Positions 1 through 64,000 of a stretch of 64,000 nucleotides of DNA are shown here, one piece after another (within the stretch, counting starts at the first letter, position 1; every line of letters begins with the position of its first letter). The stretch spans positions 1 through 64,000 of the forward strand of contig JAHRWB010000043.1 of assembly GCA_019090385.1 (NCBI GenBank), in the 5' to 3' direction. The stretch comes from Pseudomonadales bacterium. GTDB lineage: Bacteria; Pseudomonadota; Gammaproteobacteria; Pseudomonadales; Azotimanducaceae. The notes beneath the pieces were generated by a model that was given only the letters and a program-made list of their open reading frames with translations, was not told the DNA's origin and made no database searches. The position numbers and the translations under genes are program-made.

Positions 1-190
1 CTCCTCCCCAGGCATCAGCAAAAAAGAACAGATCAAATTTCCCACGTTCAAGGGTGGAAGCAATCTCTGACCAATACTCCATTTCGTACCAGTTATGGCG
101 AATCTTCTCATGCGGGTAAACCCACGACATAATCATATGTGGCGCTGGGCTATACAACATAAAGCCGGTTAAATGCATCCGTTTAGTCAT
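1..190 (-). CDS. LLM-class flavin-dependent monooxygenase, N-terminal fragment
   Basis: Only the first 63 codons are in the window; the rest lies beyond the left edge. From the ATG at 190 the protein reads MTKRMHLTGFMLYS and later contains FDLFFFADAWGG. This matches the N-terminal barrel strand and the 'FFAD' signature of the NtaA/SnaA/DszA group of bacterial luciferase-like monooxygenases. Members use FMNH2 supplied by a separate reductase to oxidise organic substrates such as nitrilotriacetate or dibenzothiophene sulfone. The substrate cannot be told from this fragment. The family call is fairly sure; specificity is unknown. Confidence 0.8.
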   Translation of the reverse strand, partial: MTKRMHLTGFMLYSPAPHMIMSWVYPHEKIRHNWYEMEYWSEIASTLERGKFDLFFFADAWGG

Positions 191-358
191 ATTGCCTTCA
201 ATATTAGTGTTTTTTACTGGCCATGATGCTCTCGATATTGGCACATCTTTACTACGGAGAAAATTAAAACTGCCATGGATTGAGCGAGTGCAAGGAAAAA
301 AATACAAGTAGGCAAGATGTGCCCGAACAACTGATTATTTAAACTATCCGGTTAGCTG

Positions 359-742
359 TCATTCAAATCCTGGACGGCTATCTATCATCAATTTATCAAG
401 ATCTTTTTGTGCTTTTCTTAAATTATGCAAGTCACGTACCTCCAACATCTCGCATTCATCTTCAATCATTTGCTCGATAGTTACCGGGTAGTGCTTACAA
501 TCATCAGGGCGGTCATAATAGATAGCACATAGGTATTTATCCGCTGTAGGGTGTTTGCTTAGCCATGGACATCTTTCAAGCTGCTGACCATCGCTGGGGT
601 TCATCCATATATGATCACCCCTGACATAGCGCGCGATGTCAGGTCTGAATACTTCCCAATACTGTATTTCGCTCTGCGTCGCTGATAAGCCACCACTACC
701 ATATACGGTGCAACATTTTCCACAGGAATTACATTCTTTCAT
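359..742 (-). CDS. YkgJ-family cysteine cluster protein
   Basis: A 127-residue protein opening MKECNSCGKCCTVYG, the CxxCxxCC cluster typical of the YkgJ/UPF0153 family (PF03692). More conserved cysteines follow in the CPW, CAIYYDRPDDC and KHYP region. Family members are thought to bind a metal or Fe-S centre; their biochemical role is not established. It has no signal peptide, so it is presumably cytosolic. The length is normal for the family. It sits alone between the truncated monooxygenase and a small exported protein on the same strand, with gaps too large to argue an operon. Confidence 0.85.
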   Translation of the reverse strand: MKECNSCGKCCTVYGSGGLSATQSEIQYWEVFRPDIARYVRGDHIWMNPSDGQQLERCPWLSKHPTADKYLCAIYYDRPDDCKHYPVTIEQMIEDECEMLEVRDLHNLRKAQKDLDKLMIDSRPGFE

Positions 743-840
743 CGGCGCTATTGTAACGCGGTTTTACCGCTTTTTTGGAAAAGGCGCATACATTTAAATT
801 TAGATGAACTGGTACCGATTACTTTACACTCATATTCGCA

Positions 841-1173
841 TCAAAACTCGTGACGAAATCTCAACCCGGAACGATTAAGACGGATCTGGATACTTTCGTA
901 CTTCCAGTCCAGAGACATATCCATCTCCACGGCTTTCACAGACTCTACGGGCCAATGCACCACCTCGGTCAGCGCCCATTCGCTTAGAACAGCTTGCGAT
1001 CCAGCATTTTGCGTATCCCAGACTAATGCACTACTCGAATTTGAAGCTAAGTTCGTTACACGCAGGGCTTTTACATTGTCGTAATCAAGTTCCTGGGCCA
1101 ACACACCAAAAGCTACCACCAGCGAGTAAATGACAAAACCCAAGCGCACTGTTAATTTATATAGGGTCAACAT
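841..1173 (-). CDS. Small exported hypothetical protein
   Basis: I do not recognise this family. The ATG at 1173 is preferred over one 48 bases upstream. It has a good ribosome binding site (GGGAGGT, about 9 bases away), and the protein then starts directly with a signal peptide, MLTLYKLTVRLGFVIYSL, ending near the AQE cleavage-like site. The mature part is about 80 residues with several Trp and acidic residues (VVHWPVES, MDMSLDWKYES). It looks like a small periplasmic protein. It is probably monocistronic and divergent from the esterase gene beginning at 1383. Confidence 0.6.
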   Translation of the reverse strand: MLTLYKLTVRLGFVIYSLVVAFGVLAQELDYDNVKALRVTNLASNSSSALVWDTQNAGSQAVLSEWALTEVVHWPVESVKAVEMDMSLDWKYESIQIRLNRSGLRFRHEF

Positions 1174-1382
1174 AGATATCAGACCTCCCGGGCTTACAAC
1201 ACCCGTTCTGTTCAAAATCAACTGTAGTGTATTGTGATTTTCTCAAAATAGGCTGGAAGAAAGACAAGGCTTGTGGAAAACAAACTGAAATATACTGGAG
1301 ACTCATACAATTAGTTAAGAAAGGTATAATAACTCACTGATTTATAACATATGCTTATAACAACATGAGGAGTATCTCAAAA

Positions 1383-2471
1383 ATGAATACGCACAATATT
1401 GAACAGGAGATCTCAGAAAGAGTTGCCCACCTAGCACCAAAACTACTACAGGCCCTTGAGGCACTGGCTTTTACGGCACGTCATCTTCATCCGCCAACGC
1501 TAGCAGAACTTGCTGCTACGTTGACCCCACACTACGGAGCGCTGAAAGAAAGCAGAAATCGCTTTATAGAAATCACCTGGCCGGAAAATCTAGCCATTTA
1601 CCAGAATCAATTAACTGTGTGTGCAGACCATACGCTCTCCGCAATCCAGGGTATGGAAAAAGCCGCACTTAAAAGTAACGGATTGATGCAGGCTTTTGCA
1701 TCACTACGAAAAACTACACTAGCGGTGGAGGCGCTCTATCCCATATCAGTCATGTTAACTCCGGTTAGTCAATTCTTTCTAGAGCCAAAATTTCGCGATG
1801 ATGCCAGCCTGTTACAATTACTTTCCAATGCCAATGCCAACAGAGATTTGGTGGGCATTAAACATACTTCTAATAGCCGGGATATACGCGGAGGCATAAG
1901 TATCTACGTTCCCGAATATTACGATAAAAAAAAACAATGGCCCTTGGTCGTTGCGCTTCACGGCGGTAGCGGGCACGGAGCTGACAGTTTGTGGACCTGG
2001 CTAAGAGAAGCGCGCAGCCGCGGGTTTATCGTGTTGAGCCCTACGTCTATAGGCAATACATGGTCTTTAATGGGAGAAGACCATAATGCAGAAACACTGC
2101 GCCGGATCGTTGCAGACAGTTGTGAACAGTGGAACATAGATACTCAGCATATCCTGCTCACAGGAATGTCCGATGGTGCCACTTACTCTCTGCTTCAAGG
2201 GCTGCCTGAAGCCACACCTTTCACTCATCTGGCGCCAGTCAGTGGAACTTTTCATCCCATGTTGCTTGATGGCATAGCTTCAATCGAAAAGAAGCCTATA
2301 TACCTCGTTCACGGTGCCCTGGACTGGATGTTTCCTGTAAGCACCGCCCGACTTGCGCGTGATTACCTTAGCGAGTCCGGAGCTGATGTAGTTTATCGGG
2401 AACTGGACGATCTGTCGCACACTTACCCTAGAGAAGAAAATACCCACATCCTAGATTGGTTCTTGTCATAG
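1383..2471 (+). CDS. Alpha/beta hydrolase, phospholipase/carboxylesterase-like
   Basis: The C-terminal half is an alpha/beta hydrolase. It has an oxyanion strand LVVALHGGSGHG, the nucleophile elbow GMSDG, an acid in LVHGALDWMFP and a His in DLSHTYP. It resembles PHB-depolymerase/Abhydrolase_2 esterases. The first roughly 150 residues are helical, of no family I recognise, and may be a regulatory or lid region. No signal peptide is visible, so a cytosolic serine esterase is likely. The ATG at 1383 is chosen because GAGGAG lies 10 bases upstream; another ATG at 1365 overlaps that site. The substrate is unknown. Confidence 0.8.
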   Translation: MNTHNIEQEISERVAHLAPKLLQALEALAFTARHLHPPTLAELAATLTPHYGALKESRNRFIEITWPENLAIYQNQLTVCADHTLSAIQGMEKAALKSNGLMQAFASLRKTTLAVEALYPISVMLTPVSQFFLEPKFRDDASLLQLLSNANANRDLVGIKHTSNSRDIRGGISIYVPEYYDKKKQWPLVVALHGGSGHGADSLWTWLREARSRGFIVLSPTSIGNTWSLMGEDHNAETLRRIVADSCEQWNIDTQHILLTGMSDGATYSLLQGLPEATPFTHLAPVSGTFHPMLLDGIASIEKKPIYLVHGALDWMFPVSTARLARDYLSESGADVVYRELDDLSHTYPREENTHILDWFLS

Positions 2472-2708
2472 GGATCTAAGTTACTGCTTTTGAGATAGAG
2501 TTTAAAAACTGTACCGACAATGCAGAATAAACCTTGCCGTACAAAAGATATCATTTCGGAAGAGTCAACGAACTTTGGCAAATTCTAAAGTCCCTCAGTA
2601 TGTTCACGGGCCCAAAATATTCTAGTAAAACAAGCAAGTTAAATTGGCAAACGGTAAATGCCTCTACTATCGTTATATTAACCTGATCCAATAAACTGGA
2701 TTTTTCTT

Positions 2709-4907
2709 ATGCCGAATATTTCCGCAAACGAACAACAACACGCGCGTCGAATTTCAGTTTATGAGCTAAAAAACAATCTCGTCAATCTCTTGCTAGTCAC
2801 TTTCTGTATTTTGGCTGTACCTACCCTGATAACTTCTCTAACCAGAATTCCTCTTCTGGGATTTATACCCGCCATGCTGGTACAAATGATTCTGGCAATG
2901 TGTTTGTTGCTAATAACATTTATGCGCAATAATCTAAGCTTCCGTTTTCGCTCAATATTTATCATTTCGCTAATTATGTTCGTTGGGATTATGAGCATCT
3001 GGAATTTTGGACTGGTCGGAGGTGGCATACTTTTTTTAATTGCCAGTTGTGTACTCACTACCATTTTATTTAATCCTCGTACCGGCTGGTTTACCTTCTC
3101 CGTAGCGTTTGGTGCGGTTTCACTGATTATGTTAATGGTGCTAACGGACAACCTCCAATTTAAAGTGAATATGGAAGTGTACAGCTATGCAGCGTCCGCC
3201 TGGGCCTCATTTATAATTGCTTTTGCCTTTCTATGCGTCACGCTACTCGTCGTACTGGGCCGGTTTAACACCTTTTTTTTTGACATGGTGGAAAACCTTG
3301 AAAATCACGTCCATTCTGCTACCACGGAACTAAAACAAGCAAATAAAATAAAATCAGATTTTCTAGCCAGCATGAGCCATGAAATCAGAACACCCATGAA
3401 TGGCGTCATTGGCATGTTGGAGCTATTACTCAACTCTCCTTTAAACAGAGAACAAAAGCACCGTACAGGAATAGCCCATAGTAGTGCAAAATCCTTACTC
3501 ACCGTAATAAATGATATTCTCGAATTTTCTAAAATGGATGCGGGTAAGCTGGAGCTCGAACTGCTGGATTTCAACTTACAAATAATGTTAGAGAGTGTTG
3601 CAGAATCTTTGGCTACACAAGCACAAACTAAAAATCTGGAACTTATCCTAGATACAATACAAATCAAAACACCCATGGTTAACGGAGATGTAGGACGTTT
3701 AAGACAAATACTGACCAATCTGATAGGTAATGCGATTAAATTTACAGACCAGGGTGAAGTCAGTATAGAAGCACAGCTAGATCACAGCACACATATACTA
3801 ATTTGCAAGGTTACTGACTCCGGGCCTGGTATTCCCGAAGAAAAAATTCAGAGTCTGTTTACTTCATTTAGTCAGGTAGATACATCTACTACACGAAAGT
3901 ATGGCGGCACCGGCTTAGGCCTTGCCATTACCAAACAACTCTGTGCATTAATGGGGGGCAACGTTAAGGTAACCAGCACCGTTAACCTTGGCAGTTGTTT
4001 TGAGTTTATGGTTCAGCTAAAACCTTGTTTGCAGTCTGTCGCACCTAGCCCTGATATTAACCTGTCTGAACTAAACATATTGATCGTAGACGATAATGCC
4101 AAAAGCAGAGACGTGTTACGCAATCAACTACAGGAATGGGGAGCCAGCGTCGCTCTGTCAGAAAATGCACAAGCTGCTCTGGATAAATGCCGTTCACGTA
4201 TACAGACACATACTGGTACCAGCCCACCCACGGTGTATGACCTGATGTTTATCGACCTGGAAATGCCTGGTATGAACGGTTATGAAATGGCAAAAAAGAT
4301 TAAAGCTGACAAAAGCCTGCAAAACACAAAACTCATTCTGATGACACCCATGAGCGAATGGGGCAACTCAGAACATTTCTCAGAGAAAGGGTTTGCCGGG
4401 TACTTTACCAAACCCGCAACCACGACTTCTCTGGTAAATACACTCACAATGGATGAAATTTCCACCAGCACAATTACCAGTAAGCAAAACCCGCTACATC
4501 CGAATACCCTGTCCAAAAATGCGCGATTACTACTGGTGGAAGACAACAAGATAAATCAATTGGTGGCTTCTGGTATTTTGAAAAATATGGGTTTTAGCAC
4601 AGAAATAGCGGCCAATGGCATAGATGCCTTGAATCAAATGAAAGATTCAACGAACGCGACACCCTTTGACCTCATTTTTATGGATTGCCATATGCCAGAA
4701 ATGGATGGTTACGAAACTACCCGGAATATTCGTGCTGGGCTTGCAGGTGACACCTATCGTACTGTTCCAATTATTGCAATGACAGCCAATGCTATGAGCG
4801 GTGACCGGGAAAATTGCCTAGCGGTTGGAATGGATGACTATCTCAGCAAACCCATAAACTCCCAACAGATACATGAGAAACTGACCAATTGGTTGCCTCC
4901 TGGCTAG
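2709..4907 (+). CDS. Hybrid sensor histidine kinase with two receiver domains
   Basis: A 732-residue membrane sensor kinase. About six hydrophobic segments fill residues 20-195 and form an integral-membrane sensor with no obvious periplasmic domain. The HisKA box is SHEIRTPMNGVIG with His224. The HATPase_c domain has GNAIKF, DSGPGIP and GGTGLGLAI. Two receiver domains follow: the first with Asp516 in FIDLEMPG, the second with Asp659 in FMDCHMPEMDG and the usual MTANAM and SKP motifs. No Hpt domain is fused and no response regulator gene is adjacent, so the phosphorelay partner is elsewhere. The input signal is unknown. Confidence 0.93.
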   Translation: MPNISANEQQHARRISVYELKNNLVNLLLVTFCILAVPTLITSLTRIPLLGFIPAMLVQMILAMCLLLITFMRNNLSFRFRSIFIISLIMFVGIMSIWNFGLVGGGILFLIASCVLTTILFNPRTGWFTFSVAFGAVSLIMLMVLTDNLQFKVNMEVYSYAASAWASFIIAFAFLCVTLLVVLGRFNTFFFDMVENLENHVHSATTELKQANKIKSDFLASMSHEIRTPMNGVIGMLELLLNSPLNREQKHRTGIAHSSAKSLLTVINDILEFSKMDAGKLELELLDFNLQIMLESVAESLATQAQTKNLELILDTIQIKTPMVNGDVGRLRQILTNLIGNAIKFTDQGEVSIEAQLDHSTHILICKVTDSGPGIPEEKIQSLFTSFSQVDTSTTRKYGGTGLGLAITKQLCALMGGNVKVTSTVNLGSCFEFMVQLKPCLQSVAPSPDINLSELNILIVDDNAKSRDVLRNQLQEWGASVALSENAQAALDKCRSRIQTHTGTSPPTVYDLMFIDLEMPGMNGYEMAKKIKADKSLQNTKLILMTPMSEWGNSEHFSEKGFAGYFTKPATTTSLVNTLTMDEISTSTITSKQNPLHPNTLSKNARLLLVEDNKINQLVASGILKNMGFSTEIAANGIDALNQMKDSTNATPFDLIFMDCHMPEMDGYETTRNIRAGLAGDTYRTVPIIAMTANAMSGDRENCLAVGMDDYLSKPINSQQIHEKLTNWLPPG

Positions 4908-5137
4908 TAACGACGCTAGAAATACGACAATACTGTTACTATGGGCGTTTACAGAATAAATATTCCAAGAACAATCCATGAAATACACAATGATTGCAAC
5001 GCACTAAAATATAGATCGGGCACTCTATTATTTTCGAATATACGGGACTTGAGCAAAATCAAGGAAACTGGCGATTGTTTGTTTTATGATTTAAGTCAAA
5101 ATCATAATTTACTAGTTATAGACAATCCTTGAGGTAA

Positions 5138-6613
5138 ATGAACTTGAACAATGGAGAAAAGAATAGCGAACTCCGCTTTGCCATTATTGGCGGTGGCATG
5201 GCGGGCATTCTCAGTGCCATCAAATTGCAAAAAGCCGGCTATAAGAACTATACGATCTACGAAAAAGCGGACAGTCTTGGCGGGACTTGGAGAGAAAATA
5301 CCTACCCGGGTATTGCCTGTGACGTGCCATCACATTTCTACTGCTACAACTTTGAGCCCAACCCGGAATGGTCCCATGCCTGCTCACCAGGCCAAGAAAT
5401 TCTGGAATACTTTCAAATGGTTGCAAAAAAATATGGTGTCACGGAAAATGTCCGCTTTGGCACTGAAGTTTCCCGGCTTGAATATGATAATGGTAGTTGG
5501 CAGCTGGAAACAAAAAATGGTGACAGGGAAATTGTCGACATCGTCATCTCTGCCTCCGGAGTATTGCATCATCCCTTCTACCCCGACATCCCCGGAATAG
5601 ATTCGTTCAAGGGTGATACTTTTCATACCGCGCGATGGGACCATAACGTTGCCCTCGCAGGTAAGCGAATAGGCATTATAGGCACCGGTTCCAGCGCCAT
5701 ACAAATAGTCGGTGACTTAGCCGATAAAGCCAGCAAACTGGTCCAGTTTCAACGTACCGCGCAATGGATCATGCCCCGTGATAACCCGGCCTATACCGAT
5801 GAGGAAAAACGTACCTTCCGCGAAAACCCGGAAACTATGGATGCTATTCGCACGGAACAGGCTGAAATGTCCGAGGGTGGCTTCTCTGCTGCAGTGGTCG
5901 GTGAAAACCCGGGTGCATTAGCAGCTATTGAAGCATTGACACTGGCTAACCTGGAAGACAATGTTAAGGATCCGGTGCTGCGTGAAAAACTAAGGCCGGA
6001 TTACACCGCAGCCTGTAAACGGCTAATCATGTCAGCAAATTACTATGATGCCATTCAGCACCCCAATGCAGAACTGGTAACAGAATCAATCCAATGCATA
6101 GAGCCCACAGGTGTGCGTACCACAGATGGGCACTTACATGAATTTGATGTGCTCGTCATTGCAACAGGTTTTAAGGTTGATCAGTTTATGCGACCTATAA
6201 ATGTTGTTGGTGTAAATGGTGTAACGCTGGAAGATGCATGGATCGATCGACCCTCCGCTTATTTGTCAGTCTCAGTACCTGGGTTTCCCAATCTGGCCCT
6301 GCTAAACGGCCCAAACGGACCCGTTGGGAATTTTTCTCTTATCGATGTCGCTGATATCCAGCTTGACTATTTTCTCCAGCTTGTAGATTTAATCCGTGAT
6401 GGTCGATGCATCGGATTTACAGCCAAAAAAGATGCTGCAGAAAACTTTGAGTCAGAGCGAGTAGAGGCCACTAAAAAAACAGTGTGGGTATCAGGTTGTA
6501 ATAGCTGGTATCTGGATGATCGAGGTGTACCCGCAGTCTGGCCCTGGTCCATGGGACGTTTTCGCGCCATTATGGAAAAACCGGATCTGGATGACTTTGA
6601 TCTTGCCTCGTAG
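5138..6613 (+). CDS. Flavin-containing (Baeyer-Villiger-type) monooxygenase
   Basis: A 491-residue NAD(P)H- and FAD-dependent monooxygenase. The N-terminal FAD-binding Rossmann motif is IIGGGMAGI. The Baeyer-Villiger-type fingerprint appears as FKGDTFHTARWD, followed by the NADPH-binding motif IGTGSSAIQ. The GGTWRENTYPGIACDVPSHFY stretch is typical of class B flavoprotein monooxygenases, which turn ketones into esters or lactones or oxidise soft nucleophiles. It is the first of two such genes here (the other ends at 33021), fitting ketone, steroid or terpenoid use. GAGG just before the ATG gives a close-spaced RBS. Substrate unknown. Confidence 0.92.
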   Translation: MNLNNGEKNSELRFAIIGGGMAGILSAIKLQKAGYKNYTIYEKADSLGGTWRENTYPGIACDVPSHFYCYNFEPNPEWSHACSPGQEILEYFQMVAKKYGVTENVRFGTEVSRLEYDNGSWQLETKNGDREIVDIVISASGVLHHPFYPDIPGIDSFKGDTFHTARWDHNVALAGKRIGIIGTGSSAIQIVGDLADKASKLVQFQRTAQWIMPRDNPAYTDEEKRTFRENPETMDAIRTEQAEMSEGGFSAAVVGENPGALAAIEALTLANLEDNVKDPVLREKLRPDYTAACKRLIMSANYYDAIQHPNAELVTESIQCIEPTGVRTTDGHLHEFDVLVIATGFKVDQFMRPINVVGVNGVTLEDAWIDRPSAYLSVSVPGFPNLALLNGPNGPVGNFSLIDVADIQLDYFLQLVDLIRDGRCIGFTAKKDAAENFESERVEATKKTVWVSGCNSWYLDDRGVPAVWPWSMGRFRAIMEKPDLDDFDLAS

Positions 6614-6655
6614 CACGCTGAAAGAGTCAATGCAGTCATATTGATTGTGGCAACA

Positions 6656-6691
6656 TTGTAGCAATAGAGGCGAATGCCCCTATTGCTACAA
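6656..6691. terminator. Perfect 12-bp hairpin between convergent genes
   Basis: TTGTAGCAATAG (6656-6667) pairs exactly with CTATTGCTACAA (6680-6691). An inner GGC/GCC pair and a GAAT loop lie between them. It lies between the stop of the flavin monooxygenase and the stop of pqiC, which converge, so it could end or protect both transcripts. Neither side has a clear T tract, so it is not a textbook Rho-independent terminator. Confidence 0.5.
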
Positions 6692-6793
6692 TTGCATAGT
6701 TTAGAATACTGTCACCTACCCTTCACCCCTCGAAACAACCACTCTACTTACTGTTGGGCCTTATACACTTGACCAAACCCACGTGACGAGTCC

Positions 6794-7390
6794 CTATTTA
6801 TCTTTACAAAAAGACTCACTATCGACATGCGCAGAAATTTCCTCTGCCAGGACTGCGAGCAGACTTCTCAGTTCATTGACAGAAACAGCATAGCCATCGG
6901 AAGGTAGCTGACGAGACATATTGAACTCCCACTTTATATTTAATTCCTTCGAGCTAAGCCAGTATCGCCCTGCACTAACAACAGTCGCTTCAGTTGTTGC
7001 GTGGAATTTATCAAACTCCAGGCGCAGCCGACAATTACTGCTGGAAGCCCAGCGCCCCGCATCGCGATCCACGGTAACCTGGCGCAACAGCACTGAAAGA
7101 TCTTGAATAAGCACTTTGCTTATCCCTTCATCCAAAGGCTCCGCCCAAAAATGATGGTTTGCTGTTTCCACTTGATTGGACCCAACCTGAAGTGCCAAGC
7201 CACGCCTGCTTAAATAGGCGGGCAAGCGAACCGGGCCAATAATCATACGCCCAAGTATCTTATTATCCACAGGCGACACGGATAATTCGTCACTTGCCAA
7301 TACCAAACTGTAATAGCTATCTTTGAGCGCTTGTGATGTACACGATATAAGGCCAAACAAGATCAAAGCGCCAAGGGTAAAACGACTCAT
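6794..7390 (-). CDS. pqiC: PqiC-like outer-membrane lipoprotein of the Pqi transport system
   Basis: A 198-residue PqiC/YmbA-type lipoprotein (ABC-type transport auxiliary lipoprotein family). The signal peptide ends in the lipobox LISC. The family core is visible as YYSLVL, GPVRLPAYLSR and AEPLDEGISKVLIQDLSVLL. In E. coli PqiC sits at the outer membrane and docks with PqiB, which bridges the periplasm for lipid traffic between membranes. Its ATG overlaps the pqiB stop (ATGA at 7387-7390) and has GGAG upstream, so it is translationally coupled and is the last gene of the pqi operon. Confidence 0.9.
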   Translation of the reverse strand: MSRFTLGALILFGLISCTSQALKDSYYSLVLASDELSVSPVDNKILGRMIIGPVRLPAYLSRRGLALQVGSNQVETANHHFWAEPLDEGISKVLIQDLSVLLRQVTVDRDAGRWASSSNCRLRLEFDKFHATTEATVVSAGRYWLSSKELNIKWEFNMSRQLPSDGYAVSVNELRSLLAVLAEEISAHVDSESFCKDK

Positions 7391-9033
7391 TCTCGCACTC
7401 CTTTCGGTTCCAGGTCCTCACCTGGAAGCCGTCCGAATATAAGACTATTGGGTTTGTGTCTGAGATTTTTAAGTACAGGTTCAAGCTCCCTTAAGGTATG
7501 CCCCAGGGCATTCAAGCTTCGCTCCAGTTCCTGCTGTGTTGTCGAACCCTCGGAAAAATCTATCGCCAGCAGCTCGAACTTTTTGAGTGTTGCATTAAGC
7601 GTAACGATCAGCTCCTGACTAGCAGGGTCCGCGAGAATTTGTTCAAGCTCCGCAGCAGATTTTCGCAACACTACAAGGGTTTCGGCAACTTCTTCCAGAA
7701 CACTATTGGCACTGCCTACAATTTCATCCAGCGGCAATTTGTTAACAGTATTCAGAGTCGTGCCCAAGCTATCGAGCAGCAGCCCTATTTGCCCGTCAAT
7801 CGATGGAATAACGGTATAATCCGCGAATATTTGTCCCGTCCCCACAGTACCAGAATGATATTGAAGTTCGATATATTTACTACCGGTCAGAATATTTCCT
7901 GTGGCCAAGCCAGCACGTAGTCCGCTTGCGATCAGCGCATCAATACGAGAAACAACTTTAGGTAAGACAATCTCCGAATCCTCGAAACCCAGCCGCGCAG
8001 GTGTAATTTCGATCAACACTGGAATCTTGGAACCCGGATCCAGTAAATTGGTAATTTCTGGGTAATCTATATCTGTGCGAATAACATGACCAATTTTTAT
8101 CCCACGATATTCAACAGGTGCACCAGGACTCAACCCACGAATAGAGTTTTCAAACAGTATCACAAAGGGCAATGAGTATTCATAATACTTTTCATCAATT
8201 GCATTTTTGCGAGGATATATAGTAAAGAATGCGCGTTTGGTAACCCGGTCGCCCCGTGGCAGGCCTTGGGGAACATCAAACGATACACCACCACCTATTA
8301 TGGTTGCCAGCGATGCCATTTCAAGACTTACTCCATCTGCAGATATGCTGGCACTGATACCGCTAATAAACCAGAATCGGGTATTATCGGTAATCAGGCT
8401 ATCAAATGGTGCAGCAATAAAGGCGTCATAGTAATTACGCCTTTGCTTAGTATTAAAATGCACATATTCAATTGTGCCCACCTGCATACCATGAAACAGT
8501 ATCGGGTCACCTTCATTCAATGACCGATTAGTATCGCTGTCTAGTGTGACGTGTAGACCCGGCGTGCCCAAGGGCGTAACAGGTGGAGCGTCCAACCCTT
8601 CAAACACCCGCGCCCGCCGATTTTCTGAACCCGGTGACAACTCGATATAAGCACCCGATAATAATGTACCTAATCCAGACACACCACCCGTACCAATTCT
8701 GGGTCGAACAACCCAAAATTTACTATCCGTACGTAACAACCGGGCAGCATTTTTTTCAATACGAGCACTCAATAAAACATGCTCTGCATCCTTCGAAAGT
8801 TGTAATTCCAGGACCTCACCAATTTCCACATTTTTCATCCTGACTTTAGTTTTACCGGCTTCAATGCCCTCTCCACTTTCAAAAATAATCTGAATGATAG
8901 GTCCCTGACTTGCCCAATTGACATAGATCATCCAAATACCAATAACCAATGCTATAAAGGGAACCAGCCAAATGACAGAAAGCCGTCGACCCGAGCGTAT
9001 GCGTGCTTCAGTGTAATCTGCATCACTCGTCAT
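7387..9033 (-). CDS. pqiB: PqiB, MCE-domain intermembrane lipid transport protein
   Basis: With the start at 9033 the protein has 548 residues, close to the E. coli PqiB length. One N-terminal membrane anchor (LSVIWLVPFIALVIGIWMI) is followed by three MCE/MlaD domains. Their signatures are VRMKNVEIGEV, FHGMQVGTIEYV and VEYRGIKIGHVI. A helical C-terminal tail follows, which in E. coli forms the tunnel towards the outer membrane. The ATG at 9033 has AAGGAGT at good distance; an upstream in-frame start at 9093 would lie well inside the preceding gene. It overlaps pqiA by 11 bases and pqiC by 4. Confidence 0.94.
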   Translation of the reverse strand: MTSDADYTEARIRSGRRLSVIWLVPFIALVIGIWMIYVNWASQGPIIQIIFESGEGIEAGKTKVRMKNVEIGEVLELQLSKDAEHVLLSARIEKNAARLLRTDSKFWVVRPRIGTGGVSGLGTLLSGAYIELSPGSENRRARVFEGLDAPPVTPLGTPGLHVTLDSDTNRSLNEGDPILFHGMQVGTIEYVHFNTKQRRNYYDAFIAAPFDSLITDNTRFWFISGISASISADGVSLEMASLATIIGGGVSFDVPQGLPRGDRVTKRAFFTIYPRKNAIDEKYYEYSLPFVILFENSIRGLSPGAPVEYRGIKIGHVIRTDIDYPEITNLLDPGSKIPVLIEITPARLGFEDSEIVLPKVVSRIDALIASGLRAGLATGNILTGSKYIELQYHSGTVGTGQIFADYTVIPSIDGQIGLLLDSLGTTLNTVNKLPLDEIVGSANSVLEEVAETLVVLRKSAAELEQILADPASQELIVTLNATLKKFELLAIDFSEGSTTQQELERSLNALGHTLRELEPVLKNLRHKPNSLIFGRLPGEDLEPKGVRE

Positions 9034-9742
9034 TAGATCTACTCCTTTCGAGTTGCACTTTGTTTGCACCCTCCCACAGCAACCGTGGGTCAAATGCGAT
9101 CGCGGCCAGCATGGAAGTAACCACCATGGCGGAAAAAGCCAGAGCGGCTATACCCGGCAAAATACTCATTACATTCCCCAGCTGAATTAATGCAACCAGG
9201 ATGCTGACAACAAATACGTCAATCATCGACCAACGACCAATAAATTCTGTGACACGATATAACTCAGCTTTCTCTAGCAACGCGAAAGTACTGCCCCGCT
9301 GTACAGACAAACATAACCACCCAAGCACCACAATTTTTACCATAGGCACCAGCACACTTGCGACAAAAACAATAATCGCGATGGGATAGGAAGCGTGTTC
9401 CCATAGCGTAACTACCCCTCCCAATATTGTATTATCTGTTACCTGACCAAAAAAACGGGTGCGCATAATAGGCGAAAAATTCGCTGGCAGGTATAGTAAA
9501 ATCGACGTTATCAACCACGCCCAGGTTTGCTGAAGGCTGTCTTTTGAAAACCGCTGAGGGCTGTCTTTTGAAAACCGCTGAGGGCTCTTTATAAAAAAAT
9601 ACTGAGGGCTCTTATCCCGGTGCCCTTCAAGCTTGGCGCCACAAAGATCGCAGCTGGTCTCTTCGATGGCAGCCACAGTGGTACACACCTTACAACCCTG
9701 CAGCTTATGAGTCCGAGCCAACTGAGCAGTGTTTTTATACAT
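9023..9742 (-). CDS. pqiA: PqiA-family membrane protein, second half of a split PqiA
   Basis: A 239-residue PqiA-domain protein. It opens with a short zinc-ribbon-like part (CKVCTTV, CDLCGAK), then has the PqiA membrane domain with about four helices and the typical stretches LPANFSPIMRT, VPMVKIVVLGWL and GRWSMIDVFVVSILVALIQLG. In E. coli both PqiA halves are in one polypeptide of about 417 residues; here this is the second half as its own gene. Its ATG shares one base with the previous stop (TAATG). Between the ribbon and the first helix lies a repetitive insert, SPQRFSKD twice, encoded by a 24-bp tandem repeat. Confidence 0.9.
   Translation of the reverse strand: MYKNTAQLARTHKLQGCKVCTTVAAIEETSCDLCGAKLEGHRDKSPQYFFIKSPQRFSKDSPQRFSKDSLQQTWAWLITSILLYLPANFSPIMRTRFFGQVTDNTILGGVVTLWEHASYPIAIIVFVASVLVPMVKIVVLGWLCLSVQRGSTFALLEKAELYRVTEFIGRWSMIDVFVVSILVALIQLGNVMSILPGIAALAFSAMVVTSMLAAIAFDPRLLWEGANKVQLERSRSNDE
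9536..9607 (-). repeat. 24-bp tandem repeat inside pqiA (two perfect copies, one degenerate)
   Basis: On the coding strand the unit contains CCTCAGCGGTTTTCAAAAG. Two identical copies occupy 9536-9559 and 9560-9583, and a diverged third 9584-9607. They encode SPQRFSKD in tandem in the linker between the zinc ribbon and the first membrane helix. The same core, CCTCAGCGG, at the same 24-bp period recurs in the glycosyltransferase gene at 59847-59942. Confidence 0.9.
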
Positions 9743-10377
9743 TATGGGGACATCCGGCGGTTCGAAAGATTGCGAATGTGATGCCAGAACTCCCGTCTAT
9801 CCAAATGCAACACGACTTCAACCATACAAACACTAAAAAGGATATATGCCCAGAAGGAAAGCCCAATCGCGATATCTGCAATGGCAACTATCTTGATAAA
9901 ACTGACAAGAATTCCTATAAGAAATATTTCCCCCATGCACCACGGAACCAGCATAAACGACCACCGGAGTATTCTTTTCATACCCGGCAACAATCGCCCC
10001 AGAGTAAGCCCGCTTGAAACATAAATAATACCTATCAGAAACAAGCCTGGAATAAAAATGATGAAAGCAAACACCAACACTGCTAAGGAAGGAAAATTCT
10101 CGGTTATAAGTATCGCCACACTTTGTAGCAAAGTAACAGTCCTCTCTTGACCTTGCGCACTGAAACCCAGAAACGGAAAGGCGTTCGCTAACAATAGGAA
10201 TAGTAATGCGGACAAAGAAAAAGCAAATATCCGTTCCTGAGCATAATATCGATTGGCAGACAACATATAGTTACAGCGTGGACAAAGCGCCTGTTTCCCG
10301 ACCTCCAATACCGGTACATCAACCATCAGATCACACTCATGACATACCATTAAGGATGCATGCGCACTATTCACCAA
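9742..10377 (-). CDS. pqiA: PqiA-family membrane protein, first half of a split PqiA
   Basis: A 211-residue protein with the PqiA zinc ribbon (CHECD, CPRC) near the N-terminus and about four membrane helices. Family stretches are LLANAFPFLGF, ILITENFPSLAVLV and PWCMGEIFLIGILVSFIKI. It corresponds to the first half of E. coli PqiA. The start is uncertain: TTG at 10377, GTG at 10374 and ATG at 10350 are in frame. The two upstream choices sit 2-5 bases after the yceH stop, with GGG in the yceH end as a possible RBS. The next gene overlaps by one base, so the two halves are probably made together. Confidence 0.9.
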   Translation of the reverse strand: MVNSAHASLMVCHECDLMVDVPVLEVGKQALCPRCNYMLSANRYYAQERIFAFSLSALLFLLLANAFPFLGFSAQGQERTVTLLQSVAILITENFPSLAVLVFAFIIFIPGLFLIGIIYVSSGLTLGRLLPGMKRILRWSFMLVPWCMGEIFLIGILVSFIKIVAIADIAIGLSFWAYILFSVCMVEVVLHLDRREFWHHIRNLSNRRMSP

Positions 10378-10379
10378 AG

Positions 10380-11054
10380 CTACCCATCCGAGCTACTAAG
10401 CAAAATACTCAACTGATCCCCTAGCGCCACAACCTTAGCCTCTAACACATCGACACGTAATTCCAGCTCCGCTACCCCACTGGGCAGTGAGCGCATGCTG
10501 GTTTTCTCGCTTAGCGCCTGATTCGCATGTGCTTCTATATCAATGGGACCGCAGAATAGATGCATGTATTCAGCATCTTTGCGCCCAGGCGTACGAGGTA
10601 GCTGGACCAACAGTGCATCACCTTCACGTTCGATCAAACTGGCTAAGGCATCAACCACAGCTGCATTATCAGAAAATGTGTGCAGACGCCCGCTGCGAGA
10701 CCTCAACTCACCAGGCGTCTGAGGACCACGTAGCAGAAGAAGACAAACAATGGCGAACTGGGCTGCATCAAACTGGTAATCACTAAAAGGCGTATTACAA
10801 AACCTGTGTTGATATTTCTCTACCCGGCTTTTAAAATTTTCATCCGTTCGAATCAGTTTTTTGTTTGTCAATTCACGTATGGTGCGCAAAACTACACCCT
10901 GCTCCATAGACATAACAGGGTTTCGAGCAGATTTCTGATTGCATGCATTGGTCAGTGAATTGAGCGTCATTGGATATTGATCCGGTGTGACAACTGATTT
11001 TTCCATCATGCATCCCAATACCCGTGCTTCCTCGAGGCTCAGTTTCTGTACCAT
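10380..11054 (-). CDS. yceH: YceH family protein (DUF480)
   Basis: A 224-residue member of the YceH/UPF0502 (DUF480) family. It has a tandem winged-helix-like part with LSLEEARVLGCMMEKSVVTPDQYP, SLTNACNQKSARNPVM and LRGPQTPGELRSRSGRLH, and a short coiled C-terminus. The function is unknown; the fold suggests DNA or protein binding. AAGGTG lies 6 bases before the ATG. The gene ends only 2-5 bases before pqiA, so it is probably the promoter-proximal gene of the yceH-pqiA-pqiA-pqiB-pqiC operon. Confidence 0.92.
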   Translation of the reverse strand: MVQKLSLEEARVLGCMMEKSVVTPDQYPMTLNSLTNACNQKSARNPVMSMEQGVVLRTIRELTNKKLIRTDENFKSRVEKYQHRFCNTPFSDYQFDAAQFAIVCLLLLRGPQTPGELRSRSGRLHTFSDNAAVVDALASLIEREGDALLVQLPRTPGRKDAEYMHLFCGPIDIEAHANQALSEKTSMRSLPSGVAELELRVDVLEAKVVALGDQLSILLSSSDG

Positions 11055-11330
11055 TTATTACACCTTGTACTATGAATCTTTCTATTGATTTGATCCCATC
11101 TTCCCGGATATTGTGCACAACACAAGCTCAAATTTCAGGAAGCTCGCGTGAAAGGCTACCCTCAGAATAAACTATTTATAACATTTAGACGGGCGTTACT
11201 ATTCACCTCACTGCTCACTTCTCTCCCAGGTCAAACGCAGCAGATAGCCGGTGGGAAAAAGCAGCGAATACCTTTTTTTCCGGGAAACAACAGGAAGGAA
11301 TTCCAAACGTATTCATTAACTCCAAAATAA

Positions 11331-11344
11331 TTGATCCAAATCAA
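11331..11344. promoter_or_regulatory. Perfect FNR/ANR-type binding site
   Basis: TTGAT-CCAA-ATCAA is an exact match to the consensus dyad TTGAT-N4-ATCAA of FNR/ANR/CRP-family oxygen regulators. It lies 63 bases before the amidohydrolase ATG and overlaps the proposed -35 hexamer. The position would fit oxygen-dependent control of that gene; whether it activates or represses cannot be read from the sequence. Confidence 0.55.
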
Positions 11345-11359
11345 CGCAAGCGTTCTAAT
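11331..11359 (+). promoter_or_regulatory. Candidate sigma-70 promoter of the amidohydrolase gene
   Basis: TTGATC (11331-11336) and TCTAAT (11354-11359) are separated by 17 bases. TATACT at 11359-11364 is an alternative -10. Either would give a leader of about 35-45 bases before the ATG at 11408, which has GGAG as RBS. Confidence 0.45.
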
Positions 11360-11407
11360 ATACTGTCATCGTTTTCTATCCTAACCATACACATCGGAGC
11401 ATACGCA

Positions 11408-12520
11408 ATGAAACCCTGTATCTCAGCAGACTCGCATATCGTTGAACCACCTAATTGTTATGTGGATTTCATCGACCCAAAATACCGTAAAATCGCCCCT
11501 CATATCGAAAAGAACTCCTATGGGGTCGATGGCTTTAAGGTAGAGGGCATGGACAATAGTTTACCCTTGGGTTTGCTTGCAGGTGCCGGCGTACCAACCG
11601 AGGAACTGGGTAAACAGAAAAAACTCAATTTTGATCAATTGGTCAGCGCCGCCTGGAACCCCATTGATCGTCTGGCCATTCAAGATGAAGAAAATATTAC
11701 CGCAGAAATCATCTATGCTTCTGTAGGTATGGTGCTTTGCGGCCTTGAAGATTATAGCTATAAATCCGCCTGCTTCAATGCTTACAACCGATGGTTGGAA
11801 ACTTTTTGTGGCGAGGCGCCTACCCGTTACTATGGTTTGGCACAAACCTCCGTAGCATCTGTGGATGAAACGATTGAAGACTTCCGCCGCGCCAAAGAAA
11901 TGGGCATGGTCGGCATGATGATGACAGGCAATCCCCAGCATGAGGATTATGATCACCCTGATTATGATGCATTATGGGAATGCGCTGTCGATCTTGATAT
12001 GCCTGTTGCTTTTCACATTCTCACAATGAAAGGCCATGACGTATCATCGATATTCACACCTAGCAGAGGGCCGGCCGGACTTGGTTTTTTAAACATCATA
12101 CGTGGTGTGCAAGATATTATGGGTCTATTTGTATTCGGCGGTGTTTTCGAACGCTTTCCGAAGCTGAAAATGGTGGTAGCAGAAGGTGATGCGGGTTGGG
12201 TACCACACTATATGTATCGAGCTGATCACGGAGCCGCACGATTGGGTAGCAAGGATAAGTTGTTTTCCAAGCCACCCAGCCACTATGTACGTGATAACGT
12301 CTGGTTTACTTTCCAGGATGATGAAACCGCTTATGAAAACCCAAAAATGGTTGATAACAATAAACTGATATGGGCCAGTGACTATCCTCATACGGATTCT
12401 ACCTATCCAAATTCCAAGAAAATCCTGACGGAACAAATGGCCAATTTAACCGAAGAACGGAAAAATGCAGTAGTTCATGACAATGTAGCAGAAGCTTTTA
12501 ACCTACCCGGTGTAGGCTAA
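11408..12520 (+). CDS. Amidohydrolase-family metal-dependent hydrolase (Amidohydro_2)
   Basis: A 370-residue TIM-barrel protein of the PF04909 type. It begins CISADSHIVEPP, the D-x-H of the first metal site. Later it has FHILTMKGHD, the FPKLKMVVAEGDAGWVPHY strand and ends with the WASDYPHTDSTYP motif holding the last metal Asp. Relatives include gamma-resorcylate and amino-carboxymuconate-semialdehyde decarboxylases and many uncharacterised hydrolases in marine degraders. GGAG precedes the ATG. It is preceded by an FNR/ANR-like box and its stop overlaps the convergent next gene by 4 bases. The substrate is unknown. Confidence 0.88.
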   Translation: MKPCISADSHIVEPPNCYVDFIDPKYRKIAPHIEKNSYGVDGFKVEGMDNSLPLGLLAGAGVPTEELGKQKKLNFDQLVSAAWNPIDRLAIQDEENITAEIIYASVGMVLCGLEDYSYKSACFNAYNRWLETFCGEAPTRYYGLAQTSVASVDETIEDFRRAKEMGMVGMMMTGNPQHEDYDHPDYDALWECAVDLDMPVAFHILTMKGHDVSSIFTPSRGPAGLGFLNIIRGVQDIMGLFVFGGVFERFPKLKMVVAEGDAGWVPHYMYRADHGAARLGSKDKLFSKPPSHYVRDNVWFTFQDDETAYENPKMVDNNKLIWASDYPHTDSTYPNSKKILTEQMANLTEERKNAVVHDNVAEAFNLPGVG

Positions 12521-15375
12521 TTCAATTGCGCCTTTAGTAATTGAACCTCAGGAGTGCTTACCCGGATTGGCCCGGGTAAGCCTGAGTGATTTTGATAGGC
12601 CGCCAACAAACGATACATTGTTAGATTATTTTGCCATTTTCGAGATACATTACTACCCGGCTTAAATTCACTGACGGCTAGTTGATATTGGCCTTGACAG
12701 ATTCTCCTGAACAGGCTAATCCACTGCTTAACCTCAGAGTTTTTAACCCGCGCGTCCAAACAAATCAGTGCTTCAATAGTTTCCCAAATTGCCAGGCTAT
12801 CCCCAGAAACAAGAAACGGCAATGTACTGGCCGCTATTTTTTGCATAGCATTTACCAATACCTCGGGACTGTAGGCACAAGCATTAGACTCGAGTAACAA
12901 CAATGCATGAAGCAAGTTCCGATCACCAATTTCAGAGTGATCAGCTTTGAGTATACGGTTGCGTACTCTAAGTGCCCTGCGAGCCAATTCCGCTGAATAC
13001 AAATGCAAATTGGCCGAAATCCGTTCTGGGTTCACTGGCCATTCGAAACCTTCAATTACTCGCGATAGCGCCGCAGGCACTAAACGCAAGCGTTGTAACT
13101 CCAGAGCATCATCACCCTGATAACGAGCCTTAACCGCTGCCGGGGCCAAAACAGCATGATAATCAGAGTTTGCAGCTACCGGAAAACTGTGAAAATAGGG
13201 AGAAAGCAGTTTTTCGGACCCAATACGTCGATGATAAAAATCGTCAATAGTCTCGACACCTACGTTCTCTAGCTCTTTTCTAAGTAGTTCGTTAATAAAC
13301 AGTTTTGCAGAGGGCAACGCAACGGGCTTTGCAGATTGTGCAACAATAGCGAGGTCAGTGTTATTTAGCGCGTACAATACATAATAGGGAAAACTCTGCT
13401 CCAAAGCTTTCATAACTGACGCAACTGCTTGAGGGTTCATACCATAAATCTGCATCCATTGGATAAATATGCCGTTCGGTTTTAGATGACGTCGCATCAC
13501 CCGATAGTGCTCAAGCGAAAAAAGGCTCGCAATACCACTGATCCAGGGATTTGAGGGCTCTGAAATAATCAGATCATATTGATTTTTACTATTTGAAAAA
13601 TAAGTTTTTGCATCCTCAATAATGAGGTTACTACGTGGATCCGAGAATACTCTCGCTACCCGGCCACCAAAAAATCGGGCACCGTCGATCATGGCTGGTT
13701 CGATTTCTACAGTATCAAGCCGTTCAATCTGCTCTGAAGCAAGTAAAGTATTACTTGTAATACCTGATCCAAACCCAATAACAGCTGCCGTCCTGATATC
13801 GTCATGGAGAGCCAGCGGCAAAGCACCTAACAGAAGCATAGTGGGCTCATCTTTACTCGGGAACTGATCATTTACTGCCGCATCAACTTTGCCGTTAGTT
13901 GCAATTGCCAGGGAATTGTCGTTCATAAAAACATCAATAGAGGCAGTTTTTCCATCTTTGTGAAACAATATTTCTCGCGACGTCTTAATAATGCCACGCA
14001 GATAAACGCCTGAGGCCATTTTTATGGGATCTAACTGAACCAGCACTACTATCGAAAACCAAACACAGCTCGCCACCACAGCCACAATCATCGCCCGCCA
14101 TTTCATAACTGATATTTTTTTTATCAGCCACCAGCCTAGTGCTATATCTGCAAGCGCACCCACACATATCAAAACCTTTAAACCATACACCGGCATCAAT
14201 ATATGCAGCGCTAACAAAACTCCCAGCAAACTGCCCAATGTGTTTGCAGAATAAATTTTACCAACGCTGGCTTCACCGTGACCGTCTTTTACTAAACATT
14301 GAGTCAACAATGGCAAAGTCATTCCGGCACATATGGTCACAGGCAACATAAATGCAAACACTAAAGAATGACAAAGAAGATTAAACAGCACATACCCCTG
14401 ATCGCTTTGTGACAAGGCACTGATAAAAAATTGCATTGCAACAAATGTCTGGTCATAAAAAGCGATACTCAGAGCGGCAAAGGCACCCATAAATAACTGC
14501 ACCAGGCCCAATACCCGTTGCGGCTCGCTGATAGAATCGATGCGTATGCGAATGACAAAACCGCCGATAGCCAGGCCCGTGATAAAAGCACTCAGCATTA
14601 GCTCAAAGGCATGCGCAGAACTTCCCAACACCAAACTCAACATGCGAATCCAGCCGATCTCATACATAAAAGATGCAGTCCCCGTAACAGCGGCTACAGC
14701 TATAAATAACCAGCCTGGATTCAGGTTATTAAGAGGAGTCGAACTGGCGGCAGCTGCCGACCGGCGGCCAAGAAAATATGCAAGCAGAGCGACCAGACAA
14801 TTAACAGAACCTGCGAATGCCATCGTAGCCGGCAAACCAAATTTTGGTGCAAGATAAAAACCAGTGACAAGCACACCAAGTGCTGCCCCCAAACTATTAA
14901 CAAAATACACCCCGGCAGTTGAATACCCCATAGACTGATCACTGGCCCGATCCAGACCAGCCACCATTAGAGGGAAAGTAGCACCCAACAATATAGTTTG
15001 TGGGAACACCAATAATCCGGCAACCAGCCACTTGCTAGCCGTGATAACAACAAATCCTTCTACCCCAGGTAACCAGTGTTCAAAATAGAGATCCGTGCTG
15101 ACGATAAATAGCCAATGGAATAAAAGTGCAGAAAGCCCAATAAAAAGTTCTATCAGTGCATAGACAACCAGAGGGCGTGACAATCGAACCAAATATCTAC
15201 CTGCGAGGTAAGCGCCTAGCGAAAGCCCTCCCATAAACAACATTAACACCAAGGACTGAGCGTAAGCAGTATGGCCCAAAAACAGACTCAGATACTGGGT
15301 CCAAATGGATTCGTAAAGTAAACCAGTGGCACCAGATATTCCAAAAAGGGCAACTAGAAGAGGCCTAAACCACAC
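12517..15375 (-). CDS. Fused MFS-like transporter / spermidine synthase-like protein
   Basis: A 952-residue protein. The first roughly 450 residues are a polytopic membrane part with about twelve or more helices (GATGLLYESIWTQYLSLFLG, GLSLGAYLAGR and a second copy MYEIGWIRMLSLVLGSS). The second half is a class I methyltransferase fold of the spermidine synthase type, with VIGFGSGITSNTLL, DTVEIEPAMI, EDAKTYF and IISEPSNPW. A helical C-terminal region follows. Such fusions are widespread in bacteria; the reaction and the role of the membrane part are not established. It is convergent with the amidohydrolase (4-base overlap of stop codons). Confidence 0.88.
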   Translation of the reverse strand: MWFRPLLVALFGISGATGLLYESIWTQYLSLFLGHTAYAQSLVLMLFMGGLSLGAYLAGRYLVRLSRPLVVYALIELFIGLSALLFHWLFIVSTDLYFEHWLPGVEGFVVITASKWLVAGLLVFPQTILLGATFPLMVAGLDRASDQSMGYSTAGVYFVNSLGAALGVLVTGFYLAPKFGLPATMAFAGSVNCLVALLAYFLGRRSAAAASSTPLNNLNPGWLFIAVAAVTGTASFMYEIGWIRMLSLVLGSSAHAFELMLSAFITGLAIGGFVIRIRIDSISEPQRVLGLVQLFMGAFAALSIAFYDQTFVAMQFFISALSQSDQGYVLFNLLCHSLVFAFMLPVTICAGMTLPLLTQCLVKDGHGEASVGKIYSANTLGSLLGVLLALHILMPVYGLKVLICVGALADIALGWWLIKKISVMKWRAMIVAVVASCVWFSIVVLVQLDPIKMASGVYLRGIIKTSREILFHKDGKTASIDVFMNDNSLAIATNGKVDAAVNDQFPSKDEPTMLLLGALPLALHDDIRTAAVIGFGSGITSNTLLASEQIERLDTVEIEPAMIDGARFFGGRVARVFSDPRSNLIIEDAKTYFSNSKNQYDLIISEPSNPWISGIASLFSLEHYRVMRRHLKPNGIFIQWMQIYGMNPQAVASVMKALEQSFPYYVLYALNNTDLAIVAQSAKPVALPSAKLFINELLRKELENVGVETIDDFYHRRIGSEKLLSPYFHSFPVAANSDYHAVLAPAAVKARYQGDDALELQRLRLVPAALSRVIEGFEWPVNPERISANLHLYSAELARRALRVRNRILKADHSEIGDRNLLHALLLLESNACAYSPEVLVNAMQKIAASTLPFLVSGDSLAIWETIEALICLDARVKNSEVKQWISLFRRICQGQYQLAVSEFKPGSNVSRKWQNNLTMYRLLAAYQNHSGLPGPIRVSTPEVQLLKAQLN

Positions 15376-15432
15376 TACATCTACCCCGAGAGCTAATTTT
15401 CAATAGCCTGAAATATTATAGCGCCCATCTTT

Positions 15433-17652
15433 TTATGTGATCTCATCCGGCTCATGCACCGGGTATCTCAAATCTTGGTTTTTGACAGGTAATTCTCGTA
15501 TGCGGATGCCTGTAGCTGCAAATATTGCATTTGTTAATGCAGGTGCAATGGCAGGTGTCCCTGGCTCACCTGCTCCACCGAATGCAGCACCACTATTTAT
15601 AATATATGTTTCAATAATGGGTGCTTCACCCATCCGCACCATTTGATAATCGTGAAAATTGCTTTCCAGAACCCGACCATTTTCAATATTGATTTCCCCG
15701 TAGAGTGCAGCAGTTAAGCCATAAATAATACCTGACTCCATTTGCGCCTTTAGTCCATCCGGGTTTACGGCGAAACCTGCATCAACTGCACAAACTACTT
15801 TTTTCACCACCACCTTGCCATCAAACACTTCCACCTCCACAGCTTCAGCAACGATACTGCCAAAGGAGGCCTGCAACGCAATGCCCAGTCCCTGCCCATC
15901 CGGCAAAGATGTTCCCCAACCAGCTTTCAGAGCGGCCATTTCCAACACATCTTTATGTCTTGGCGAGGTGCCTAACAAATCCATTCGATACTGAAATGGG
16001 TCCTTGCCCGCAGCATGGGCCAACTCATCAATAAATGACTCAGTAAAAAAACCATGTGCGCTGTGATCAACACTTCTCCATGGTCCAAAAGGAATATGGG
16101 TTGAGCTATCCGCATACTGAATACGCTTATTTTGTATCTCATAAGGAATATGCGGCGCTTCTACCGGTTCATGTTTATCAACATAACGATTCAACCAAGA
16201 GACTGGCTGCCCATCACCATCAAAACCGGCCTTGAATTGGCTAACTATAGCCTGACGATAATGATCCTGACGGATATCTTCTTCCCTGGACCAAATCAGC
16301 TTAATTGGCAAACCCGTAGCTTTAGCAATTTTACCTGCCTGGACAGCACAGTCTGAATTTGATCGACGACCAAAACCCCCACCCATATAAGCATTATGTA
16401 CAAGGACCTGCGAGTCTTGCATTTCCAATGCAGACGCCAGGTCAGCACGAAACCCCAGTGGATTTTGCGTACCTGTCCAAAGTTCCGCAATACCGTCATG
16501 AATCCAGACCGTGGCATTCATCGGCTCCATGCATGCGTGAGCCAAATAAGGTACTCGGTATTCAGCAACTATCTCCCGGACAGCGCCGGCCAATGCAGCC
16601 TGCGCATCCCCCTCATCAACATCGTACTTTAAATCTGCAGAATCTAGCATACGAGCAAAACCTGAAAAAATACTATCTTGACTGACAGCACCATTTTCAG
16701 CTTCATCCCATAGCACTTTCACTTGCACCAAGGCCTGTTTCGCCTGCCAGTAACCTTCGGCTACAACCGCTACGGCATCTCCAAGATTAACAACATTGCT
16801 GACCCCTGGCATTGATAGCGCTGCACTTTTGTCAACACTTTGGACTCGACCACCAAACACCGGGGAGGCTTTAATACAGGCGGTTTTCATCTCGGGTATT
16901 TGCGCATCCAGACCAAACCGAGCACTGCCATCCACCTTTTCCGGAATATCAAAACGGGGTTTTGAGGCGCCGATAATTTCAAACTGTTCTTGAGTTTTCA
17001 GTAACGGATCATCCGGTGGCGTGAATTTTGCGGCAGCAATAGCAAAGCTTGCAAAAGGTGCACTACGCGCCGATTTTTTATGATGAATGGTACTCGCCCG
17101 CGCCTCAAGTTCGCTCACAGGTACCACCCAGGCATCAGCGGCTGCTTTCAATAGCACTGCTTTCGCGGCAGCACCCGCAACACGCAGCCCATATTGTCCC
17201 GTTGAGCGAATGCTTGTACTACCTCCGGTTATTTGTAAATTCAGAAATTGTGTAATTTTTAGGAAAGCGCCATCTACCGAACCCACTAAAACGCTCGGAA
17301 GCACAACATCACCCAATATAAATCCTTTCCCCAGTGCATAATTTGCAAATTCTTTTTCCGCAGGGGCTTCCATAAAATGTACCCCGTCCCAATCTGCTCC
17401 CATCTCGTCTGCCAATAGCTGTGATAAACTGGTACCCACACCCTGACCCATTTCTGAATGGGGGGCTATCACTGTAATGGAATTATCCTGATCTATTTTG
17501 ACCCAGGCATTTACCAAGGTCTCAGCACTGTCCGTCACCCAAGGCGCCAACTCCGAATTACGATTTCCCGGACGTATAGCCACCCCAACCACCAATGCAC
17601 CACCTACAACAATCCCAGTTGCAATAAAACCCCTGCGTGTCCATTTACCCAA
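15433..17652 (-). CDS. Molybdopterin-binding dehydrogenase large subunit (IorB-like)
   Basis: A 739-residue xanthine-dehydrogenase-family large subunit that binds molybdopterin. It resembles the beta subunit of isoquinoline 1-oxidoreductase. It begins with a twin-arginine signal, TRRGFIATG plus a hydrophobic stretch, so the folded enzyme is exported to the periplasm with its partner. Visible family stretches are HSEMGQGVGTSLSQLLADEM, GGGFGRRSNSD and GGAGEPGTPAIAPAL near the end. The start is TTG at 17652 with GAGGGGGG upstream, 3 bases after the stop of the iron-sulfur subunit. The likely role is hydroxylation of a heteroaromatic or aldehyde; substrate unknown. Confidence 0.93.
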   Translation of the reverse strand: MGKWTRRGFIATGIVVGGALVVGVAIRPGNRNSELAPWVTDSAETLVNAWVKIDQDNSITVIAPHSEMGQGVGTSLSQLLADEMGADWDGVHFMEAPAEKEFANYALGKGFILGDVVLPSVLVGSVDGAFLKITQFLNLQITGGSTSIRSTGQYGLRVAGAAAKAVLLKAAADAWVVPVSELEARASTIHHKKSARSAPFASFAIAAAKFTPPDDPLLKTQEQFEIIGASKPRFDIPEKVDGSARFGLDAQIPEMKTACIKASPVFGGRVQSVDKSAALSMPGVSNVVNLGDAVAVVAEGYWQAKQALVQVKVLWDEAENGAVSQDSIFSGFARMLDSADLKYDVDEGDAQAALAGAVREIVAEYRVPYLAHACMEPMNATVWIHDGIAELWTGTQNPLGFRADLASALEMQDSQVLVHNAYMGGGFGRRSNSDCAVQAGKIAKATGLPIKLIWSREEDIRQDHYRQAIVSQFKAGFDGDGQPVSWLNRYVDKHEPVEAPHIPYEIQNKRIQYADSSTHIPFGPWRSVDHSAHGFFTESFIDELAHAAGKDPFQYRMDLLGTSPRHKDVLEMAALKAGWGTSLPDGQGLGIALQASFGSIVAEAVEVEVFDGKVVVKKVVCAVDAGFAVNPDGLKAQMESGIIYGLTAALYGEINIENGRVLESNFHDYQMVRMGEAPIIETYIINSGAAFGGAGEPGTPAIAPALTNAIFAATGIRIRELPVKNQDLRYPVHEPDEIT

Positions 17653-17655
17653 GAT

Positions 17656-18153
17656 TCAGCCCCCCTCTTCGTCAGAAGCATCAAAAAATGAGGCCTTTGT
17701 TTGTTTGGCAGCGACATGAATTGCTTTACGAATTCTTGGGTAAGTACCGCAACGACAAATATTACCCCGCATGGCAAGATCTATATCTTCATCACTCGGA
17801 TTGGGCTTATCCGTAAGTAAAGCCACCGCGGACATAATCTGACCTGACTGACAATAACCGCATTGAGGTACTTGTTCAGCAATCCACGCACTTTGCACCG
17901 GATGTAAATTATCATCCCCACCACCTATACCCTCTATCGTCGTTATCTCCTGCCCTGCGGCCTGGGAGACCGGGGTTACGCAAGAACGAATAGGTTTACC
18001 ATTTAAATGTACCGTACAGGCACCACATTGAGCGATGCCACAACCAAACTTGGTACCGGTGAGTGTCAACTGCTCGCGTACCACCCATAGAAGGGGTGTA
18101 GCGGGGTCAACATCAAGCCTTACACCCTTGCCATTAACGTGAAAGGTGATCAT
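17656..18153 (-). CDS. (2Fe-2S)-binding dehydrogenase small subunit (IorA-like)
   Basis: A 165-residue iron-sulfur subunit of the xanthine dehydrogenase family. It carries both [2Fe-2S] clusters: plant-type ferredoxin cysteines in [16 protein letters not shown] with the downstream Cys of RSCVTP, and the helical-domain set [10 protein letters not shown] and CRCGTYPRI. It passes electrons from the molybdenum site of the neighbouring subunit to an acceptor, in this group often a cytochrome. It has no signal peptide and would be exported with the Tat-tagged large subunit. AGGAGG precedes the ATG. It is the first gene of a two-gene operon. Confidence 0.95.
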
Positions 18154-18526
18154 AAGTCCTCCTGACCATTCTCCAGAGTATGGCCGCTGGGTCAGCGTTA
18201 CGATACTGCAGGATCTTCATATTAGATAGAAGTATCTGAGCATCGGTTTAATGAGTATGCGCCCTAAATCCAAGCTGGATTTACTTACTGCACACTCCTT
18301 TCATATCCGGCATTTATTTCCCATCGTTTACCCTCTATTTTAGCGTGAATGCCCTATGCGATAACTTCTATAAATTAATGAGCAGATATTCTACCCAAAA
18401 TCATCAACTACACTACCCCTTCAGCACGAGGGATCGTACTATTGACACTATTAGATTTAATAACATTAACTGAAATTGTGACTTCAAGTGTTTTCAATGC
18501 AGTCACAAAAGCAAGGCACTGCCAAA
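18154..18526. other. Divergent intergenic region before the envelope island
   Basis: These 373 bases separate two divergent genes. The right side has a TTGACA hexamer (listed separately). I see no RNA gene and no convincing small ORF. Confidence 0.5.
18442..18470 (+). promoter_or_regulatory. Candidate promoter of the PBP4-like lipoprotein gene
   Basis: A perfect -35 hexamer, TTGACA (18442-18447), lies 17 bases before ATTAAC (18465-18470), a weak -10 match. The gene's ATG is at 18527, giving a leader of about 50 bases. The -35 is strong but the -10 is poor. Confidence 0.35.
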
Positions 18527-19813
18527 ATGTACACAAGATGCAAACATTCATATTTAATTGTTTGCCTATCAATACTCGTTTCAATTTCAGCTTGCTCAGA
18601 AAAAACTGCTATATCCACAGGAACACTAAAAGCACCAGTCTTTTATGTTGAGGATCCTAATGGCACAATCCTGGAATCATCACAGGAAAATGTACTCATA
18701 AACCCTGCATCCGTCGTAAAAGTTGCAACTTCACTATGGGCAATCACGCAGTTGGGGCCTGAACACCGTTTTGAAACAAAGGTAGCGTATCGCGGATACT
18801 TCAATACTACTGAGCATATAATTGTTGGTGACCTTCTTGTTCTTGGATTCGGAGATCCAGACTTCCATATAGAAAATGCTTACCTTTTGGCACGGGAATT
18901 AAATCGCATCGGTATAAAGGAAATTCACGGCAAACTATTGGTGAACTCAAAATTCTGGATAGGCTGGGAAGGCGGATCAGAGAGGCGCGAAAAGGACGCC
19001 TTGCTAAGAGCAAAAAAAATGGCTGTTCGTTTGCAAAACTCACTCAATCCAAAACTATGGAAAAAAGGTGATCTGCGATCAATAAGAAAATTCGAAAAGC
19101 GCAGAGGATTTACCGCAAACAACCGCCCAAGTATTGTTGTTGTAGGCGTAGCAGATACAATTTTAACTAGCAGTTCTGACTCAGATATTCAGCCTTTGTT
19201 TACCCATAAATCAAACTCTCTGGAATCCATTTTAAAAAGATTTAATTCGTTTTCCAATAATGATATTGAACGATTAGGTGACACTTTAGGAACAGCCACG
19301 GAATTAAGTACATGGCTACATAAACGCTGGGGAGAATTTGCCAAAGGAGTATCTCTTGAAACACTTTCAGGTCTTGGTAGTAACAGGCTGTCGGCGCAAC
19401 AAATAGTTCATATGCTAAATGATCTAGAGCATACATGTATAAATTCAGGAATTAATATTGCAGACATACTTCCAGTAGCTGGATGTGATCCGGGCACTGT
19501 AAAAGACTATCCTCAGTTGCGCAAATTACTCAGGGGAAACATGATTGCCAAAACTGGAACTCTTTGGGAGACTGATGGAGGCGTATCTGTCCTCGCAGGT
19601 ATTTTGCAAACAAAAGGCGGACAGCGCACTTTTTGTGTTGCTACAGTTGATTCAGGAGAACATATACCAAAAGCTCGAGCTCAACAAGAACAATGGACAA
19701 TTGATTTACTTCGAAAAAATGGAGCCGCACCGTCAAGAAAATGCGATACGCCTCCACTATATTCAGATGGTGATGTCGTAATTATAAAGGAATACAAGAC
19801 AAGCTCATCCTAG
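18527..19813 (+). CDS. PBP4-family (S13) D-Ala-D-Ala carboxypeptidase-like lipoprotein
   Basis: With the ATG at 18527 the protein has 428 residues and starts with a lipoprotein signal whose lipobox is ISAC (Cys23). The earlier GTG at 18488 would bury this signal. All three penicillin-binding motifs are present: S62-V-V-K65 in NPASVVK, S-N-N near 243, and K-T-G near 342. GDLLVLGFGDPDF and the following stretch are typical of S13 enzymes, which trim or cut peptidoglycan cross-links in the periplasm. It is somewhat shorter than E. coli DacB. Its stop overlaps the convergent large fusion gene by 4 bases. Confidence 0.85.
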   Translation: MYTRCKHSYLIVCLSILVSISACSEKTAISTGTLKAPVFYVEDPNGTILESSQENVLINPASVVKVATSLWAITQLGPEHRFETKVAYRGYFNTTEHIIVGDLLVLGFGDPDFHIENAYLLARELNRIGIKEIHGKLLVNSKFWIGWEGGSERREKDALLRAKKMAVRLQNSLNPKLWKKGDLRSIRKFEKRRGFTANNRPSIVVVGVADTILTSSSDSDIQPLFTHKSNSLESILKRFNSFSNNDIERLGDTLGTATELSTWLHKRWGEFAKGVSLETLSGLGSNRLSAQQIVHMLNDLEHTCINSGINIADILPVAGCDPGTVKDYPQLRKLLRGNMIAKTGTLWETDGGVSVLAGILQTKGGQRTFCVATVDSGEHIPKARAQQEQWTIDLLRKNGAAPSRKCDTPPLYSDGDVVIIKEYKTSSS

Positions 19814-22800
19814 ATACTTATCTGAAATTTATCCAAAAACTGAACCGTTCTATGTATCCGAGACTCTATGCTGCTCCTATTTCTTAGATCGTGGCCTTCA
19901 TTTTTATAGAGTACCCACGATATATCTGAACCAACAGCACGATGCGAATCAATTTCTTTCAATCGCTTTTTATGATTGAGTTTACTATCATTTTCACCAG
20001 TAAAAGTCAGTATAGGGGGCAGTTGTCGAGGAGCGCTCCAATTCAAATCATCAATGGGCGAATATTCCACCACACCATCTACCTGAACTCGATTTCTACT
20101 CAATACTGTCTGGACAATTCTTGTACCCGTACTAACACCAAGCAAAAATACTCTCGAATAGGTTTTTGCCAGCATGTGAATGAGCTCTTCAGTTTCAGCA
20201 GCCTGAATATCAAATGACCGAGTGAATTTTTTACGTTCGACCGTCCAGGGCACCGAGTAATTCAGGGCATAAAAATCATAACCTGAAAGAGAGAAATATT
20301 GAGCATACTCATGCCATCGTGGAGAAAACTCGTTACTTCCACCATGCAGCCAAATAATTGCAGAATTTTTACTCTCTAATTGGTTCGCCGGGTAATGGTA
20401 GGTCGATATCTCATCATAATTATTCGAAATGACCTCTTTTGGCAATATTACATTCTCCGGCTTTATCCAATCTAATCCTAAAACCAATGACCCGGTAGCG
20501 TTTTCAGATATATCGTTATTAAGAATTGGTAACTTATAAATCGAAGCTGCTGTATACGCATCACTGGCCACAAAAATTAGTGCACTGGATGCAAATGTAC
20601 TGTGCACAGTATAAACAACCCCTTGATCAGGGCCGACAGCTACGAGCTCGCCAGATTCCGTTGCTATTTTCTTTAGCAACACCTGGTTACCCTGCACATT
20701 ATGGACCAGTATATTTTGGCTACTTAACCATACTGGGTTTGCTATCAGAGAATCATCAGTACTATACGTAACCTCTTGTTTATCGCTTGCAATACTACCA
20801 ATCAGCAAACTGGAATTATGCTGACCTGTACGTAAGGTGTATGCATACCTATCTCCACCCGGTGAAAAAACTGGATCAGAAAACTTCCCGGTAATTGAGT
20901 TTGTAAGATTACGGCTTTGATTTTGTGCATCCAGTAAAGTTATTGTATTCCCTCCGAGCACAAACAGAAGTTCCCTTTTATTTGGATGCCAGGCTACATC
21001 ACTTATATAAGCTTTGCTTTTATACACTTCCTCAAATATTTTACCTTTTGAGTCACTGATAAACAGGCGATAAAATTCATTGGAATATTTTAATAATGCA
21101 ATATTTCCTCCATTAGAAGAAAGCTCATAACTTACTAGCTTTCCTTCCGGAAGAATTACTTTACTCGTTACGTTGGTATTGAGATTAAGCCGGTACAATT
21201 GATAATTATCGTCCCCGCGTTTGTCAGAAATATAATACAAATGGCTTTTGGAAACTCTCAATCGAAATGGAGAGTGCGAATCATTTGTTTGAAGAAAAAC
21301 TCCAGAATGCCCGGTACAGTAGTTGATTTTCCACAAATTGAATCTAGCATTTATATTCGACGAAAAATATAGATCGCAACCTTTCACGGCCAAACTCTTA
21401 TGCAGTTTTGGTATGCGAAGTACTTCGCGAAGCGTAGCTTCTGTTGTCTCTGCTGGAGTAGCGTTCAGTTCTTCCACCCTCCTGCTATACTCTCGATACT
21501 TACCGTAGTAACGGGAAACCGTCTTTCGAGATTGGACCCCAAAATCATTTAGACCCATTCTTTCCCATAATAAATCTCTACCCAATTCCAGATTCGCTCG
21601 CGCACTCAAAAAATCAGCATTACCCAAATCTAAGGTCGCCATTAAACCGTAAAGTGCAGGGCTATGCGGGTTAACTACGGCTGCCTTCTTGCAGTACCCC
21701 CCTGCCAGTTCATACCTGCCAGAACGAAAATTTGCATGACACAGGCTAATGAGGGCAGACGAATTTGAAGCATTGCGATCCAAAGCTTTACGATACCAGC
21801 GAATAGCAAGATCAAGATTCCCAGATTTTTCTAAATATCTACCCACCTGCAAATTCAAGTCTGTAGCGTCTGGGGCCAGGTACCTGCTTACATCCTCTAT
21901 GACTTCTGCATGCTGGACTAATGAGGCCACATCAACCGGCATGGATATCAACTCAGAAAAAGGTCTTGCCAAATCCCATAAAAACCTCCGCGCCTGCTTA
22001 GTTTTATACATTGCGCTTTCAAATGCGCGCTGTTCCAATTGCGCGAATGAAAAACGTGTCTCTACCACAAACAAAGCCAGGGAGGATAAAATGACAATGG
22101 CCATTATTTTTCTGAAAAACGGCGCACTAGTTTTTCTTAAACCTGCATTGTTATCCTGCCAGAGTAAAAAGCCGCAAGTAAACACGAAACCAAATAGGGT
22201 AATCTTAAAATCGTAAACACTATGAAAACATAAAGTAACCAGCCACCCTATCAATGAATAATGTGCAATTGTTCTAAAGTCTGATACTTCTTTTTCATAT
22301 TTCCTACGGCTCAGAATATAACAAACATAGGCACAAAATAGTGAAAAACCGAACAAACCTGTTTCTGCAAGAATGTGTATATATGTATTTACAGCTGTCG
22401 AGAGACCACTGGAATCAGGCAATATTGAGTGGCGATAATTTTCAAAAACTGCCGACCAATTTCCTATGCCAACACCAAAAAACAAGTGATCCTGAATCAA
22501 TGGAAGGGCATTAGTCCATCGACGTATACGCCCCCCAATAGAACCTTCATCAAAATAGCCAAAAGTGCCCAAGACAGAAAACAGACTATCATTACCCAGT
22601 CTAATAGATAGATAGTCCGCTATCGCAAATACAATTAAAATGGAGCCTGGTATAACCAGCATTCGCATACTTAAACTGTACTTAGAAAATAGCTGTTCTC
22701 TGTTTAGCAGGAACAGCAAAAAGGACAGAAATACTCCAAGCCAAACAGCCCGTGACTGGGTCAACAATATAGCCGCGAGAACCAAAACAAAAGCAATACC

Positions 22801-23358
22801 GTATTGAAAACGCTTTAGTGTTAATCGAGAATTCAGCGCTCTGGATAGGAAGAAAAAAAATGGCAATATGAGTAACATAGCCAGATGATTCTGTGAAATA
22901 TCAAATGGCATTTTTGAAAAACCTACCCAGTGGTTGAGTATATAAAACGCCGCGCCTAATCCAGCAAAGGCACAGTAGGTCTCTAACACCTTTACTAATA
23001 ATTCACGATGGGCAATCCTGCTTATCAGAAACAGAAACAATATTGCTTGCAACCACCAGCCAATAACCAACAAGCGAGAAAGCGGATTCAGAAAAAACAC
23101 TCCTGCCAAAAACCCTTCACAAACAAACAGGAAGAGTACCAGTTCGGCGCATCCGATTTTTCGCGCTGAATAGGTTTTGGGAAGCAACCAAACTATAAAG
23201 GCGAACACCATCAAACACAAAGCAGTGGACACTTGTTGAAATTGTGCTGAAAACAAATTATCTACGGGCACAGCCCACGCCACTAAAACTATGCTTACAC
23301 AACATAGTGTCAGCAATCGGTTACCCATAGCACTGCATCGCAATGTGTCCAACTGCAT
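19810..23358 (-). CDS. O-antigen ligase-like / TPR / beta-propeller / S9-type hydrolase fusion
   Basis: An 1182-residue protein with four parts. Residues 1 to about 440 are polytopic membrane helices of the O-antigen ligase/polymerase (Wzy_C) type, with LLTQSRAVWLGVFLSFLLF, GVGIGNWSAVFENYR and HILAETGLFGFSLF. About 485-620 are TPR-like repeats (YLEKSGNLDLAIRWYRKAL and following). About 655-960 resemble TolB/DPP-type beta-propeller blades (YYISDKRGDDNYQLYRLNL, DPVFSPGGDRYAYTL). From about 998 there is an alpha/beta hydrolase with WLHGGSNEF, GVSTG (Ser1076), Asp1124 and His1156, as in prolyl-oligopeptidase enzymes. The soluble parts follow the last helix near 425-440 and are probably periplasmic. 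The combination is unfamiliar to me; the function is unknown. Confidence 0.85.
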   Translation of the reverse strand: MQLDTLRCSAMGNRLLTLCCVSIVLVAWAVPVDNLFSAQFQQVSTALCLMVFAFIVWLLPKTYSARKIGCAELVLFLFVCEGFLAGVFFLNPLSRLLVIGWWLQAILFLFLISRIAHRELLVKVLETYCAFAGLGAAFYILNHWVGFSKMPFDISQNHLAMLLILPFFFFLSRALNSRLTLKRFQYGIAFVLVLAAILLTQSRAVWLGVFLSFLLFLLNREQLFSKYSLSMRMLVIPGSILIVFAIADYLSIRLGNDSLFSVLGTFGYFDEGSIGGRIRRWTNALPLIQDHLFFGVGIGNWSAVFENYRHSILPDSSGLSTAVNTYIHILAETGLFGFSLFCAYVCYILSRRKYEKEVSDFRTIAHYSLIGWLVTLCFHSVYDFKITLFGFVFTCGFLLWQDNNAGLRKTSAPFFRKIMAIVILSSLALFVVETRFSFAQLEQRAFESAMYKTKQARRFLWDLARPFSELISMPVDVASLVQHAEVIEDVSRYLAPDATDLNLQVGRYLEKSGNLDLAIRWYRKALDRNASNSSALISLCHANFRSGRYELAGGYCKKAAVVNPHSPALYGLMATLDLGNADFLSARANLELGRDLLWERMGLNDFGVQSRKTVSRYYGKYREYSRRVEELNATPAETTEATLREVLRIPKLHKSLAVKGCDLYFSSNINARFNLWKINYCTGHSGVFLQTNDSHSPFRLRVSKSHLYYISDKRGDDNYQLYRLNLNTNVTSKVILPEGKLVSYELSSNGGNIALLKYSNEFYRLFISDSKGKIFEEVYKSKAYISDVAWHPNKRELLFVLGGNTITLLDAQNQSRNLTNSITGKFSDPVFSPGGDRYAYTLRTGQHNSSLLIGSIASDKQEVTYSTDDSLIANPVWLSSQNILVHNVQGNQVLLKKIATESGELVAVGPDQGVVYTVHSTFASSALIFVASDAYTAASIYKLPILNNDISENATGSLVLGLDWIKPENVILPKEVISNNYDEISTYHYPANQLESKNSAIIWLHGGSNEFSPRWHEYAQYFSLSGYDFYALNYSVPWTVERKKFTRSFDIQAAETEELIHMLAKTYSRVFLLGVSTGTRIVQTVLSRNRVQVDGVVEYSPIDDLNWSAPRQLPPILTFTGENDSKLNHKKRLKEIDSHRAVGSDISWVLYKNEGHDLRNRSSIESRIHRTVQFLDKFQISI

Positions 23359-23508
23359 AAATCTGATCCGTTATTGCACCAACGGGAAAGATTAATATAC
23401 AGCGGCGTACGTATTCAATACGCTATTTATTAGCTTTGTAAGCATATTTATTACAAATTAATGGGCCAGCGCCAAACATGTCAAAACTGCTTTTGCTACT
23501 ATTAGCGA

Positions 23509-24276
23509 ATGACAATCCTACATCGCAAACTACTTCCTGCAATACTGGCTGCGACACTATATTTTTTTTTATCAAATAATACTTTAGCGTCAGAGTGCAA
23601 CAAGGAAGACTTTCTAATCATGCTTGATGCAGGACACACTAAAGAAAGGAGTGGTGCTATAAGCGCTACAGGAAAATCCGAATACAGTTACAACAAGAAT
23701 ATTGTTAATCTGTTGGAAAAAAACCTTCTACTGTCTGGTTTCAAAAAAATATTTCAGACTAACAGGCAGGACAGTGACATAACCCTGACCAGTAGAGCTG
23801 CGCTAGCAAATGCAATGCATGCGAATATTTTTATTTCAATCCATCATGATTCAGTACAACCCAAGTACTTATCTAAATGGAGGTTTGACAACAACGTGTA
23901 TGCCTATAGTGATAGATTCAACGGCTTTTCTGTGTTTTTTTCCAGGCACAACCCTCAGGCTAGGGCTAGTTTGTATTTTGCTTTGCTTCTCGGTTCCGAG
24001 CTTAGAAAAGAAAATTTGAAGCCTACAATGCATCATGCGGAAAATATACCGGGCGAAAATAGAGCCGTCGTAGATAAAGTTAAAGGTGTTTTCGAGTACA
24101 GCCAGCTGACGGTATTAAGAAAGGCAAATATGCCGGCACTCCTCCTAGAATGTGGCATTATAGTAAACAGAAAAGAGGAAGTTCTGCTCTCTAGTTCTGT
24201 ACACCAAAATAAATTAGTTACCGCCCTTACCAAAGCTATAAAAAATTACTGTCAAAAACAAGCTGCAATGACATGA
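23509..24276 (+). CDS. N-acetylmuramoyl-L-alanine amidase (Amidase_3)
   Basis: A 255-residue exported amidase that cuts the bond between muramic acid and the stem peptide in peptidoglycan. A signal peptide ends near TLASEC. Zinc ligands can be assigned as His43 (LDAGH), Glu58 and His112 (SIHHD); the catalytic Glu is about residue 214 in LLLECGI. There is only the catalytic domain, with no AMIN or SPOR part. An insert around residues 120-150 is unlike AmiA/B/C. It is divergent from the large ligase/hydrolase fusion across 150 bases. Recognition of the family is secure; its specific role is inferred from neighbours. Confidence 0.9.
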   Translation: MTILHRKLLPAILAATLYFFLSNNTLASECNKEDFLIMLDAGHTKERSGAISATGKSEYSYNKNIVNLLEKNLLLSGFKKIFQTNRQDSDITLTSRAALANAMHANIFISIHHDSVQPKYLSKWRFDNNVYAYSDRFNGFSVFFSRHNPQARASLYFALLLGSELRKENLKPTMHHAENIPGENRAVVDKVKGVFEYSQLTVLRKANMPALLLECGIIVNRKEEVLLSSSVHQNKLVTALTKAIKNYCQKQAAMT

Positions 24277-24386
24277 GAGAAACCAGCAAAAGTGAGAAAA
24301 TCGCGGATCTAAATTGGTGCACTCTGAATTCTATCAAAGTTACAAACACAGACCAGTAACCACAATCAATGCACAATATTACCGTT

Positions 24387-25874
24387 TCAGAGTATTGACT
24401 CAATCGGCAGCAGCTTAATCAGGCTAAGCAGTATTCGCTTACTACACGACACTTCATTATCCGGCGTGTATTTTATTGTTGTTTGCCAGCTATTTTCGGT
24501 GCGCACGTCCCGCTCGATAGATTCTGTAAGTTGATGAGCGAGCGTTTTGCTTTCGATTAACACACCAACTTCGGTATTTAGATTTGCGGACCTCGGATCA
24601 AGGTTAAAGGTACCAATAAATATTGTTTTACCGTCAATCACCATGCTCTTTGCATGTATGGCAAACACGGGATTATTTTCCGCAATACGTGGATAGCGCT
24701 CCACAAGTATCTCCTGTATGCCCGGGTGTGGCTTGAACTCAAATAGCTCTACTCCGGCCTGCAACAAGTATGGACGCTGCCGATGGTAACCGCTAAATGC
24801 AGCAATATTGTCAGTAGAAGCCAGAGAATTGGTAGATATGCGAACCCTAACACCGCGGCTAATCAAATTGCTGAGAAGTTCGATCCCACCTTTTGGCATA
24901 ATTAGATAGGGTGACTGGATAAGTACTGACTCCGTCGCCGCAGTCAGTGCCTCGATTAGACGACTCGTAGACTCTCCCCCACCCTGAAGGCCCGATTTGC
25001 CATCATTCTTACCCGGCATATCACTAATAAAGGAAACAGTCTGCCAGGACATTTTCTGTATAATTTCCGGAAACAGTTGTGCAATGTTATTGATTGCCTC
25101 ACGGACCAGGGGTTCGAAATTTTGGGAATCGTTAGCGTATGCATGCAATAGGCCCGCCTTCTCTGCAAGATCCTCATCTGTCAGATTATGAGACTCCCCA
25201 TCAAAAATTTTTTCGACGGGAATCGACAAGCTGCTATGCCAAAATTCTTCAAAATTTTCATGCATATCTGACACGGCCGAGCCCATTAATAATATGTCAC
25301 GATCTCGGAAATTGTAGTCTCTATTATAATCAAAATACTCATCCGCCATATTCCGGCCACCCGTGATTCCGGCGATCCCATCGAATATTACTGTCTTATC
25401 ATGCATGCGTTGATTAACGCTACGAAATTGCGTAAATATATTGAGAATGCGGCGCCAAAAACTCACACCAACAAACAGGTTTGGGTTATAGATTCGAATT
25501 TGTACATTCGGGTGAGCAGACAACATTAACAGCGTTTCATCCTCAGCGTTAACCAGAAGATCATCTACAAGCACACGAACTGAAACGCCCCGCTCCGCTG
25601 CCGCCAACAGTTTTTCTGCAGCCAATATACCGATATTATCGGAGCTCCAGATAAAGTACTGAACATCAATGCTGTACTCAGCCTGCTGTGTCAGCCATGC
25701 CCGCCCAATGAGGGCCTCCTCGCCTTTTTCAAGGATGTAAGCACCTGTTTGTGAAGGCATCTGCTTCACACATTCTGCACAATTATCATCAAGCCATTGC
25801 TGAATTGAGCGGGCATGCGAGGTAGTAGCCGACAACAAGCAAGACAATAACACTATGGATAAACGTAGGATCAT
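24387..25874 (-). CDS. Phospholipase D-family protein, cardiolipin synthase ClsC-like
   Basis: About 495 residues with two HKD motifs: HDKTVIFDG with GGRN after it, and HAKSMVIDG followed by GTFNLDPRSANLNTE. This places it in the phospholipase D superfamily near ClsC/YmdC, which makes cardiolipin from two phospholipids. The ATG at 25874 gives a clean signal peptide (MILRLSIVLLSCLLSATTSHA), so the enzyme acts in the periplasm or at the membrane face; the open frame extends further upstream to 25970. It has no ymdB-like partner. A neighbouring role in envelope lipids is inference. Confidence 0.86.
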   Translation of the reverse strand: MILRLSIVLLSCLLSATTSHARSIQQWLDDNCAECVKQMPSQTGAYILEKGEEALIGRAWLTQQAEYSIDVQYFIWSSDNIGILAAEKLLAAAERGVSVRVLVDDLLVNAEDETLLMLSAHPNVQIRIYNPNLFVGVSFWRRILNIFTQFRSVNQRMHDKTVIFDGIAGITGGRNMADEYFDYNRDYNFRDRDILLMGSAVSDMHENFEEFWHSSLSIPVEKIFDGESHNLTDEDLAEKAGLLHAYANDSQNFEPLVREAINNIAQLFPEIIQKMSWQTVSFISDMPGKNDGKSGLQGGGESTSRLIEALTAATESVLIQSPYLIMPKGGIELLSNLISRGVRVRISTNSLASTDNIAAFSGYHRQRPYLLQAGVELFEFKPHPGIQEILVERYPRIAENNPVFAIHAKSMVIDGKTIFIGTFNLDPRSANLNTEVGVLIESKTLAHQLTESIERDVRTENSWQTTIKYTPDNEVSCSKRILLSLIKLLPIESIL

Positions 25875-25941
25875 ATTTATATTGTAGCTTGGTTCCCTTT
25901 GCCTAGCGTAATTTGGCCTCACCAGCATTTCAAGGCTGCTT

Positions 25942-25973
25942 TTTGTCGACACACCTATTTGTCGACACACCTA
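25942..25973. repeat. Perfect 16-bp tandem duplication
   Basis: TTTGTCGACACACCTA occurs twice back to back (25942-25957 and 25958-25973) in the intergenic region upstream of the phospholipase D-like gene. Confidence 0.9.
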
Positions 25974-26050
25974 TCAAATTTATCAAAATTATTAGACCTT
26001 CACTGACGGATATACTAGTTGGCAGCAGCCTCGCGACCAGACAATGTCCT

Positions 26051-26120
26051 CTACTATTTTTTATGCATCAACTACTATTTTTGATACACCTACTATTATT
26101 TTTAATACACCTACTACCAT
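26051..26120. repeat. Degenerate tandem repeat of about 20 bp
   Basis: The motif CTACTATTTTTNATACAC recurs about three times with small length changes, starting near 26051, 26071 and 26091, and ends with CTACTACCATTT. It looks like slippage-generated low-complexity DNA. Confidence 0.65.
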
Positions 26121-26228
26121 TTCAGCGTACCAATGTATAGACCAATCCGTCCTTCCATTTATCTTCTAAAAAAGTGTACCATTACGAGTTGGGCATCTAC
26201 TGGAGAGGGGTGCCTTTGCATAAATCTG

Positions 26229-26244
26229 TATTGGAGTTCCAATA
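26229..26244. promoter_or_regulatory. Palindrome upstream of the first TonB receptor gene
   Basis: TATTGGA-GT-TCCAATA is a perfect 7-bp inverted repeat 41 bases before the ATG at 26286. Position and size fit an operator for a dimeric regulator. The regulator is not identifiable and the second receptor gene lacks this site. Confidence 0.35.
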
Positions 26245-26285
26245 TAGAAAGTAAAAACTAGTAAAATATACGATAGGGGATAGAA

Positions 26286-28487
26286 ATGAAATATAGGAAA
26301 ACGCAGAATTCTCACATCCGTTTGTGGTTGGGCGCACTCTGCCTCTTGATAACCGGTATTTCCAATGCAGCATCTACTAAAGATCGGCTGATTGAGGAAG
26401 TAATCGTCACAGCAACAAAGAAAAACACCTTGGAGCACGTACAAGATGTGCCCATCGCCATGAGCGCATTTACTGAAGATCAAATAAACGCGCTCAAGCT
26501 ACAGGATGTCACTGACGTGAGCCTGGCAATACCTAATGTGGATCTTCAACCAGTCGGCACCTCAAGAGCCACCGCACGCTTTTCAATACGCGGCTGGGCA
26601 CCAACCAGTTCGATCGCCTCCATTGACCCAACGGTGGGGACCCTTATAGATGGTCTGTATCTACCGTCTAATACTGGTGTCATATACGATACCTTCGACC
26701 TTGCGAGTATAGAAGTACTACGTGGCCCCCAAGGTGTATTGTTTGGGAGAAATGTTGTTGGGGGAGCGGTACTCATTAATACCAAAAAACCTAGCGAAGA
26801 ATTTGAGGCACAAGTTAAAGTCCGGGGTGAGTCTGGATTGCGTGGTACTGGCGAGAATATGACCTACACGGGCATCGTCACGGGCCCAATCACGGATGGC
26901 CTGCGCGGCAAATTTGCCGTCTATCATAATAAGGATGCCGGTTGGTTTAAAAACGAATTCAATGGCGATAACTTTGATAAAAGCGAAACCACACTGGTAC
27001 GTGGCGCGCTTTCCTGGGATCTGGGAGATACCGCAAATTTCCTATTAAGCTATGAACATGGACATCAGGATGGAGATCAACAACCAAATCAGTCCCATGA
27101 TAACCGGGCCGATGGCAATCCTGGTTTATTTTCCCGCGGCGGACATAAAATGACATCAGATTTGGAAGAAGGATTTCAAAAAGCTGAATGGGACCAAGTG
27201 ATCTTTACTTCCAATATCGACGTGTCCTTTGGTGACGGTACAATCACTAATATCTTCGGGTACAGAGACTATGAAAATAGAACTTTCCTGGATATAGACG
27301 GTGTAGATGCGCTTAATTTCCATTCATTTGGTGGCGCCAAGATAGAGTTCTTCAGTAACGAGCTGCGTTATTTCGGCACATTTGGCGATCTCAGCGTAAC
27401 TACGGGGATTTACTATCTCGAATCAGAAATCACTATCCAGAGTCAGCGGCAGTTATTCGGCTTCGTGGCCCAGCAAAATAGCGGTGGTACTCAAGATGCT
27501 GAAACCAAGGGTATCTTCTTCAATGCAGATTATCAGCTAAACGAAAAGCTAAACCTGTCATTTGGTCTGCGCTATACCGAAGAAGATAAAGAAGCCACCA
27601 GTGCTGCCCTCGCTAACAACACGACCACTGGATGTGGGCCTCTTTTCGGGCCTGTACCCTGTATAAATGACGTCGTTGACGAGAGTGATGACTGGAGCAA
27701 TCTGTCTCATAAAATCGGCTTTAGCTATGGCCTGAATGATGACGCATTGGTCTACGGACACTGGTCACGCAGTTTCCGTGCAGGGGGTTATAACCTGAGA
27801 CGCTCAACGGTGACAGCCGACAGAGAATCTTTTGATGAAGAACAGGTCGACCAATACGAAATAGGCTTTAAAGCTGATTTCAACGAAAACGTAAGATTAA
27901 ACCTGTCAGCATTCTTCAGTCAGGGCCAGGATCTCCAGCGCCTAATTCTGGACCCAATTACCATTTTCCAGGTAACTGCTAATACGGCAGATGCAGACAT
28001 ATATGGCATAGAACTGGATACACGTATATTTTTAACAGAACAGCTAACCCTTATTGCTAGCGCGGGCTATATGCATGCTGAATATACCAAGGTGCTTTTC
28101 GACCTGAACGGTGACAGCGTTGTTGACCAGCTAGATGAAGACCTGGATCTGCCAGCTGTGCCAGAACTGACTAACTCCATTAGCTTTATTTACGACACCC
28201 CAGTTGGCAGCTTTGGCACCGTCTCATCGCAATTGACTTACAGTCATCGAGGAGATATTAAGAGTGTAGCCAATAATAACTTGCTAAATTCTCGGGATGT
28301 AATAGATCTGAATATCTCCTTATTTCCCAACGAAGCAAACTGGGAAGTATCGCTATATGGTAAAAACCTGACCAACGACGTGTTTATTATTCAGGACACG
28401 CCAATAAGCTCCCGTTTGGGTAGTACTATCGGCACGCTGGGTAAAGGACGACGTTTTGGGCTTGAGTTCAAGTATAACTTCAATTAA
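26286..28487 (+). CDS. TonB-dependent outer-membrane receptor (copy 1)
   Basis: A 733-residue TonB-dependent receptor. A signal peptide ends near ISNAAS and is followed by a TonB-box-like IEEVIVTATK. The plug has the usual VLRGPQGVLFGRNVVGGAV. A 22-strand barrel follows, ending in GRRFGLEFKYNFN with a terminal aromatic-rich strand. It takes up an unknown ligand using TonB-ExbBD energy. AGGGGAT is the RBS. It is strongly similar along its whole length to the next gene, so the two are a tandem duplicate. Plug and barrel resemble receptors common in Sphingomonas-type and marine degraders; siderophore versus hydrophobic substrate cannot be decided. Confidence 0.94.
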   Translation: MKYRKTQNSHIRLWLGALCLLITGISNAASTKDRLIEEVIVTATKKNTLEHVQDVPIAMSAFTEDQINALKLQDVTDVSLAIPNVDLQPVGTSRATARFSIRGWAPTSSIASIDPTVGTLIDGLYLPSNTGVIYDTFDLASIEVLRGPQGVLFGRNVVGGAVLINTKKPSEEFEAQVKVRGESGLRGTGENMTYTGIVTGPITDGLRGKFAVYHNKDAGWFKNEFNGDNFDKSETTLVRGALSWDLGDTANFLLSYEHGHQDGDQQPNQSHDNRADGNPGLFSRGGHKMTSDLEEGFQKAEWDQVIFTSNIDVSFGDGTITNIFGYRDYENRTFLDIDGVDALNFHSFGGAKIEFFSNELRYFGTFGDLSVTTGIYYLESEITIQSQRQLFGFVAQQNSGGTQDAETKGIFFNADYQLNEKLNLSFGLRYTEEDKEATSAALANNTTTGCGPLFGPVPCINDVVDESDDWSNLSHKIGFSYGLNDDALVYGHWSRSFRAGGYNLRRSTVTADRESFDEEQVDQYEIGFKADFNENVRLNLSAFFSQGQDLQRLILDPITIFQVTANTADADIYGIELDTRIFLTEQLTLIASAGYMHAEYTKVLFDLNGDSVVDQLDEDLDLPAVPELTNSISFIYDTPVGSFGTVSSQLTYSHRGDIKSVANNNLLNSRDVIDLNISLFPNEANWEVSLYGKNLTNDVFIIQDTPISSRLGSTIGTLGKGRRFGLEFKYNFN

Positions 28488-28501
28488 GTAACATCCTGCG
28501 G

Positions 28502-28524
28502 CGGTGCCTCGGTAAGAGGCATCG
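28502..28524 (+). terminator. Stem-loop after TonB receptor copy 1
   Basis: CGGTGCCTC and GAGGCATCG form a 9-bp stem (one G-T pair) around GGTAA, 15 bases after the stop. The T-rich stretch starts only about 10 bases later, so strength is doubtful. Sequence and position resemble the terminator after receptor copy 2, suggesting both were duplicated together. Confidence 0.5.
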
Positions 28525-28643
28525 TCGTACTCTCTTCATTTTTCTTGCCTTCCGCTGTAGACTGCGCAAATTGTGCAGATGTAGCGTCTAATCGATCTTC
28601 CTGGTACCAAGTTTCATTTTATTCATTTTTTTCATTTTGTTTT

Positions 28644-28717
28644 GTTTCGTTCTGTTTCGTTCTGTTTCATTCTGCTTCTAATTTATTTCTCCACTGTTTC
28701 CATTTTGTTTCCATTTT
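28644..28717. repeat. T-rich 10-bp and 11-bp tandem repeats
   Basis: GTTTCGTTCT occurs at 28644 and 28654, with a variant GTTTCATTCT at 28664. GTTTCCATTTT occurs twice at 28696 and 28707. These are short slippage-type repeats between the two receptor genes. Confidence 0.8.
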
Positions 28718-28744
28718 GTTCGTGTTCTGCGTATGATCCCCCGC

Positions 28745-28762
28745 TTGACTATATCTGGTCAA
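28745..28762. promoter_or_regulatory. Inverted repeat upstream of TonB receptor copy 2
   Basis: TTGAC-N8-GTCAA lies 66 bases before the ATG at 28828. It differs from the palindrome before copy 1, so the two receptors may be regulated differently. No regulator is evident. Confidence 0.3.
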
Positions 28763-28827
28763 AAAGTCGTCAATAATCATCAGATTAGAAGACGAAACTA
28801 GTTTTTTGTATCAAAGGGGATAGATAG

Positions 28828-31035
28828 ATGAAATATAGAATAGAGCAGGCAGCTCCCATGCGAGTTTTGCTAGGAGCATTTTGCATATTGTCTGCTGGCG
28901 GTTCCTATGCAGAGTCCACCAGAGACCGACTCATTGAAGAAGTAGTCGTCACTGCGACCAAAAAAAATACTGTTGAGAACGTACAAGATATACCTATTGC
29001 GATAAGCGCATTTGGTGAAGACCAAATAGACGCGCTAAAAGTTCAGGATATTTCCGACGTTGGCATGCGAATACCAAACGTTGACCTTTCGCCTGTTGGC
29101 ACCTCACGCGGTACTGCACGTTTTTCAATACGTGGTTGGGCACCAACCAGCTCCGTACCTTCCATAGACCCAACAGTCGGGACTTTTGTAGACGGTTTAT
29201 ACCTGCCATCTAATGCAGGCGTGGTTTACGATACATTTGACCTCGCTAGCATAGAAGTATTGCGCGGCCCTCAGGGTGTGCTATTTGGCCGCAATGTTGT
29301 AGGCGGTGCAGTGCTTATAAATTCCAAACAACCTACCGAGGAATTTGAAGCCGAATTCAAAATCCGCGGTGAGTCCGGATTTCGTGGCACTGGCGAAAAT
29401 ATGACCTATACCGGCATTGTTACCGGCCCGATTACCGATGGTCTACGCGGCAAATTAGCCATTTATCACAATAATGATCAAGGCTGGTTCGAAAATGAAC
29501 TCAATGGCAAGAATTTTGATGCCAACGAAACCACGTTAATTCGCGCCGCCCTTGCCTGGGACCTGAGCGATACCGTAAGTTTTCAGCTCAGCTATGAAAA
29601 TGGTGACCAGGATGGCGACGGTCAACCCAATCAAAACCACGACAACCGTTTTAGCGGGAATCCTGGTCTGTTCTCACGGGACACACATAAACTCACCACA
29701 GATCTGGATAGCTTCCAAAAAGCTGAATGGGATCAGGTAATCTTTCGAACAGATATCGATGTGACATTTGGCGATGGCACGATTACCAATATCTTCGGCT
29801 GGCGGGATTTCGAAAACAGAACACTGCTTGACCTCGATGGTCGACCGGTTGCTGCGTGGCACTCAAAAGGTGGCACCTCAGTTGAGTTCTTCAGTAATGA
29901 GCTGCGTTACTTCGGCACCTTCGGTGATCTCAGTCTGACAACGGGGTTTTACTACCTTGATTCTGAAATTGTTGTACAAAGTCTACGTATGAGGAGCATT
30001 AACCCTGGAGTGACTCCAGTAGGTCTTCAGAATGCTTCTGGTAATCAAGATGCCGAAACCTTTGGTGTGTTTATCAATACAGACTATCAGTTGAACGAGA
30101 AAATCAATCTGACCTTTGGACTGCGTTACACAGAAGAAGAGAAGGAAGCCGATAGTGCTGCCTATTCCAACAACACTGTGACTGAGTGCGGCGACGTTTT
30201 CGGACCCGTACCCTGCGTCAATGATGTTATTGGTGCCAAGGATGACTGGAGCAATATCTCTCACAAAATCGGGTTCACTTACGATCTAAATGATGCCTCT
30301 ATGGTTTATGGTCACTGGTCCCGCAGCTTTCGTGCTGGCGGTTACAATCTTCGACGCTCAAATGTAGCAGATGACCGAGGTTCCTTTGATGAAGAACAAG
30401 TAGATCAATTTGAAGTCGGTATCAAATCAGATTTAACCGAAGATATTCGCTTGAACCTGTCTGCATTCTTCCTCCAGGGTCAGGATCTACAGCGTATCAT
30501 TCTTGATCCCGTTACGGTTGCTCAAACAACTGCCAACACAGCTGATGCAGATATCTTCGGGATCGAACTCGATACCCGAATATTCCTAACTGAGCAATTA
30601 ACGATTATTGCTGCGGCTGGCTGGATGGATGCAGAGTACACCGATGTGTTCTTCGATCTAAATAAGGACAATGTGGTTGATGATGCCGACGAAGCGCTGG
30701 ACCTCCCCTCCGTGCCTAGACTAACGAATTCCATAAGCGTGATATATGATCTTCCCCTGGGTGACTTTGGTTTGCTAACTTCGCAAATATCCTATAGCCA
30801 TCGTGGAGATCTAACGAATACACGTAATGTGAACTTACAAAATTCACGGGATGAGATTGACTTTAATATTGCACTATTCCCAAATGAAGGAAGTTGGGAA
30901 TTGTCATTGTACGGGAAAAACCTGACCAACGACGTTAACTTCCTACAAGATACCTCTCTTGGGCCCTTTGGCTTGATTGGGACTATGGGTAAAGGACGAC
31001 GTTTCGGTCTGGAGTTTAAGTACAGTATCAATTAA
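28828..31035 (+). CDS. TonB-dependent outer-membrane receptor (copy 2)
   Basis: A 735-residue paralogue of the preceding receptor, colinear along the whole length. It shares EEVVVTATKKNT, VLRGPQGVLFGRNVVGGAV, the YGHWSRSFRAGGYNLRRS barrel strand and the terminal GKGRRFGLEFKY. The differences cluster in parts likely to be extracellular loops (for example RMRSINPGVTPVGLQN near residue 390, and the stretch after DAEYT), so ligand preference may differ. The RBS AGGGGAT and nearby AAACTAGT are also shared with copy 1. A strong terminator follows. Confidence 0.94.
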   Translation: MKYRIEQAAPMRVLLGAFCILSAGGSYAESTRDRLIEEVVVTATKKNTVENVQDIPIAISAFGEDQIDALKVQDISDVGMRIPNVDLSPVGTSRGTARFSIRGWAPTSSVPSIDPTVGTFVDGLYLPSNAGVVYDTFDLASIEVLRGPQGVLFGRNVVGGAVLINSKQPTEEFEAEFKIRGESGFRGTGENMTYTGIVTGPITDGLRGKLAIYHNNDQGWFENELNGKNFDANETTLIRAALAWDLSDTVSFQLSYENGDQDGDGQPNQNHDNRFSGNPGLFSRDTHKLTTDLDSFQKAEWDQVIFRTDIDVTFGDGTITNIFGWRDFENRTLLDLDGRPVAAWHSKGGTSVEFFSNELRYFGTFGDLSLTTGFYYLDSEIVVQSLRMRSINPGVTPVGLQNASGNQDAETFGVFINTDYQLNEKINLTFGLRYTEEEKEADSAAYSNNTVTECGDVFGPVPCVNDVIGAKDDWSNISHKIGFTYDLNDASMVYGHWSRSFRAGGYNLRRSNVADDRGSFDEEQVDQFEVGIKSDLTEDIRLNLSAFFLQGQDLQRIILDPVTVAQTTANTADADIFGIELDTRIFLTEQLTIIAAAGWMDAEYTDVFFDLNKDNVVDDADEALDLPSVPRLTNSISVIYDLPLGDFGLLTSQISYSHRGDLTNTRNVNLQNSRDEIDFNIALFPNEGSWELSLYGKNLTNDVNFLQDTSLGPFGLIGTMGKGRRFGLEFKYSIN

Positions 31036-31063
31036 AAAGTAAATCGATTAGAAACTATACTGC

Positions 31064-31098
31064 GGCGATGCCTGTTTCCCAGGCATCGCCATTTTTTT
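31064..31098 (+). terminator. Rho-independent terminator after TonB receptor copy 2
   Basis: GGCGATGCCTG (31064-31074) pairs perfectly with CAGGCATCGCC (31080-31090) around a 5-base loop and is followed by ATTTTTTT. This is a textbook intrinsic terminator 28 bases after the stop codon. Confidence 0.93.
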
Positions 31099-31128
31099 AA
31101 CCTTTCTTTACATAACCTTTCTTTACAG
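31099..31128. repeat. 15-bp tandem duplication after the terminator
   Basis: AACCTTTCTTTACAT is followed directly by AACCTTTCTTTACAG, and then by a 9-bp repeat GCTTTACAG. This is another short tandem duplication in intergenic DNA. Confidence 0.75.
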
Positions 31129-31194
31129 GCTTTACAGGCATTTCAGTCGCCCAACAGTTTGTCCCCGCCAGATTATAAGTGCAATTAGAGATGA

Positions 31195-33021
31195 CTACTT
31201 TATCTCGAGCCCCTTCAGACTACCTTCTTCACGCCAATCTTCAATGATTTGAAAAAACTGTGCAGGTCCCCCACCATATTGGCCATTCATAAACCCATTC
31301 CGGTTGCCCACCTCACCTTCATTGCTGTAATACCCCGGGGTACACTTGGCAAAGTGACGCTCGACCGATTCAGCAGTCCGCTCGATGACATTGACCCAAG
31401 CATCTTCCGCTTCCTGAGTCGGCTCAATGGTCTTAGCACCCCGCTTACGACCCTCATTTATCACATACGCTAGATGTTGTGCCTGCTCACCCAGCATATG
31501 CGTAAAATTGGGAGAAACACCCGTCTGGATATATCCAAGGAAAAAGCAGTTGGGAAAGCCACGGCTGGCAATACCATGCAAAGTAGAAGGCCTATCGGCC
31601 CACTTTTCACTCAACGCAATACCATCCCGCCCTATAACATCATACCCAGAGCGTGACGTATAACTGCTGCCCAGCTCAAATCCTGTACCAAAGATCAAGC
31701 AATCCAGTTCATACTCCTGACCATCAATAATTACACCTTTGGGAGTGATGCGTTCGACCCCATCGCCATGTGTATCTATCAGGTTTACGTTAGGAAGATT
31801 GTAGGTTTGGAGGTAATCATCATGGAAGCAGGGGCGTTTACAAAATTGCCAGTAATAGGCTTTGAGCGCATCTGCTGTTTCTTCATCCTTTACAATACTC
31901 GAGACCCTGTGGCGAATCTCTTCCATCTTTTTCAAATCTGCAACTTCAAGCAGTTCTTTCTTTTGCTCAGGAGTGGTTTTCGGTTTTTCCCGCGCCATTT
32001 TTTCCGCTTCGTTGGCAACGTCAGTCCAGCCGTCACTCACCTGGTCTTTGCCTGGCTTCGATTTTTTTGGCCGTCCACTAACCGTAAGACTGAAGTTCTC
32101 CACTCTCTCCTTATGCCAACCCGGTTCCAGCTTTGCAGCCCATTCAGGATCTGTAGGTGCATTATTCCGCACATCCACCGAAGAAGGAGTACGCTGGAAA
32201 ACAAATAGCTGCTTGGCATCTTTGCCGAGATGTGGAATGCACTGCACAGCCGTTGCCCCGGTTCCAATGATGCCGACGCGTTTATCCGCTAATCCGGAAA
32301 GCCCGCCTTCACAACTACCACCGGTATAATCATAGTCCCACCGGCTAGTATGAAAGGTGTGGCCCTTGAATGACGTAATCCCCGGAATACCTGGAAGTTT
32401 GGGGCGCGTGAGAACGCCGTTGGCCATCACCACATAATGCGCCTTTATCTTATCATCACGATCAGTGTAGATAGTCCATAGCTTACTGGGCTCATCCCAG
32501 CGTAGCTCAGTTACTTCTGTCTGAAAGCAAGTATCGCGATACAAGTCATATTTTTTGGCGATGGCAATACTGTGATCCAAAATCTCAGGTGCATGGGAGT
32601 ATCGCTCTTTGGGAATGTAATCTAGCTCTTCCAGTAAAGGAAAATATACAAAGGACTCTACGTCACACTGCGCACCAGGGTAACGGTTCCAATACCAGGT
32701 ACCACCGAAATCTCCCGCTTTTTCTACATAACGAATTTTTTCTATGCCGGCTTTCCGCAATTGTGCTCCCGCCAGCAATCCTCCAAACCCACCACCAATG
32801 ATAAGCACTTCAACCTCATCATTAAGCGCGTCTCTAGTAAAACCCGGCTCGACATAATGATCTTCCATAAAGCCTGCAAGCTCTCCTGTTGCATGCTGAT
32901 ACTGCCCGAAACCATCATCTCGGATACGCTTATCCCGTTCCTGGATGTACTTGCGGCGTACTTCATCTGGATCGAAATCCAGGTGCGAAGTATCAACCGA
33001 ATATTTTTGCAACTCAGTCAT
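31195..33021 (-). CDS. Baeyer-Villiger-type flavin monooxygenase (cyclohexanone monooxygenase-like)
   Basis: About 608 residues, longer than the one at 5138 and close to the cyclohexanone/steroid monooxygenase group. An N-terminal helical extension of about 75 residues precedes the FAD motif IIGGGFGG. GGTWYWNRYPGAQCDVES follows, then the fingerprint FKGHTFHTSRWD and the NADPH motif IGTGATAVQ. It should insert one oxygen next to a ketone carbonyl using NADPH and O2. The ATG at 33021 is preferred; TTG at 33036 is the other choice. The neighbouring TonB receptors suggest joint use of a ketone-containing substrate, which is inference. Confidence 0.93.
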   Translation of the reverse strand: MTELQKYSVDTSHLDFDPDEVRRKYIQERDKRIRDDGFGQYQHATGELAGFMEDHYVEPGFTRDALNDEVEVLIIGGGFGGLLAGAQLRKAGIEKIRYVEKAGDFGGTWYWNRYPGAQCDVESFVYFPLLEELDYIPKERYSHAPEILDHSIAIAKKYDLYRDTCFQTEVTELRWDEPSKLWTIYTDRDDKIKAHYVVMANGVLTRPKLPGIPGITSFKGHTFHTSRWDYDYTGGSCEGGLSGLADKRVGIIGTGATAVQCIPHLGKDAKQLFVFQRTPSSVDVRNNAPTDPEWAAKLEPGWHKERVENFSLTVSGRPKKSKPGKDQVSDGWTDVANEAEKMAREKPKTTPEQKKELLEVADLKKMEEIRHRVSSIVKDEETADALKAYYWQFCKRPCFHDDYLQTYNLPNVNLIDTHGDGVERITPKGVIIDGQEYELDCLIFGTGFELGSSYTSRSGYDVIGRDGIALSEKWADRPSTLHGIASRGFPNCFFLGYIQTGVSPNFTHMLGEQAQHLAYVINEGRKRGAKTIEPTQEAEDAWVNVIERTAESVERHFAKCTPGYYSNEGEVGNRNGFMNGQYGGGPAQFFQIIEDWREEGSLKGLEIK

Positions 33022-33103
33022 TTTTGATATTTCCAATATAGTGGGTGACTAAATATTGGCATTCTCCAAGCCAACCGTACAGATAATTTTGTCGGCAGGC
33101 AGT

Positions 33104-34903
33104 TCAAAGCCGCTGACTCAAAAAGTTAACCGTTATATTCACAGCTTCCTCAGTAATTTTTTCTTTTCCATTATACAAGCCAAGACCGTGGCCTGCTCCA
33201 GCAATCACGTGGTGTACGGTGTCTATACTGTTTCGAGCCGCGGCTACAACTGCCTCGGCTACTACCGGTTCAACAATATCATCCATATCTCCATGCAATA
33301 CTAAAAGCTGACCCGTAAAATTTTTAATCGATTCCAAGGGCATGCTTTCTTCCATATCAATGAACCAACCTTCTCCCAATTTCTGATCCTGTCCCCAGGC
33401 TGTAGTATATGGAGCAAAACCTTCCTTACCTGCCTGCAGTTTCAAATTGTTATATGCTTCTGCACCGCCAAGAGAGGGCACGATACCCTCTACCCCATTT
33501 GTTGCAGATGGTGCCCAGGTCGCGATAACTTGATAGGACTTGTCCATTGAAGCAAGTAGCAAGGCCAACCGTCCACCCATACTATAACCCAATAGACCTA
33601 CACGGTTTTTATTAACAGGTATTTTCGTCAATACAAATTCCCGTGCGGACTGAATATCTCTTAGCATATTGCTCAAATTGTTAGCAACGAAGCTTTCCGT
33701 GCTCTCACCACAACCTGGGAAATCCATCCTGACGGATGCTATACCCCGAGCGGCAAGACCTTCTGCAACACCAGTAAATCCACCCGCTTCATGACGCGTA
33801 CCACCATGACCATGCGCCATGACCACCAGTGGATAGCTTTCACCAGGCGTTACGAAAGGAAAAACGTAAGTAAGCGGAATGCTAACACCTCTTGATGTGA
33901 TATGCGTATCAACTGACTTGAACTTAAACGATCTAAGCTTCTCCGCCCCAGCCCGTTTCACCAGCTCAATATGCCAATCCTCACCATAATCGATATCGTA
34001 CTTCTCAGCAAAATTGCCCTGGTTGATGGCTATACTCAAATCACCACTAGAGTTAATAAACAGTAAGTTGTCTCCCACCGCGACATCACCAAAGGACCTT
34101 GCATAAGGAAGACTACCCTTCCAGACAGTTTTATCATGGTGCTTTATTACAACATCAAAGAGATCATCAAAATTTGCTTGGGAATTTTCGAATAACGAGC
34201 GATCTATGCTGAACTCAATATTGCCCAGGCGCCCAGTTCCCCCGGATACGAACCCAGATAACACACCATTTTCATAGGAGGCATCCAGCCTATCCAGCTC
34301 AATGACTTTCGGTGCGAGTAAGGAGCCAACCTGACGGAAAGAGATAACGCCAGCGGCAAGTCTTGCACCCGTATAAGAATATACATCCCTACCGTGAAAA
34401 GTATGCGCCCAGTCAGTATCCGGTCGGCGGTTTACAGACTCATCGATTTCTCTCACTGCAGCAACACCATACGCCTTTGCCGGCCCGGATAAGGAACCAT
34501 TATCCGGGCTGACAAAATACAGCCCATTGTTGGTTTTCAACACTACCGACTTCCGAGAAGTACCTACACCCGGATCGACCACCGATACAAAAACGCTGCC
34601 GGCAGGCCAAGTCTGAGCATTGTAAGCCAGACTCGCACTTGCCGCGCGGATATCATATAAAGGAATTAGCGGCCGGATGTTATATATGTCCAGCGCATTG
34701 CTTACCGAGTAGGCTACCCCGGTCATTACCACGCCAGAGAAATCAGCCTGAAGTATCAGCGCGTTGCTTTCGGGTTTTTGGCCGAATGCCTGGGCTTTAG
34801 CAGCTTGATCTTTTGCCAGTTGATCTTTTGCCAAAAGAACTGGCACCGGCAACACCAGCGCCAAGAATGCCAAAGCAAAAAATGCATAGACAACGCGTCG
34901 CAT
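33104..34903 (-). CDS. Exported SAM hydrolase (DUF62)-alpha/beta hydrolase fusion
   Basis: A 599-residue two-domain protein. After a signal peptide (about residues 1-25) comes an S-adenosylmethionine hydroxide adenosyltransferase domain (PF01887, about 46-310). The family marks are ADFSG, VDPGVGT, PDNGSL and TFHGRD. Asp110, Arg117 and His170 fit the reported Asp-Arg-His catalytic set. From about 330 there is a dienelactone-hydrolase-like domain with MAHGHGG, GYSMGG (Ser441), Asp541/542 and His572. GGAGG stands 4 bases before the ATG. A short AKDQ repeat follows the signal. Export of a SAM-type enzyme is odd because SAM is cytosolic. The substrate is unknown. Confidence 0.85.
   Translation of the reverse strand: MRRVVYAFFALAFLALVLPVPVLLAKDQLAKDQAAKAQAFGQKPESNALILQADFSGVVMTGVAYSVSNALDIYNIRPLIPLYDIRAASASLAYNAQTWPAGSVFVSVVDPGVGTSRKSVVLKTNNGLYFVSPDNGSLSGPAKAYGVAAVREIDESVNRRPDTDWAHTFHGRDVYSYTGARLAAGVISFRQVGSLLAPKVIELDRLDASYENGVLSGFVSGGTGRLGNIEFSIDRSLFENSQANFDDLFDVVIKHHDKTVWKGSLPYARSFGDVAVGDNLLFINSSGDLSIAINQGNFAEKYDIDYGEDWHIELVKRAGAEKLRSFKFKSVDTHITSRGVSIPLTYVFPFVTPGESYPLVVMAHGHGGTRHEAGGFTGVAEGLAARGIASVRMDFPGCGESTESFVANNLSNMLRDIQSAREFVLTKIPVNKNRVGLLGYSMGGRLALLLASMDKSYQVIATWAPSATNGVEGIVPSLGGAEAYNNLKLQAGKEGFAPYTTAWGQDQKLGEGWFIDMEESMPLESIKNFTGQLLVLHGDMDDIVEPVVAEAVVAAARNSIDTVHHVIAGAGHGLGLYNGKEKITEEAVNITVNFLSQRL
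34805..34833. repeat. 15-bp tandem duplication at the start of the SAM-hydrolase fusion gene
   Basis: TTGATCTTTTGCCAG is repeated directly (the second copy lacks the last base). It encodes the AKDQLAKDQ repeat just after the signal peptide. Confidence 0.8.
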
Positions 34904-35352
34904 AGTGCCTCCGAAAAAAAATAATGGAAATAGGTATAATAGTAAACGTCCGTGCAGATCCGGACAAAGCCCTATTCCTGAAATGTTCCTTAAATGGAGA
35001 AATTAAATGCCATGCTGACCTTCATGGAACAAAACTCCATCTCAACGCAAGCATATCTAGCCAACCTACCAAAAAGAATTACAGTATGCCAAACAGAGTG
35101 ATGCCCGCCAATTGAGCCCTGGAAGCGATAATATAGGTCTTAAGTCAGTTTCATGAGTTTACGCAGCAAAGGTTTTGGATAAAAGTAGACAAAACTTGAA
35201 CGACAACTAACCATACTGATCAACATGGTTAAAGGTAATCCCGTATATGAAGAGTCCCGTACTACGAAGAGATAGCCGCTTGCTATAGAAAGATGATCTT
35301 TTATGATGAAGATATTATCTTAGCTTCACAAGATTAGTTGGTGACATGTAGT
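34904..35352. other. Intergenic region, no gene seen
   Basis: These 449 bases lie between the divergent-side start of the SAM-hydrolase fusion and the 3' end of tRNA-Lys. A 63-codon frame from 34924 has no RBS and no recognisable family. I see no RNA structure or repeat that I can support. Confidence 0.5.
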
Positions 35353-35428
35353 TGGTGGGTCGTGTGAGGCTCGAACTCACGACCATCGGGTTAAAAGCCC
35401 GGTGCTCTACCAACTGAGCTAACGACCC
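35353..35428 (-). tRNA. tRNA-Lys (anticodon TTT)
   Basis: The complementary strand reads GGGTCGTTAGCTCAGTTGG at the 5' end, with anticodon arm CGGGCTTTTAACCCG, TTCGA in the T arm and a 3' CGACCC-A-CCA. The acceptor stem pairs perfectly and CCA is encoded. The TTT anticodon decodes AAA/AAG. In Pseudomonas a tRNA-Lys also follows the tol-pal-cpoB block, so this is a synteny anchor. Confidence 0.97.
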
Positions 35429-35462
35429 AGAAATCGACTAAAAAAAGAAATCGACTAAAAAA
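35429..35462. repeat. 17-bp tandem duplication in the tRNA-Lys leader
   Basis: AGAAATCGACTAAAAAA occurs twice back to back (35429-35445, 35446-35462), directly upstream of the mature tRNA on its own strand. It therefore lies in the 5' leader of the precursor. Confidence 0.9.
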
Positions 35463-35474
35463 AGCGAGGCGCAT

Positions 35475-35502
35475 AGTTTATCGATGAAAATAAAAAAAAC
35501 AA
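35475..35502 (-). promoter_or_regulatory. Candidate tRNA-Lys promoter with GC-rich discriminator
   Basis: On the minus strand TTGTTT (35502-35497) and TAAACT (35480-35475) are 16 bases apart and are followed by ATGCGCCTCGC. A GC-rich discriminator is typical of stringently controlled tRNA and rRNA promoters. Confidence 0.4.
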
Positions 35503-35516
35503 GGTATCAATAGGAT

Positions 35517-36458
35517 ATGTCTACTATGCAAAAACTGTTTTTGGCCATCATTAGCGTCTTTTTACTGTTGCTGGCAGCCTGGATTATACTGCCACTGTCC
35601 TACAATGAAGAATACCAGTCCATAGATGCTCAGGCCCGGCTATCTGCGCCTGGTCAGTTTGCAAACTTATCTAAAGGATTTACACATTATGAGCTTGCAG
35701 GACCTGAAACTGCACAAACTGTCGTATTAATACACGGTTTCAGCGTACCGCAATATATTTGGGAGCCTACATTCCAGTCCCTGACTTCGGCAGGATACAG
35801 GGTCTTAAGGTACGATTTATACGGCCGCGGCTATTCAGACCGGCCTGAACTTAAATACAACGGTTCGTTATTTGATAGTCAACTATCTGAACTGCTAAAA
35901 AACCTAAACTTAACACTACCGGCGGACATAATTGGACTGTCCATGGGCGGCGCCATTGCAACAGATTTTACGGCAAAACACCCCGAAAACGTGCGTAAGC
36001 TGGTATTAATTGACCCTTCACACCGTGCTAAGGACAAGCATTCTATGGTGGAAAAACCTGTAATTGGGAAATTTATCATGGATGTTTTTCTCGCGCCGGG
36101 CATGGCTGAGTCACAAACCACTGATTTTTTTAAACCAGAACGATTTCCAGATTGGGCACAAAAATACCGTAACCAGATGACCTACAAAGGCTTTAAGTTC
36201 GCTATTCGCTCGACCCTTAAAAACTACGCTCATGAAGATCACTGGGCAGCCTATAAACAGGTAGGGGCCCTCAACAAGCCTGTGCTACTGATCTGGGGCC
36301 GAGGCGACAAGACGATACCCTTCAGTGCTAGCCCTGCGGTGCAGGATGTCCTGAAAGCAGATTTACTGGCTATCGACCAGGCAGGACATCTACCCCACTA
36401 CGAACAGCCGGAAATAGTTAACCCTATTCTGCTCGAGTTTCTGGCCAACGATAGCTAA
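35517..36458 (+). CDS. Alpha/beta hydrolase, membrane-anchored or exported
   Basis: A 313-residue alpha/beta hydrolase. An N-terminal hydrophobic segment (KLFLAIISVFLLLLAAWIIL) is a signal anchor or uncleaved signal. VLIHGFSVP is followed by YDLYGRGYSD, the nucleophile elbow GLSMGG, an acid in IWGRGDKTIP and a His in DQAGHLPHYEQP. It belongs to the broad esterase/haloalkane dehalogenase-like group; the reaction is not predictable. ATGs at 35517 and 35526 are both possible. It lies between tRNA-Lys and cpoB, where Pseudomonas has queE-queC, on the opposite strand to both. Its stop overlaps that of cpoB by 4 bases. Confidence 0.85.
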   Translation: MSTMQKLFLAIISVFLLLLAAWIILPLSYNEEYQSIDAQARLSAPGQFANLSKGFTHYELAGPETAQTVVLIHGFSVPQYIWEPTFQSLTSAGYRVLRYDLYGRGYSDRPELKYNGSLFDSQLSELLKNLNLTLPADIIGLSMGGAIATDFTAKHPENVRKLVLIDPSHRAKDKHSMVEKPVIGKFIMDVFLAPGMAESQTTDFFKPERFPDWAQKYRNQMTYKGFKFAIRSTLKNYAHEDHWAAYKQVGALNKPVLLIWGRGDKTIPFSASPAVQDVLKADLLAIDQAGHLPHYEQPEIVNPILLEFLANDS

Positions 36459-37486
36459 GCTGGCAAATCGGCAAGATAGGATTGGGCCAAGCGAGCAGAG
36501 GCACTGGCAGGATATTGAGAGATCACTTGCGAGAGGTACTGTCGCGCGCGAATCAAATCCCCCAATCGATGATAAACAACACCAAGCTTATATAGAGAAT
36601 CAGGTATTTTTGCGTGGTCTGGATAAAGGTTAACAATTTGTACAAAGGACTGCCGAGACTTTTCAAGCTCTGGTTTTTCCAAGGCAAGATAAAGCTCTCC
36701 TAACCAATAGAAAGCGTTACCTGTGTATTTTCCATCGGGGAAATCTAAAACCAGCGTGTTGAATCCGTCAATCGCCTCTTGATAGTGCTTTTCACGCGTT
36801 AACGAAAAAGCCAAATTATAGGCATCAGTTTCAGGATTTACTGCAAGAGAGCTCCCGGAACTACCTGTTATCGAGTTACCCCCCGACGAAGTTCGAGCAG
36901 AACCCTGCTCACTTCCCTGCCGCACGCTAGGCTGCTGACTTAAACGGCGATCGAGATCCAGATATTGATCTTTCTGCTCACGCGCCAAACGATTCAGACC
37001 GTGGCTCAGCTCTTCCAATGTACCTCTTAACTCTCTGACTTCCTGTTCCAGTATCTGAACTTTATAAAAAAGCTGCGCGTTACTGGAGCCACCTGTATCT
37101 GCTCCAGACTGGCTATTATAAGCACCCTGCTCTATCGCTCGATTATCGCCGGTAACACCATATGCCGGCATGGGGTCATCTCTCAAACCAGATGACCCCG
37201 AAGCAGCCGGGCGAGAATCCAATGAAGAACTCCCGGGGTTTCCTGAATTACCCTGGGGAGAACTGCTCAGTGACGGTTGATTCGACTGCCCCACCGATCC
37301 TGCACCATAAGTTTCCCGTAAATCTGTACTATAAACCGGTTCAGCACTCCCAGCCGAGCCGGAGGTAGCCGTTGGGCTAAGCGTAGATCGGTCTTCAACA
37401 GGTGCTTGCTCGGCTAGAACCTGCATCAGGAAAAAGCTGCACGCGGTCAGGACAATAGCGACGACTTGTGCCAGCTTATTCCACAT
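36455..37486 (-). CDS. cpoB: CpoB (YbgF), Tol-Pal system coordinator
   Basis: A 343-residue periplasmic protein with a signal peptide (cleavage near VLAEQ). A long Ser/Gly/Pro-rich low-complexity region covers about 30-125, a coiled coil (QILEQEVRELRGTLEELSHGL) lies near 140-190, and C-terminal TPRs from about 215 include AFSLTREKHYQEAIDGFNTLV and the terminal ARLAQSYLADL. CpoB links PBP1B activity and Tol-driven outer-membrane constriction during division. The low-complexity linker is longer than in E. coli (total about 263 residues there). It is the last gene of the tol-pal operon. Confidence 0.93.
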   Translation of the reverse strand: MWNKLAQVVAIVLTACSFFLMQVLAEQAPVEDRSTLSPTATSGSAGSAEPVYSTDLRETYGAGSVGQSNQPSLSSSPQGNSGNPGSSSLDSRPAASGSSGLRDDPMPAYGVTGDNRAIEQGAYNSQSGADTGGSSNAQLFYKVQILEQEVRELRGTLEELSHGLNRLAREQKDQYLDLDRRLSQQPSVRQGSEQGSARTSSGGNSITGSSGSSLAVNPETDAYNLAFSLTREKHYQEAIDGFNTLVLDFPDGKYTGNAFYWLGELYLALEKPELEKSRQSFVQIVNLYPDHAKIPDSLYKLGVVYHRLGDLIRARQYLSQVISQYPASASARLAQSYLADLPA

Positions 37487-37511
37487 CAGATTACTTTACC
37501 CACAAATACAA

Positions 37512-38048
37512 TTATCGGTATATCAGTTCAGCACGCCGATTTCGATGCCATGCACCCTCAGAATGACCCGCGTCAACTGGTTTCTCTTCACCATAGCTCA
37601 CGACTTCCAACTGCGAACGATTAACCCCTGAATTGGTCAAAAAGCTAACCACAGTATCGCCACGACGCTCGCCCAGGGCCAGATTGTACTCCCGAGTACC
37701 ACGCTCATCACAATGACCTTCAACCAATACGCTGCGATCACGGTTATCACGTAAAAAACTCGCATGTAATTCCAAAGCAGCCAAATCTGATGCCGACAAT
37801 GTTGCTCGATCAAACTCAAAGTAAAAGGTTCTGGACAGTGGGTTCCCAGTGTTGGGATCCAGAGGATTACCCATTGCATCTACCGTTTTCGGCGGCTCAA
37901 CATTTTCAATCGGGGCAGGTGCCTCTGTTTGGGTAGACTCTTCAGGTATTTGTGCGGGCTCATTGGTTTTCGTCTGTCCGGCACAACCAGCCAGAATTAA
38001 CCCAGCCAGTACCAAACCCAATGTGTTGCGTAACCATTGCTGTTGCAT
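37512..38048 (-). CDS. pal: Pal, peptidoglycan-associated lipoprotein
   Basis: With the ATG at 38048 (AGGAG seven bases upstream) the protein has 178 residues and starts MQQQWLRNTLG with lipobox LAGC. A Pro/Glu-rich linker leads to an OmpA-like domain with YFEFDRATL, VEGHCDERGTREYNLALGERR and VVSYGEEKP. The domain binds the diaminopimelate of peptidoglycan, and the lipid anchors the protein in the outer membrane. It pairs with TolB encoded just upstream. Confidence 0.97.
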   Translation of the reverse strand: MQQQWLRNTLGLVLAGLILAGCAGQTKTNEPAQIPEESTQTEAPAPIENVEPPKTVDAMGNPLDPNTGNPLSRTFYFEFDRATLSASDLAALELHASFLRDNRDRSVLVEGHCDERGTREYNLALGERRGDTVVSFLTNSGVNRSQLEVVSYGEEKPVDAGHSEGAWHRNRRAELIYR

Positions 38049-38085
38049 TTTTTTCTCCTGCATTAGCTTTTACTTTTTAAGATTT

Positions 38086-39405
38086 TTACAAATTTTCGCT
38101 GCGTAGTACGGATTTTAAATAGGGAGACCAAGCGGGCTCTCTAACATCACCCAACGATGAAGGTAAACGATACTTCACAGTGCCATCTATGGATACCACT
38201 GCCAGTATACCCTGCCCATTATCTTGCGTCGCATAAATTAACATAGAACCGTTTGGTGAAATGGAAGGTGATTCGTTTAAATCTGTTTGTGTCAGTACCA
38301 TAATTCGATCACGCTCCAGATCTTGAAGAGCAATATGATATACCCCATCTGAACGATGTACATAGATCAAATGTTTACCGTCAGGTAATAATCGCGCCCG
38401 AGCATTATAGTCACCCTGGAAGGTGAGTCTATCAGTAATACCTTTACTCAGATTAATTCGATATATCTGAGGCTTACCACCACGATCTGAGGTAAAAACA
38501 AGACTACTTCCATCCGGCGTCCAGGCCGGCTCTGTATCAATGGCAGGATGACGCGTCACACGCTGTATTTTCGATGAGCCGATATCCCGAACGTAAATTT
38601 CAGCGTTACCATCTTTTGACAACACCATGGCGAGTTTCCGTCCATCAGGCGACCAGACAGGCGCACTATTGATCCCAGGAAAAGTGCTAAGCATACGGCG
38701 TGAATTGGTAGAAATATTGTGTAGATAAACCGCGGGTCGACCGCCCTCAAAGGAAACATAGGCCACCTGGGATCCATCTGGTGACCAACTGGCAGAGAGT
38801 ATCGGCTCTTTGGAGGACAACAGGGTGCGAACTCTCTCTCCATCTGTATCAGCCAGCTGTAGCTTAAAATTACTGTACTTTGTACCCAGATCTTGGGCGA
38901 GCACGTAAACCAGCTTGGTCGAAAACGCACCGGGAATATCCGTTACTTCTTGATAGACCTCGTCAGAAATACTATGGGCGATATCACGAATTTGCTTTTG
39001 CGAACCCGTCACCCGCCTTGATATTAAATGCCGTGCATTGACAACATCAAACAGGTGGTAAACAACCGAAAGGTCTGCATTGTATTCTTGTTCAACGCGG
39101 CCAATAACAAGATAATCAACCTTGAGGATTTTCCAGTCCCTGAAATACACTTTATCCTGACGGTCTGGATAGCTCAGCATATTCTCCTCAGCCATGGGAG
39201 CAAACTGACCACTTCTCGCCAGATCAAAAGCGACAATACCACTGATATCCTGATCAATATTAAGATTTAAACTCTGGCCAAAAGGTACTATCGCAATTTT
39301 TATCGGATTATCTCTACCCTCAACAATTTCAATTGCGAGGCCTGCGTACATATTGCTTCCGACAAAGCAGGCCATACAAATAATAAATCTACGCAACAAA
39401 TTCAC
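38086..39405 (-). CDS. tolB: TolB, Tol-Pal periplasmic beta-propeller
   Basis: A 439-residue TolB with signal peptide. The N-terminal domain is about residues 25-165 (IAIVPFGQ, YLVIGRVEQ). The six-bladed propeller shows repeats ASWSPDGSQVAYVSFEGG, PVWSPDGRKLAMVLSKDGN and PAWTPDGSSLVFTSDRGG. TolB shuttles between Pal and TolA in the periplasm. It starts with GTG at 39405, overlapping the tolA stop by 4 bases. Confidence 0.97.
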   Translation of the reverse strand: MNLLRRFIICMACFVGSNMYAGLAIEIVEGRDNPIKIAIVPFGQSLNLNIDQDISGIVAFDLARSGQFAPMAEENMLSYPDRQDKVYFRDWKILKVDYLVIGRVEQEYNADLSVVYHLFDVVNARHLISRRVTGSQKQIRDIAHSISDEVYQEVTDIPGAFSTKLVYVLAQDLGTKYSNFKLQLADTDGERVRTLLSSKEPILSASWSPDGSQVAYVSFEGGRPAVYLHNISTNSRRMLSTFPGINSAPVWSPDGRKLAMVLSKDGNAEIYVRDIGSSKIQRVTRHPAIDTEPAWTPDGSSLVFTSDRGGKPQIYRINLSKGITDRLTFQGDYNARARLLPDGKHLIYVHRSDGVYHIALQDLERDRIMVLTQTDLNESPSISPNGSMLIYATQDNGQGILAVVSIDGTVKYRLPSSLGDVREPAWSPYLKSVLRSENL

Positions 39406-40115
39406 CTTAATAAGTCCTCTGGTTTAAAAATCACTGGAAAACTACGGAAATTTTTCTCAAAAATGTGCGATTCCTTCGGCACTTCAAATTTGCCAGCTTT
39501 TCGTACTGCCGTTTCAGCCGAACGATCAAAGGCCATATTACCACTGGATTCCATAACAACCACCTGTACCACATCCCCGGTAGGCACCAGATCAACCTGC
39601 AAGGTTGCCCGCATACCGTTGCGCGCACTTGGAGGTCTGGACCAATTTGCAACAATCAATTCATAAATCCCCTGTATATAGGATTTAGCAATTTCACTGC
39701 TTTCATTCTCCGCCTGTTCTATGGATTCATCATTGAGTGCCGACTCAAATGATGTGGAGACCAATTGATCCAGACGTTCCGCACGTTCTTGCTCCGCCTT
39801 GCGTTTAGCCTCCAGTTCCTTCACCAAACGCGGATCCGGCTTTTTTTCAACCGGCGGTAAAACAGGCTTTTTATCCAGCACTTTAGGTACGGCTTTTTTA
39901 ATTTCAACAGGTTTTATTTTAGGCGGTGTAACTTTAGGCGCAGGTTTTGATTTAGGTTTCAACTGAATTAGCTGCGTCTTAATGAGTTTAGGTTTAACCA
40001 ATACAGGTGGACTCGGATCAGAGTTCCAGCCTGCAAACAATGCCAGACCGACCAACAGATGCAACAGTAGCGCTAGAAGCAAAGCTAAGGCATAACTACG
40101 AATCAGCTTAAACAT
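39402..40115 (-). CDS. tolA: TolA, Tol-Pal energy-transducing protein
   Basis: A 237-residue TolA/TonB-type protein. One N-terminal membrane helix (YALALLLALLLHLLVGLALF) is followed by a Lys/Pro-rich region (IKTQLIQLKPKSKPAPKVTPP) and a charged helix. The C-terminal TolA domain from about 145 has IVANWSRPPS and ATLQVDLVPTGDVVQV. It is much shorter than the 421-residue E. coli TolA because the long helical domain II is reduced, as in many non-enteric gammaproteobacteria. It joins TolQR to Pal/TolB. Confidence 0.93.
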   Translation of the reverse strand: MFKLIRSYALALLLALLLHLLVGLALFAGWNSDPSPPVLVKPKLIKTQLIQLKPKSKPAPKVTPPKIKPVEIKKAVPKVLDKKPVLPPVEKKPDPRLVKELEAKRKAEQERAERLDQLVSTSFESALNDESIEQAENESSEIAKSYIQGIYELIVANWSRPPSARNGMRATLQVDLVPTGDVVQVVVMESSGNMAFDRSAETAVRKAGKFEVPKESHIFEKNFRSFPVIFKPEDLLR

Positions 40116-40117
40116 CG

Positions 40118-40555
40118 TTACAACTCAGGAGGATCAGTAATCAAGCCTACGCTTTCAGCCCCAGCACTCTGCAACACTGTCATAATCTCCACCACCTTGC
40201 CATAATCCAGCGATGAATCTGCTCGAAGGTATACAGGCACGTCTGGGCGTGCTCGTATAAGCTTGCCAGCCTGCTCTTCCAGGGCATAAATAGTTACACG
40301 CTGCCCTGAACTCTCGTTTTCGCGTACACCAAGATTTAAAAACAAAGCACCATCTTCACGTATAGAAATAACCAGGGGATCGTCTTGCACATCGGCAATC
40401 GCATCAGAAGGTTTTTTTGGGAGATTCACCTTCACCCCCTGAGTGACCAGAGGAGCAGTGGCCATAAAAATAACCAGCAACACCAACATTACATCAATGT
40501 AAGGAACCACATTGATTTCAGACATCGGACGCTTCCGCTTACCCTCGCGCCTCAT
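40118..40555 (-). CDS. tolR: TolR, Tol-Pal proton-channel subunit
   Basis: A 145-residue ExbD/TolR protein. A short basic N-terminus leads into the single membrane helix NVVPYIDVMLVLLVIFMAT, whose Asp is the proton-carrying residue. The periplasmic domain follows, with VYLRADSSLDYGKVVEIMTVL. It works with TolQ to energise TolA. Two bases separate its stop from the tolA start. Confidence 0.97.
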   Translation of the reverse strand: MRREGKRKRPMSEINVVPYIDVMLVLLVIFMATAPLVTQGVKVNLPKKPSDAIADVQDDPLVISIREDGALFLNLGVRENESSGQRVTIYALEEQAGKLIRARPDVPVYLRADSSLDYGKVVEIMTVLQSAGAESVGLITDPPEL

Positions 40556-40582
40556 GCAACCATTACCTTGGACAAATAACTA

Positions 40583-41266
40583 TCAGAGAGACTTCGCATG
40601 CGCAGCCCGATATAAAATACTTGATAGCTCTTCAGCAAATGTGTCATAGCGATTCATTAGCGTTTCAGATCTGGCGGCATATCGGTTGTAAGCAATTACC
40701 GCGGGAATAGCAGCGAACAAGCCCATAGCTGTCGCTATCAGTGCCTCGGAAATTCCCGGCGCAACGGCTGATAATGTTGCCTGGGTCATGTTAGCCAGGC
40801 TACGGAAGGAGTTCATTATACCCCACACAGTACCAAACAAACCAATATAGGGGCTGGTAGAACCCACTGTAGCCAAAAAAGGCAAATGTTTATCCAGATT
40901 TTCTTCGGCCCGAACCAACGCAACCTTCATGGCGCGCTGAGCACCTTGTAGCGCAGCATCAGCTTCCATACCAGTCTGGTCAGAAAGCCGCAGATACTCC
41001 TTAAACCCATTGACAAATATACTCTCAATGTCATTTAGCTGATCTCGGTCTGCTTCCAACTCAGAGTAAAGATCCCGCAAATCTATTCCCGACCAAAAGT
41101 AATCTTCAAACTCTTCAATCGCATTCTGTGTTGCACTATAAACAGATGATCGTTGAAAAATCATTACCCAGGATACCAAGGAGGCCATTACCAACACAGC
41201 CATTACCATTTGAACCAGGAGGCTGGCATTCACCACCAGCTCTATAATGGAAAGTGATTCCGTCAC
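40583..41266 (-). CDS. tolQ: TolQ, Tol-Pal proton-channel subunit
   Basis: A 227-residue MotA/TolQ/ExbB protein with three membrane helices: near residues 15-37, and a pair around 135-155 and 165-190. LATVGSTSPYIGLFGTVWGIMNSF and ISEALIATAMGLFAAIPAVIAYN are highly conserved. It starts with GTG after GAGGGGAC. It lies next to ruvB; the thioesterase gene ybgC that usually precedes tolQ is absent. Confidence 0.97.
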   Translation of the reverse strand: MTESLSIIELVVNASLLVQMVMAVLVMASLVSWVMIFQRSSVYSATQNAIEEFEDYFWSGIDLRDLYSELEADRDQLNDIESIFVNGFKEYLRLSDQTGMEADAALQGAQRAMKVALVRAEENLDKHLPFLATVGSTSPYIGLFGTVWGIMNSFRSLANMTQATLSAVAPGISEALIATAMGLFAAIPAVIAYNRYAARSETLMNRYDTFAEELSSILYRAAHAKSL

Positions 41267-41352
41267 TTACGTCCCCTCATATTTACTCTCTCACATCCTA
41301 TGCTGTTCTAAATTCTAACTGGTTCTAAATTTTTTTAAACTATACAAAGACA

Positions 41353-42366
41353 TTATATATTGGGGGCTTCTAAACCAAAATGTAAATATGCCCTATTTGA
41401 TACCACTCGCCCTCGGGGTGTGCGTTGTATAAACCCCTGCTGTATTAGATAGGGTTCTAACACATCTTCAATAGTATCCCGTTCTTCACTTATCGCTGCT
41501 GCCAACGAATCCAGTCCCACAGGCCCACCAGAAAAGTTTTCAATGATCGTCATCAATAGCCGCCGGTCCATGGAATCTAGACCCAGACTATCCACATTCA
41601 GGAGATTGAGAGCCATATCAGCCATTTCCGAAGTCAATTGCCCATCCCCCCTGACTTCAGCATAATCTCTTGCCCGTCTCAATAGTCGATTGGCTATTCG
41701 CGGCGTCCCCCGTGAGCGCACGGCTATTTGCCGACAACCTGACTCAGTTACAGACACGCCCAGTTCCCTAGCCGAGCGTGTCACAATTTTAGTCAATTCT
41801 GCATCACTGTAAAATTCCAGGCGCTGCACAATGCCAAATCTATCCCGCAGAGGAGCCGTCAGCAAACCCGCACGCGTTGTAGCTCCCACCAATGTAAAAT
41901 TCGGCAGTTCGATTTTGATAGAGCGCGCAGCAGGGCCTTCCCCAATCAAGATATCGAGCTGATAATCTTCCATAGCAGGGTATAGAATCTCTTCAACTAC
42001 CGGGCTCAAGCGATGTACTTCGTCAATAAACAGCACATCTCCCGCTTCCAGGTTGGTCAATATCGCCGCCAAATCACCCGCCTTATCCAATATAGGGCCG
42101 GATGTCGTTTTAAGTGCGACGCCCATTTCATTGGCAATAATATGTGCCAGGGTTGTTTTACCCAATCCGGGTGGTCCAAAAATAAGGCAGTGATCAAGGC
42201 TTTCAGAACGCTGACGCGCTGCTTCTGTAAACAAAGCCATTTGCTCTTTTACCGCAGTCTGACCTACATAGTCAGCCAAACGTTTCGGGCGCAGCGCACG
42301 GTCCAATACCTGCTCCCTCCCATCCGCAGCCGAAGTTATCAATCGATCAGGCTCAATATTCATCAA
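41353..42366 (-). CDS. ruvB: RuvB, Holliday junction branch-migration ATPase
   Basis: A 337-residue RuvB. It begins with the typical [12 protein letters not shown], then Walker [14 protein letters not shown], Walker B FIDEVHRL, the sensor stretch GATTRAGLL and arginine-finger region LRDRFGI. The C-terminal winged helix holds [13 protein letters not shown]. Two RuvB hexamers flank RuvA on a Holliday junction. It is 33 bases after ruvA. Confidence 0.98.
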
Positions 42367-42399
42367 AATCGGGGCTCTCGTTTCAACTTAGTCAACCAA

Positions 42400-42993
42400 C
42401 TACTTTATGCCACTACGTAACGCTGCTTTTACAATGTCCTCAATCGACATGCTGGTCTTAATCACCAATGCTACACGCTGACTGGCATCTTGTGGTTTAT
42501 ACCCCAGCGCTATCAAAGCACTTTCAGCTTCGCTTTGAAGGAAGCTTTTTGAGTCCCCTGCATCTGTTGGTAGCTCGGTAGTGGTCTGAACCCACTCGGA
42601 CACCTTATCTTTCATTTCAACTATCAATCGCTCAGCAGTTTTTTTCCCAATACCCGGTAATTTAACCAATGCGGGCATATCGCCAGATACAATACTGCGA
42701 GCAAACTCACTTGCTCCCATTGACGAAAGCAAGCCCAGCGCCATTTTGGGACCCACACCGTTTATTCGTATCAGTACCCTGAACAGATCTCGTTCCGCAA
42801 TTAAAGCAAAACCGTAAAGTAGCTGAGCATCTTCCCTCACTGAAAAATGCGTAAAAAGCTCTACACTTTGCCCAATTGTCACCTCTGACAAGGTCGCAAG
42901 GGTAGTGTGCACCTCGTATCCAAGCCCATGTACATCAACCAGTAAACAATCACCAGTAATGCTAATTAACGCGCCCTGTATTCTACCAATCAC
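42400..42993 (-). CDS. ruvA: RuvA, Holliday junction-binding protein
   Basis: A 197-residue RuvA. The OB-fold starts MIGRIQGALI. Two helix-hairpin-helix motifs follow (LIRINGVGPKMALGLLS and LVKLPGIGKKTAERLIVEMKD). The C-terminal domain that contacts RuvB includes SALIALGYKPQDA. Tetramers hold the four-way junction. It lies in the ruvC-ruvA-ruvB set. Confidence 0.98.
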   Translation of the reverse strand: MIGRIQGALISITGDCLLVDVHGLGYEVHTTLATLSEVTIGQSVELFTHFSVREDAQLLYGFALIAERDLFRVLIRINGVGPKMALGLLSSMGASEFARSIVSGDMPALVKLPGIGKKTAERLIVEMKDKVSEWVQTTTELPTDAGDSKSFLQSEAESALIALGYKPQDASQRVALVIKTSMSIEDIVKAALRSGIK

Positions 42994-43130
42994 TCTTTAT
43001 TCTTGTCTCTTTGCTTGTATGTACGTATTTAACTCGGCCTTATTTCAGGACCTTCTTTCAAAGCTAAGCTCAGGACCACGTCTCAGACCATTATCTTACA
43101 CTTAATGGTGAACCGCGCCCCGACAACAAA

Positions 43131-43643
43131 TTACCCAATATGACGGGAGTTCTGGACACGTGCCCTGGATGTGCCCTGAGTATTAACGTGGCAAATTGCA
43201 ATGGCAAGTGCATCTGCAGCATCTTCCGCTAGTGTACCGGTCAAACCGAGGATCATTTTCACCATATGCTGAATCTGATCCTTACTGGCGCTTCCCGTAC
43301 CCGTTATAGCTTTCTTAACCGTTCTGGCAGCATACTCTGTAATCTCCAGATCCTGCATTGCAACCGCTGAAATTGCAGCCCCACGTGCCTGGCCTAGTTT
43401 GAGAGCAGATTGAGGATTGCGCGCCATAAATACCTCTTCAACAGCAACTTGATCAGGCTCGTACTCTCCTATCAAAGTAAATACTGATTGGTAAATCACT
43501 CCTAAGCGCCCACAAAGTGCTGTTTTTGGCGTGCGAATACATCCGCTATTCAGATAGGTAAAACTGGCATTCTTATATTCAACTACACCATATCCCGTTA
43601 CACGTGAGCCGGGATCAATGCCCAAAACACGCAGCGCGCTCAC
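43131..43643 (-). CDS. ruvC: RuvC, Holliday junction resolvase
   Basis: With the GTG at 43643 the protein has 170 residues, close to E. coli (173). It begins LRVLGIDPGSRVTGYGVVEY, holding the first catalytic Asp. VAVEEVFMARNPQSALKLGQARG holds the catalytic Glu, and LAEDAADALAIAICH the last acidic pair. The frame is open upstream to 43685, but that adds a Cys/Trp-rich stretch not found in the family, and GGAA lies before the GTG. It cuts Holliday junctions symmetrically after RuvAB. Confidence 0.96.
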   Translation of the reverse strand: MSALRVLGIDPGSRVTGYGVVEYKNASFTYLNSGCIRTPKTALCGRLGVIYQSVFTLIGEYEPDQVAVEEVFMARNPQSALKLGQARGAAISAVAMQDLEITEYAARTVKKAITGTGSASKDQIQHMVKMILGLTGTLAEDAADALAIAICHVNTQGTSRARVQNSRHIG

Positions 43644-43693
43644 CCGAATTCCAAGGCAGATAATGCACCAAAATGCAAAACCCAAGCACTCAT

Positions 43694-44437
43694 TCAGCCT
43701 TCCCCATATAAACTGTCGGGAAACTCCGCATTGCTATAAACATTTTGGACATCATCAAGCTCTTCCATTGCATCAATCAAGCGTATAACTTTTTCAGCAT
43801 TTTCAGCATCCAGTGCAACCATAGTCGCAGGCACCATGGTTAGCTCTGCGTGATCAGCCTCGAAGCCTGCACTACTTAGCGCATCTACCACTGCTAGATA
43901 ATGCTCTTTAGAAGTAATCACCTCAACAGAACCATCTTCATCACTCACGATGTCCTCTGCACCTGCATCTAAAACTATATCCATAATAGTTTCTTCATCG
44001 GCACCCGGTGCAAAGTGGATAAGCCCTTGTTGCTTGAACAAGTAAGCAACAGATCCATCAGTGCCCATATTACCGCCATACTTGCTAAATGCATGCCTGA
44101 CTTCAGCTACTGTACGATTACGATTATCTGTCATAGTTTCAATCAATATGGCGACTCCGCCCTGGGCATAACCTTCATACACCAACTCATCAACATCGCT
44201 GCCTTCAAGCCCGCCCGCACCGCGAGCAACCGCACGATCAATTGTCTCTCTGGTCATATTCGCAACAAGTGCTTTATCTACCGCTGCCCTCAAGCGCGGA
44301 TTGTCATCAACCTCACCACCACCAAGCTTTGCCGCCACTACAATTTCACGAATAAGGCGGGTATAGAGTTTACCCCGCTTGGCATCCTGTGCAGCTTTCC
44401 GATGCTTGATATTTGCCCATTTACTGTGACCGGCCAT
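43694..44437 (-). CDS. yebC: YebC/PmpR-family protein
   Basis: A 247-residue YebC/PmpR protein with the invariant start [30 protein letters not shown] and ELTMVPAT mark the later domains. The family includes DNA-binding regulators (PmpR of Pseudomonas) and, more recently, factors that help ribosomes through proline stretches. It precedes ruvC as in many gammaproteobacteria. Confidence 0.96.
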
Positions 44438-44475
44438 AATCTACGTCCCAGAATACTTCACTATGTATAACGCCC

Positions 44476-46278
44476 TTATGTTACAGAAGGCTTGTTTGAC
44501 GATGCAGTCTTGCCTGTGGAAGGTGGCTTGCTCGCTCGTAAGTGAAGCTCTCTCAACTGCTGACCTTCCACTTCACTTGGCGAAGCCGTTAATAAACAAG
44601 CCGCTGATTGAGTCTTGGGAAAAGCAATAACATCCCGAATGGCATCTGTACCAGCCATCAACATCACAATGCGATCAACACCAAAGGCTATTCCACCATG
44701 GGGAGGACAACCCAGCTTTAGTGCCTCAAGTAAAAAGTCAAACTTGGCTAAACCTTCTTGCCCTAGCTCAAGTTTATCAAATACCGCTTCCTGCATAGCA
44801 CTGCTATGAATACGCATGGAGCCTCCACCCAATTCATGCCCGTTCAGGACAAGATCATAGGCGTCCGCCAGTGCATTTTCAGGATCAGAGGACAAACTTT
44901 CCACCGTACCTTGAGCCTTGGTGAAAGGATGGTGCATGGCATTGAGTTTGCCGTCTTTACCCTTTTCAAACATCGGCCAATCGACCACCCAACAAGGCGC
45001 CCAACCGTCAACAATAATATCTAAATCCTTACCAAGCTGCACGCGTAGTGCACCCATTGCATCATTAACAATTTTCGCCTTATCAGCGCCGAAGAAAACA
45101 ATATCCCCTGTAGTTGCGCCGCAACGTTTTAATACCTGCAATACAATTTCATCAGGCAAAAATTTTAAAATGGGTGATTGCAAACCGGCTACGCCCTCAC
45201 TGAGGTCGTTAATCTTTATCCAGGCCAAGCCTCTTGCGCCATATTTCGATACGAAACCCGTATAATCATCTATTTGCTTTCTGGATAATTTGGCTGCACC
45301 AGGTGCACGCAGCACTATAACTCGACTATCGGAATCATTTGCTGGTCCATTAAATACCTTAAAGTCGACCGACTGCATGAGATCGGCAATATCAACGAGC
45401 TTCATGGGGTTGCGCAAATCAGGTTTATCACTACCATAATCACGCATTACATCAGCATAGGAAAATACTGGAAAAGCGCCCAGATCTACGTCCAAAACAC
45501 TTTTCATCACATGGCAAAGCAGGCCTTCTGCTAACTTTATTATATCGTTAGAATAAACAAACGCAGCTTCGATATCTATCTGCGTAAATTCTGGCTGGCG
45601 ATCAGCGCGAAGATCTTCATCACGAAAACACCTCGCAATTTGATAGTATTTATCCATCCCGCTCATCATTAAAAGCTGCTTAAATATTTGAGGCGACTGT
45701 GGAAGGGCGTAAAACTGACCTGGGTGAACTCTACTCGGAACCAGATAGTCTCGCGCACCTTCCGGTGTTGCGCGAGTAAGCACTGGTGTTTCAATCTCCA
45801 GAAACTCACTGTCCTCCAGAAACCGCCTTACGGTAGAAACTATTTTTGCCCGCAAACGAAGCCGATATTGCATTTCTGGTCTACGTAAATCGATGTATCG
45901 ATATTTAAGGCGAATATCATCCCCTGCTTCGGTATAATCATCCAACTGAAACGGAGGTGTTTTAGAAGCATTGAGTACCTCAAGGTTTTTACCCAATATT
46001 TCAATCTCTCCTGTTGCCATCTCAGGATTCATACTACCGTCCGGTCTCAATCGAACCAGACCACTAAGCTTTAATACAAATTCATTCCGAACACTGTCTG
46101 CAAGCTCAAAACTCTCCTTGGTATCTGGGTCGAACACCACCTGAACAATGCCAGTGTGGTCACGAATATCCAGAAAAATAACACCGCCATGATCCCGGCG
46201 ACGATGAACCCATCCACAAATATCAATGGTCGAACCCTGGTGTGATGCATTCACCTCACCACAGTGATGACTACGCAT
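44476..46278 (-). CDS. aspS: Aspartyl-tRNA synthetase
   Basis: About 600 residues, a bacterial-type class II synthetase. The anticodon-binding OB domain starts [10 protein letters not shown] and [15 protein letters not shown]. Class II motif 2 is [19 protein letters not shown], the bacterial GAD insertion lies about 290-410, and motif 3 is [15 protein letters not shown]. The start at 46278 matches the usual AspRS N-terminus and has GGGA upstream; TTG at 46290 is less likely. It charges tRNA-Asp; whether it also charges tRNA-Asn cannot be judged here. Confidence 0.97.
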
Positions 46279-46404
46279 AAATAATCCCAATAGTGCTCGC
46301 CGAATACGGCTTCAACTAAATGTTGCTACAAATTATAGTTTTAAGCGCGACAACAAGTTTTCTCGCGCGCCTGTCTTTAAACTTCAGAACTCAAACAGAA
46401 TGAA

Positions 46405-46767
46405 TCAGCTTTTGGAAGCATCGGCTTTTTTAACGCCAGCACTCGTAGAAGTTTCAGATTTGCTGCCTTTTGCCTTTTTTTCTACTTTTTTGGGACTTTG
46501 GCTTGAACCGCTTTCACCCGACGCCTCTTTCCCGGAGGATGAAGAATTATCACTAGATTCCGAACCAGCCAGATTTTTCTTATCGCCTGATTTAAAATCT
46601 GTTTCATACCAACCACCACCTTTCAATCTAAACGCCGCTGCTGAAATCAGCTTATTTAAGGTCTCTTTTTCACAAACCGGGCATTTTGTCAGCGGTGCTT
46701 CATTGAATTTCTGTAATGTTTCAAATTTATGAGTACAAGACTCACAACCATACTCATAAATGGGCAT
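46405..46767 (-). CDS. FmdB-family zinc ribbon protein
   Basis: A 120-residue protein with the FmdB/CxxC_CxxC_SSSS zinc ribbon: MPIYEYGCESCTHKFETLQK, then CPVCEKETLNKLIS and KGGGWYETDFKSG. The remaining half is a Ser/Lys/Glu-rich low-complexity tail. The family is a putative regulator of unknown role, often next to aspS in gammaproteobacteria as here, so it probably starts the aspS-yebC-ruv-tol gene series. Confidence 0.92.
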   Translation of the reverse strand: MPIYEYGCESCTHKFETLQKFNEAPLTKCPVCEKETLNKLISAAAFRLKGGGWYETDFKSGDKKNLAGSESSDNSSSSGKEASGESGSSQSPKKVEKKAKGSKSETSTSAGVKKADASKS

Positions 46768-46891
46768 CTAAATTTCCTGGTTTAATATTCACAATGTTAA
46801 ATTATAACTGTCCATTCGATCAGTATTCACCCTTGATCAAGAATTATTTTAAATAATATTTTCAATTTTGACCATTTTCCCTGTTTTTTTG

Positions 46892-46920
46892 TTGCTTGGG
46901 TAGTTCTTATAGGCTATAAA
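46892..46920 (+). promoter_or_regulatory. Candidate sigma-70 promoter of the HU-like gene
   Basis: TTGCTT (46892-46897) and TATAAA (46915-46920) are exactly 17 bases apart. Transcription would begin near 46927, leaving a leader of about 130 bases before the ATG at 47059, which has AAGGGA as RBS. Confidence 0.5.
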
Positions 46921-47058
46921 ACGCCGCAATTGGATGGGCAATTATCTGTCATTTGTTCAATTTTTATTCACAGACATGGATTACGCGCACACAATCATCC
47001 ACAAAATGGTCACTGGATATTGCTGCAACTTACAAATTAATCATACTAAGGGAATATA

Positions 47059-47502
47059 ATGGCTCGCAAACCTGCAAAAAAATCACCGGCTAAGAAAAAA
47101 GTACCCGCTAAAAAGAAAGCCGTTGCAAAAAAGAAAGTTACAGCAAAAAAAGCAGTAAAAAAGGCAGTAAAAACACCTGCCAAAAATGCAACCGCTATTA
47201 AAACCAAGATGACTAAAACTGCTATCTTGAAAGAAATAGCCGAAAATACTGAACTTAGCACTAAACAGGTCGCATCCGTCTTCGAAGAACTCGAAACTCT
47301 GATTGAGCGACACATTAAAAAACGCGCCATTGGTGAATTCACCTTGCCGGGTTTACTGAAGGTAAAATCTGTCAAACGCCCCGCAACCAAAAAACGTAAA
47401 GGCCGCAACCCGGCAACTGGGGAAGAAATCATGATTGGACCAAAACCTGCAACTATCCGAGTAAGGGTCACTGCGCTCAAACGTTTAAAAGATATGGTTT
47501 AG
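47059..47502 (+). CDS. HU/IHF-family DNA-binding protein with histone H1-like N-terminal tail
   Basis: A 147-residue protein with two parts. Residues 1 to about 50 are a Lys/Ala/Pro tail of repeated PAKK and VAKKK units, like the tail of histone H1. Residues from about 51 form an HU-fold domain (MTKTAILKEIAENTELSTKQVASVF, IGEFTLPGLLKVKSVKRPATKKRKGRNPATGEEI) with the DNA-contacting arm. It would bend and compact DNA in the nucleoid. Standard HU has about 90 residues, so the tail is the addition. A strong terminator follows. Confidence 0.9.
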   Translation: MARKPAKKSPAKKKVPAKKKAVAKKKVTAKKAVKKAVKTPAKNATAIKTKMTKTAILKEIAENTELSTKQVASVFEELETLIERHIKKRAIGEFTLPGLLKVKSVKRPATKKRKGRNPATGEEIMIGPKPATIRVRVTALKRLKDMV

Positions 47503-47580
47503 TTAGGCCACCCGAAAAAGGGAAGGTATACAAAATACTGCATGCTTCCACTGATTAACCATTGGAAGCTTGTCTGGTAG

Positions 47581-47609
47581 AAAAAGGGGCTTTATTGAGC
47601 CCCTTTTTT
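47581..47609. terminator. Intrinsic terminator after the HU-like gene
   Basis: AAAAAGGGGCT and AGCCCCTTTTTT form a stem of GGGGCT/AGCCCC, extended by A-T pairs, around TTATTG. It should work for the + strand and, with the A run, also in reverse. A weaker 7-bp stem, GCTTCCA/TGGAAGC, lies just before it at 47544-47569. Confidence 0.92.
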
Positions 47610-47726
47610 GTATTTACGTTATCGTTCATGTTTTGTGCGAGAATAACGCTACCCATTGATTACAACCCGGTGGGGTTATTTTACTAAAAAATTCTATTAT
47701 TTTTATCCTGCCAAAGAGAACCCACT

Positions 47727-49442
47727 ATGCTCTCCTCACAACTTCTTATTCCAACTTTAAAGGAAACGCCGGCTGATGCCGAAACACCCAGTCATCGATT
47801 AATGCTTCGTGCCGGACTAATTCGTAAGGTTGCATCAGGTTTATATACATGGCTTCCTTTGGGTTTGATGGTACTGCGAAATATAGAAACCATTATTCGG
47901 GAGGAAATGGAGAAGGCGAACGCACAAGAATTACTTATGCCCGTGGTCCAACCAAAGGAGCTTTGGCAAGAATCCGGGAGATGGGAGCAAATGGGCCTCG
48001 AAATGTTACGTATGCAAGATCGTCACCAGCGTGATTTCTGCATGGGCCCGACACATGAAGAAGTTATTACCGACCTGTTCAGAAATGAAATTCACAGTTA
48101 CAAGCAATTACCCTGCAATCTGTATCAGATTCAAACCAAATTCCGAGATGAAATTCGCCCACGCTACGGGGTCATGCGCGCCAGAGAATTTACCATGAAG
48201 GACGCCTATTCCTTTGACCTTGACCAAACCGCATTTGATCGTACGTTTACCGGAATGCATGCTGCCTATACTCGCATTTTAGAACGCACCGGTGTTCATT
48301 TTCGAGCAGTAGAAGCCGACTCAGGAAAAATTGGTGGTGCTAAATCTTATGAATTTCACGTGCTCGCAGACAGTGGAGAAGACAAAATTGCTTTTTCAGA
48401 CACCTCTGACTACGCTGCAAATATTGAAAAAGCCGAGGCTATCCCACCCGCTCCATCAGAAAATACAAATCAGTCCATTACAGAAGAGAAACAGCGCGTA
48501 GCTACTCCCAACCAAAAATCCATAGATTCTGTATGCAAGTTTCTCAAAATCCAAAAACATACTGCACTCAAAACACTTATTGTCGAATCGGAAACAGGTC
48601 TCGTGGCATTAGTATTGCGCGGCGACCACGAACTGAATGAAATAAAAGCCCAAAACATTGCCGGGGTCAGCAATCCACTAACGTTTGCTGACGAAACCCG
48701 CATCAACGCAGAGCTCGGTTGCCCGGTAGGCTCATTGGGTCCTGTAGGCTTAGAAATACCGATAATTGCAGACCACAGCGCAGCTGCCACTGACAATTTC
48801 ACCTGTGGCGCCAACGAAAACGACTTTCATTTCACGGGTATCAACTGGAACAGAGATGTACGTGCATTTGAGTGTGCAGACTTACGCAATGTTGTGGACG
48901 GAGACCCGTCACCTGACGGTTATGGTAGGTTGCAACTTAAACGTGGGATTGAAGTAGGTCACATTTTTCAATTGGGCACGCTGTATAGTGCTGCAATGAA
49001 AGCGACTATACAGGACAAAGAGGGAAAAGCTTTAACCCCTATCATGGGTTGCTATGGCATGGGAGTGACCCGTTTGGTAGCAGCGGTCATTGAACAATCC
49101 CATGATGATTCCGGTATCATCTGGCCACTAAGCATCGCACCTTTCAAAGTGCATCTACTGGCGCTCAACTATCACAAATCTGAGCAGGTGAGAACAGCAG
49201 CAAACGATATCTACACCGCTTGCCAAAAAGCGGGTATAAAAGTCTTGCTGGATGATAGAGGCGAGAGGCCAGGCATCAAATTCGCCGACGCAGATCTCAT
49301 TGGCATTCCTCTTAGAGTAACAGTGGGTGACCGAGCATTGGCAGATGGCAATATAGAGTTTCAAAGCCGCCGTGAGAAGGACAAACAAATTCTACCTCTT
49401 GATTCCATAGTCACCTTGCTGAAACAGGCATGCTCAAGCTAA
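47727..49442 (+). CDS. proS: Prolyl-tRNA synthetase
   Basis: A 571-residue bacterial-type ProRS with the editing domain inserted between class II motifs 2 and 3. It begins [19 protein letters not shown]. Class II stretches are [21 protein letters not shown] and [22 protein letters not shown]. The editing domain is about 225-405, motif 3 contains [13 protein letters not shown], and the anticodon domain is at the C-terminus. It charges tRNA-Pro and clears mis-charged Ala. It overlaps the next gene by 13 bases. Confidence 0.97.
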
Positions 49443-50083
49443 CTTACCTAAATGCATTGGTTATGCTTGGCTGCATTTCGCTTTATTCGCTTCAAATTCA
49501 TGCCGTAGAAACCCCTGACATAGAACTGCTCGAAAAATTGGCCAGCTCTATGTCTAAAGAAATCGAGCATGAGGATCGGTTTGACGCCCAGGTCTGGCTC
49601 ATCAGTACCGAATCCCGGCTAAAAAAATATGTGTCTAACCAACAAGAACGTCTTCTCATTTTGCATACCACCTACCGAGAAGCACACAAACAAGACCTTG
49701 ACCCGGATCTCGTGTTATCGCTCATGCAGGTCGAAAGTGCATTTGACCGCTTTGCGGTATCCAAAGTAGGCGCGCAGGGTTTAATGCAAATTATGCCTTT
49801 CTGGCAACAGGAAATTGGTCGTCCCCAAGACAATCTCACTATGATCGAAACCAATATTCGATATGGCACAACCATACTGGCGCATTATATCGAAGTATCT
49901 AACACAGATTTAGTAGAAGCTCTGGCACGCTACAACGGTAGCAAAGGTCGCTTGAAATACCCAGAAAAGGTAGTCAAAGCCTGGCGCAACAGCTGGCAAA
50001 CCCGAGCCACGGAAGAATTACCTGAACTACAAAATAGCTGTATAAAATATGGGCTAAAAGCCTGTGGCGCACTAAGAAGGTAG
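49430..50083 (+). CDS. Lytic transglycosylase (SLT domain)
   Basis: A 217-residue exported protein with a signal peptide (cleavage near IHAVE), a helical N-terminal part and an SLT/goose-lysozyme-like domain. The catalytic Glu102 is in [21 protein letters not shown], followed by [18 protein letters not shown] and [10 protein letters not shown]. It cuts the glycan strands of peptidoglycan to leave anhydromuramic ends. No lipobox is seen. It starts inside the end of proS, so the two are probably co-transcribed. Confidence 0.92.
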
Positions 50084-50120
50084 ACTTTGCTCGTTCAGAA
50101 TCCGCCTGAAACCTGCAAAT

Positions 50121-50591
50121 CTAGTGTTGCTGCGTATGGGGTGAGCGCATAGTTGCCAACAAACTTTCCGCAGTTTGGGGGCCCACCAGCTCAGCAATGA
50201 GCTCTCCATCGGGATTAACCACCAAGGTTGATGGTAAAATCTGCGGTAAAGCCACATTCCAGTGGTATCCAGGATTTTGAATAAAAACCGGGAATTCGAT
50301 GCCCATTTTATCGATTACATGGACCAGCGCCTCTCCTTGCAGTCCATCATAATTAACGCCAGTCAGGAGTATTTCTTTCTGACCATAATCAGCATAGAGT
50401 AGGTTGAGTTCTGGTATTTCCTCTCTACAAGGTGCGCACCACTCAGCCCAATAATTTATAAATAACCAGGTGCCTTGCAAATCCTCTAAATTCACTTCCC
50501 CACCATCAGAAAACTCATGGCTGGATACCTGGCCACAGGCCGACATCACAAGCAATAAAAGGCACAAAATCGCCAGTTTAATCTTTTGCAT
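50121..50591 (-). CDS. TlpA-like thiol:disulfide redoxin lipoprotein
   Basis: About 156 residues with a lipoprotein signal (lipobox MSAC) and a thioredoxin-fold domain holding WCAPC in NYWAEWCAPCREEIPELN. The TlpA/ResA/DsbE-type enzymes reduce disulfides in the periplasm, for example in cytochrome c maturation. The ATG at 50591 overlaps the end of the YihY gene by 14 bases; TTG at 50606 and GTG at 50597 are in-frame alternatives. No cytochrome gene is nearby, so its client is unknown. Confidence 0.9.
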   Translation of the reverse strand: MQKIKLAILCLLLLVMSACGQVSSHEFSDGGEVNLEDLQGTWLFINYWAEWCAPCREEIPELNLLYADYGQKEILLTGVNYDGLQGEALVHVIDKMGIEFPVFIQNPGYHWNVALPQILPSTLVVNPDGELIAELVGPQTAESLLATMRSPHTQQH

Positions 50592-51795
50592 CAGCACTTT
50601 TCTCAATCAAGCTTTCTAACGATTCATCCAGCAATACGGCACCTGTTTGCGCATATTCACGTAATAACTCCATACCGGGCAGGGAATTATCCATACTTGC
50701 CAATGTCGCAGCGGACAACCCTTCCGGTAGCAGTAAATACAAATCCCAAAGACGAATTCTCTTTAAGCTCCGGGTCAGCATAAAACCCTGATCGTCCGAT
50801 GCACCCACCAAATTTTGCTGGTGTAAAAAAACCATTATAGAGTCTTTACTTTGGCCATCCAGAAAACTTTCATCCATCAATTGTCGCTCATCCACCGTTA
50901 TACCTTCCATGTGTGCACGATATAATACTTGTAAGACTGAAAGACACTGCACAAGGGCTGGTATTTTTGATCCTGCCGCCGCTTGCGGAGACAAAGACAA
51001 GGTCCGCACAATAACAGCACCAGATAAGATAAGCACCCAGACTAGATACAACCAGACCAAAAACAATGGCACTGCTGCAAAGGCACCATAAATAGTTTCC
51101 AGGGAAGATCCCACAACTATTTTTGTAAAGGCGTACTTGGCCACCTCAAACAACAGCATGGTGATAACCCCCCCCGATAGCGCATGTTTAAACGCAACAC
51201 GACAATTTGGAATGGCGTAAAACAAAAAAGTAAATACCGCAATTTCCGATGCCACGGGTATATATGCCAGTAGAGACTCTCGTACGCCATAGGTATCCAA
51301 CCCACTAACAAAGGGCAAATACAGCAAATATGAGCTCACAAGCAAACTACCCACCAACATCGGCGGACCAAATGTGAGAACACCCCAATACAGCAAAAAT
51401 CGCTGTAATCCCCGTCTTTGTTCGGTGACCTGCCAAATACCATTAAAAGCCTTTTCTATGGTGATTATCATCAGGAAGGACGTAACAAACAAAAACCCAA
51501 CACTGAAAGAAGTCAGACCCCGGGCCTGTTCAGAAAAACGTGTCAGTTGTTCTTGTACTGCCAAAGAGCTTTCAGGCACAAAATTACTGAATATAAAGTG
51601 CTTTATGGTTTCACCAATCTCAGAAAAATCGGAAAATGTAGATAAAATGAGGTAGGTTACGGTCATAAAAGGGACAACTGCAAACAACGTTGTATAAGTA
51701 AGTGCAGCCGCACGACTCATACAATCGCCAATAACAAACTGACGCACAAGTTCCTTGCCAAGCCAGCGTGCGAGAACCCATAATTTACCCAGCAT
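50578..51795 (-). CDS. YihY/BrkB-family inner-membrane protein
   Basis: A 405-residue protein. The first 300 residues form the YihY/virulence factor BrkB domain with about six helices (DCMSRAAALTYTTLFAVVPFM, FLMIITIEKAFNGIWQV, AVPLFLVWLYLVWVLILSGA). The C-terminal 100 residues are a winged-helix-like soluble part. The family was once thought to be RNase BN but that was withdrawn; the function is unclear. It overlaps the TlpA-like gene and is likely co-expressed with it. Confidence 0.93.
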   Translation of the reverse strand: MLGKLWVLARWLGKELVRQFVIGDCMSRAAALTYTTLFAVVPFMTVTYLILSTFSDFSEIGETIKHFIFSNFVPESSLAVQEQLTRFSEQARGLTSFSVGFLFVTSFLMIITIEKAFNGIWQVTEQRRGLQRFLLYWGVLTFGPPMLVGSLLVSSYLLYLPFVSGLDTYGVRESLLAYIPVASEIAVFTFLFYAIPNCRVAFKHALSGGVITMLLFEVAKYAFTKIVVGSSLETIYGAFAAVPLFLVWLYLVWVLILSGAVIVRTLSLSPQAAAGSKIPALVQCLSVLQVLYRAHMEGITVDERQLMDESFLDGQSKDSIMVFLHQQNLVGASDDQGFMLTRSLKRIRLWDLYLLLPEGLSAATLASMDNSLPGMELLREYAQTGAVLLDESLESLIEKSADAKD

Positions 51796-51884
51796 TTTGA
51801 CCCCTTATTAATTAATGCTTATCTATTAGTCAGTGTGAAAATTCAAAATAAAAGTCTTGCCACTATTTCCGGGAAACCTACTCC

Positions 51885-52235
51885 ATGAGTAATATTACAA
51901 TCTACCACAATCCACGATGCTCCAAGTCGCGCCAAACCCTTGCTTTGATCGAGGGCGCCGGTATTAAACCAGAAATAATCCTTTATCTCGAAAACCCTCC
52001 CTCAGCCAAAAAACTTAAACACCTGCTGACACTGCTAAACTTCTCTCCCCGAGAACTAGTGCGAAAAGGTGAAGCCATTTATAAAACACTCGGACTAGGA
52101 AACAAAGCGACCTCAGATGCACAGCTAATTGATGCCATGCTGGAAAACCCGATTTTAATCGAAAGGCCCATCGTAGAATCTGCAACGCATGCCTGTATTG
52201 GCAGACCACCAGAAGCAGTGCTGGAGATTATTTAA
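51885..52235 (+). CDS. arsC: ArsC-family arsenate reductase-like protein
   Basis: A 116-residue protein of the ArsC/Spx fold. It begins with ITIYHNPRCSKSRQTLALIEG, which holds the catalytic Cys of glutaredoxin-linked arsenate reductases. PILIERPIVES holds the conserved Arg that binds the oxyanion. It resembles E. coli YfgD, and no ars operon is nearby, so a role in arsenic is not certain. Eight bases separate it from the DUF2069 gene, a pairing often seen in gammaproteobacteria. Confidence 0.88.
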   Translation: MSNITIYHNPRCSKSRQTLALIEGAGIKPEIILYLENPPSAKKLKHLLTLLNFSPRELVRKGEAIYKTLGLGNKATSDAQLIDAMLENPILIERPIVESATHACIGRPPEAVLEII

Positions 52236-52243
52236 GCCATTTT

Positions 52244-52639
52244 ATGAAAACCAGTGAAAATATATCTGTTACTCCCAAAGTCCGGCGCTTGCAATTAATA
52301 AGCCTAATAAGCCTTTCCAGTATTTTTTCCACGCTCGCTTTATACCGATACTTTGTAGATCCACTGAACTCGGTAACCGCAAGCAGCGCAGTACTTATAC
52401 TGCAGGTGGCACCGTTGTTGATGCTAGTTTTTGGCCTGCTGCGCTTAGGTACTCGTCAGATTTTTTTTCTAGCCATGGTATCGCTACTGTACTTTGTACA
52501 TGGCATTGTTCTGCTCGTAACTCTAGAATCACGTGCTTTTGGCATTGCAGAAGTCATATTTGCTTTAATTTTATGTGTTAGCACTTCGTATTTAACACGC
52601 AATCTGGGGATATCCATAAATCGGAAAGACGAAGGTTAG
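52244..52639 (+). CDS. DUF2069 family inner-membrane protein
   Basis: A 131-residue protein with four predicted helices (LISLISLSSIFSTLALYRYF, SSAVLILQVAPLLMLVFGLL, IFFLAMVSLLYFVHGIVLLV, GIAEVIFALILCVSTSYLTR). Size, layout and its place after an ArsC-like gene match DUF2069. Its function is unknown. It is likely co-transcribed with the preceding gene. Confidence 0.85.
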   Translation: MKTSENISVTPKVRRLQLISLISLSSIFSTLALYRYFVDPLNSVTASSAVLILQVAPLLMLVFGLLRLGTRQIFFLAMVSLLYFVHGIVLLVTLESRAFGIAEVIFALILCVSTSYLTRNLGISINRKDEG

Positions 52640-52659
52640 TCCGATTTTCTGCACTAGAA

Positions 52660-52995
52660 TTAATGCACCACTCGAGGAGAACTTTCCGTCTCTTCACTTC
52701 CTTCTTCAATATTTTGAACCGCATATCTGCGCGTTACCACCTTGCCGTTGACAACTTTCGTCAATTCTTTGAGGAAGCCTTTCATCTGCGGGGATTGATA
52801 ATGCGCCATGAGTAATTCTATATTTTCCCACTCCTGAAACAAAACCAGGGTATTAGGATCTCGCAAGCCAATATAAAAATCATAGGACAAACACCCACGC
52901 TCCTTTTGAGTAAATTGCGTCATATTACGCGCGAGTTCCAATGCCTGCTCTCGAAGATCAGATTTAATCGGAATAATGCCATGCACAATGATCAT
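52660..52995 (-). CDS. Antibiotic biosynthesis monooxygenase (ABM) domain protein
   Basis: A protein of about 111 residues with a ferredoxin-like ABM fold (PF03992). It starts MIIVHGIIPIKSD. ERGCLSYDFYIGLRDPNTLVLFQEWE is typical of YgiN-type quinol monooxygenases. It probably acts as a dimer on a quinol or similar small aromatic, or in heme handling; substrate unknown. The start at 52995 has GGGTGG at 5 bases; the GTG at 53004 overlaps that site. The C-terminus has an acidic tail. Confidence 0.85.
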   Translation of the reverse strand: MIIVHGIIPIKSDLREQALELARNMTQFTQKERGCLSYDFYIGLRDPNTLVLFQEWENIELLMAHYQSPQMKGFLKELTKVVNGKVVTRRYAVQNIEEGSEETESSPRVVH

Positions 52996-53141
52996 GTATA
53001 CCACCCAGTGAAAAAACAGAGCCTACAATAAGAAATGCGTAGACCCTATTCTTACAAATCCAATGGCTATCAGCTTAAAGCAGTCCGAATTATCGAGCTT
53101 GGCAGGCCAATACCAATATTTGTCAAACTTAAGTGACGTTG

Positions 53142-53660
53142 CTAGCGCTTCTTTTTGGGCTTGGTGCGCACAAGTTTCGTCAATGCCGCTTTACTGGGTT
53201 TTGCAGCCATAAGTTGTTTATACGCTTTTGAGCGCTTACTAATTTGTTTATGTTTGGTATAAAAATCCACTGCCTTAGTCCAAGCCCCATCCAAACCATG
53301 TAAATTGATGGAAACCGTCGTATTGACGATCTTGTTATCCAACGTAGACATAATACCAATTTGAAAAACTGGTGTATTCGTACCACTTTTCTCAGTTTTC
53401 ATACGGAACAGAATGCCACGTACGCGTCCCTTCGAATCAATGTGAATCTCTTTCGCTGCCTTTGCTTTTAGAGAACTTTGGGAAGTTTCCAGCTCCAGAT
53501 CCCGGGCATCGGCCACTTTCTTGATGGCCGCGCGCTTCGCACCGCGAATACGCTTTCCGTTGGCCTTTAAGGAAAAATACTCCTGATAAGTCTTGCCATT
53601 TATCTGGCGACGTACCCTGAAGCCATGAAACCTAGGGGTATCCAACAATTCAACACTCAT
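53142..53660 (-). CDS. Basic hypothetical protein, possible AP2-like domain
   Basis: A 172-residue basic protein. The ATG at 53660 follows GAGGTG at good distance; the frame is open to 53690. FHGFRVRRQINGKTYQEYFSL near residue 10 looks like the three-stranded sheet of AP2-type or integrase arm DNA-binding domains, though this is only a resemblance. The rest has many Lys/Arg and ends KPKKKR. The family is not recognised. A nucleic-acid-binding role is inferred from the charge. Confidence 0.6.
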   Translation of the reverse strand: MSVELLDTPRFHGFRVRRQINGKTYQEYFSLKANGKRIRGAKRAAIKKVADARDLELETSQSSLKAKAAKEIHIDSKGRVRGILFRMKTEKSGTNTPVFQIGIMSTLDNKIVNTTVSINLHGLDGAWTKAVDFYTKHKQISKRSKAYKQLMAAKPSKAALTKLVRTKPKKKR

Positions 53661-54029
53661 TTTTTCACCTCGTATATGAGAATTTAACAATTTAATCGAT
53701 CACGCCAAAAACACATAAGTCGCTCAGCTTACAGGATGACCGTACATAACCTCCCACACCCTTACAAAGAGCGATTTCCATAGGGCTATATGCAAACATA
53801 TTCATCCCGATTGGCCTGGAAGCCATAAAACAAGCACCACCTAACAATTGCGTACCGCGCTATACAAGACTACATCCTCGTACCAACAACCGCGTTAACA
53901 AGTTGTCCCTTAGTAGCCCTGTGCCTCAAGTAAAGCACATACTATGCCAAATGCGAGTAACATTGTGCCTCTACCAGTGCTGATATCAGTGATCCTTGTG
54001 ACCTAGCCACCTTATATTCATAATCTAGT
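53661..54029. other. Intergenic region, no gene seen
   Basis: A divergent gap of 369 bases between the basic protein and dinB. I find no LexA-type box (CTGT-N8-ACAG) in front of dinB, no RNA gene and no repeat. Confidence 0.5.
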
Positions 54030-55166
54030 GTGAACGCAGGGCATAGTTTACCTCTTTTGCGGCTCAAGGAAACTGTTTGTAATCAATATGATCCATATAT
54101 TTTGATCGACCAATTCACAAAAATCGTACACTGTGACTGTGATAGCTTCTTTGCATCTGTTGAAATTCGTGATAACCCGGCTTTGCAGGGGTCACCAGTT
54201 GCTATAGGGGGATCACCCAATCAGCGTGGGGTCGTGGCTACCTGCAATTACGAAGCCAGAAAATATGGCATTCATTCTGCAATGCCAATGCACCAGGCCG
54301 TAAAACGCTGCCCCAATTTACACATAATTAAACCAGATATAGCTAAATATCGGCGTGTTTCCAGACAGATAAATAAAATATACCAGGAATACACGAAACT
54401 CATCGAACCACTCTCTCTAGACGAAGCTTTTTTGGACGTAACCTTAAGCCAACGGTGCCAAGGTAGCGCGACCATGATCGCAAGTGAAATTAGGGCAGAA
54501 GTATCGAAAAACCTGGGTATCACCATCTCTGCAGGAATTGCTCCGAACAAGTTTTTAGCCAAAATTGCCAGCGACTGGAATAAACCCAATGGCCAATTCA
54601 CCATAACTCCAGGGCAGGTCTCTCAATTCATCCAGAAATTGCCAGTACACAAAATCTTTGGTGTGGGATCGGTGACTGCAGCAAAGCTCCACGCTCTCGG
54701 AATTAAGAACTGTGAAGATCTACAAAAATGGCCCTTGCTGGAGCTAACCAATCAATTTGGACGCCTGGGCGCGCGATTGTACGAACTTTGTCGAGGGATC
54801 GACAATCGTGAAGTGATTCCTCACCGGCTTCGTAAGTCAGTCAGTGTAGAAACCACCTATACCAACGATCTCATTCAAAGCAGACACTGCTTTATTGAGG
54901 TAGAGCGCCTGGCTACTCAGCTATTCCAACGTATTGAACACGCAGGTGTAGACCAGAGAGTCAGCCAATACTGGCTAAAATTACGCTTTAGCGATTTCCG
55001 CACAACGACAGCCAGCGAAGCCTGCTCGATAATCAATCCTGCTGTTTTCGACAAACTATTGGAAAAAGCCATGGCACGCAGCAACCAAAATATCCGCCTT
55101 ATAGGTCTTGGTGTTAAAATATCCGATCCTCTCAGTACACATCAAATGCCATTATTTAAAGACTAA
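54030..55166 (+). CDS. dinB: DNA polymerase IV
   Basis: A Y-family translesion polymerase. The catalytic region starts IVHCDCDSFFASVE (E. coli HVDMDCFFAAVE), keeping the metal-binding Asp. GVVATCNYEARKYGIHSAMP and IEPLSLDEAFLDV hold the remaining active-site residues. A helix-hairpin-helix (VHKIFGVGSVTAAKLHALG) and little-finger domain follow. The ending QMPLF resembles a clamp-binding motif. The start is uncertain: the GTG at 54030 gives about 30 residues before the conserved core, TTGs at 54057 and 54102 are alternatives, and no site has a good RBS. Confidence 0.94.
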   Translation: MNAGHSLPLLRLKETVCNQYDPYILIDQFTKIVHCDCDSFFASVEIRDNPALQGSPVAIGGSPNQRGVVATCNYEARKYGIHSAMPMHQAVKRCPNLHIIKPDIAKYRRVSRQINKIYQEYTKLIEPLSLDEAFLDVTLSQRCQGSATMIASEIRAEVSKNLGITISAGIAPNKFLAKIASDWNKPNGQFTITPGQVSQFIQKLPVHKIFGVGSVTAAKLHALGIKNCEDLQKWPLLELTNQFGRLGARLYELCRGIDNREVIPHRLRKSVSVETTYTNDLIQSRHCFIEVERLATQLFQRIEHAGVDQRVSQYWLKLRFSDFRTTTASEACSIINPAVFDKLLEKAMARSNQNIRLIGLGVKISDPLSTHQMPLFKD

Positions 55167-55223
55167 CAGCCACCATGACGCGCTAGAGGCGCTATACACC
55201 CGACTTCATTCAAAGTAACTCGA

Positions 55224-56933
55224 TTATATGTGCGCCTGTTGTCCAAATTGAACTTGGGCGAATTGACGAAAAAGGGGGTTTTCCTTTAACAACATGGAGT
55301 AAGTACCTTCGGCCACCAGGTTTCCCTCATCCAGCACCAAGATTCTATCAGCCTGCACCACCGTAGAAAGGCGATGAGCGATAACAAGCACAGTGCATGT
55401 ACCCCGCAGGTTGTAGGTAGTTTGCCTAATAAGCTCCTCACTGCGCGCATCAAGCGCACTGGTTGCCTCATCTAACAATAATAAACCTGGTCGTGTTAGC
55501 AGCGCTCTAGCAATGGCCAGACGCTGCCGTTGCCCCCCTGACAGACCCTGTCCACTTTCACCCACTTTGGTTTGAAGCTTATTGGGCAGACGTTCGATAA
55601 ATTCAGAGGCATTTGCGGCATCCAGTGCATATTGCATATCTTGTAGGCTTGCTTCAGTACACCCGTAGCGCAAGTTTTCCTCCAAAGTGCCAGCAAACAA
55701 CACCGGATTCTGAGATACAAACCCCACGTGTCCTCTCACATCTTCCAGGGAGAGGCGTCTCAACTCAACCCCATCCAACATTACCGATCCGCAATCGGGA
55801 TCATAGAAGCGCAGCATTAAATCAAAGAGGGTGCTTTTCCCCCCGCCAGAAGGTCCCACCAATGCGACGAGCTCACCTGGCAATACCGAAAATGATATGT
55901 CTTTAATGACAGTAACATCAGGACGTGTCGGATAACTGAAACTGACCTGTTTGAACTCCAGCGGTAACAGTTTACTACCAGAAAGCGTTGCAGGATTGGT
56001 ATCGACCTCCAACACACTTTTCGCATCTAACAATTCGACCAGCCGTTCAGCGGCACCCGCAGCCCTTTGTAATTCACTGTAAACTTCGCTTATAGCACCA
56101 ACACTTCCCCCGACAATAAACGCGTAAAATATAAAGGCCGTTAGTTCTCCGGGGCTACTATGGCCAGATAATACATCCTGACCACCGATCCATAACATCA
56201 CACCCATTGCTACCATGGCCAGCGACATAGCCGTCACGATCAACCAGGATCTGTATTTGATGCGTTTGCAGGCAATATCAAAAGCGATTTCAACGCGGTT
56301 ACCAAAGGCGATAGAATCCTGTAATTGATGATTAAACGCCTGCACTATTTTAATGTGCCGCAGGGACTCCCCAACATAACTGCCCACGTCAGCCAACGAA
56401 TCCTGGCTATCACGAGACAGGGAGCGTACGCGTCGACCAATGAAGATAACCGGTGCTACAACCAGCGGCGCACTGACAATGACGACCATAGACAACTTCG
56501 GGTTACTCACTATAAGTAAAATAACCCCGCCAAAAAACATCAGAATATTTCTCAGCGCTATTGAAACTGTAGATCCGATAACAGACTGTAAAAGTGTAGT
56601 ATCAGTGGTTATACGCGACTGCACTTCTGTAGGCAGATTTTCTTCGAAATAGCCAGGATGCAAGCTAATTAAATGGTCAAACACTTTGCTACGTATATCA
56701 GCACTAACGCGCTCACCAATCCATGAAACCAGGTAATATCGTACAAATGTACCAATGGACAACAACACCATGAGAAACGCAAACACAGCAATACTTTGCA
56801 CCAGCAATTCCTGGCTACCACTGGAAAACCCATCATCAATTAGCAAGCGAAGCCCTTGCCCAATTGACAAAGTAATAGCTGCAGTTGATATAAGTGCGAT
56901 AGTCGCGCCTACAATCTGCCACTTATATGGCAA
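55224..56933 (-). CDS. ABC exporter, fused membrane and ATPase domains (MsbA/LmrA-like)
   Basis: A half-transporter of about 569 residues that acts as a dimer. Six helices fill about 1-300, with the ABC_membrane stretch VQSRITTDTTLLQSVIGSTV. The ATPase from about 330 has Walker A GPSGGGKST, Q-loop FVSQNP, signature LSGGQ, Walker B LLLLDEATSALD and His of IAHRLSTV. Substrate: lipid or drug, not decidable. The TTG at 56933 is the first usual start, but similarity continues upstream (LLIPIKAYLLPYKWQ). A CTG at 56960 has AGGGA seven bases away; no ATG or GTG lies in that open frame. Confidence 0.93.
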   Translation of the reverse strand: MPYKWQIVGATIALISTAAITLSIGQGLRLLIDDGFSSGSQELLVQSIAVFAFLMVLLSIGTFVRYYLVSWIGERVSADIRSKVFDHLISLHPGYFEENLPTEVQSRITTDTTLLQSVIGSTVSIALRNILMFFGGVILLIVSNPKLSMVVIVSAPLVVAPVIFIGRRVRSLSRDSQDSLADVGSYVGESLRHIKIVQAFNHQLQDSIAFGNRVEIAFDIACKRIKYRSWLIVTAMSLAMVAMGVMLWIGGQDVLSGHSSPGELTAFIFYAFIVGGSVGAISEVYSELQRAAGAAERLVELLDAKSVLEVDTNPATLSGSKLLPLEFKQVSFSYPTRPDVTVIKDISFSVLPGELVALVGPSGGGKSTLFDLMLRFYDPDCGSVMLDGVELRRLSLEDVRGHVGFVSQNPVLFAGTLEENLRYGCTEASLQDMQYALDAANASEFIERLPNKLQTKVGESGQGLSGGQRQRLAIARALLTRPGLLLLDEATSALDARSEELIRQTTYNLRGTCTVLVIAHRLSTVVQADRILVLDEGNLVAEGTYSMLLKENPLFRQFAQVQFGQQAHI

Positions 56934-57110
56934 CAGGTAGGCTTTGATGGGAATAAGCAGATTAACATCCCTGCGGGTTTCACGTTCGATAAAAGATTCC
57001 TTAGAATACGAAGTAGTCGAATTATTGGCAGATAGCGGCCTATTATCACAAACGCAGACGTTATCTGCGAATCACAACGACATCAATTTATAAATAATGG
57101 ATGAAAATTT

Positions 57111-57797
57111 ATGCAAAATGCTGACGATCTTCTGGAATGTGTAGAAGTAAACCCTCCAGAAAAGCCTAATTCATGCGTGATCTGGCTGCACGGTTTGGGT
57201 GCGGACGGCCACGACTTTGAAGCTATTGTACCAGAGCTAGATGTTTCCGATCTGAACATTCGCTTTGTATTCCCCCATGCCCCCATTCGCCCGGTCACTA
57301 TAAATGCAGGCATGGAAATGCGAGCCTGGTACGACATTGAACCAGATTCACAGTTCGGGGCGAGCACTAGCGAAGACCAGGATATCCAGAACTCCGTTGC
57401 CCAAGTCTCCGCCCTGATTGAACGCGAACTTGGAAACGGTATCAGTGCGGATAAGATCGTGCTTGCAGGCTTTTCCCAAGGCGGTGTTATTGCTTTGGAA
57501 CTAGCACTTGCATACGATAAAAAACTAGCGGGCATTATGGCCCTGTCTACCTACATTCACGATCATGAGCATATTGCTGAGCGTATCCAGTTAGCCAATA
57601 CTGATACACCTATATTTATGGCCCACGGTCGTATGGACCCAATGATTCCCATAACACGCGCGCTGACTGCAAAGGCCAAACTCATTGAGTTAAACTACGC
57701 AGTTGAATGGCATGAGTATGCCATGGGCCATGAATTGTGTTTGAATCAGATCATGGACATTTCGAAATGGCTAAGCACCAACTTGCCAAAAACATAA
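57111..57797 (+). CDS. Phospholipase/carboxylesterase (Abhydrolase_2)
   Basis: A 228-residue alpha/beta hydrolase close to acyl-protein thioesterase/EstB enzymes. CVIWLHGLGADGHDF is the oxyanion loop, LAGFSQGGVIAL the nucleophile Ser, MAHGRMDPMIP the Asp and MGHELCL the His. It is cytosolic, cutting short-chain or lysophospholipid esters. It leads a set of five co-directional genes with miaE 24 bases downstream. Confidence 0.92.
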   Translation: MQNADDLLECVEVNPPEKPNSCVIWLHGLGADGHDFEAIVPELDVSDLNIRFVFPHAPIRPVTINAGMEMRAWYDIEPDSQFGASTSEDQDIQNSVAQVSALIERELGNGISADKIVLAGFSQGGVIALELALAYDKKLAGIMALSTYIHDHEHIAERIQLANTDTPIFMAHGRMDPMIPITRALTAKAKLIELNYAVEWHEYAMGHELCLNQIMDISKWLSTNLPKT

Positions 57798-57821
57798 CAC
57801 TATCCAATTAAAATAAATATT

Positions 57822-58448
57822 TTGCCAAACAATAAATACAACGAAACCACCGCGCACCATTCAGATAGCAAACTGACTGTTGACCTTGGTACAGCTACCA
57901 GCCCAAAATGGATCCAAACGGTCATGACAGATTTTGCCAGTTTTTTACAGGATCATGCATCCTGCGAAAAGAAAGCATCTGGTATGGCGCTCAGCATTTC
58001 TGCACACTACCCTGACAAACCCGATATTGTCAGCGCAATGACGGACTTGGCAGTCGAAGAACTTTCTCACTACCGTGAAGTCATCCAAATACTAACCTCC
58101 CGAAATCTTCCACCAGCCGCGGATATAAAGGACCCGTACGTCAATGCCTTGAACAAATGCATCCGTAAATCCCCGGACACCTTTCTAATGGACCGCCTAC
58201 TGGTCGCGGCTATTGTTGAAAAACGCGGACACGAGCGCTTCTCAATTGTCATGGAACATCTGAAACAAGGCCCCGAAAAACTTTTCTACCAAAAAATTGT
58301 GGCCAGCGAAAAAAAGCACTATCAGTTATTTCTCGAACTGGCACAAATTTATTCTGCCAAACCAACACTGGAATCGCGCTTAAAAGAGTTGCTTGAATTG
58401 GAAAAAAACATCGTACTCACTCTGCCTTTACGGGCAGCACTGCATTAG
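57822..58448 (+). CDS. miaE: MiaE, tRNA-(ms2io6A) hydroxylase
   Basis: A 208-residue non-heme di-iron enzyme that hydroxylates the isopentenyl group of ms2i6A37 in tRNA. The iron ligands are in the ferritin-like fold: HASCEKKASG, MTDLAVEELSHYREV, EKRGHERFSIV and ASEKKHYQLFL. It starts with TTG at 57822, with no clear RBS; the next in-frame ATG (57924) would remove part of the first helix. It needs MiaA and MiaB, not in this window. Confidence 0.92.
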   Translation: MPNNKYNETTAHHSDSKLTVDLGTATSPKWIQTVMTDFASFLQDHASCEKKASGMALSISAHYPDKPDIVSAMTDLAVEELSHYREVIQILTSRNLPPAADIKDPYVNALNKCIRKSPDTFLMDRLLVAAIVEKRGHERFSIVMEHLKQGPEKLFYQKIVASEKKHYQLFLELAQIYSAKPTLESRLKELLELEKNIVLTLPLRAALH

Positions 58449-58472
58449 TCAGGATCGCAAAAAGGAGCCGAG

Positions 58473-60122
58473 ATGGGGAAAAAGACCATACTCAGCTATT
58501 TGAAATCTCATACAGAAACAGATACTGAGTTATTCGCATCGCAGGTAAAGAAAACCTACGCTAGAGCATTAGTCATAGCTGCTTATGACGAACCTACAGA
58601 CTTCATACAACCTCTTCTACCAGAAGATGCACAAAATTTACTGGTTATCCTGATTATTAACGTTCCAGACAACATAGAACTGGGCACCCCCGAGTTGGAA
58701 CGAACCCAAAACCTGCTGACAACTTTCTCGCCTGCTCACGCGCTTGATCAAAGCGCCTGCGGCGGGGCGAATGCCCATGAACAAATAAGCGCCTGCGGCC
58801 AGACAAAAAGCCGCGGCAAGTTAAAAAACTATACTCCACCGTCAGAGGGCAGTGGTGCATGGGTCATAAACTTCGATCAAAACCGAAATATCGATATTCT
58901 CGTGGTTGATCTCGTCCATACAAGCCGACGCGTACATCATCGTAAAGGGCTCGGTGCAATACGCAAGCTCGGAGCAGATATTTGCCTGACGCTTATTCAC
59001 AAAAAGCGGGTAGTCAGCCCCTGGATTTTTTGTACCGATGCAGACGTTCAATTACCAGCCGGTTATTTCCAGGTGCCAGAATACAATGCAGCCCAGTTTG
59101 AGAGCTGTAGCGCAATCATTTTACCCTACAAGCACTATGTAGAATCCAATGCGCAGGAAACACCTGAATCCCGCAAGGCAGCGACTTCCTGCGACCTCGA
59201 CGACGCCTCATCTCTGTATGAACTACACATGCGATATTACGTAAACCGACTTACTTGGAGCGGATCACCGTACGCCTACCCCACCTTGGGTAGCCTGCTG
59301 ATTATTTCCAGCCTGCACTATGCCCAGGTAAGAGGGTTTCCGCGACGCCCCGCCGCAGAAGACTTTTATCTGCTAAACAAACTCGCAAAAACTGGTTTAA
59401 TCCTCACCACCAACGGCCCGGTTGTCCGCGTCCAGGCAAGATGTTCTGACAGAGTACCCTTTGGTACAGGCCCGGCACTTTCAAAAATAATCGCCACACA
59501 ATCGCGCCAAACCTATTCCCCTGCCAGTTTTGAACTACTAAAACTCTTCTACCTGGAGCTGGGGAAAATAAATACGCTACCGAAAAATATCCACCAATGC
59601 TGGTCCCCCGAATTTTCAGCTAATCCCCGGTCAAACAGACTGCTGGAAATATTACAATATATTGGATTTATGTCCTTTCTAGAAAAACAACTGAGCACGA
59701 CAAAATCCACTATCAGGCTACAACGTGCAATTCATGAGTGGTTTGACGCATTCCGCACAATAAAATTCCTGCATCAGGCGCGAGACCTGGGATTTGAAGA
59801 CATCCCAATATTAGACGCAATACAAGAAATCCAGCTGCTTGGTGAAGAGCCCTCAGCGGCTTTGAGTAAAGAGCCCTCAGCGGCTTTGAGTGAAGAGCCC
59901 TCAGCGGCTTTAAATAAAGAGCCCTCAGCGGCTTTAAACAAACAGAGCTCAGACGCATTTGAAAGAACGTCATCAAAAATACTGAATGAATATCTTGCGT
60001 TTTTAATCGAACTGGAACAATCTGGCGCGGGTTACAATGGACTTGGCTCAGTAGCAATGAAAATATCCTCAAAGCCAGTCCCTCTTACACCATTTAATAA
60101 CATCGGCACGAAGAAATTATAA
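58473..60122 (+). CDS. GT-A-like glycosyltransferase with repeat-containing insert
   Basis: A 549-residue protein of no family I can name closely. It has marks of a GT-A glycosyltransferase: LGAIRKLGADICLTLI, then the metal-binding DAD (Asp189-Asp191) in IFCTDADVQLP, and GSLLIISSLHYAQVRGFPRRPAAEDFYLLNKLA. There is no signal or membrane segment. Two variable parts stand out: a 36-bp-spaced SACG repeat near residues 94-110 and an EPSAALSK tandem repeat at 459-490. AAGGAG lies before the ATG. It shares one base with the next gene (TAATG), so the two may act together. Donor and acceptor are unknown. Confidence 0.7.
   Translation: MGKKTILSYLKSHTETDTELFASQVKKTYARALVIAAYDEPTDFIQPLLPEDAQNLLVILIINVPDNIELGTPELERTQNLLTTFSPAHALDQSACGGANAHEQISACGQTKSRGKLKNYTPPSEGSGAWVINFDQNRNIDILVVDLVHTSRRVHHRKGLGAIRKLGADICLTLIHKKRVVSPWIFCTDADVQLPAGYFQVPEYNAAQFESCSAIILPYKHYVESNAQETPESRKAATSCDLDDASSLYELHMRYYVNRLTWSGSPYAYPTLGSLLIISSLHYAQVRGFPRRPAAEDFYLLNKLAKTGLILTTNGPVVRVQARCSDRVPFGTGPALSKIIATQSRQTYSPASFELLKLFYLELGKINTLPKNIHQCWSPEFSANPRSNRLLEILQYIGFMSFLEKQLSTTKSTIRLQRAIHEWFDAFRTIKFLHQARDLGFEDIPILDAIQEIQLLGEEPSAALSKEPSAALSEEPSAALNKEPSAALNKQSSDAFERTSSKILNEYLAFLIELEQSGAGYNGLGSVAMKISSKPVPLTPFNNIGTKKL
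58752..58799 (+). repeat. 12-bp direct repeat 36 bp apart in the glycosyltransferase gene
   Basis: AGCGCCTGCGGC occurs at 58752-58763 and 58788-58799, giving two SACG motifs 12 residues apart in a region that looks unconserved. Confidence 0.7.
59847..59942 (+). repeat. 24-bp tandem repeat (four copies) in the glycosyltransferase gene
   Basis: The unit starts GAGCCCTCAGCGGCTTT and encodes EPSAALSK, in copies at 59847, 59871, 59895 and 59919, with a degenerate fifth after them. The core CCTCAGCGG, the spacing and the AT-rich remainder match the 24-bp repeat in pqiA (18 of 24 bases in the best alignment), but the reading frame differs. Confidence 0.92.
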
Positions 60123-60697
60123 TGCAAGAACTACCTGAAAATTCCGATTTAGCCTGGGATCTGGGCGAGATACATAATCGCGAACGCGCCATCGATTTTA
60201 TCATGCGATTTGAAACAACATTGTGTGTTTACTCGCCCAGTGTTGAACAGATTTATAGTACTTACAACATCTTTTTCCCCAAAGAATATGACAGAAAATT
60301 GGTAATTTTACCTGATCCCGCCGCCTTTCATGATACTTTCAATGGCGTAACCAGTAACTCGATAAAACCCACCGGCTTATATATCATTCCTGGCGAACTG
60401 ATCGGCAAAAGCGGGTTATATCTTACCAATACCATAGGTGAGCGAGATTTGGGCACACGTCAACTACCGTTCACTGCCGCCATGAAAGCAATAATGGCAA
60501 AACGCTCAAAGGACGATCCTTTTATTCCTATTTTAGGGAAAGGAGATTTGCGAGAATTTGAAAATGACTGGCCAATTTTACACATGCACCGGGTACAACT
60601 ATCAGCACTAACCCATATGTCGGGACTGGATAAAACCAATATTAAGAATGGTGTACTAGAAAAACTCGATAGCCTGTTCTCTCGCCTGGAAGAGTAG
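60122..60697 (+). CDS. Hypothetical protein, partner of the glycosyltransferase gene
   Basis: A 191-residue soluble protein that I do not recognise. It starts MQELPENSDLAWDLGEIHNRER and contains FFPKEYDRKLVILPDPAAFHD, GLYIIPGELIGKSGLYL and ILGKGDLREFENDWPILHMHR. It has no signal peptide or membrane helix. The start overlaps the glycosyltransferase stop by one base, so expression is coupled and a functional partnership is plausible. Confidence 0.75.
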   Translation: MQELPENSDLAWDLGEIHNRERAIDFIMRFETTLCVYSPSVEQIYSTYNIFFPKEYDRKLVILPDPAAFHDTFNGVTSNSIKPTGLYIIPGELIGKSGLYLTNTIGERDLGTRQLPFTAAMKAIMAKRSKDDPFIPILGKGDLREFENDWPILHMHRVQLSALTHMSGLDKTNIKNGVLEKLDSLFSRLEE

Positions 60698-60740
60698 TCT
60701 CTGACAAACAACCAATTACAGATGCACGCCTTACAACATC

Positions 60741-61625
60741 ATGCATAGACCCGGACTTGTTCGAGCCAGCTTGCTCACCTTGCTTGTTGCTGTTTTTCTT
60801 TGGCTCTCCTGGACGGGGAAACTCGATTACCTGTCAGAAAATCAACTGCAGCCGGCCTTTAAAACAACGTTGCTGACCTTTGCAGCAGCACGCGGCTTAA
60901 ACTCCGTTATATCTGTCGCGCAAGGTACAGAGCTTGCTTTACAACCGGCAGGTATAGGGGTTTCCCTCTCAGTAGGTGAAATACTGGATCCACTGAATGA
61001 TCTCGTAGAGCGTTTTTCCTGGCTGGTGCTGATGGCCGCAGCTTCTTTAGGCATCCAGATCACATTAATGGAAATATTCTCAAACCCGGTAGTCAGTATT
61101 GCTTTTGCAATCATCCCGACTTTCTGCCTATTTATTGTTTGGCTCGACTGGTCGCGCTTTTTGGTATTTTCCCACCATATCAGAATATCACCCCATGCCA
61201 TTCGCATCGCCAGCGCCGTTATGCTCATACGATTTACTTTGGCCGTAGTTACCTTATTGGCTGGACTATTTAGCCAATTATTCTTAGCGGATAAGCAAGC
61301 TGATGCGCTGCAAGTACTACAGCAAACATCCAGTGTTGCTGAAAAACAAGTGCTTCAGCAAACTGCACCATCTGAGAGTAATTCTCTGGCCGATATTTTT
61401 ACCTCATTCATAGACAAACAAAAAGAATCCATGAATATGGAATCTCATATAACCGAACTCAAGGAGCGGGTTGAGTCGGCGATCGGCCACATCATTAACC
61501 TCATCGTAATATTCCTTCTGCAAACATTGTTTATCCCGCTCGCTATCCTTTATTTGTTTCTAAACATCATTCGAGCAACATGGAAAGCGCTTACACCCGA
61601 AAGTCTCACTCTGGGGAAAACCTAA
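60741..61625 (+). CDS. Hypothetical membrane protein
   Basis: A 294-residue protein with a hydrophobic N-terminus (LLTLLVAVFLWLSWTG), a middle set of helices (FSWLVLMAAASLGIQI, VVSIAFAIIPTFCLFIVWLDW, AVMLIRFTLAVVTLLAGLFS), a soluble helical stretch and a C-terminal helix (LIVIFLLQTLFIPLAILYLFL). I do not recognise the family. A region around 190-210 has a duplicated QVLQQT. It lies 43 bases after the previous gene on the same strand and may belong to that set. Confidence 0.72.
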   Translation: MHRPGLVRASLLTLLVAVFLWLSWTGKLDYLSENQLQPAFKTTLLTFAAARGLNSVISVAQGTELALQPAGIGVSLSVGEILDPLNDLVERFSWLVLMAAASLGIQITLMEIFSNPVVSIAFAIIPTFCLFIVWLDWSRFLVFSHHIRISPHAIRIASAVMLIRFTLAVVTLLAGLFSQLFLADKQADALQVLQQTSSVAEKQVLQQTAPSESNSLADIFTSFIDKQKESMNMESHITELKERVESAIGHIINLIVIFLLQTLFIPLAILYLFLNIIRATWKALTPESLTLGKT

Positions 61626-61768
61626 GGGATCAACTGGTTGGCTAGTGGCAATCTAATTATCAATCTGCTTCGCCTTAGCATGACGTCGATCATGGCCTTC
61701 GCAACTTGGCTGAAGTACAGTAAAATGTCCGACATTCAAGGTGCACCCAAGGTGCCAAGAGGTTTTAC

Positions 61769-62719
61769 GTGAGTTTTAGTATTTTTATCGATGGACAGGC
61801 TGGAACAACAGGTTTACAAATTGTTTCACGTTTATCTGAGCGCTCTGATATTGAGCTAATAAATATAGATGAGAAACACCGAAAAAGTCGCACTCATCGG
61901 TCGCAATGTTATGCACAATCTGACCTAGTTATATTGTGCCTGCCGGATGAAGCATCAATTTTAGCCCTCCAAGAACTCGCTGATCCTGACACCCGTATCC
62001 TCGATGCCAGCACCGCTTTCAGAACCCACCCGGACTGGGTATATGGATTACCAGAACTGAATTCGGCTCAAAGTTCACACATATCGAATTCCAAGCGCGT
62101 AGCAAATCCCGGTTGTTACTCGACAGGGTATATTCTTAGTGTTCGCCCTCTTTATGAGGCAGGGTTGATTGCACCTGACACAGTGCTATCGGTGTACGGC
62201 CTTTCGGGCTACTCTGGCGGCGGCAACCAAGCCATCCAACAGTGGGAAAACTCGAATCTGCCAACCCAACCCTATGCCTTGGGACTCTGCCACAAGCATT
62301 TACCGGAAATGCAACACTACAGTGGCAGTCGTATTAGTCCAATATTTACCCCTAGCATCGCAAATTATCATGCTGGTATGATAGTCCAAACCCATTTGGC
62401 ACATGCTCTATGCGGACCAGGCTTCTCCCAAAATACTGTCTATGAAGCCTGGAGCCAATATTATGAAGACTCGCCCTTTATCAAGGTCCACCGTGCCAAT
62501 GACTATGCTTCTCTAAATGAGGGGAAATTATCTCCCACTAGCCGGAATGACACCAACTACCTGGATTTATTTGTTTTTGGTAACGATGATCAGTCGGTAT
62601 TGCTCGCGCGATACGACAATCTTGGTAAGGGAGCTAGTGGTGCAGCCGTTCAAAATCTGAATTTGATGCTGGGTTTGAAAGAAACAACCGGACTAGAGAA
62701 TTTACATGCGCACGGATAA
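61769..62719 (+). CDS. argC: N-acetyl-gamma-glutamyl-phosphate reductase, type 2
   Basis: A 316-residue ArgC of the shorter type 2 form. The NADPH-binding start is SIFIDGQAGTTGLQIVSRL. The catalytic Cys is in RVANPGCYSTG. SGYSGGG and KHLPEM are also typical. It reduces N-acetylglutamyl phosphate to the semialdehyde in arginine biosynthesis. It starts with GTG at 61769 after AGAGG and overlaps the following aminotransferase gene by 14 bases, so the two are coupled. Confidence 0.94.
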   Translation: MSFSIFIDGQAGTTGLQIVSRLSERSDIELINIDEKHRKSRTHRSQCYAQSDLVILCLPDEASILALQELADPDTRILDASTAFRTHPDWVYGLPELNSAQSSHISNSKRVANPGCYSTGYILSVRPLYEAGLIAPDTVLSVYGLSGYSGGGNQAIQQWENSNLPTQPYALGLCHKHLPEMQHYSGSRISPIFTPSIANYHAGMIVQTHLAHALCGPGFSQNTVYEAWSQYYEDSPFIKVHRANDYASLNEGKLSPTSRNDTNYLDLFVFGNDDQSVLLARYDNLGKGASGAAVQNLNLMLGLKETTGLENLHAHG

Positions 62720-64000
62720 GGGTACTACTGATGTAGGTGCCGGTGCTTTGGCTGAACGAAGCTCGGCACAACTTAAAGTCCTTGAACGCAATTTATCTGC
62801 CCGCTACCATCAAATTCAGGCTGCTGGCCTTTCGCTCGATCTCACCCGGGGCAAACCCTGCCCAAAACAGTTAGATTTATCTGCAGAACTCGATGGGTTT
62901 CTATCCGGTGACTACAAAACACTGGACGGACAGGACTGCAGAAACTACGGTGGCCTTTCCGGCATCCCAGAAGCAAAATCCCTGGGCGCCGAATTAATGC
63001 AAGTGCCCGCAGAAAATGTCCTGGCCGGCGGAAACTCCAGCCTTACTTTAATGTTTCAAAGTCTGCAATTTGCTATGCAAAAGGGACTATGGGGAACCGA
63101 CAGCGCTTGGCAATACGAATCATCAACCGAACATAATGGCGCAAAAATAAAGTTTTTATGTCCGGTGCCCGGCTATGACCGACATTTTGCAATCTGCGAA
63201 AGCCTGGGCATAGAGATGATCAACATTCCATTCACTGAACAGAGTTCCAGTTCTGGGCCGGATATGCAAAAAATATATTCACTAGTAGCCCAAGATCCGC
63301 TTATTAAAGGTATTTGGTGCGTTCCTAAATTTTCTAACCCCACTGGTTGCACCTATTCAGATGACGCTGTGGAAAAACTGGCCAATTTACCGATTCATGC
63401 AGGCAGAAATTTCCTAGTGATGTGGGACAATGCTTACTCAGTGCACAGCGTAATGCAGGATGAGCCTTTGACCAGTATTTTTGATGCCGCCAGCAAAGCA
63501 GGAACCCGACCGAATATTTTAACTTTTTCATCCACGTCAAAAATCACCTTTGCGGGTTCAGGAGTTGGATTTATGGGCGCTGAAGAATCCGTATTGAACA
63601 ATTTTTTAAGCCATCTGCAATTCCAAACTATTGGATACGATAAAGTCAATCAACTGCGCAACGCACGATTCCTGAAAAACAATCTTCAGCAACATATGGC
63701 AAAACACGCCAAGTTGATTAAGCCAAAATTTACTGCTGTGCAGGAAGCGCTATCATCGGGTTTATCAGAGGATGACATAGCCCGTTGGACCCACCCCAAC
63801 GGCGGATATTTTGTTTCACTGGATGTCACACCTGGTCTAGCCAAGCGTGTTGTAAAAATGGCTGCTGAGGCAGGCGTTGTGCTAACACCTGCCGGAGCCA
63901 CTTATCCCTATGGCGTGGATCCTTCGGATCACAACATTCGAATCGCACCAACCTATCCCAGCCTGGAGGAAGTCGAATCCGCCATGGAGATACTAATTCT
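62706..64000 (+). CDS. Aspartate aminotransferase-like PLP enzyme (class 1d), 3' end missing
   Basis: The frame is open from the ATG at 62706 to the window edge (about 431 codons). LSLDLTRGKPCPKQLDLS, YGGLSGIPEAKSLGAELM and GGNSSLTLMFQSLQ are typical of the PF12897-type aminotransferases. MWDNAYSVH holds the PLP-binding Asp and Tyr, and SSTSKITFAG the PLP lysine. This group includes Corynebacterium-type aspartate aminotransferases. It overlaps argC, suggesting amino-group supply to amino-acid synthesis. The final part is beyond the window. Confidence 0.9.
   Translation, partial: MRTDKGTTDVGAGALAERSSAQLKVLERNLSARYHQIQAAGLSLDLTRGKPCPKQLDLSAELDGFLSGDYKTLDGQDCRNYGGLSGIPEAKSLGAELMQVPAENVLAGGNSSLTLMFQSLQFAMQKGLWGTDSAWQYESSTEHNGAKIKFLCPVPGYDRHFAICESLGIEMINIPFTEQSSSSGPDMQKIYSLVAQDPLIKGIWCVPKFSNPTGCTYSDDAVEKLANLPIHAGRNFLVMWDNAYSVHSVMQDEPLTSIFDAASKAGTRPNILTFSSTSKITFAGSGVGFMGAEESVLNNFLSHLQFQTIGYDKVNQLRNARFLKNNLQQHMAKHAKLIKPKFTAVQEALSSGLSEDDIARWTHPNGGYFVSLDVTPGLAKRVVKMAAEAGVVLTPAGATYPYGVDPSDHNIRIAPTYPSLEEVESAMEILI

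Follow-up and report, generated by a model that had tools for sequence, protein, structure and literature searches.

Can one bacterial polypeptide carry an O-antigen ligase-like membrane domain and a serine hydrolase, and what would such a protein do? This question is raised by an open reading frame at 19810..23358 on the minus strand of the 64,000-nucleotide stretch of DNA analyzed here (the window). The initial annotation described it as a single chain of four parts—membrane domain, TPRs, β-propeller, and hydrolase—and proposed that this one protein might both polymerize or ligate an envelope molecule and process it.

Continuity and rarity of the four-part gene

The frame runs on the minus strand, a detail missing from the initial annotation, from an ATG at 23358 to a stop at 19810-19812. 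As claimed, its 1182 codons are uninterrupted, as is apparent from the ORF listing and from frame continuity, with zero stops on the coding strand and many on the plus strand across the same region. Upstream of the ATG, the open frame is only four codons longer (1186 aa). A codon-bias score, trained on further genes from the window, ranks this frame first of the six in 38 of 38 overlapping stretches of 60 codons, with every junction included. Hence, with one frame favored over the full length, nothing points to an artefact at a junction. An assembly or binning error, by which a Wzy_C–TPR gene and an S9-like gene were joined in frame, would fit a draft genome of 229 contigs and an architecture that is a singleton. 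However, the frame and its coding bias are kept across the join, no repeats or inverted repeats were found at any fusion junction, the membrane, propeller, and hydrolase parts are alike in base composition (GC 0.39-0.40), and the contig around the gene measures at least 64 kb—which makes such an error highly improbable. An unbroken four-part fusion gene is confirmed for this uncultured gammaproteobacterium.

The architecture had also been presumed to be rare, and no second example came to light in the genomes sampled or the collections scanned. It was found neither in 147 relatives nor in 369 genomes of the class, nor in viral contigs or plasmid and phage collections, nor, when the C-terminal half was used, in 245 genomes of the order. 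An exact-match scan for six 8-residue peptides across 84,980 species genomes, which excludes close relatives only, gave no relative. Apart from TolB-like propellers and ordinary Wzy_C proteins, the orthologue searches gave no more than a few weak hits of TPR or hydrolase type; in the sampled genomes, the best hits are ∼22-36% identical, each over a single part. The longest Wzy_C open frame among the listed matches from 399 genomes of the phylum has 746 aa, and a membrane–TPR profile run on 274 genomes returned, among the matches listed, frames of 1018 and 798 aa besides the query. On reading, neither qualifies as a long relative or a similar fusion: the first looks like a normal Wzy_C gene whose frame runs back through the upstream gene in another frame, and the second encodes a 763-aa Wzy_C protein whose C-terminal extension is long. 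A weak 1059-aa match in the genome itself is an RND efflux pump by sequence. No defence or phage family matched the fusion protein, and a literature search for a ligase–hydrolase fusion found nothing relevant. The domains are known ones; their combination is without a second case in the collections searched.

Domains from the inner membrane to the hydrolase

All domain and residue coordinates given in the following are on the minus strand. The membrane domain (residues ∼1-440; 22039..23358) is predicted to comprise 13 helices, based on hydropathy, the helices of an AlphaFold2 model, and a match to WaaL. It bears the Wzy_C family (PF04932; residues 188-342; 22333..22797), which the Pfam scan of the full chain recovers with E 2.3e-19 and 70.1 bits versus a cut-off of 31.7; the same scan gave no Wzy_C_2 match. 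The model of residues 1-639 has a mean pLDDT of 60 and fits 13 membrane helices as far as ∼residue 432. With TPR hits set aside, the fold that it matches best is WaaL (7tpg; E 1.1e-3 over 368 alignment columns), and the membrane part alone found no match among PDB sequences. Lysines and arginines in the loops, counted by eye on the helices of this model, amount to ∼20 in the even-numbered short loops versus ∼3 in the short odd ones. For 13 helices, this bias points to an N-in/C-out topology by the positive-inside rule, which would place everything after residue ∼433 in the periplasm.

This putative periplasmic tail starts with a helical/TPR segment (residues ∼441-635; 21454..22038), which emerges from Pfam, the AlphaFold2 model, and a scan of the separate piece: several TPR models match at ∼501-575 in the full chain, and TPR_16 reaches 34.3 (cut-off 32.7) when the segment is scanned alone. 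In its succession of membrane domain and helical/TPR segment, as well as in length, the stretch of residues 1-635 resembles Wzy_C–TPR proteins of ∼610-760 aa (G000 C135, with 679 aa; L033; L009). These end after the helical segment and keep the catalytic histidine, whereas the fusion protein runs ∼550 residues further. Propeller and hydrolase hence look like an addition to a complete Wzy_C–TPR protein. From reading the sequence, no separate signal peptide is apparent ahead of the propeller, so that the tail would rely on the membrane part for export.

The TolB/DPP-like β-propeller (residues ∼655-960; 20479..21396) stays under every Pfam cut-off and is assigned from a TolB match (E 1e-4), from the structure model, and from the PDB acylaminoacyl peptidase 5l8s, which matches propeller and hydrolase with E 1.3e-6 in a search independent of any alignment built in the analysis. 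The AlphaFold2 model of residues 640-1182 has a mean pLDDT of 49, with ∼75-85 over most of the hydrolase and less than 50 in the second half of the propeller. Its best PDB fold matches are S9 peptidases, spanning propeller and hydrolase (4hxf with E 1.6e-15, TM-scores near 0.3)—matches that are partly guided, since the alignment behind this model was built with eight S9 rows.

The chain ends in a compact α/β hydrolase of S9/S33 type (residues ∼985-1182; 19813..20406), as indicated by alignment, model, fold match, and separate-piece scan. A hydrolase fold beyond residue 990 was indeed recovered by the domain search: in the full chain, Hydrolase_4 matches residues 999-1133 at its cut-off and Peptidase_S9 (PF00326) residues 1095-1177 with 20.1 bits, under its cut-off of 22.6, and with the domain scanned alone both pass (Hydrolase_4 with 32.6 versus 27, Peptidase_S9 with 26.7 versus 22.6). 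Hydrolase_4 outscores Peptidase_S9 in both scans. The proposed triad is located as annotated, with the nucleophile Ser1076 in GVSTG (20131..20133), Asp1124 (19987..19989), and His1156 in NEGHD (19891..19893), all of which occupy invariant columns in the alignment with eight S9 peptidases. Together, Pfam, the TolB and 5l8s matches, and the fold matches bear out the four parts in one chain.

With S9 peptidases (the acylaminoacyl peptidases 4HXF/5L8S, S9 carboxypeptidases, and DPP4), the fusion protein has in common the propeller followed by an α/β hydrolase, the Ser-Asp-His order, and the HGG and GxSxG motifs. It differs from them in that its hydrolase is compact (∼200 aa), is joined to a polytopic membrane domain, and reads GVSTGT where the aligned S9 rows bear GxSxGG. 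Given this deviating motif and the shortness of the domain, the hydrolase could equally be an esterase as a peptidase.

Retained arginines and a lost histidine

In Escherichia coli WaaL, R215, R288, and H338 matter for function, and their conserved counterparts in PglL of Neisseria meningitidis are R224, R298, and H349 (PMC3643930); H338 is the proposed catalytic base (PMC10449877). In a 14-row alignment, the fusion protein retains Arg203 (22750..22752) at the position of R215 and Arg277 (22528..22530) at that of R288 (PMC3643930), with a spacing of 74 residues versus 73 in WaaL. Both are invariant, as are N157, G295, G297, E332, and G334. The position of the catalytic histidine (WaaL H338, PglL H349, PglS H324), however, is taken by Val323 (22390..22392), so that of the two arginines and one histidine that mark PglL-type O-oligosaccharyltransferases only the arginines are present. 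The surrounding motif reads TAVNTYIHILAETGLFG in the fusion protein versus AHNDYL..L.E.G..G in the others. As the valine codon, GTA, differs from CAT and CAC at all three positions, Val323 is not a single base error. The 53 aligned rows hold histidine in this column 47 times, valine four times, and glutamate twice; all four valine rows are copies of the fusion locus and one histidine row is a spurious antisense frame, which leaves ∼48 independent proteins compared. Among these Wzy_C ORFs, valine occurs at this locus only. The two glutamate-bearing Wzy_C proteins (L012 and L013, with AENEY and AENDY) may represent a natural active-site variant.

The fusion protein shares with WaaL (PF04932; 7TPG/7TPJ) the 13-helix GT-C_B-like membrane domain, the conserved arginines, and, from the motif at ∼residues 324-337, the N-x9-G-x-x-G part. 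What sets it apart is the valine in place of the catalytic histidine, an extended periplasmic tail made up of TPRs, propeller, and hydrolase, and a gene that lies outside any LPS locus. PglL and PglS likewise bear Wzy_C, the two arginines, and a C-terminal periplasmic extension, but in the fusion protein this extension is an enzyme module and the catalytic histidine is absent. The same genome encodes two further Wzy_C proteins with an intact histidine—a separate one of 679 aa with VHNDY and one of 417 aa with AHNLF. Hence, the cell need not rely on the fusion gene for ligation or polymerization.

These data bear directly on the idea of a bifunctional envelope enzyme, whose membrane domain would polymerize or ligate a lipid-linked glycan by means of another base and whose hydrolase would trim or de-esterify the product. 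The conservation of Arg203, Arg277, Asn157, and Glu332 and the high Wzy_C score indicate a domain that is not decaying overall, and glutamate in two of the compared ORFs indicates a base position that is not absolutely fixed. Nevertheless, valine is unable to serve as a base, its substitution is unique in the compared set, the gene lies outside a sugar locus, and the corresponding PglS variant H324A serves as an inactive control (PMC12800693), so that we regard such an enzyme as unlikely. Of the activities initially suggested for this one protein, processing is plausible, as the hydrolase half looks catalytically complete, but polymerization or ligation is doubtful in view of Val323. With the catalytic-base histidine lost, a combined polymerize-and-process enzyme is not the best reading, and the membrane domain has most likely lost its transferase activity. 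Still, H310 or H328 could act as the base, the retained arginines could mean catalysis by another route, and histidine, judging from the two homologues with glutamate, is not universal at this position.

Genomic setting and proposed role

The fusion gene lies in a low-GC block of three genes (18250..24300), between two plus-strand neighbors. A PBP4/S13-like peptidase gene (18488..19813), encoding SxxK and KTG motifs, is convergent and overlaps the end of the fusion ORF by 4 bases; an N-acetylmuramoyl-L-alanine amidase gene (Amidase_3; 23509..24276) is divergent and 150 bases away. The block genes have a GC of 0.39-0.41 and a GC3 of 0.30-0.37, and the remaining window genes that were measured 0.42-0.50 and 0.39-0.50, respectively. 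The fusion gene is not part of a sugar locus. By position only, this placement hints at cell-wall work. Elsewhere in the genome lies a 52% paralogue of the S13 gene, and a 53% relative is found within the genus; neither adjoins a Wzy_C or S9 gene, and no Wzy_C, S9, or similar amidase gene was found near the S13 relatives on contigs of the same genus and of Acidobacteriota. The three genes are hence no conserved set. An empty-site comparison met with genes beyond the Fer2 gene that differ in three relatives, which makes the site not comparable.

The PBP4/S13-like subfamily (window 18488-19813, plus strand; L114:6340-7695; L115:8596-9849; L150-L155) includes this paralogue and the same-genus relative; within the scanned genomes, all its other members, at 40-45% identity, come from Acidobacteriota MAGs. 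Beside the low-GC block, 24387-25970 (minus strand) encodes a PLD-family protein with two PLDc domains, which has a 52% relative in one same-family genome; at E 1e-60, the same-genus genome gave none. Two similar tandem TonB-dependent receptor genes follow at 26286-28487 and 28828-31035 (plus strand), likely a duplication, and an AT-rich 21-base repeat in three head-to-tail copies (26051-26113) lies upstream of the first. A second unusual fusion in the window, of 599 aa (33104-34903, minus strand), combines SAM hydroxide adenosyltransferase domains (PF01887 and PF20257) with an α/β hydrolase (Hydrolase_4/Abhydrolase_6/S9), and 12517-15375 (minus strand) encodes a 952-aa polytopic protein with a spermidine-synthase domain.

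As the reading to prefer, with a probability of about one half, we propose a natural fusion of a Wzy_C–TPR membrane anchor, which no longer transfers glycan, with a propeller-gated periplasmic serine hydrolase. In such a fusion, a complete Wzy_C–TPR membrane protein would have been joined to a hydrolase of S9/S33 type. Its membrane part keeps the GT-C_B scaffold of 13 helices, together with the Und-PP-holding arginines, but lacks the catalytic-base histidine; it would anchor the chain in the inner membrane and may retain binding of a lipid-linked (Und-PP) glycan. TPRs and propeller would select or admit the substrate in the periplasm—in S9 peptidases, the propeller restricts substrate access. 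The triad Ser1076-Asp1124-His1156 would then cleave an ester or amide/peptide bond in a molecule of the envelope, perhaps at a group attached to peptidoglycan or to a lipid-linked glycan. The protein thus probably works as a rare envelope hydrolase anchored in the membrane rather than as a ligase.

The flanking cell-wall hydrolase genes in the same low-GC block count in favor of this membrane-anchored hydrolase. A narrower version would make it a peptidoglycan-specific module, whose hydrolase acts together with the neighboring S13 peptidase and amidase, the substrates being muropeptides or lipid-linked precursors of the cell wall. Gene position and shared low GC agree with this, as does the mechanistic comparison drawn between the SEDS protein RodA and WaaL (PMC10449877), but the S13 relatives in the same genus and, more distantly, in Acidobacteriota occur without these neighbors, and we consider the restriction to peptidoglycan quite improbable. 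Similarly improbable is a recently inactivated Wzy_C–TPR copy in a gene that is decaying as a whole, or in a near-neutral fusion without a fixed role. The loss of the key histidine, a GC3 below that of the neighbors, and the lack of a homologue of the same architecture in any collection searched speak for it. However, decay would be expected to show stops or loss of the triad, whereas the frame is intact over 3.5 kb with its codon bias kept throughout, and the hydrolase triad and the membrane arginines are conserved.

Several points weigh against the anchored-hydrolase reading as well: the second half of the modeled propeller is of low confidence (pLDDT < 50) and the S9-row alignment favors S9 fold matches, the collections searched gave no homologue that would show selection on the fusion or on the substitution, and the cell-wall link is one of gene position only. 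As a singleton from a draft genome, the fusion protein is a lead, not yet a system.

A more far-reaching and rather tentative idea is that the GT-C_B ligase scaffold acts as a noncatalytic receptor for a lipid-linked glycan and positions the periplasmic serine hydrolase—a dead ligase that aims a hydrolase. If the membrane domain is such a binding scaffold, the protein would be a "pseudo-ligase," in which the fold of an Und-PP-glycan transferase now serves another enzyme as its docking or sensing part. This would suggest that lipid-linked or envelope glycans are processed in the periplasm, a step of which we found no description, and would make it a testable question whether GT-C_B proteins can work without their base.
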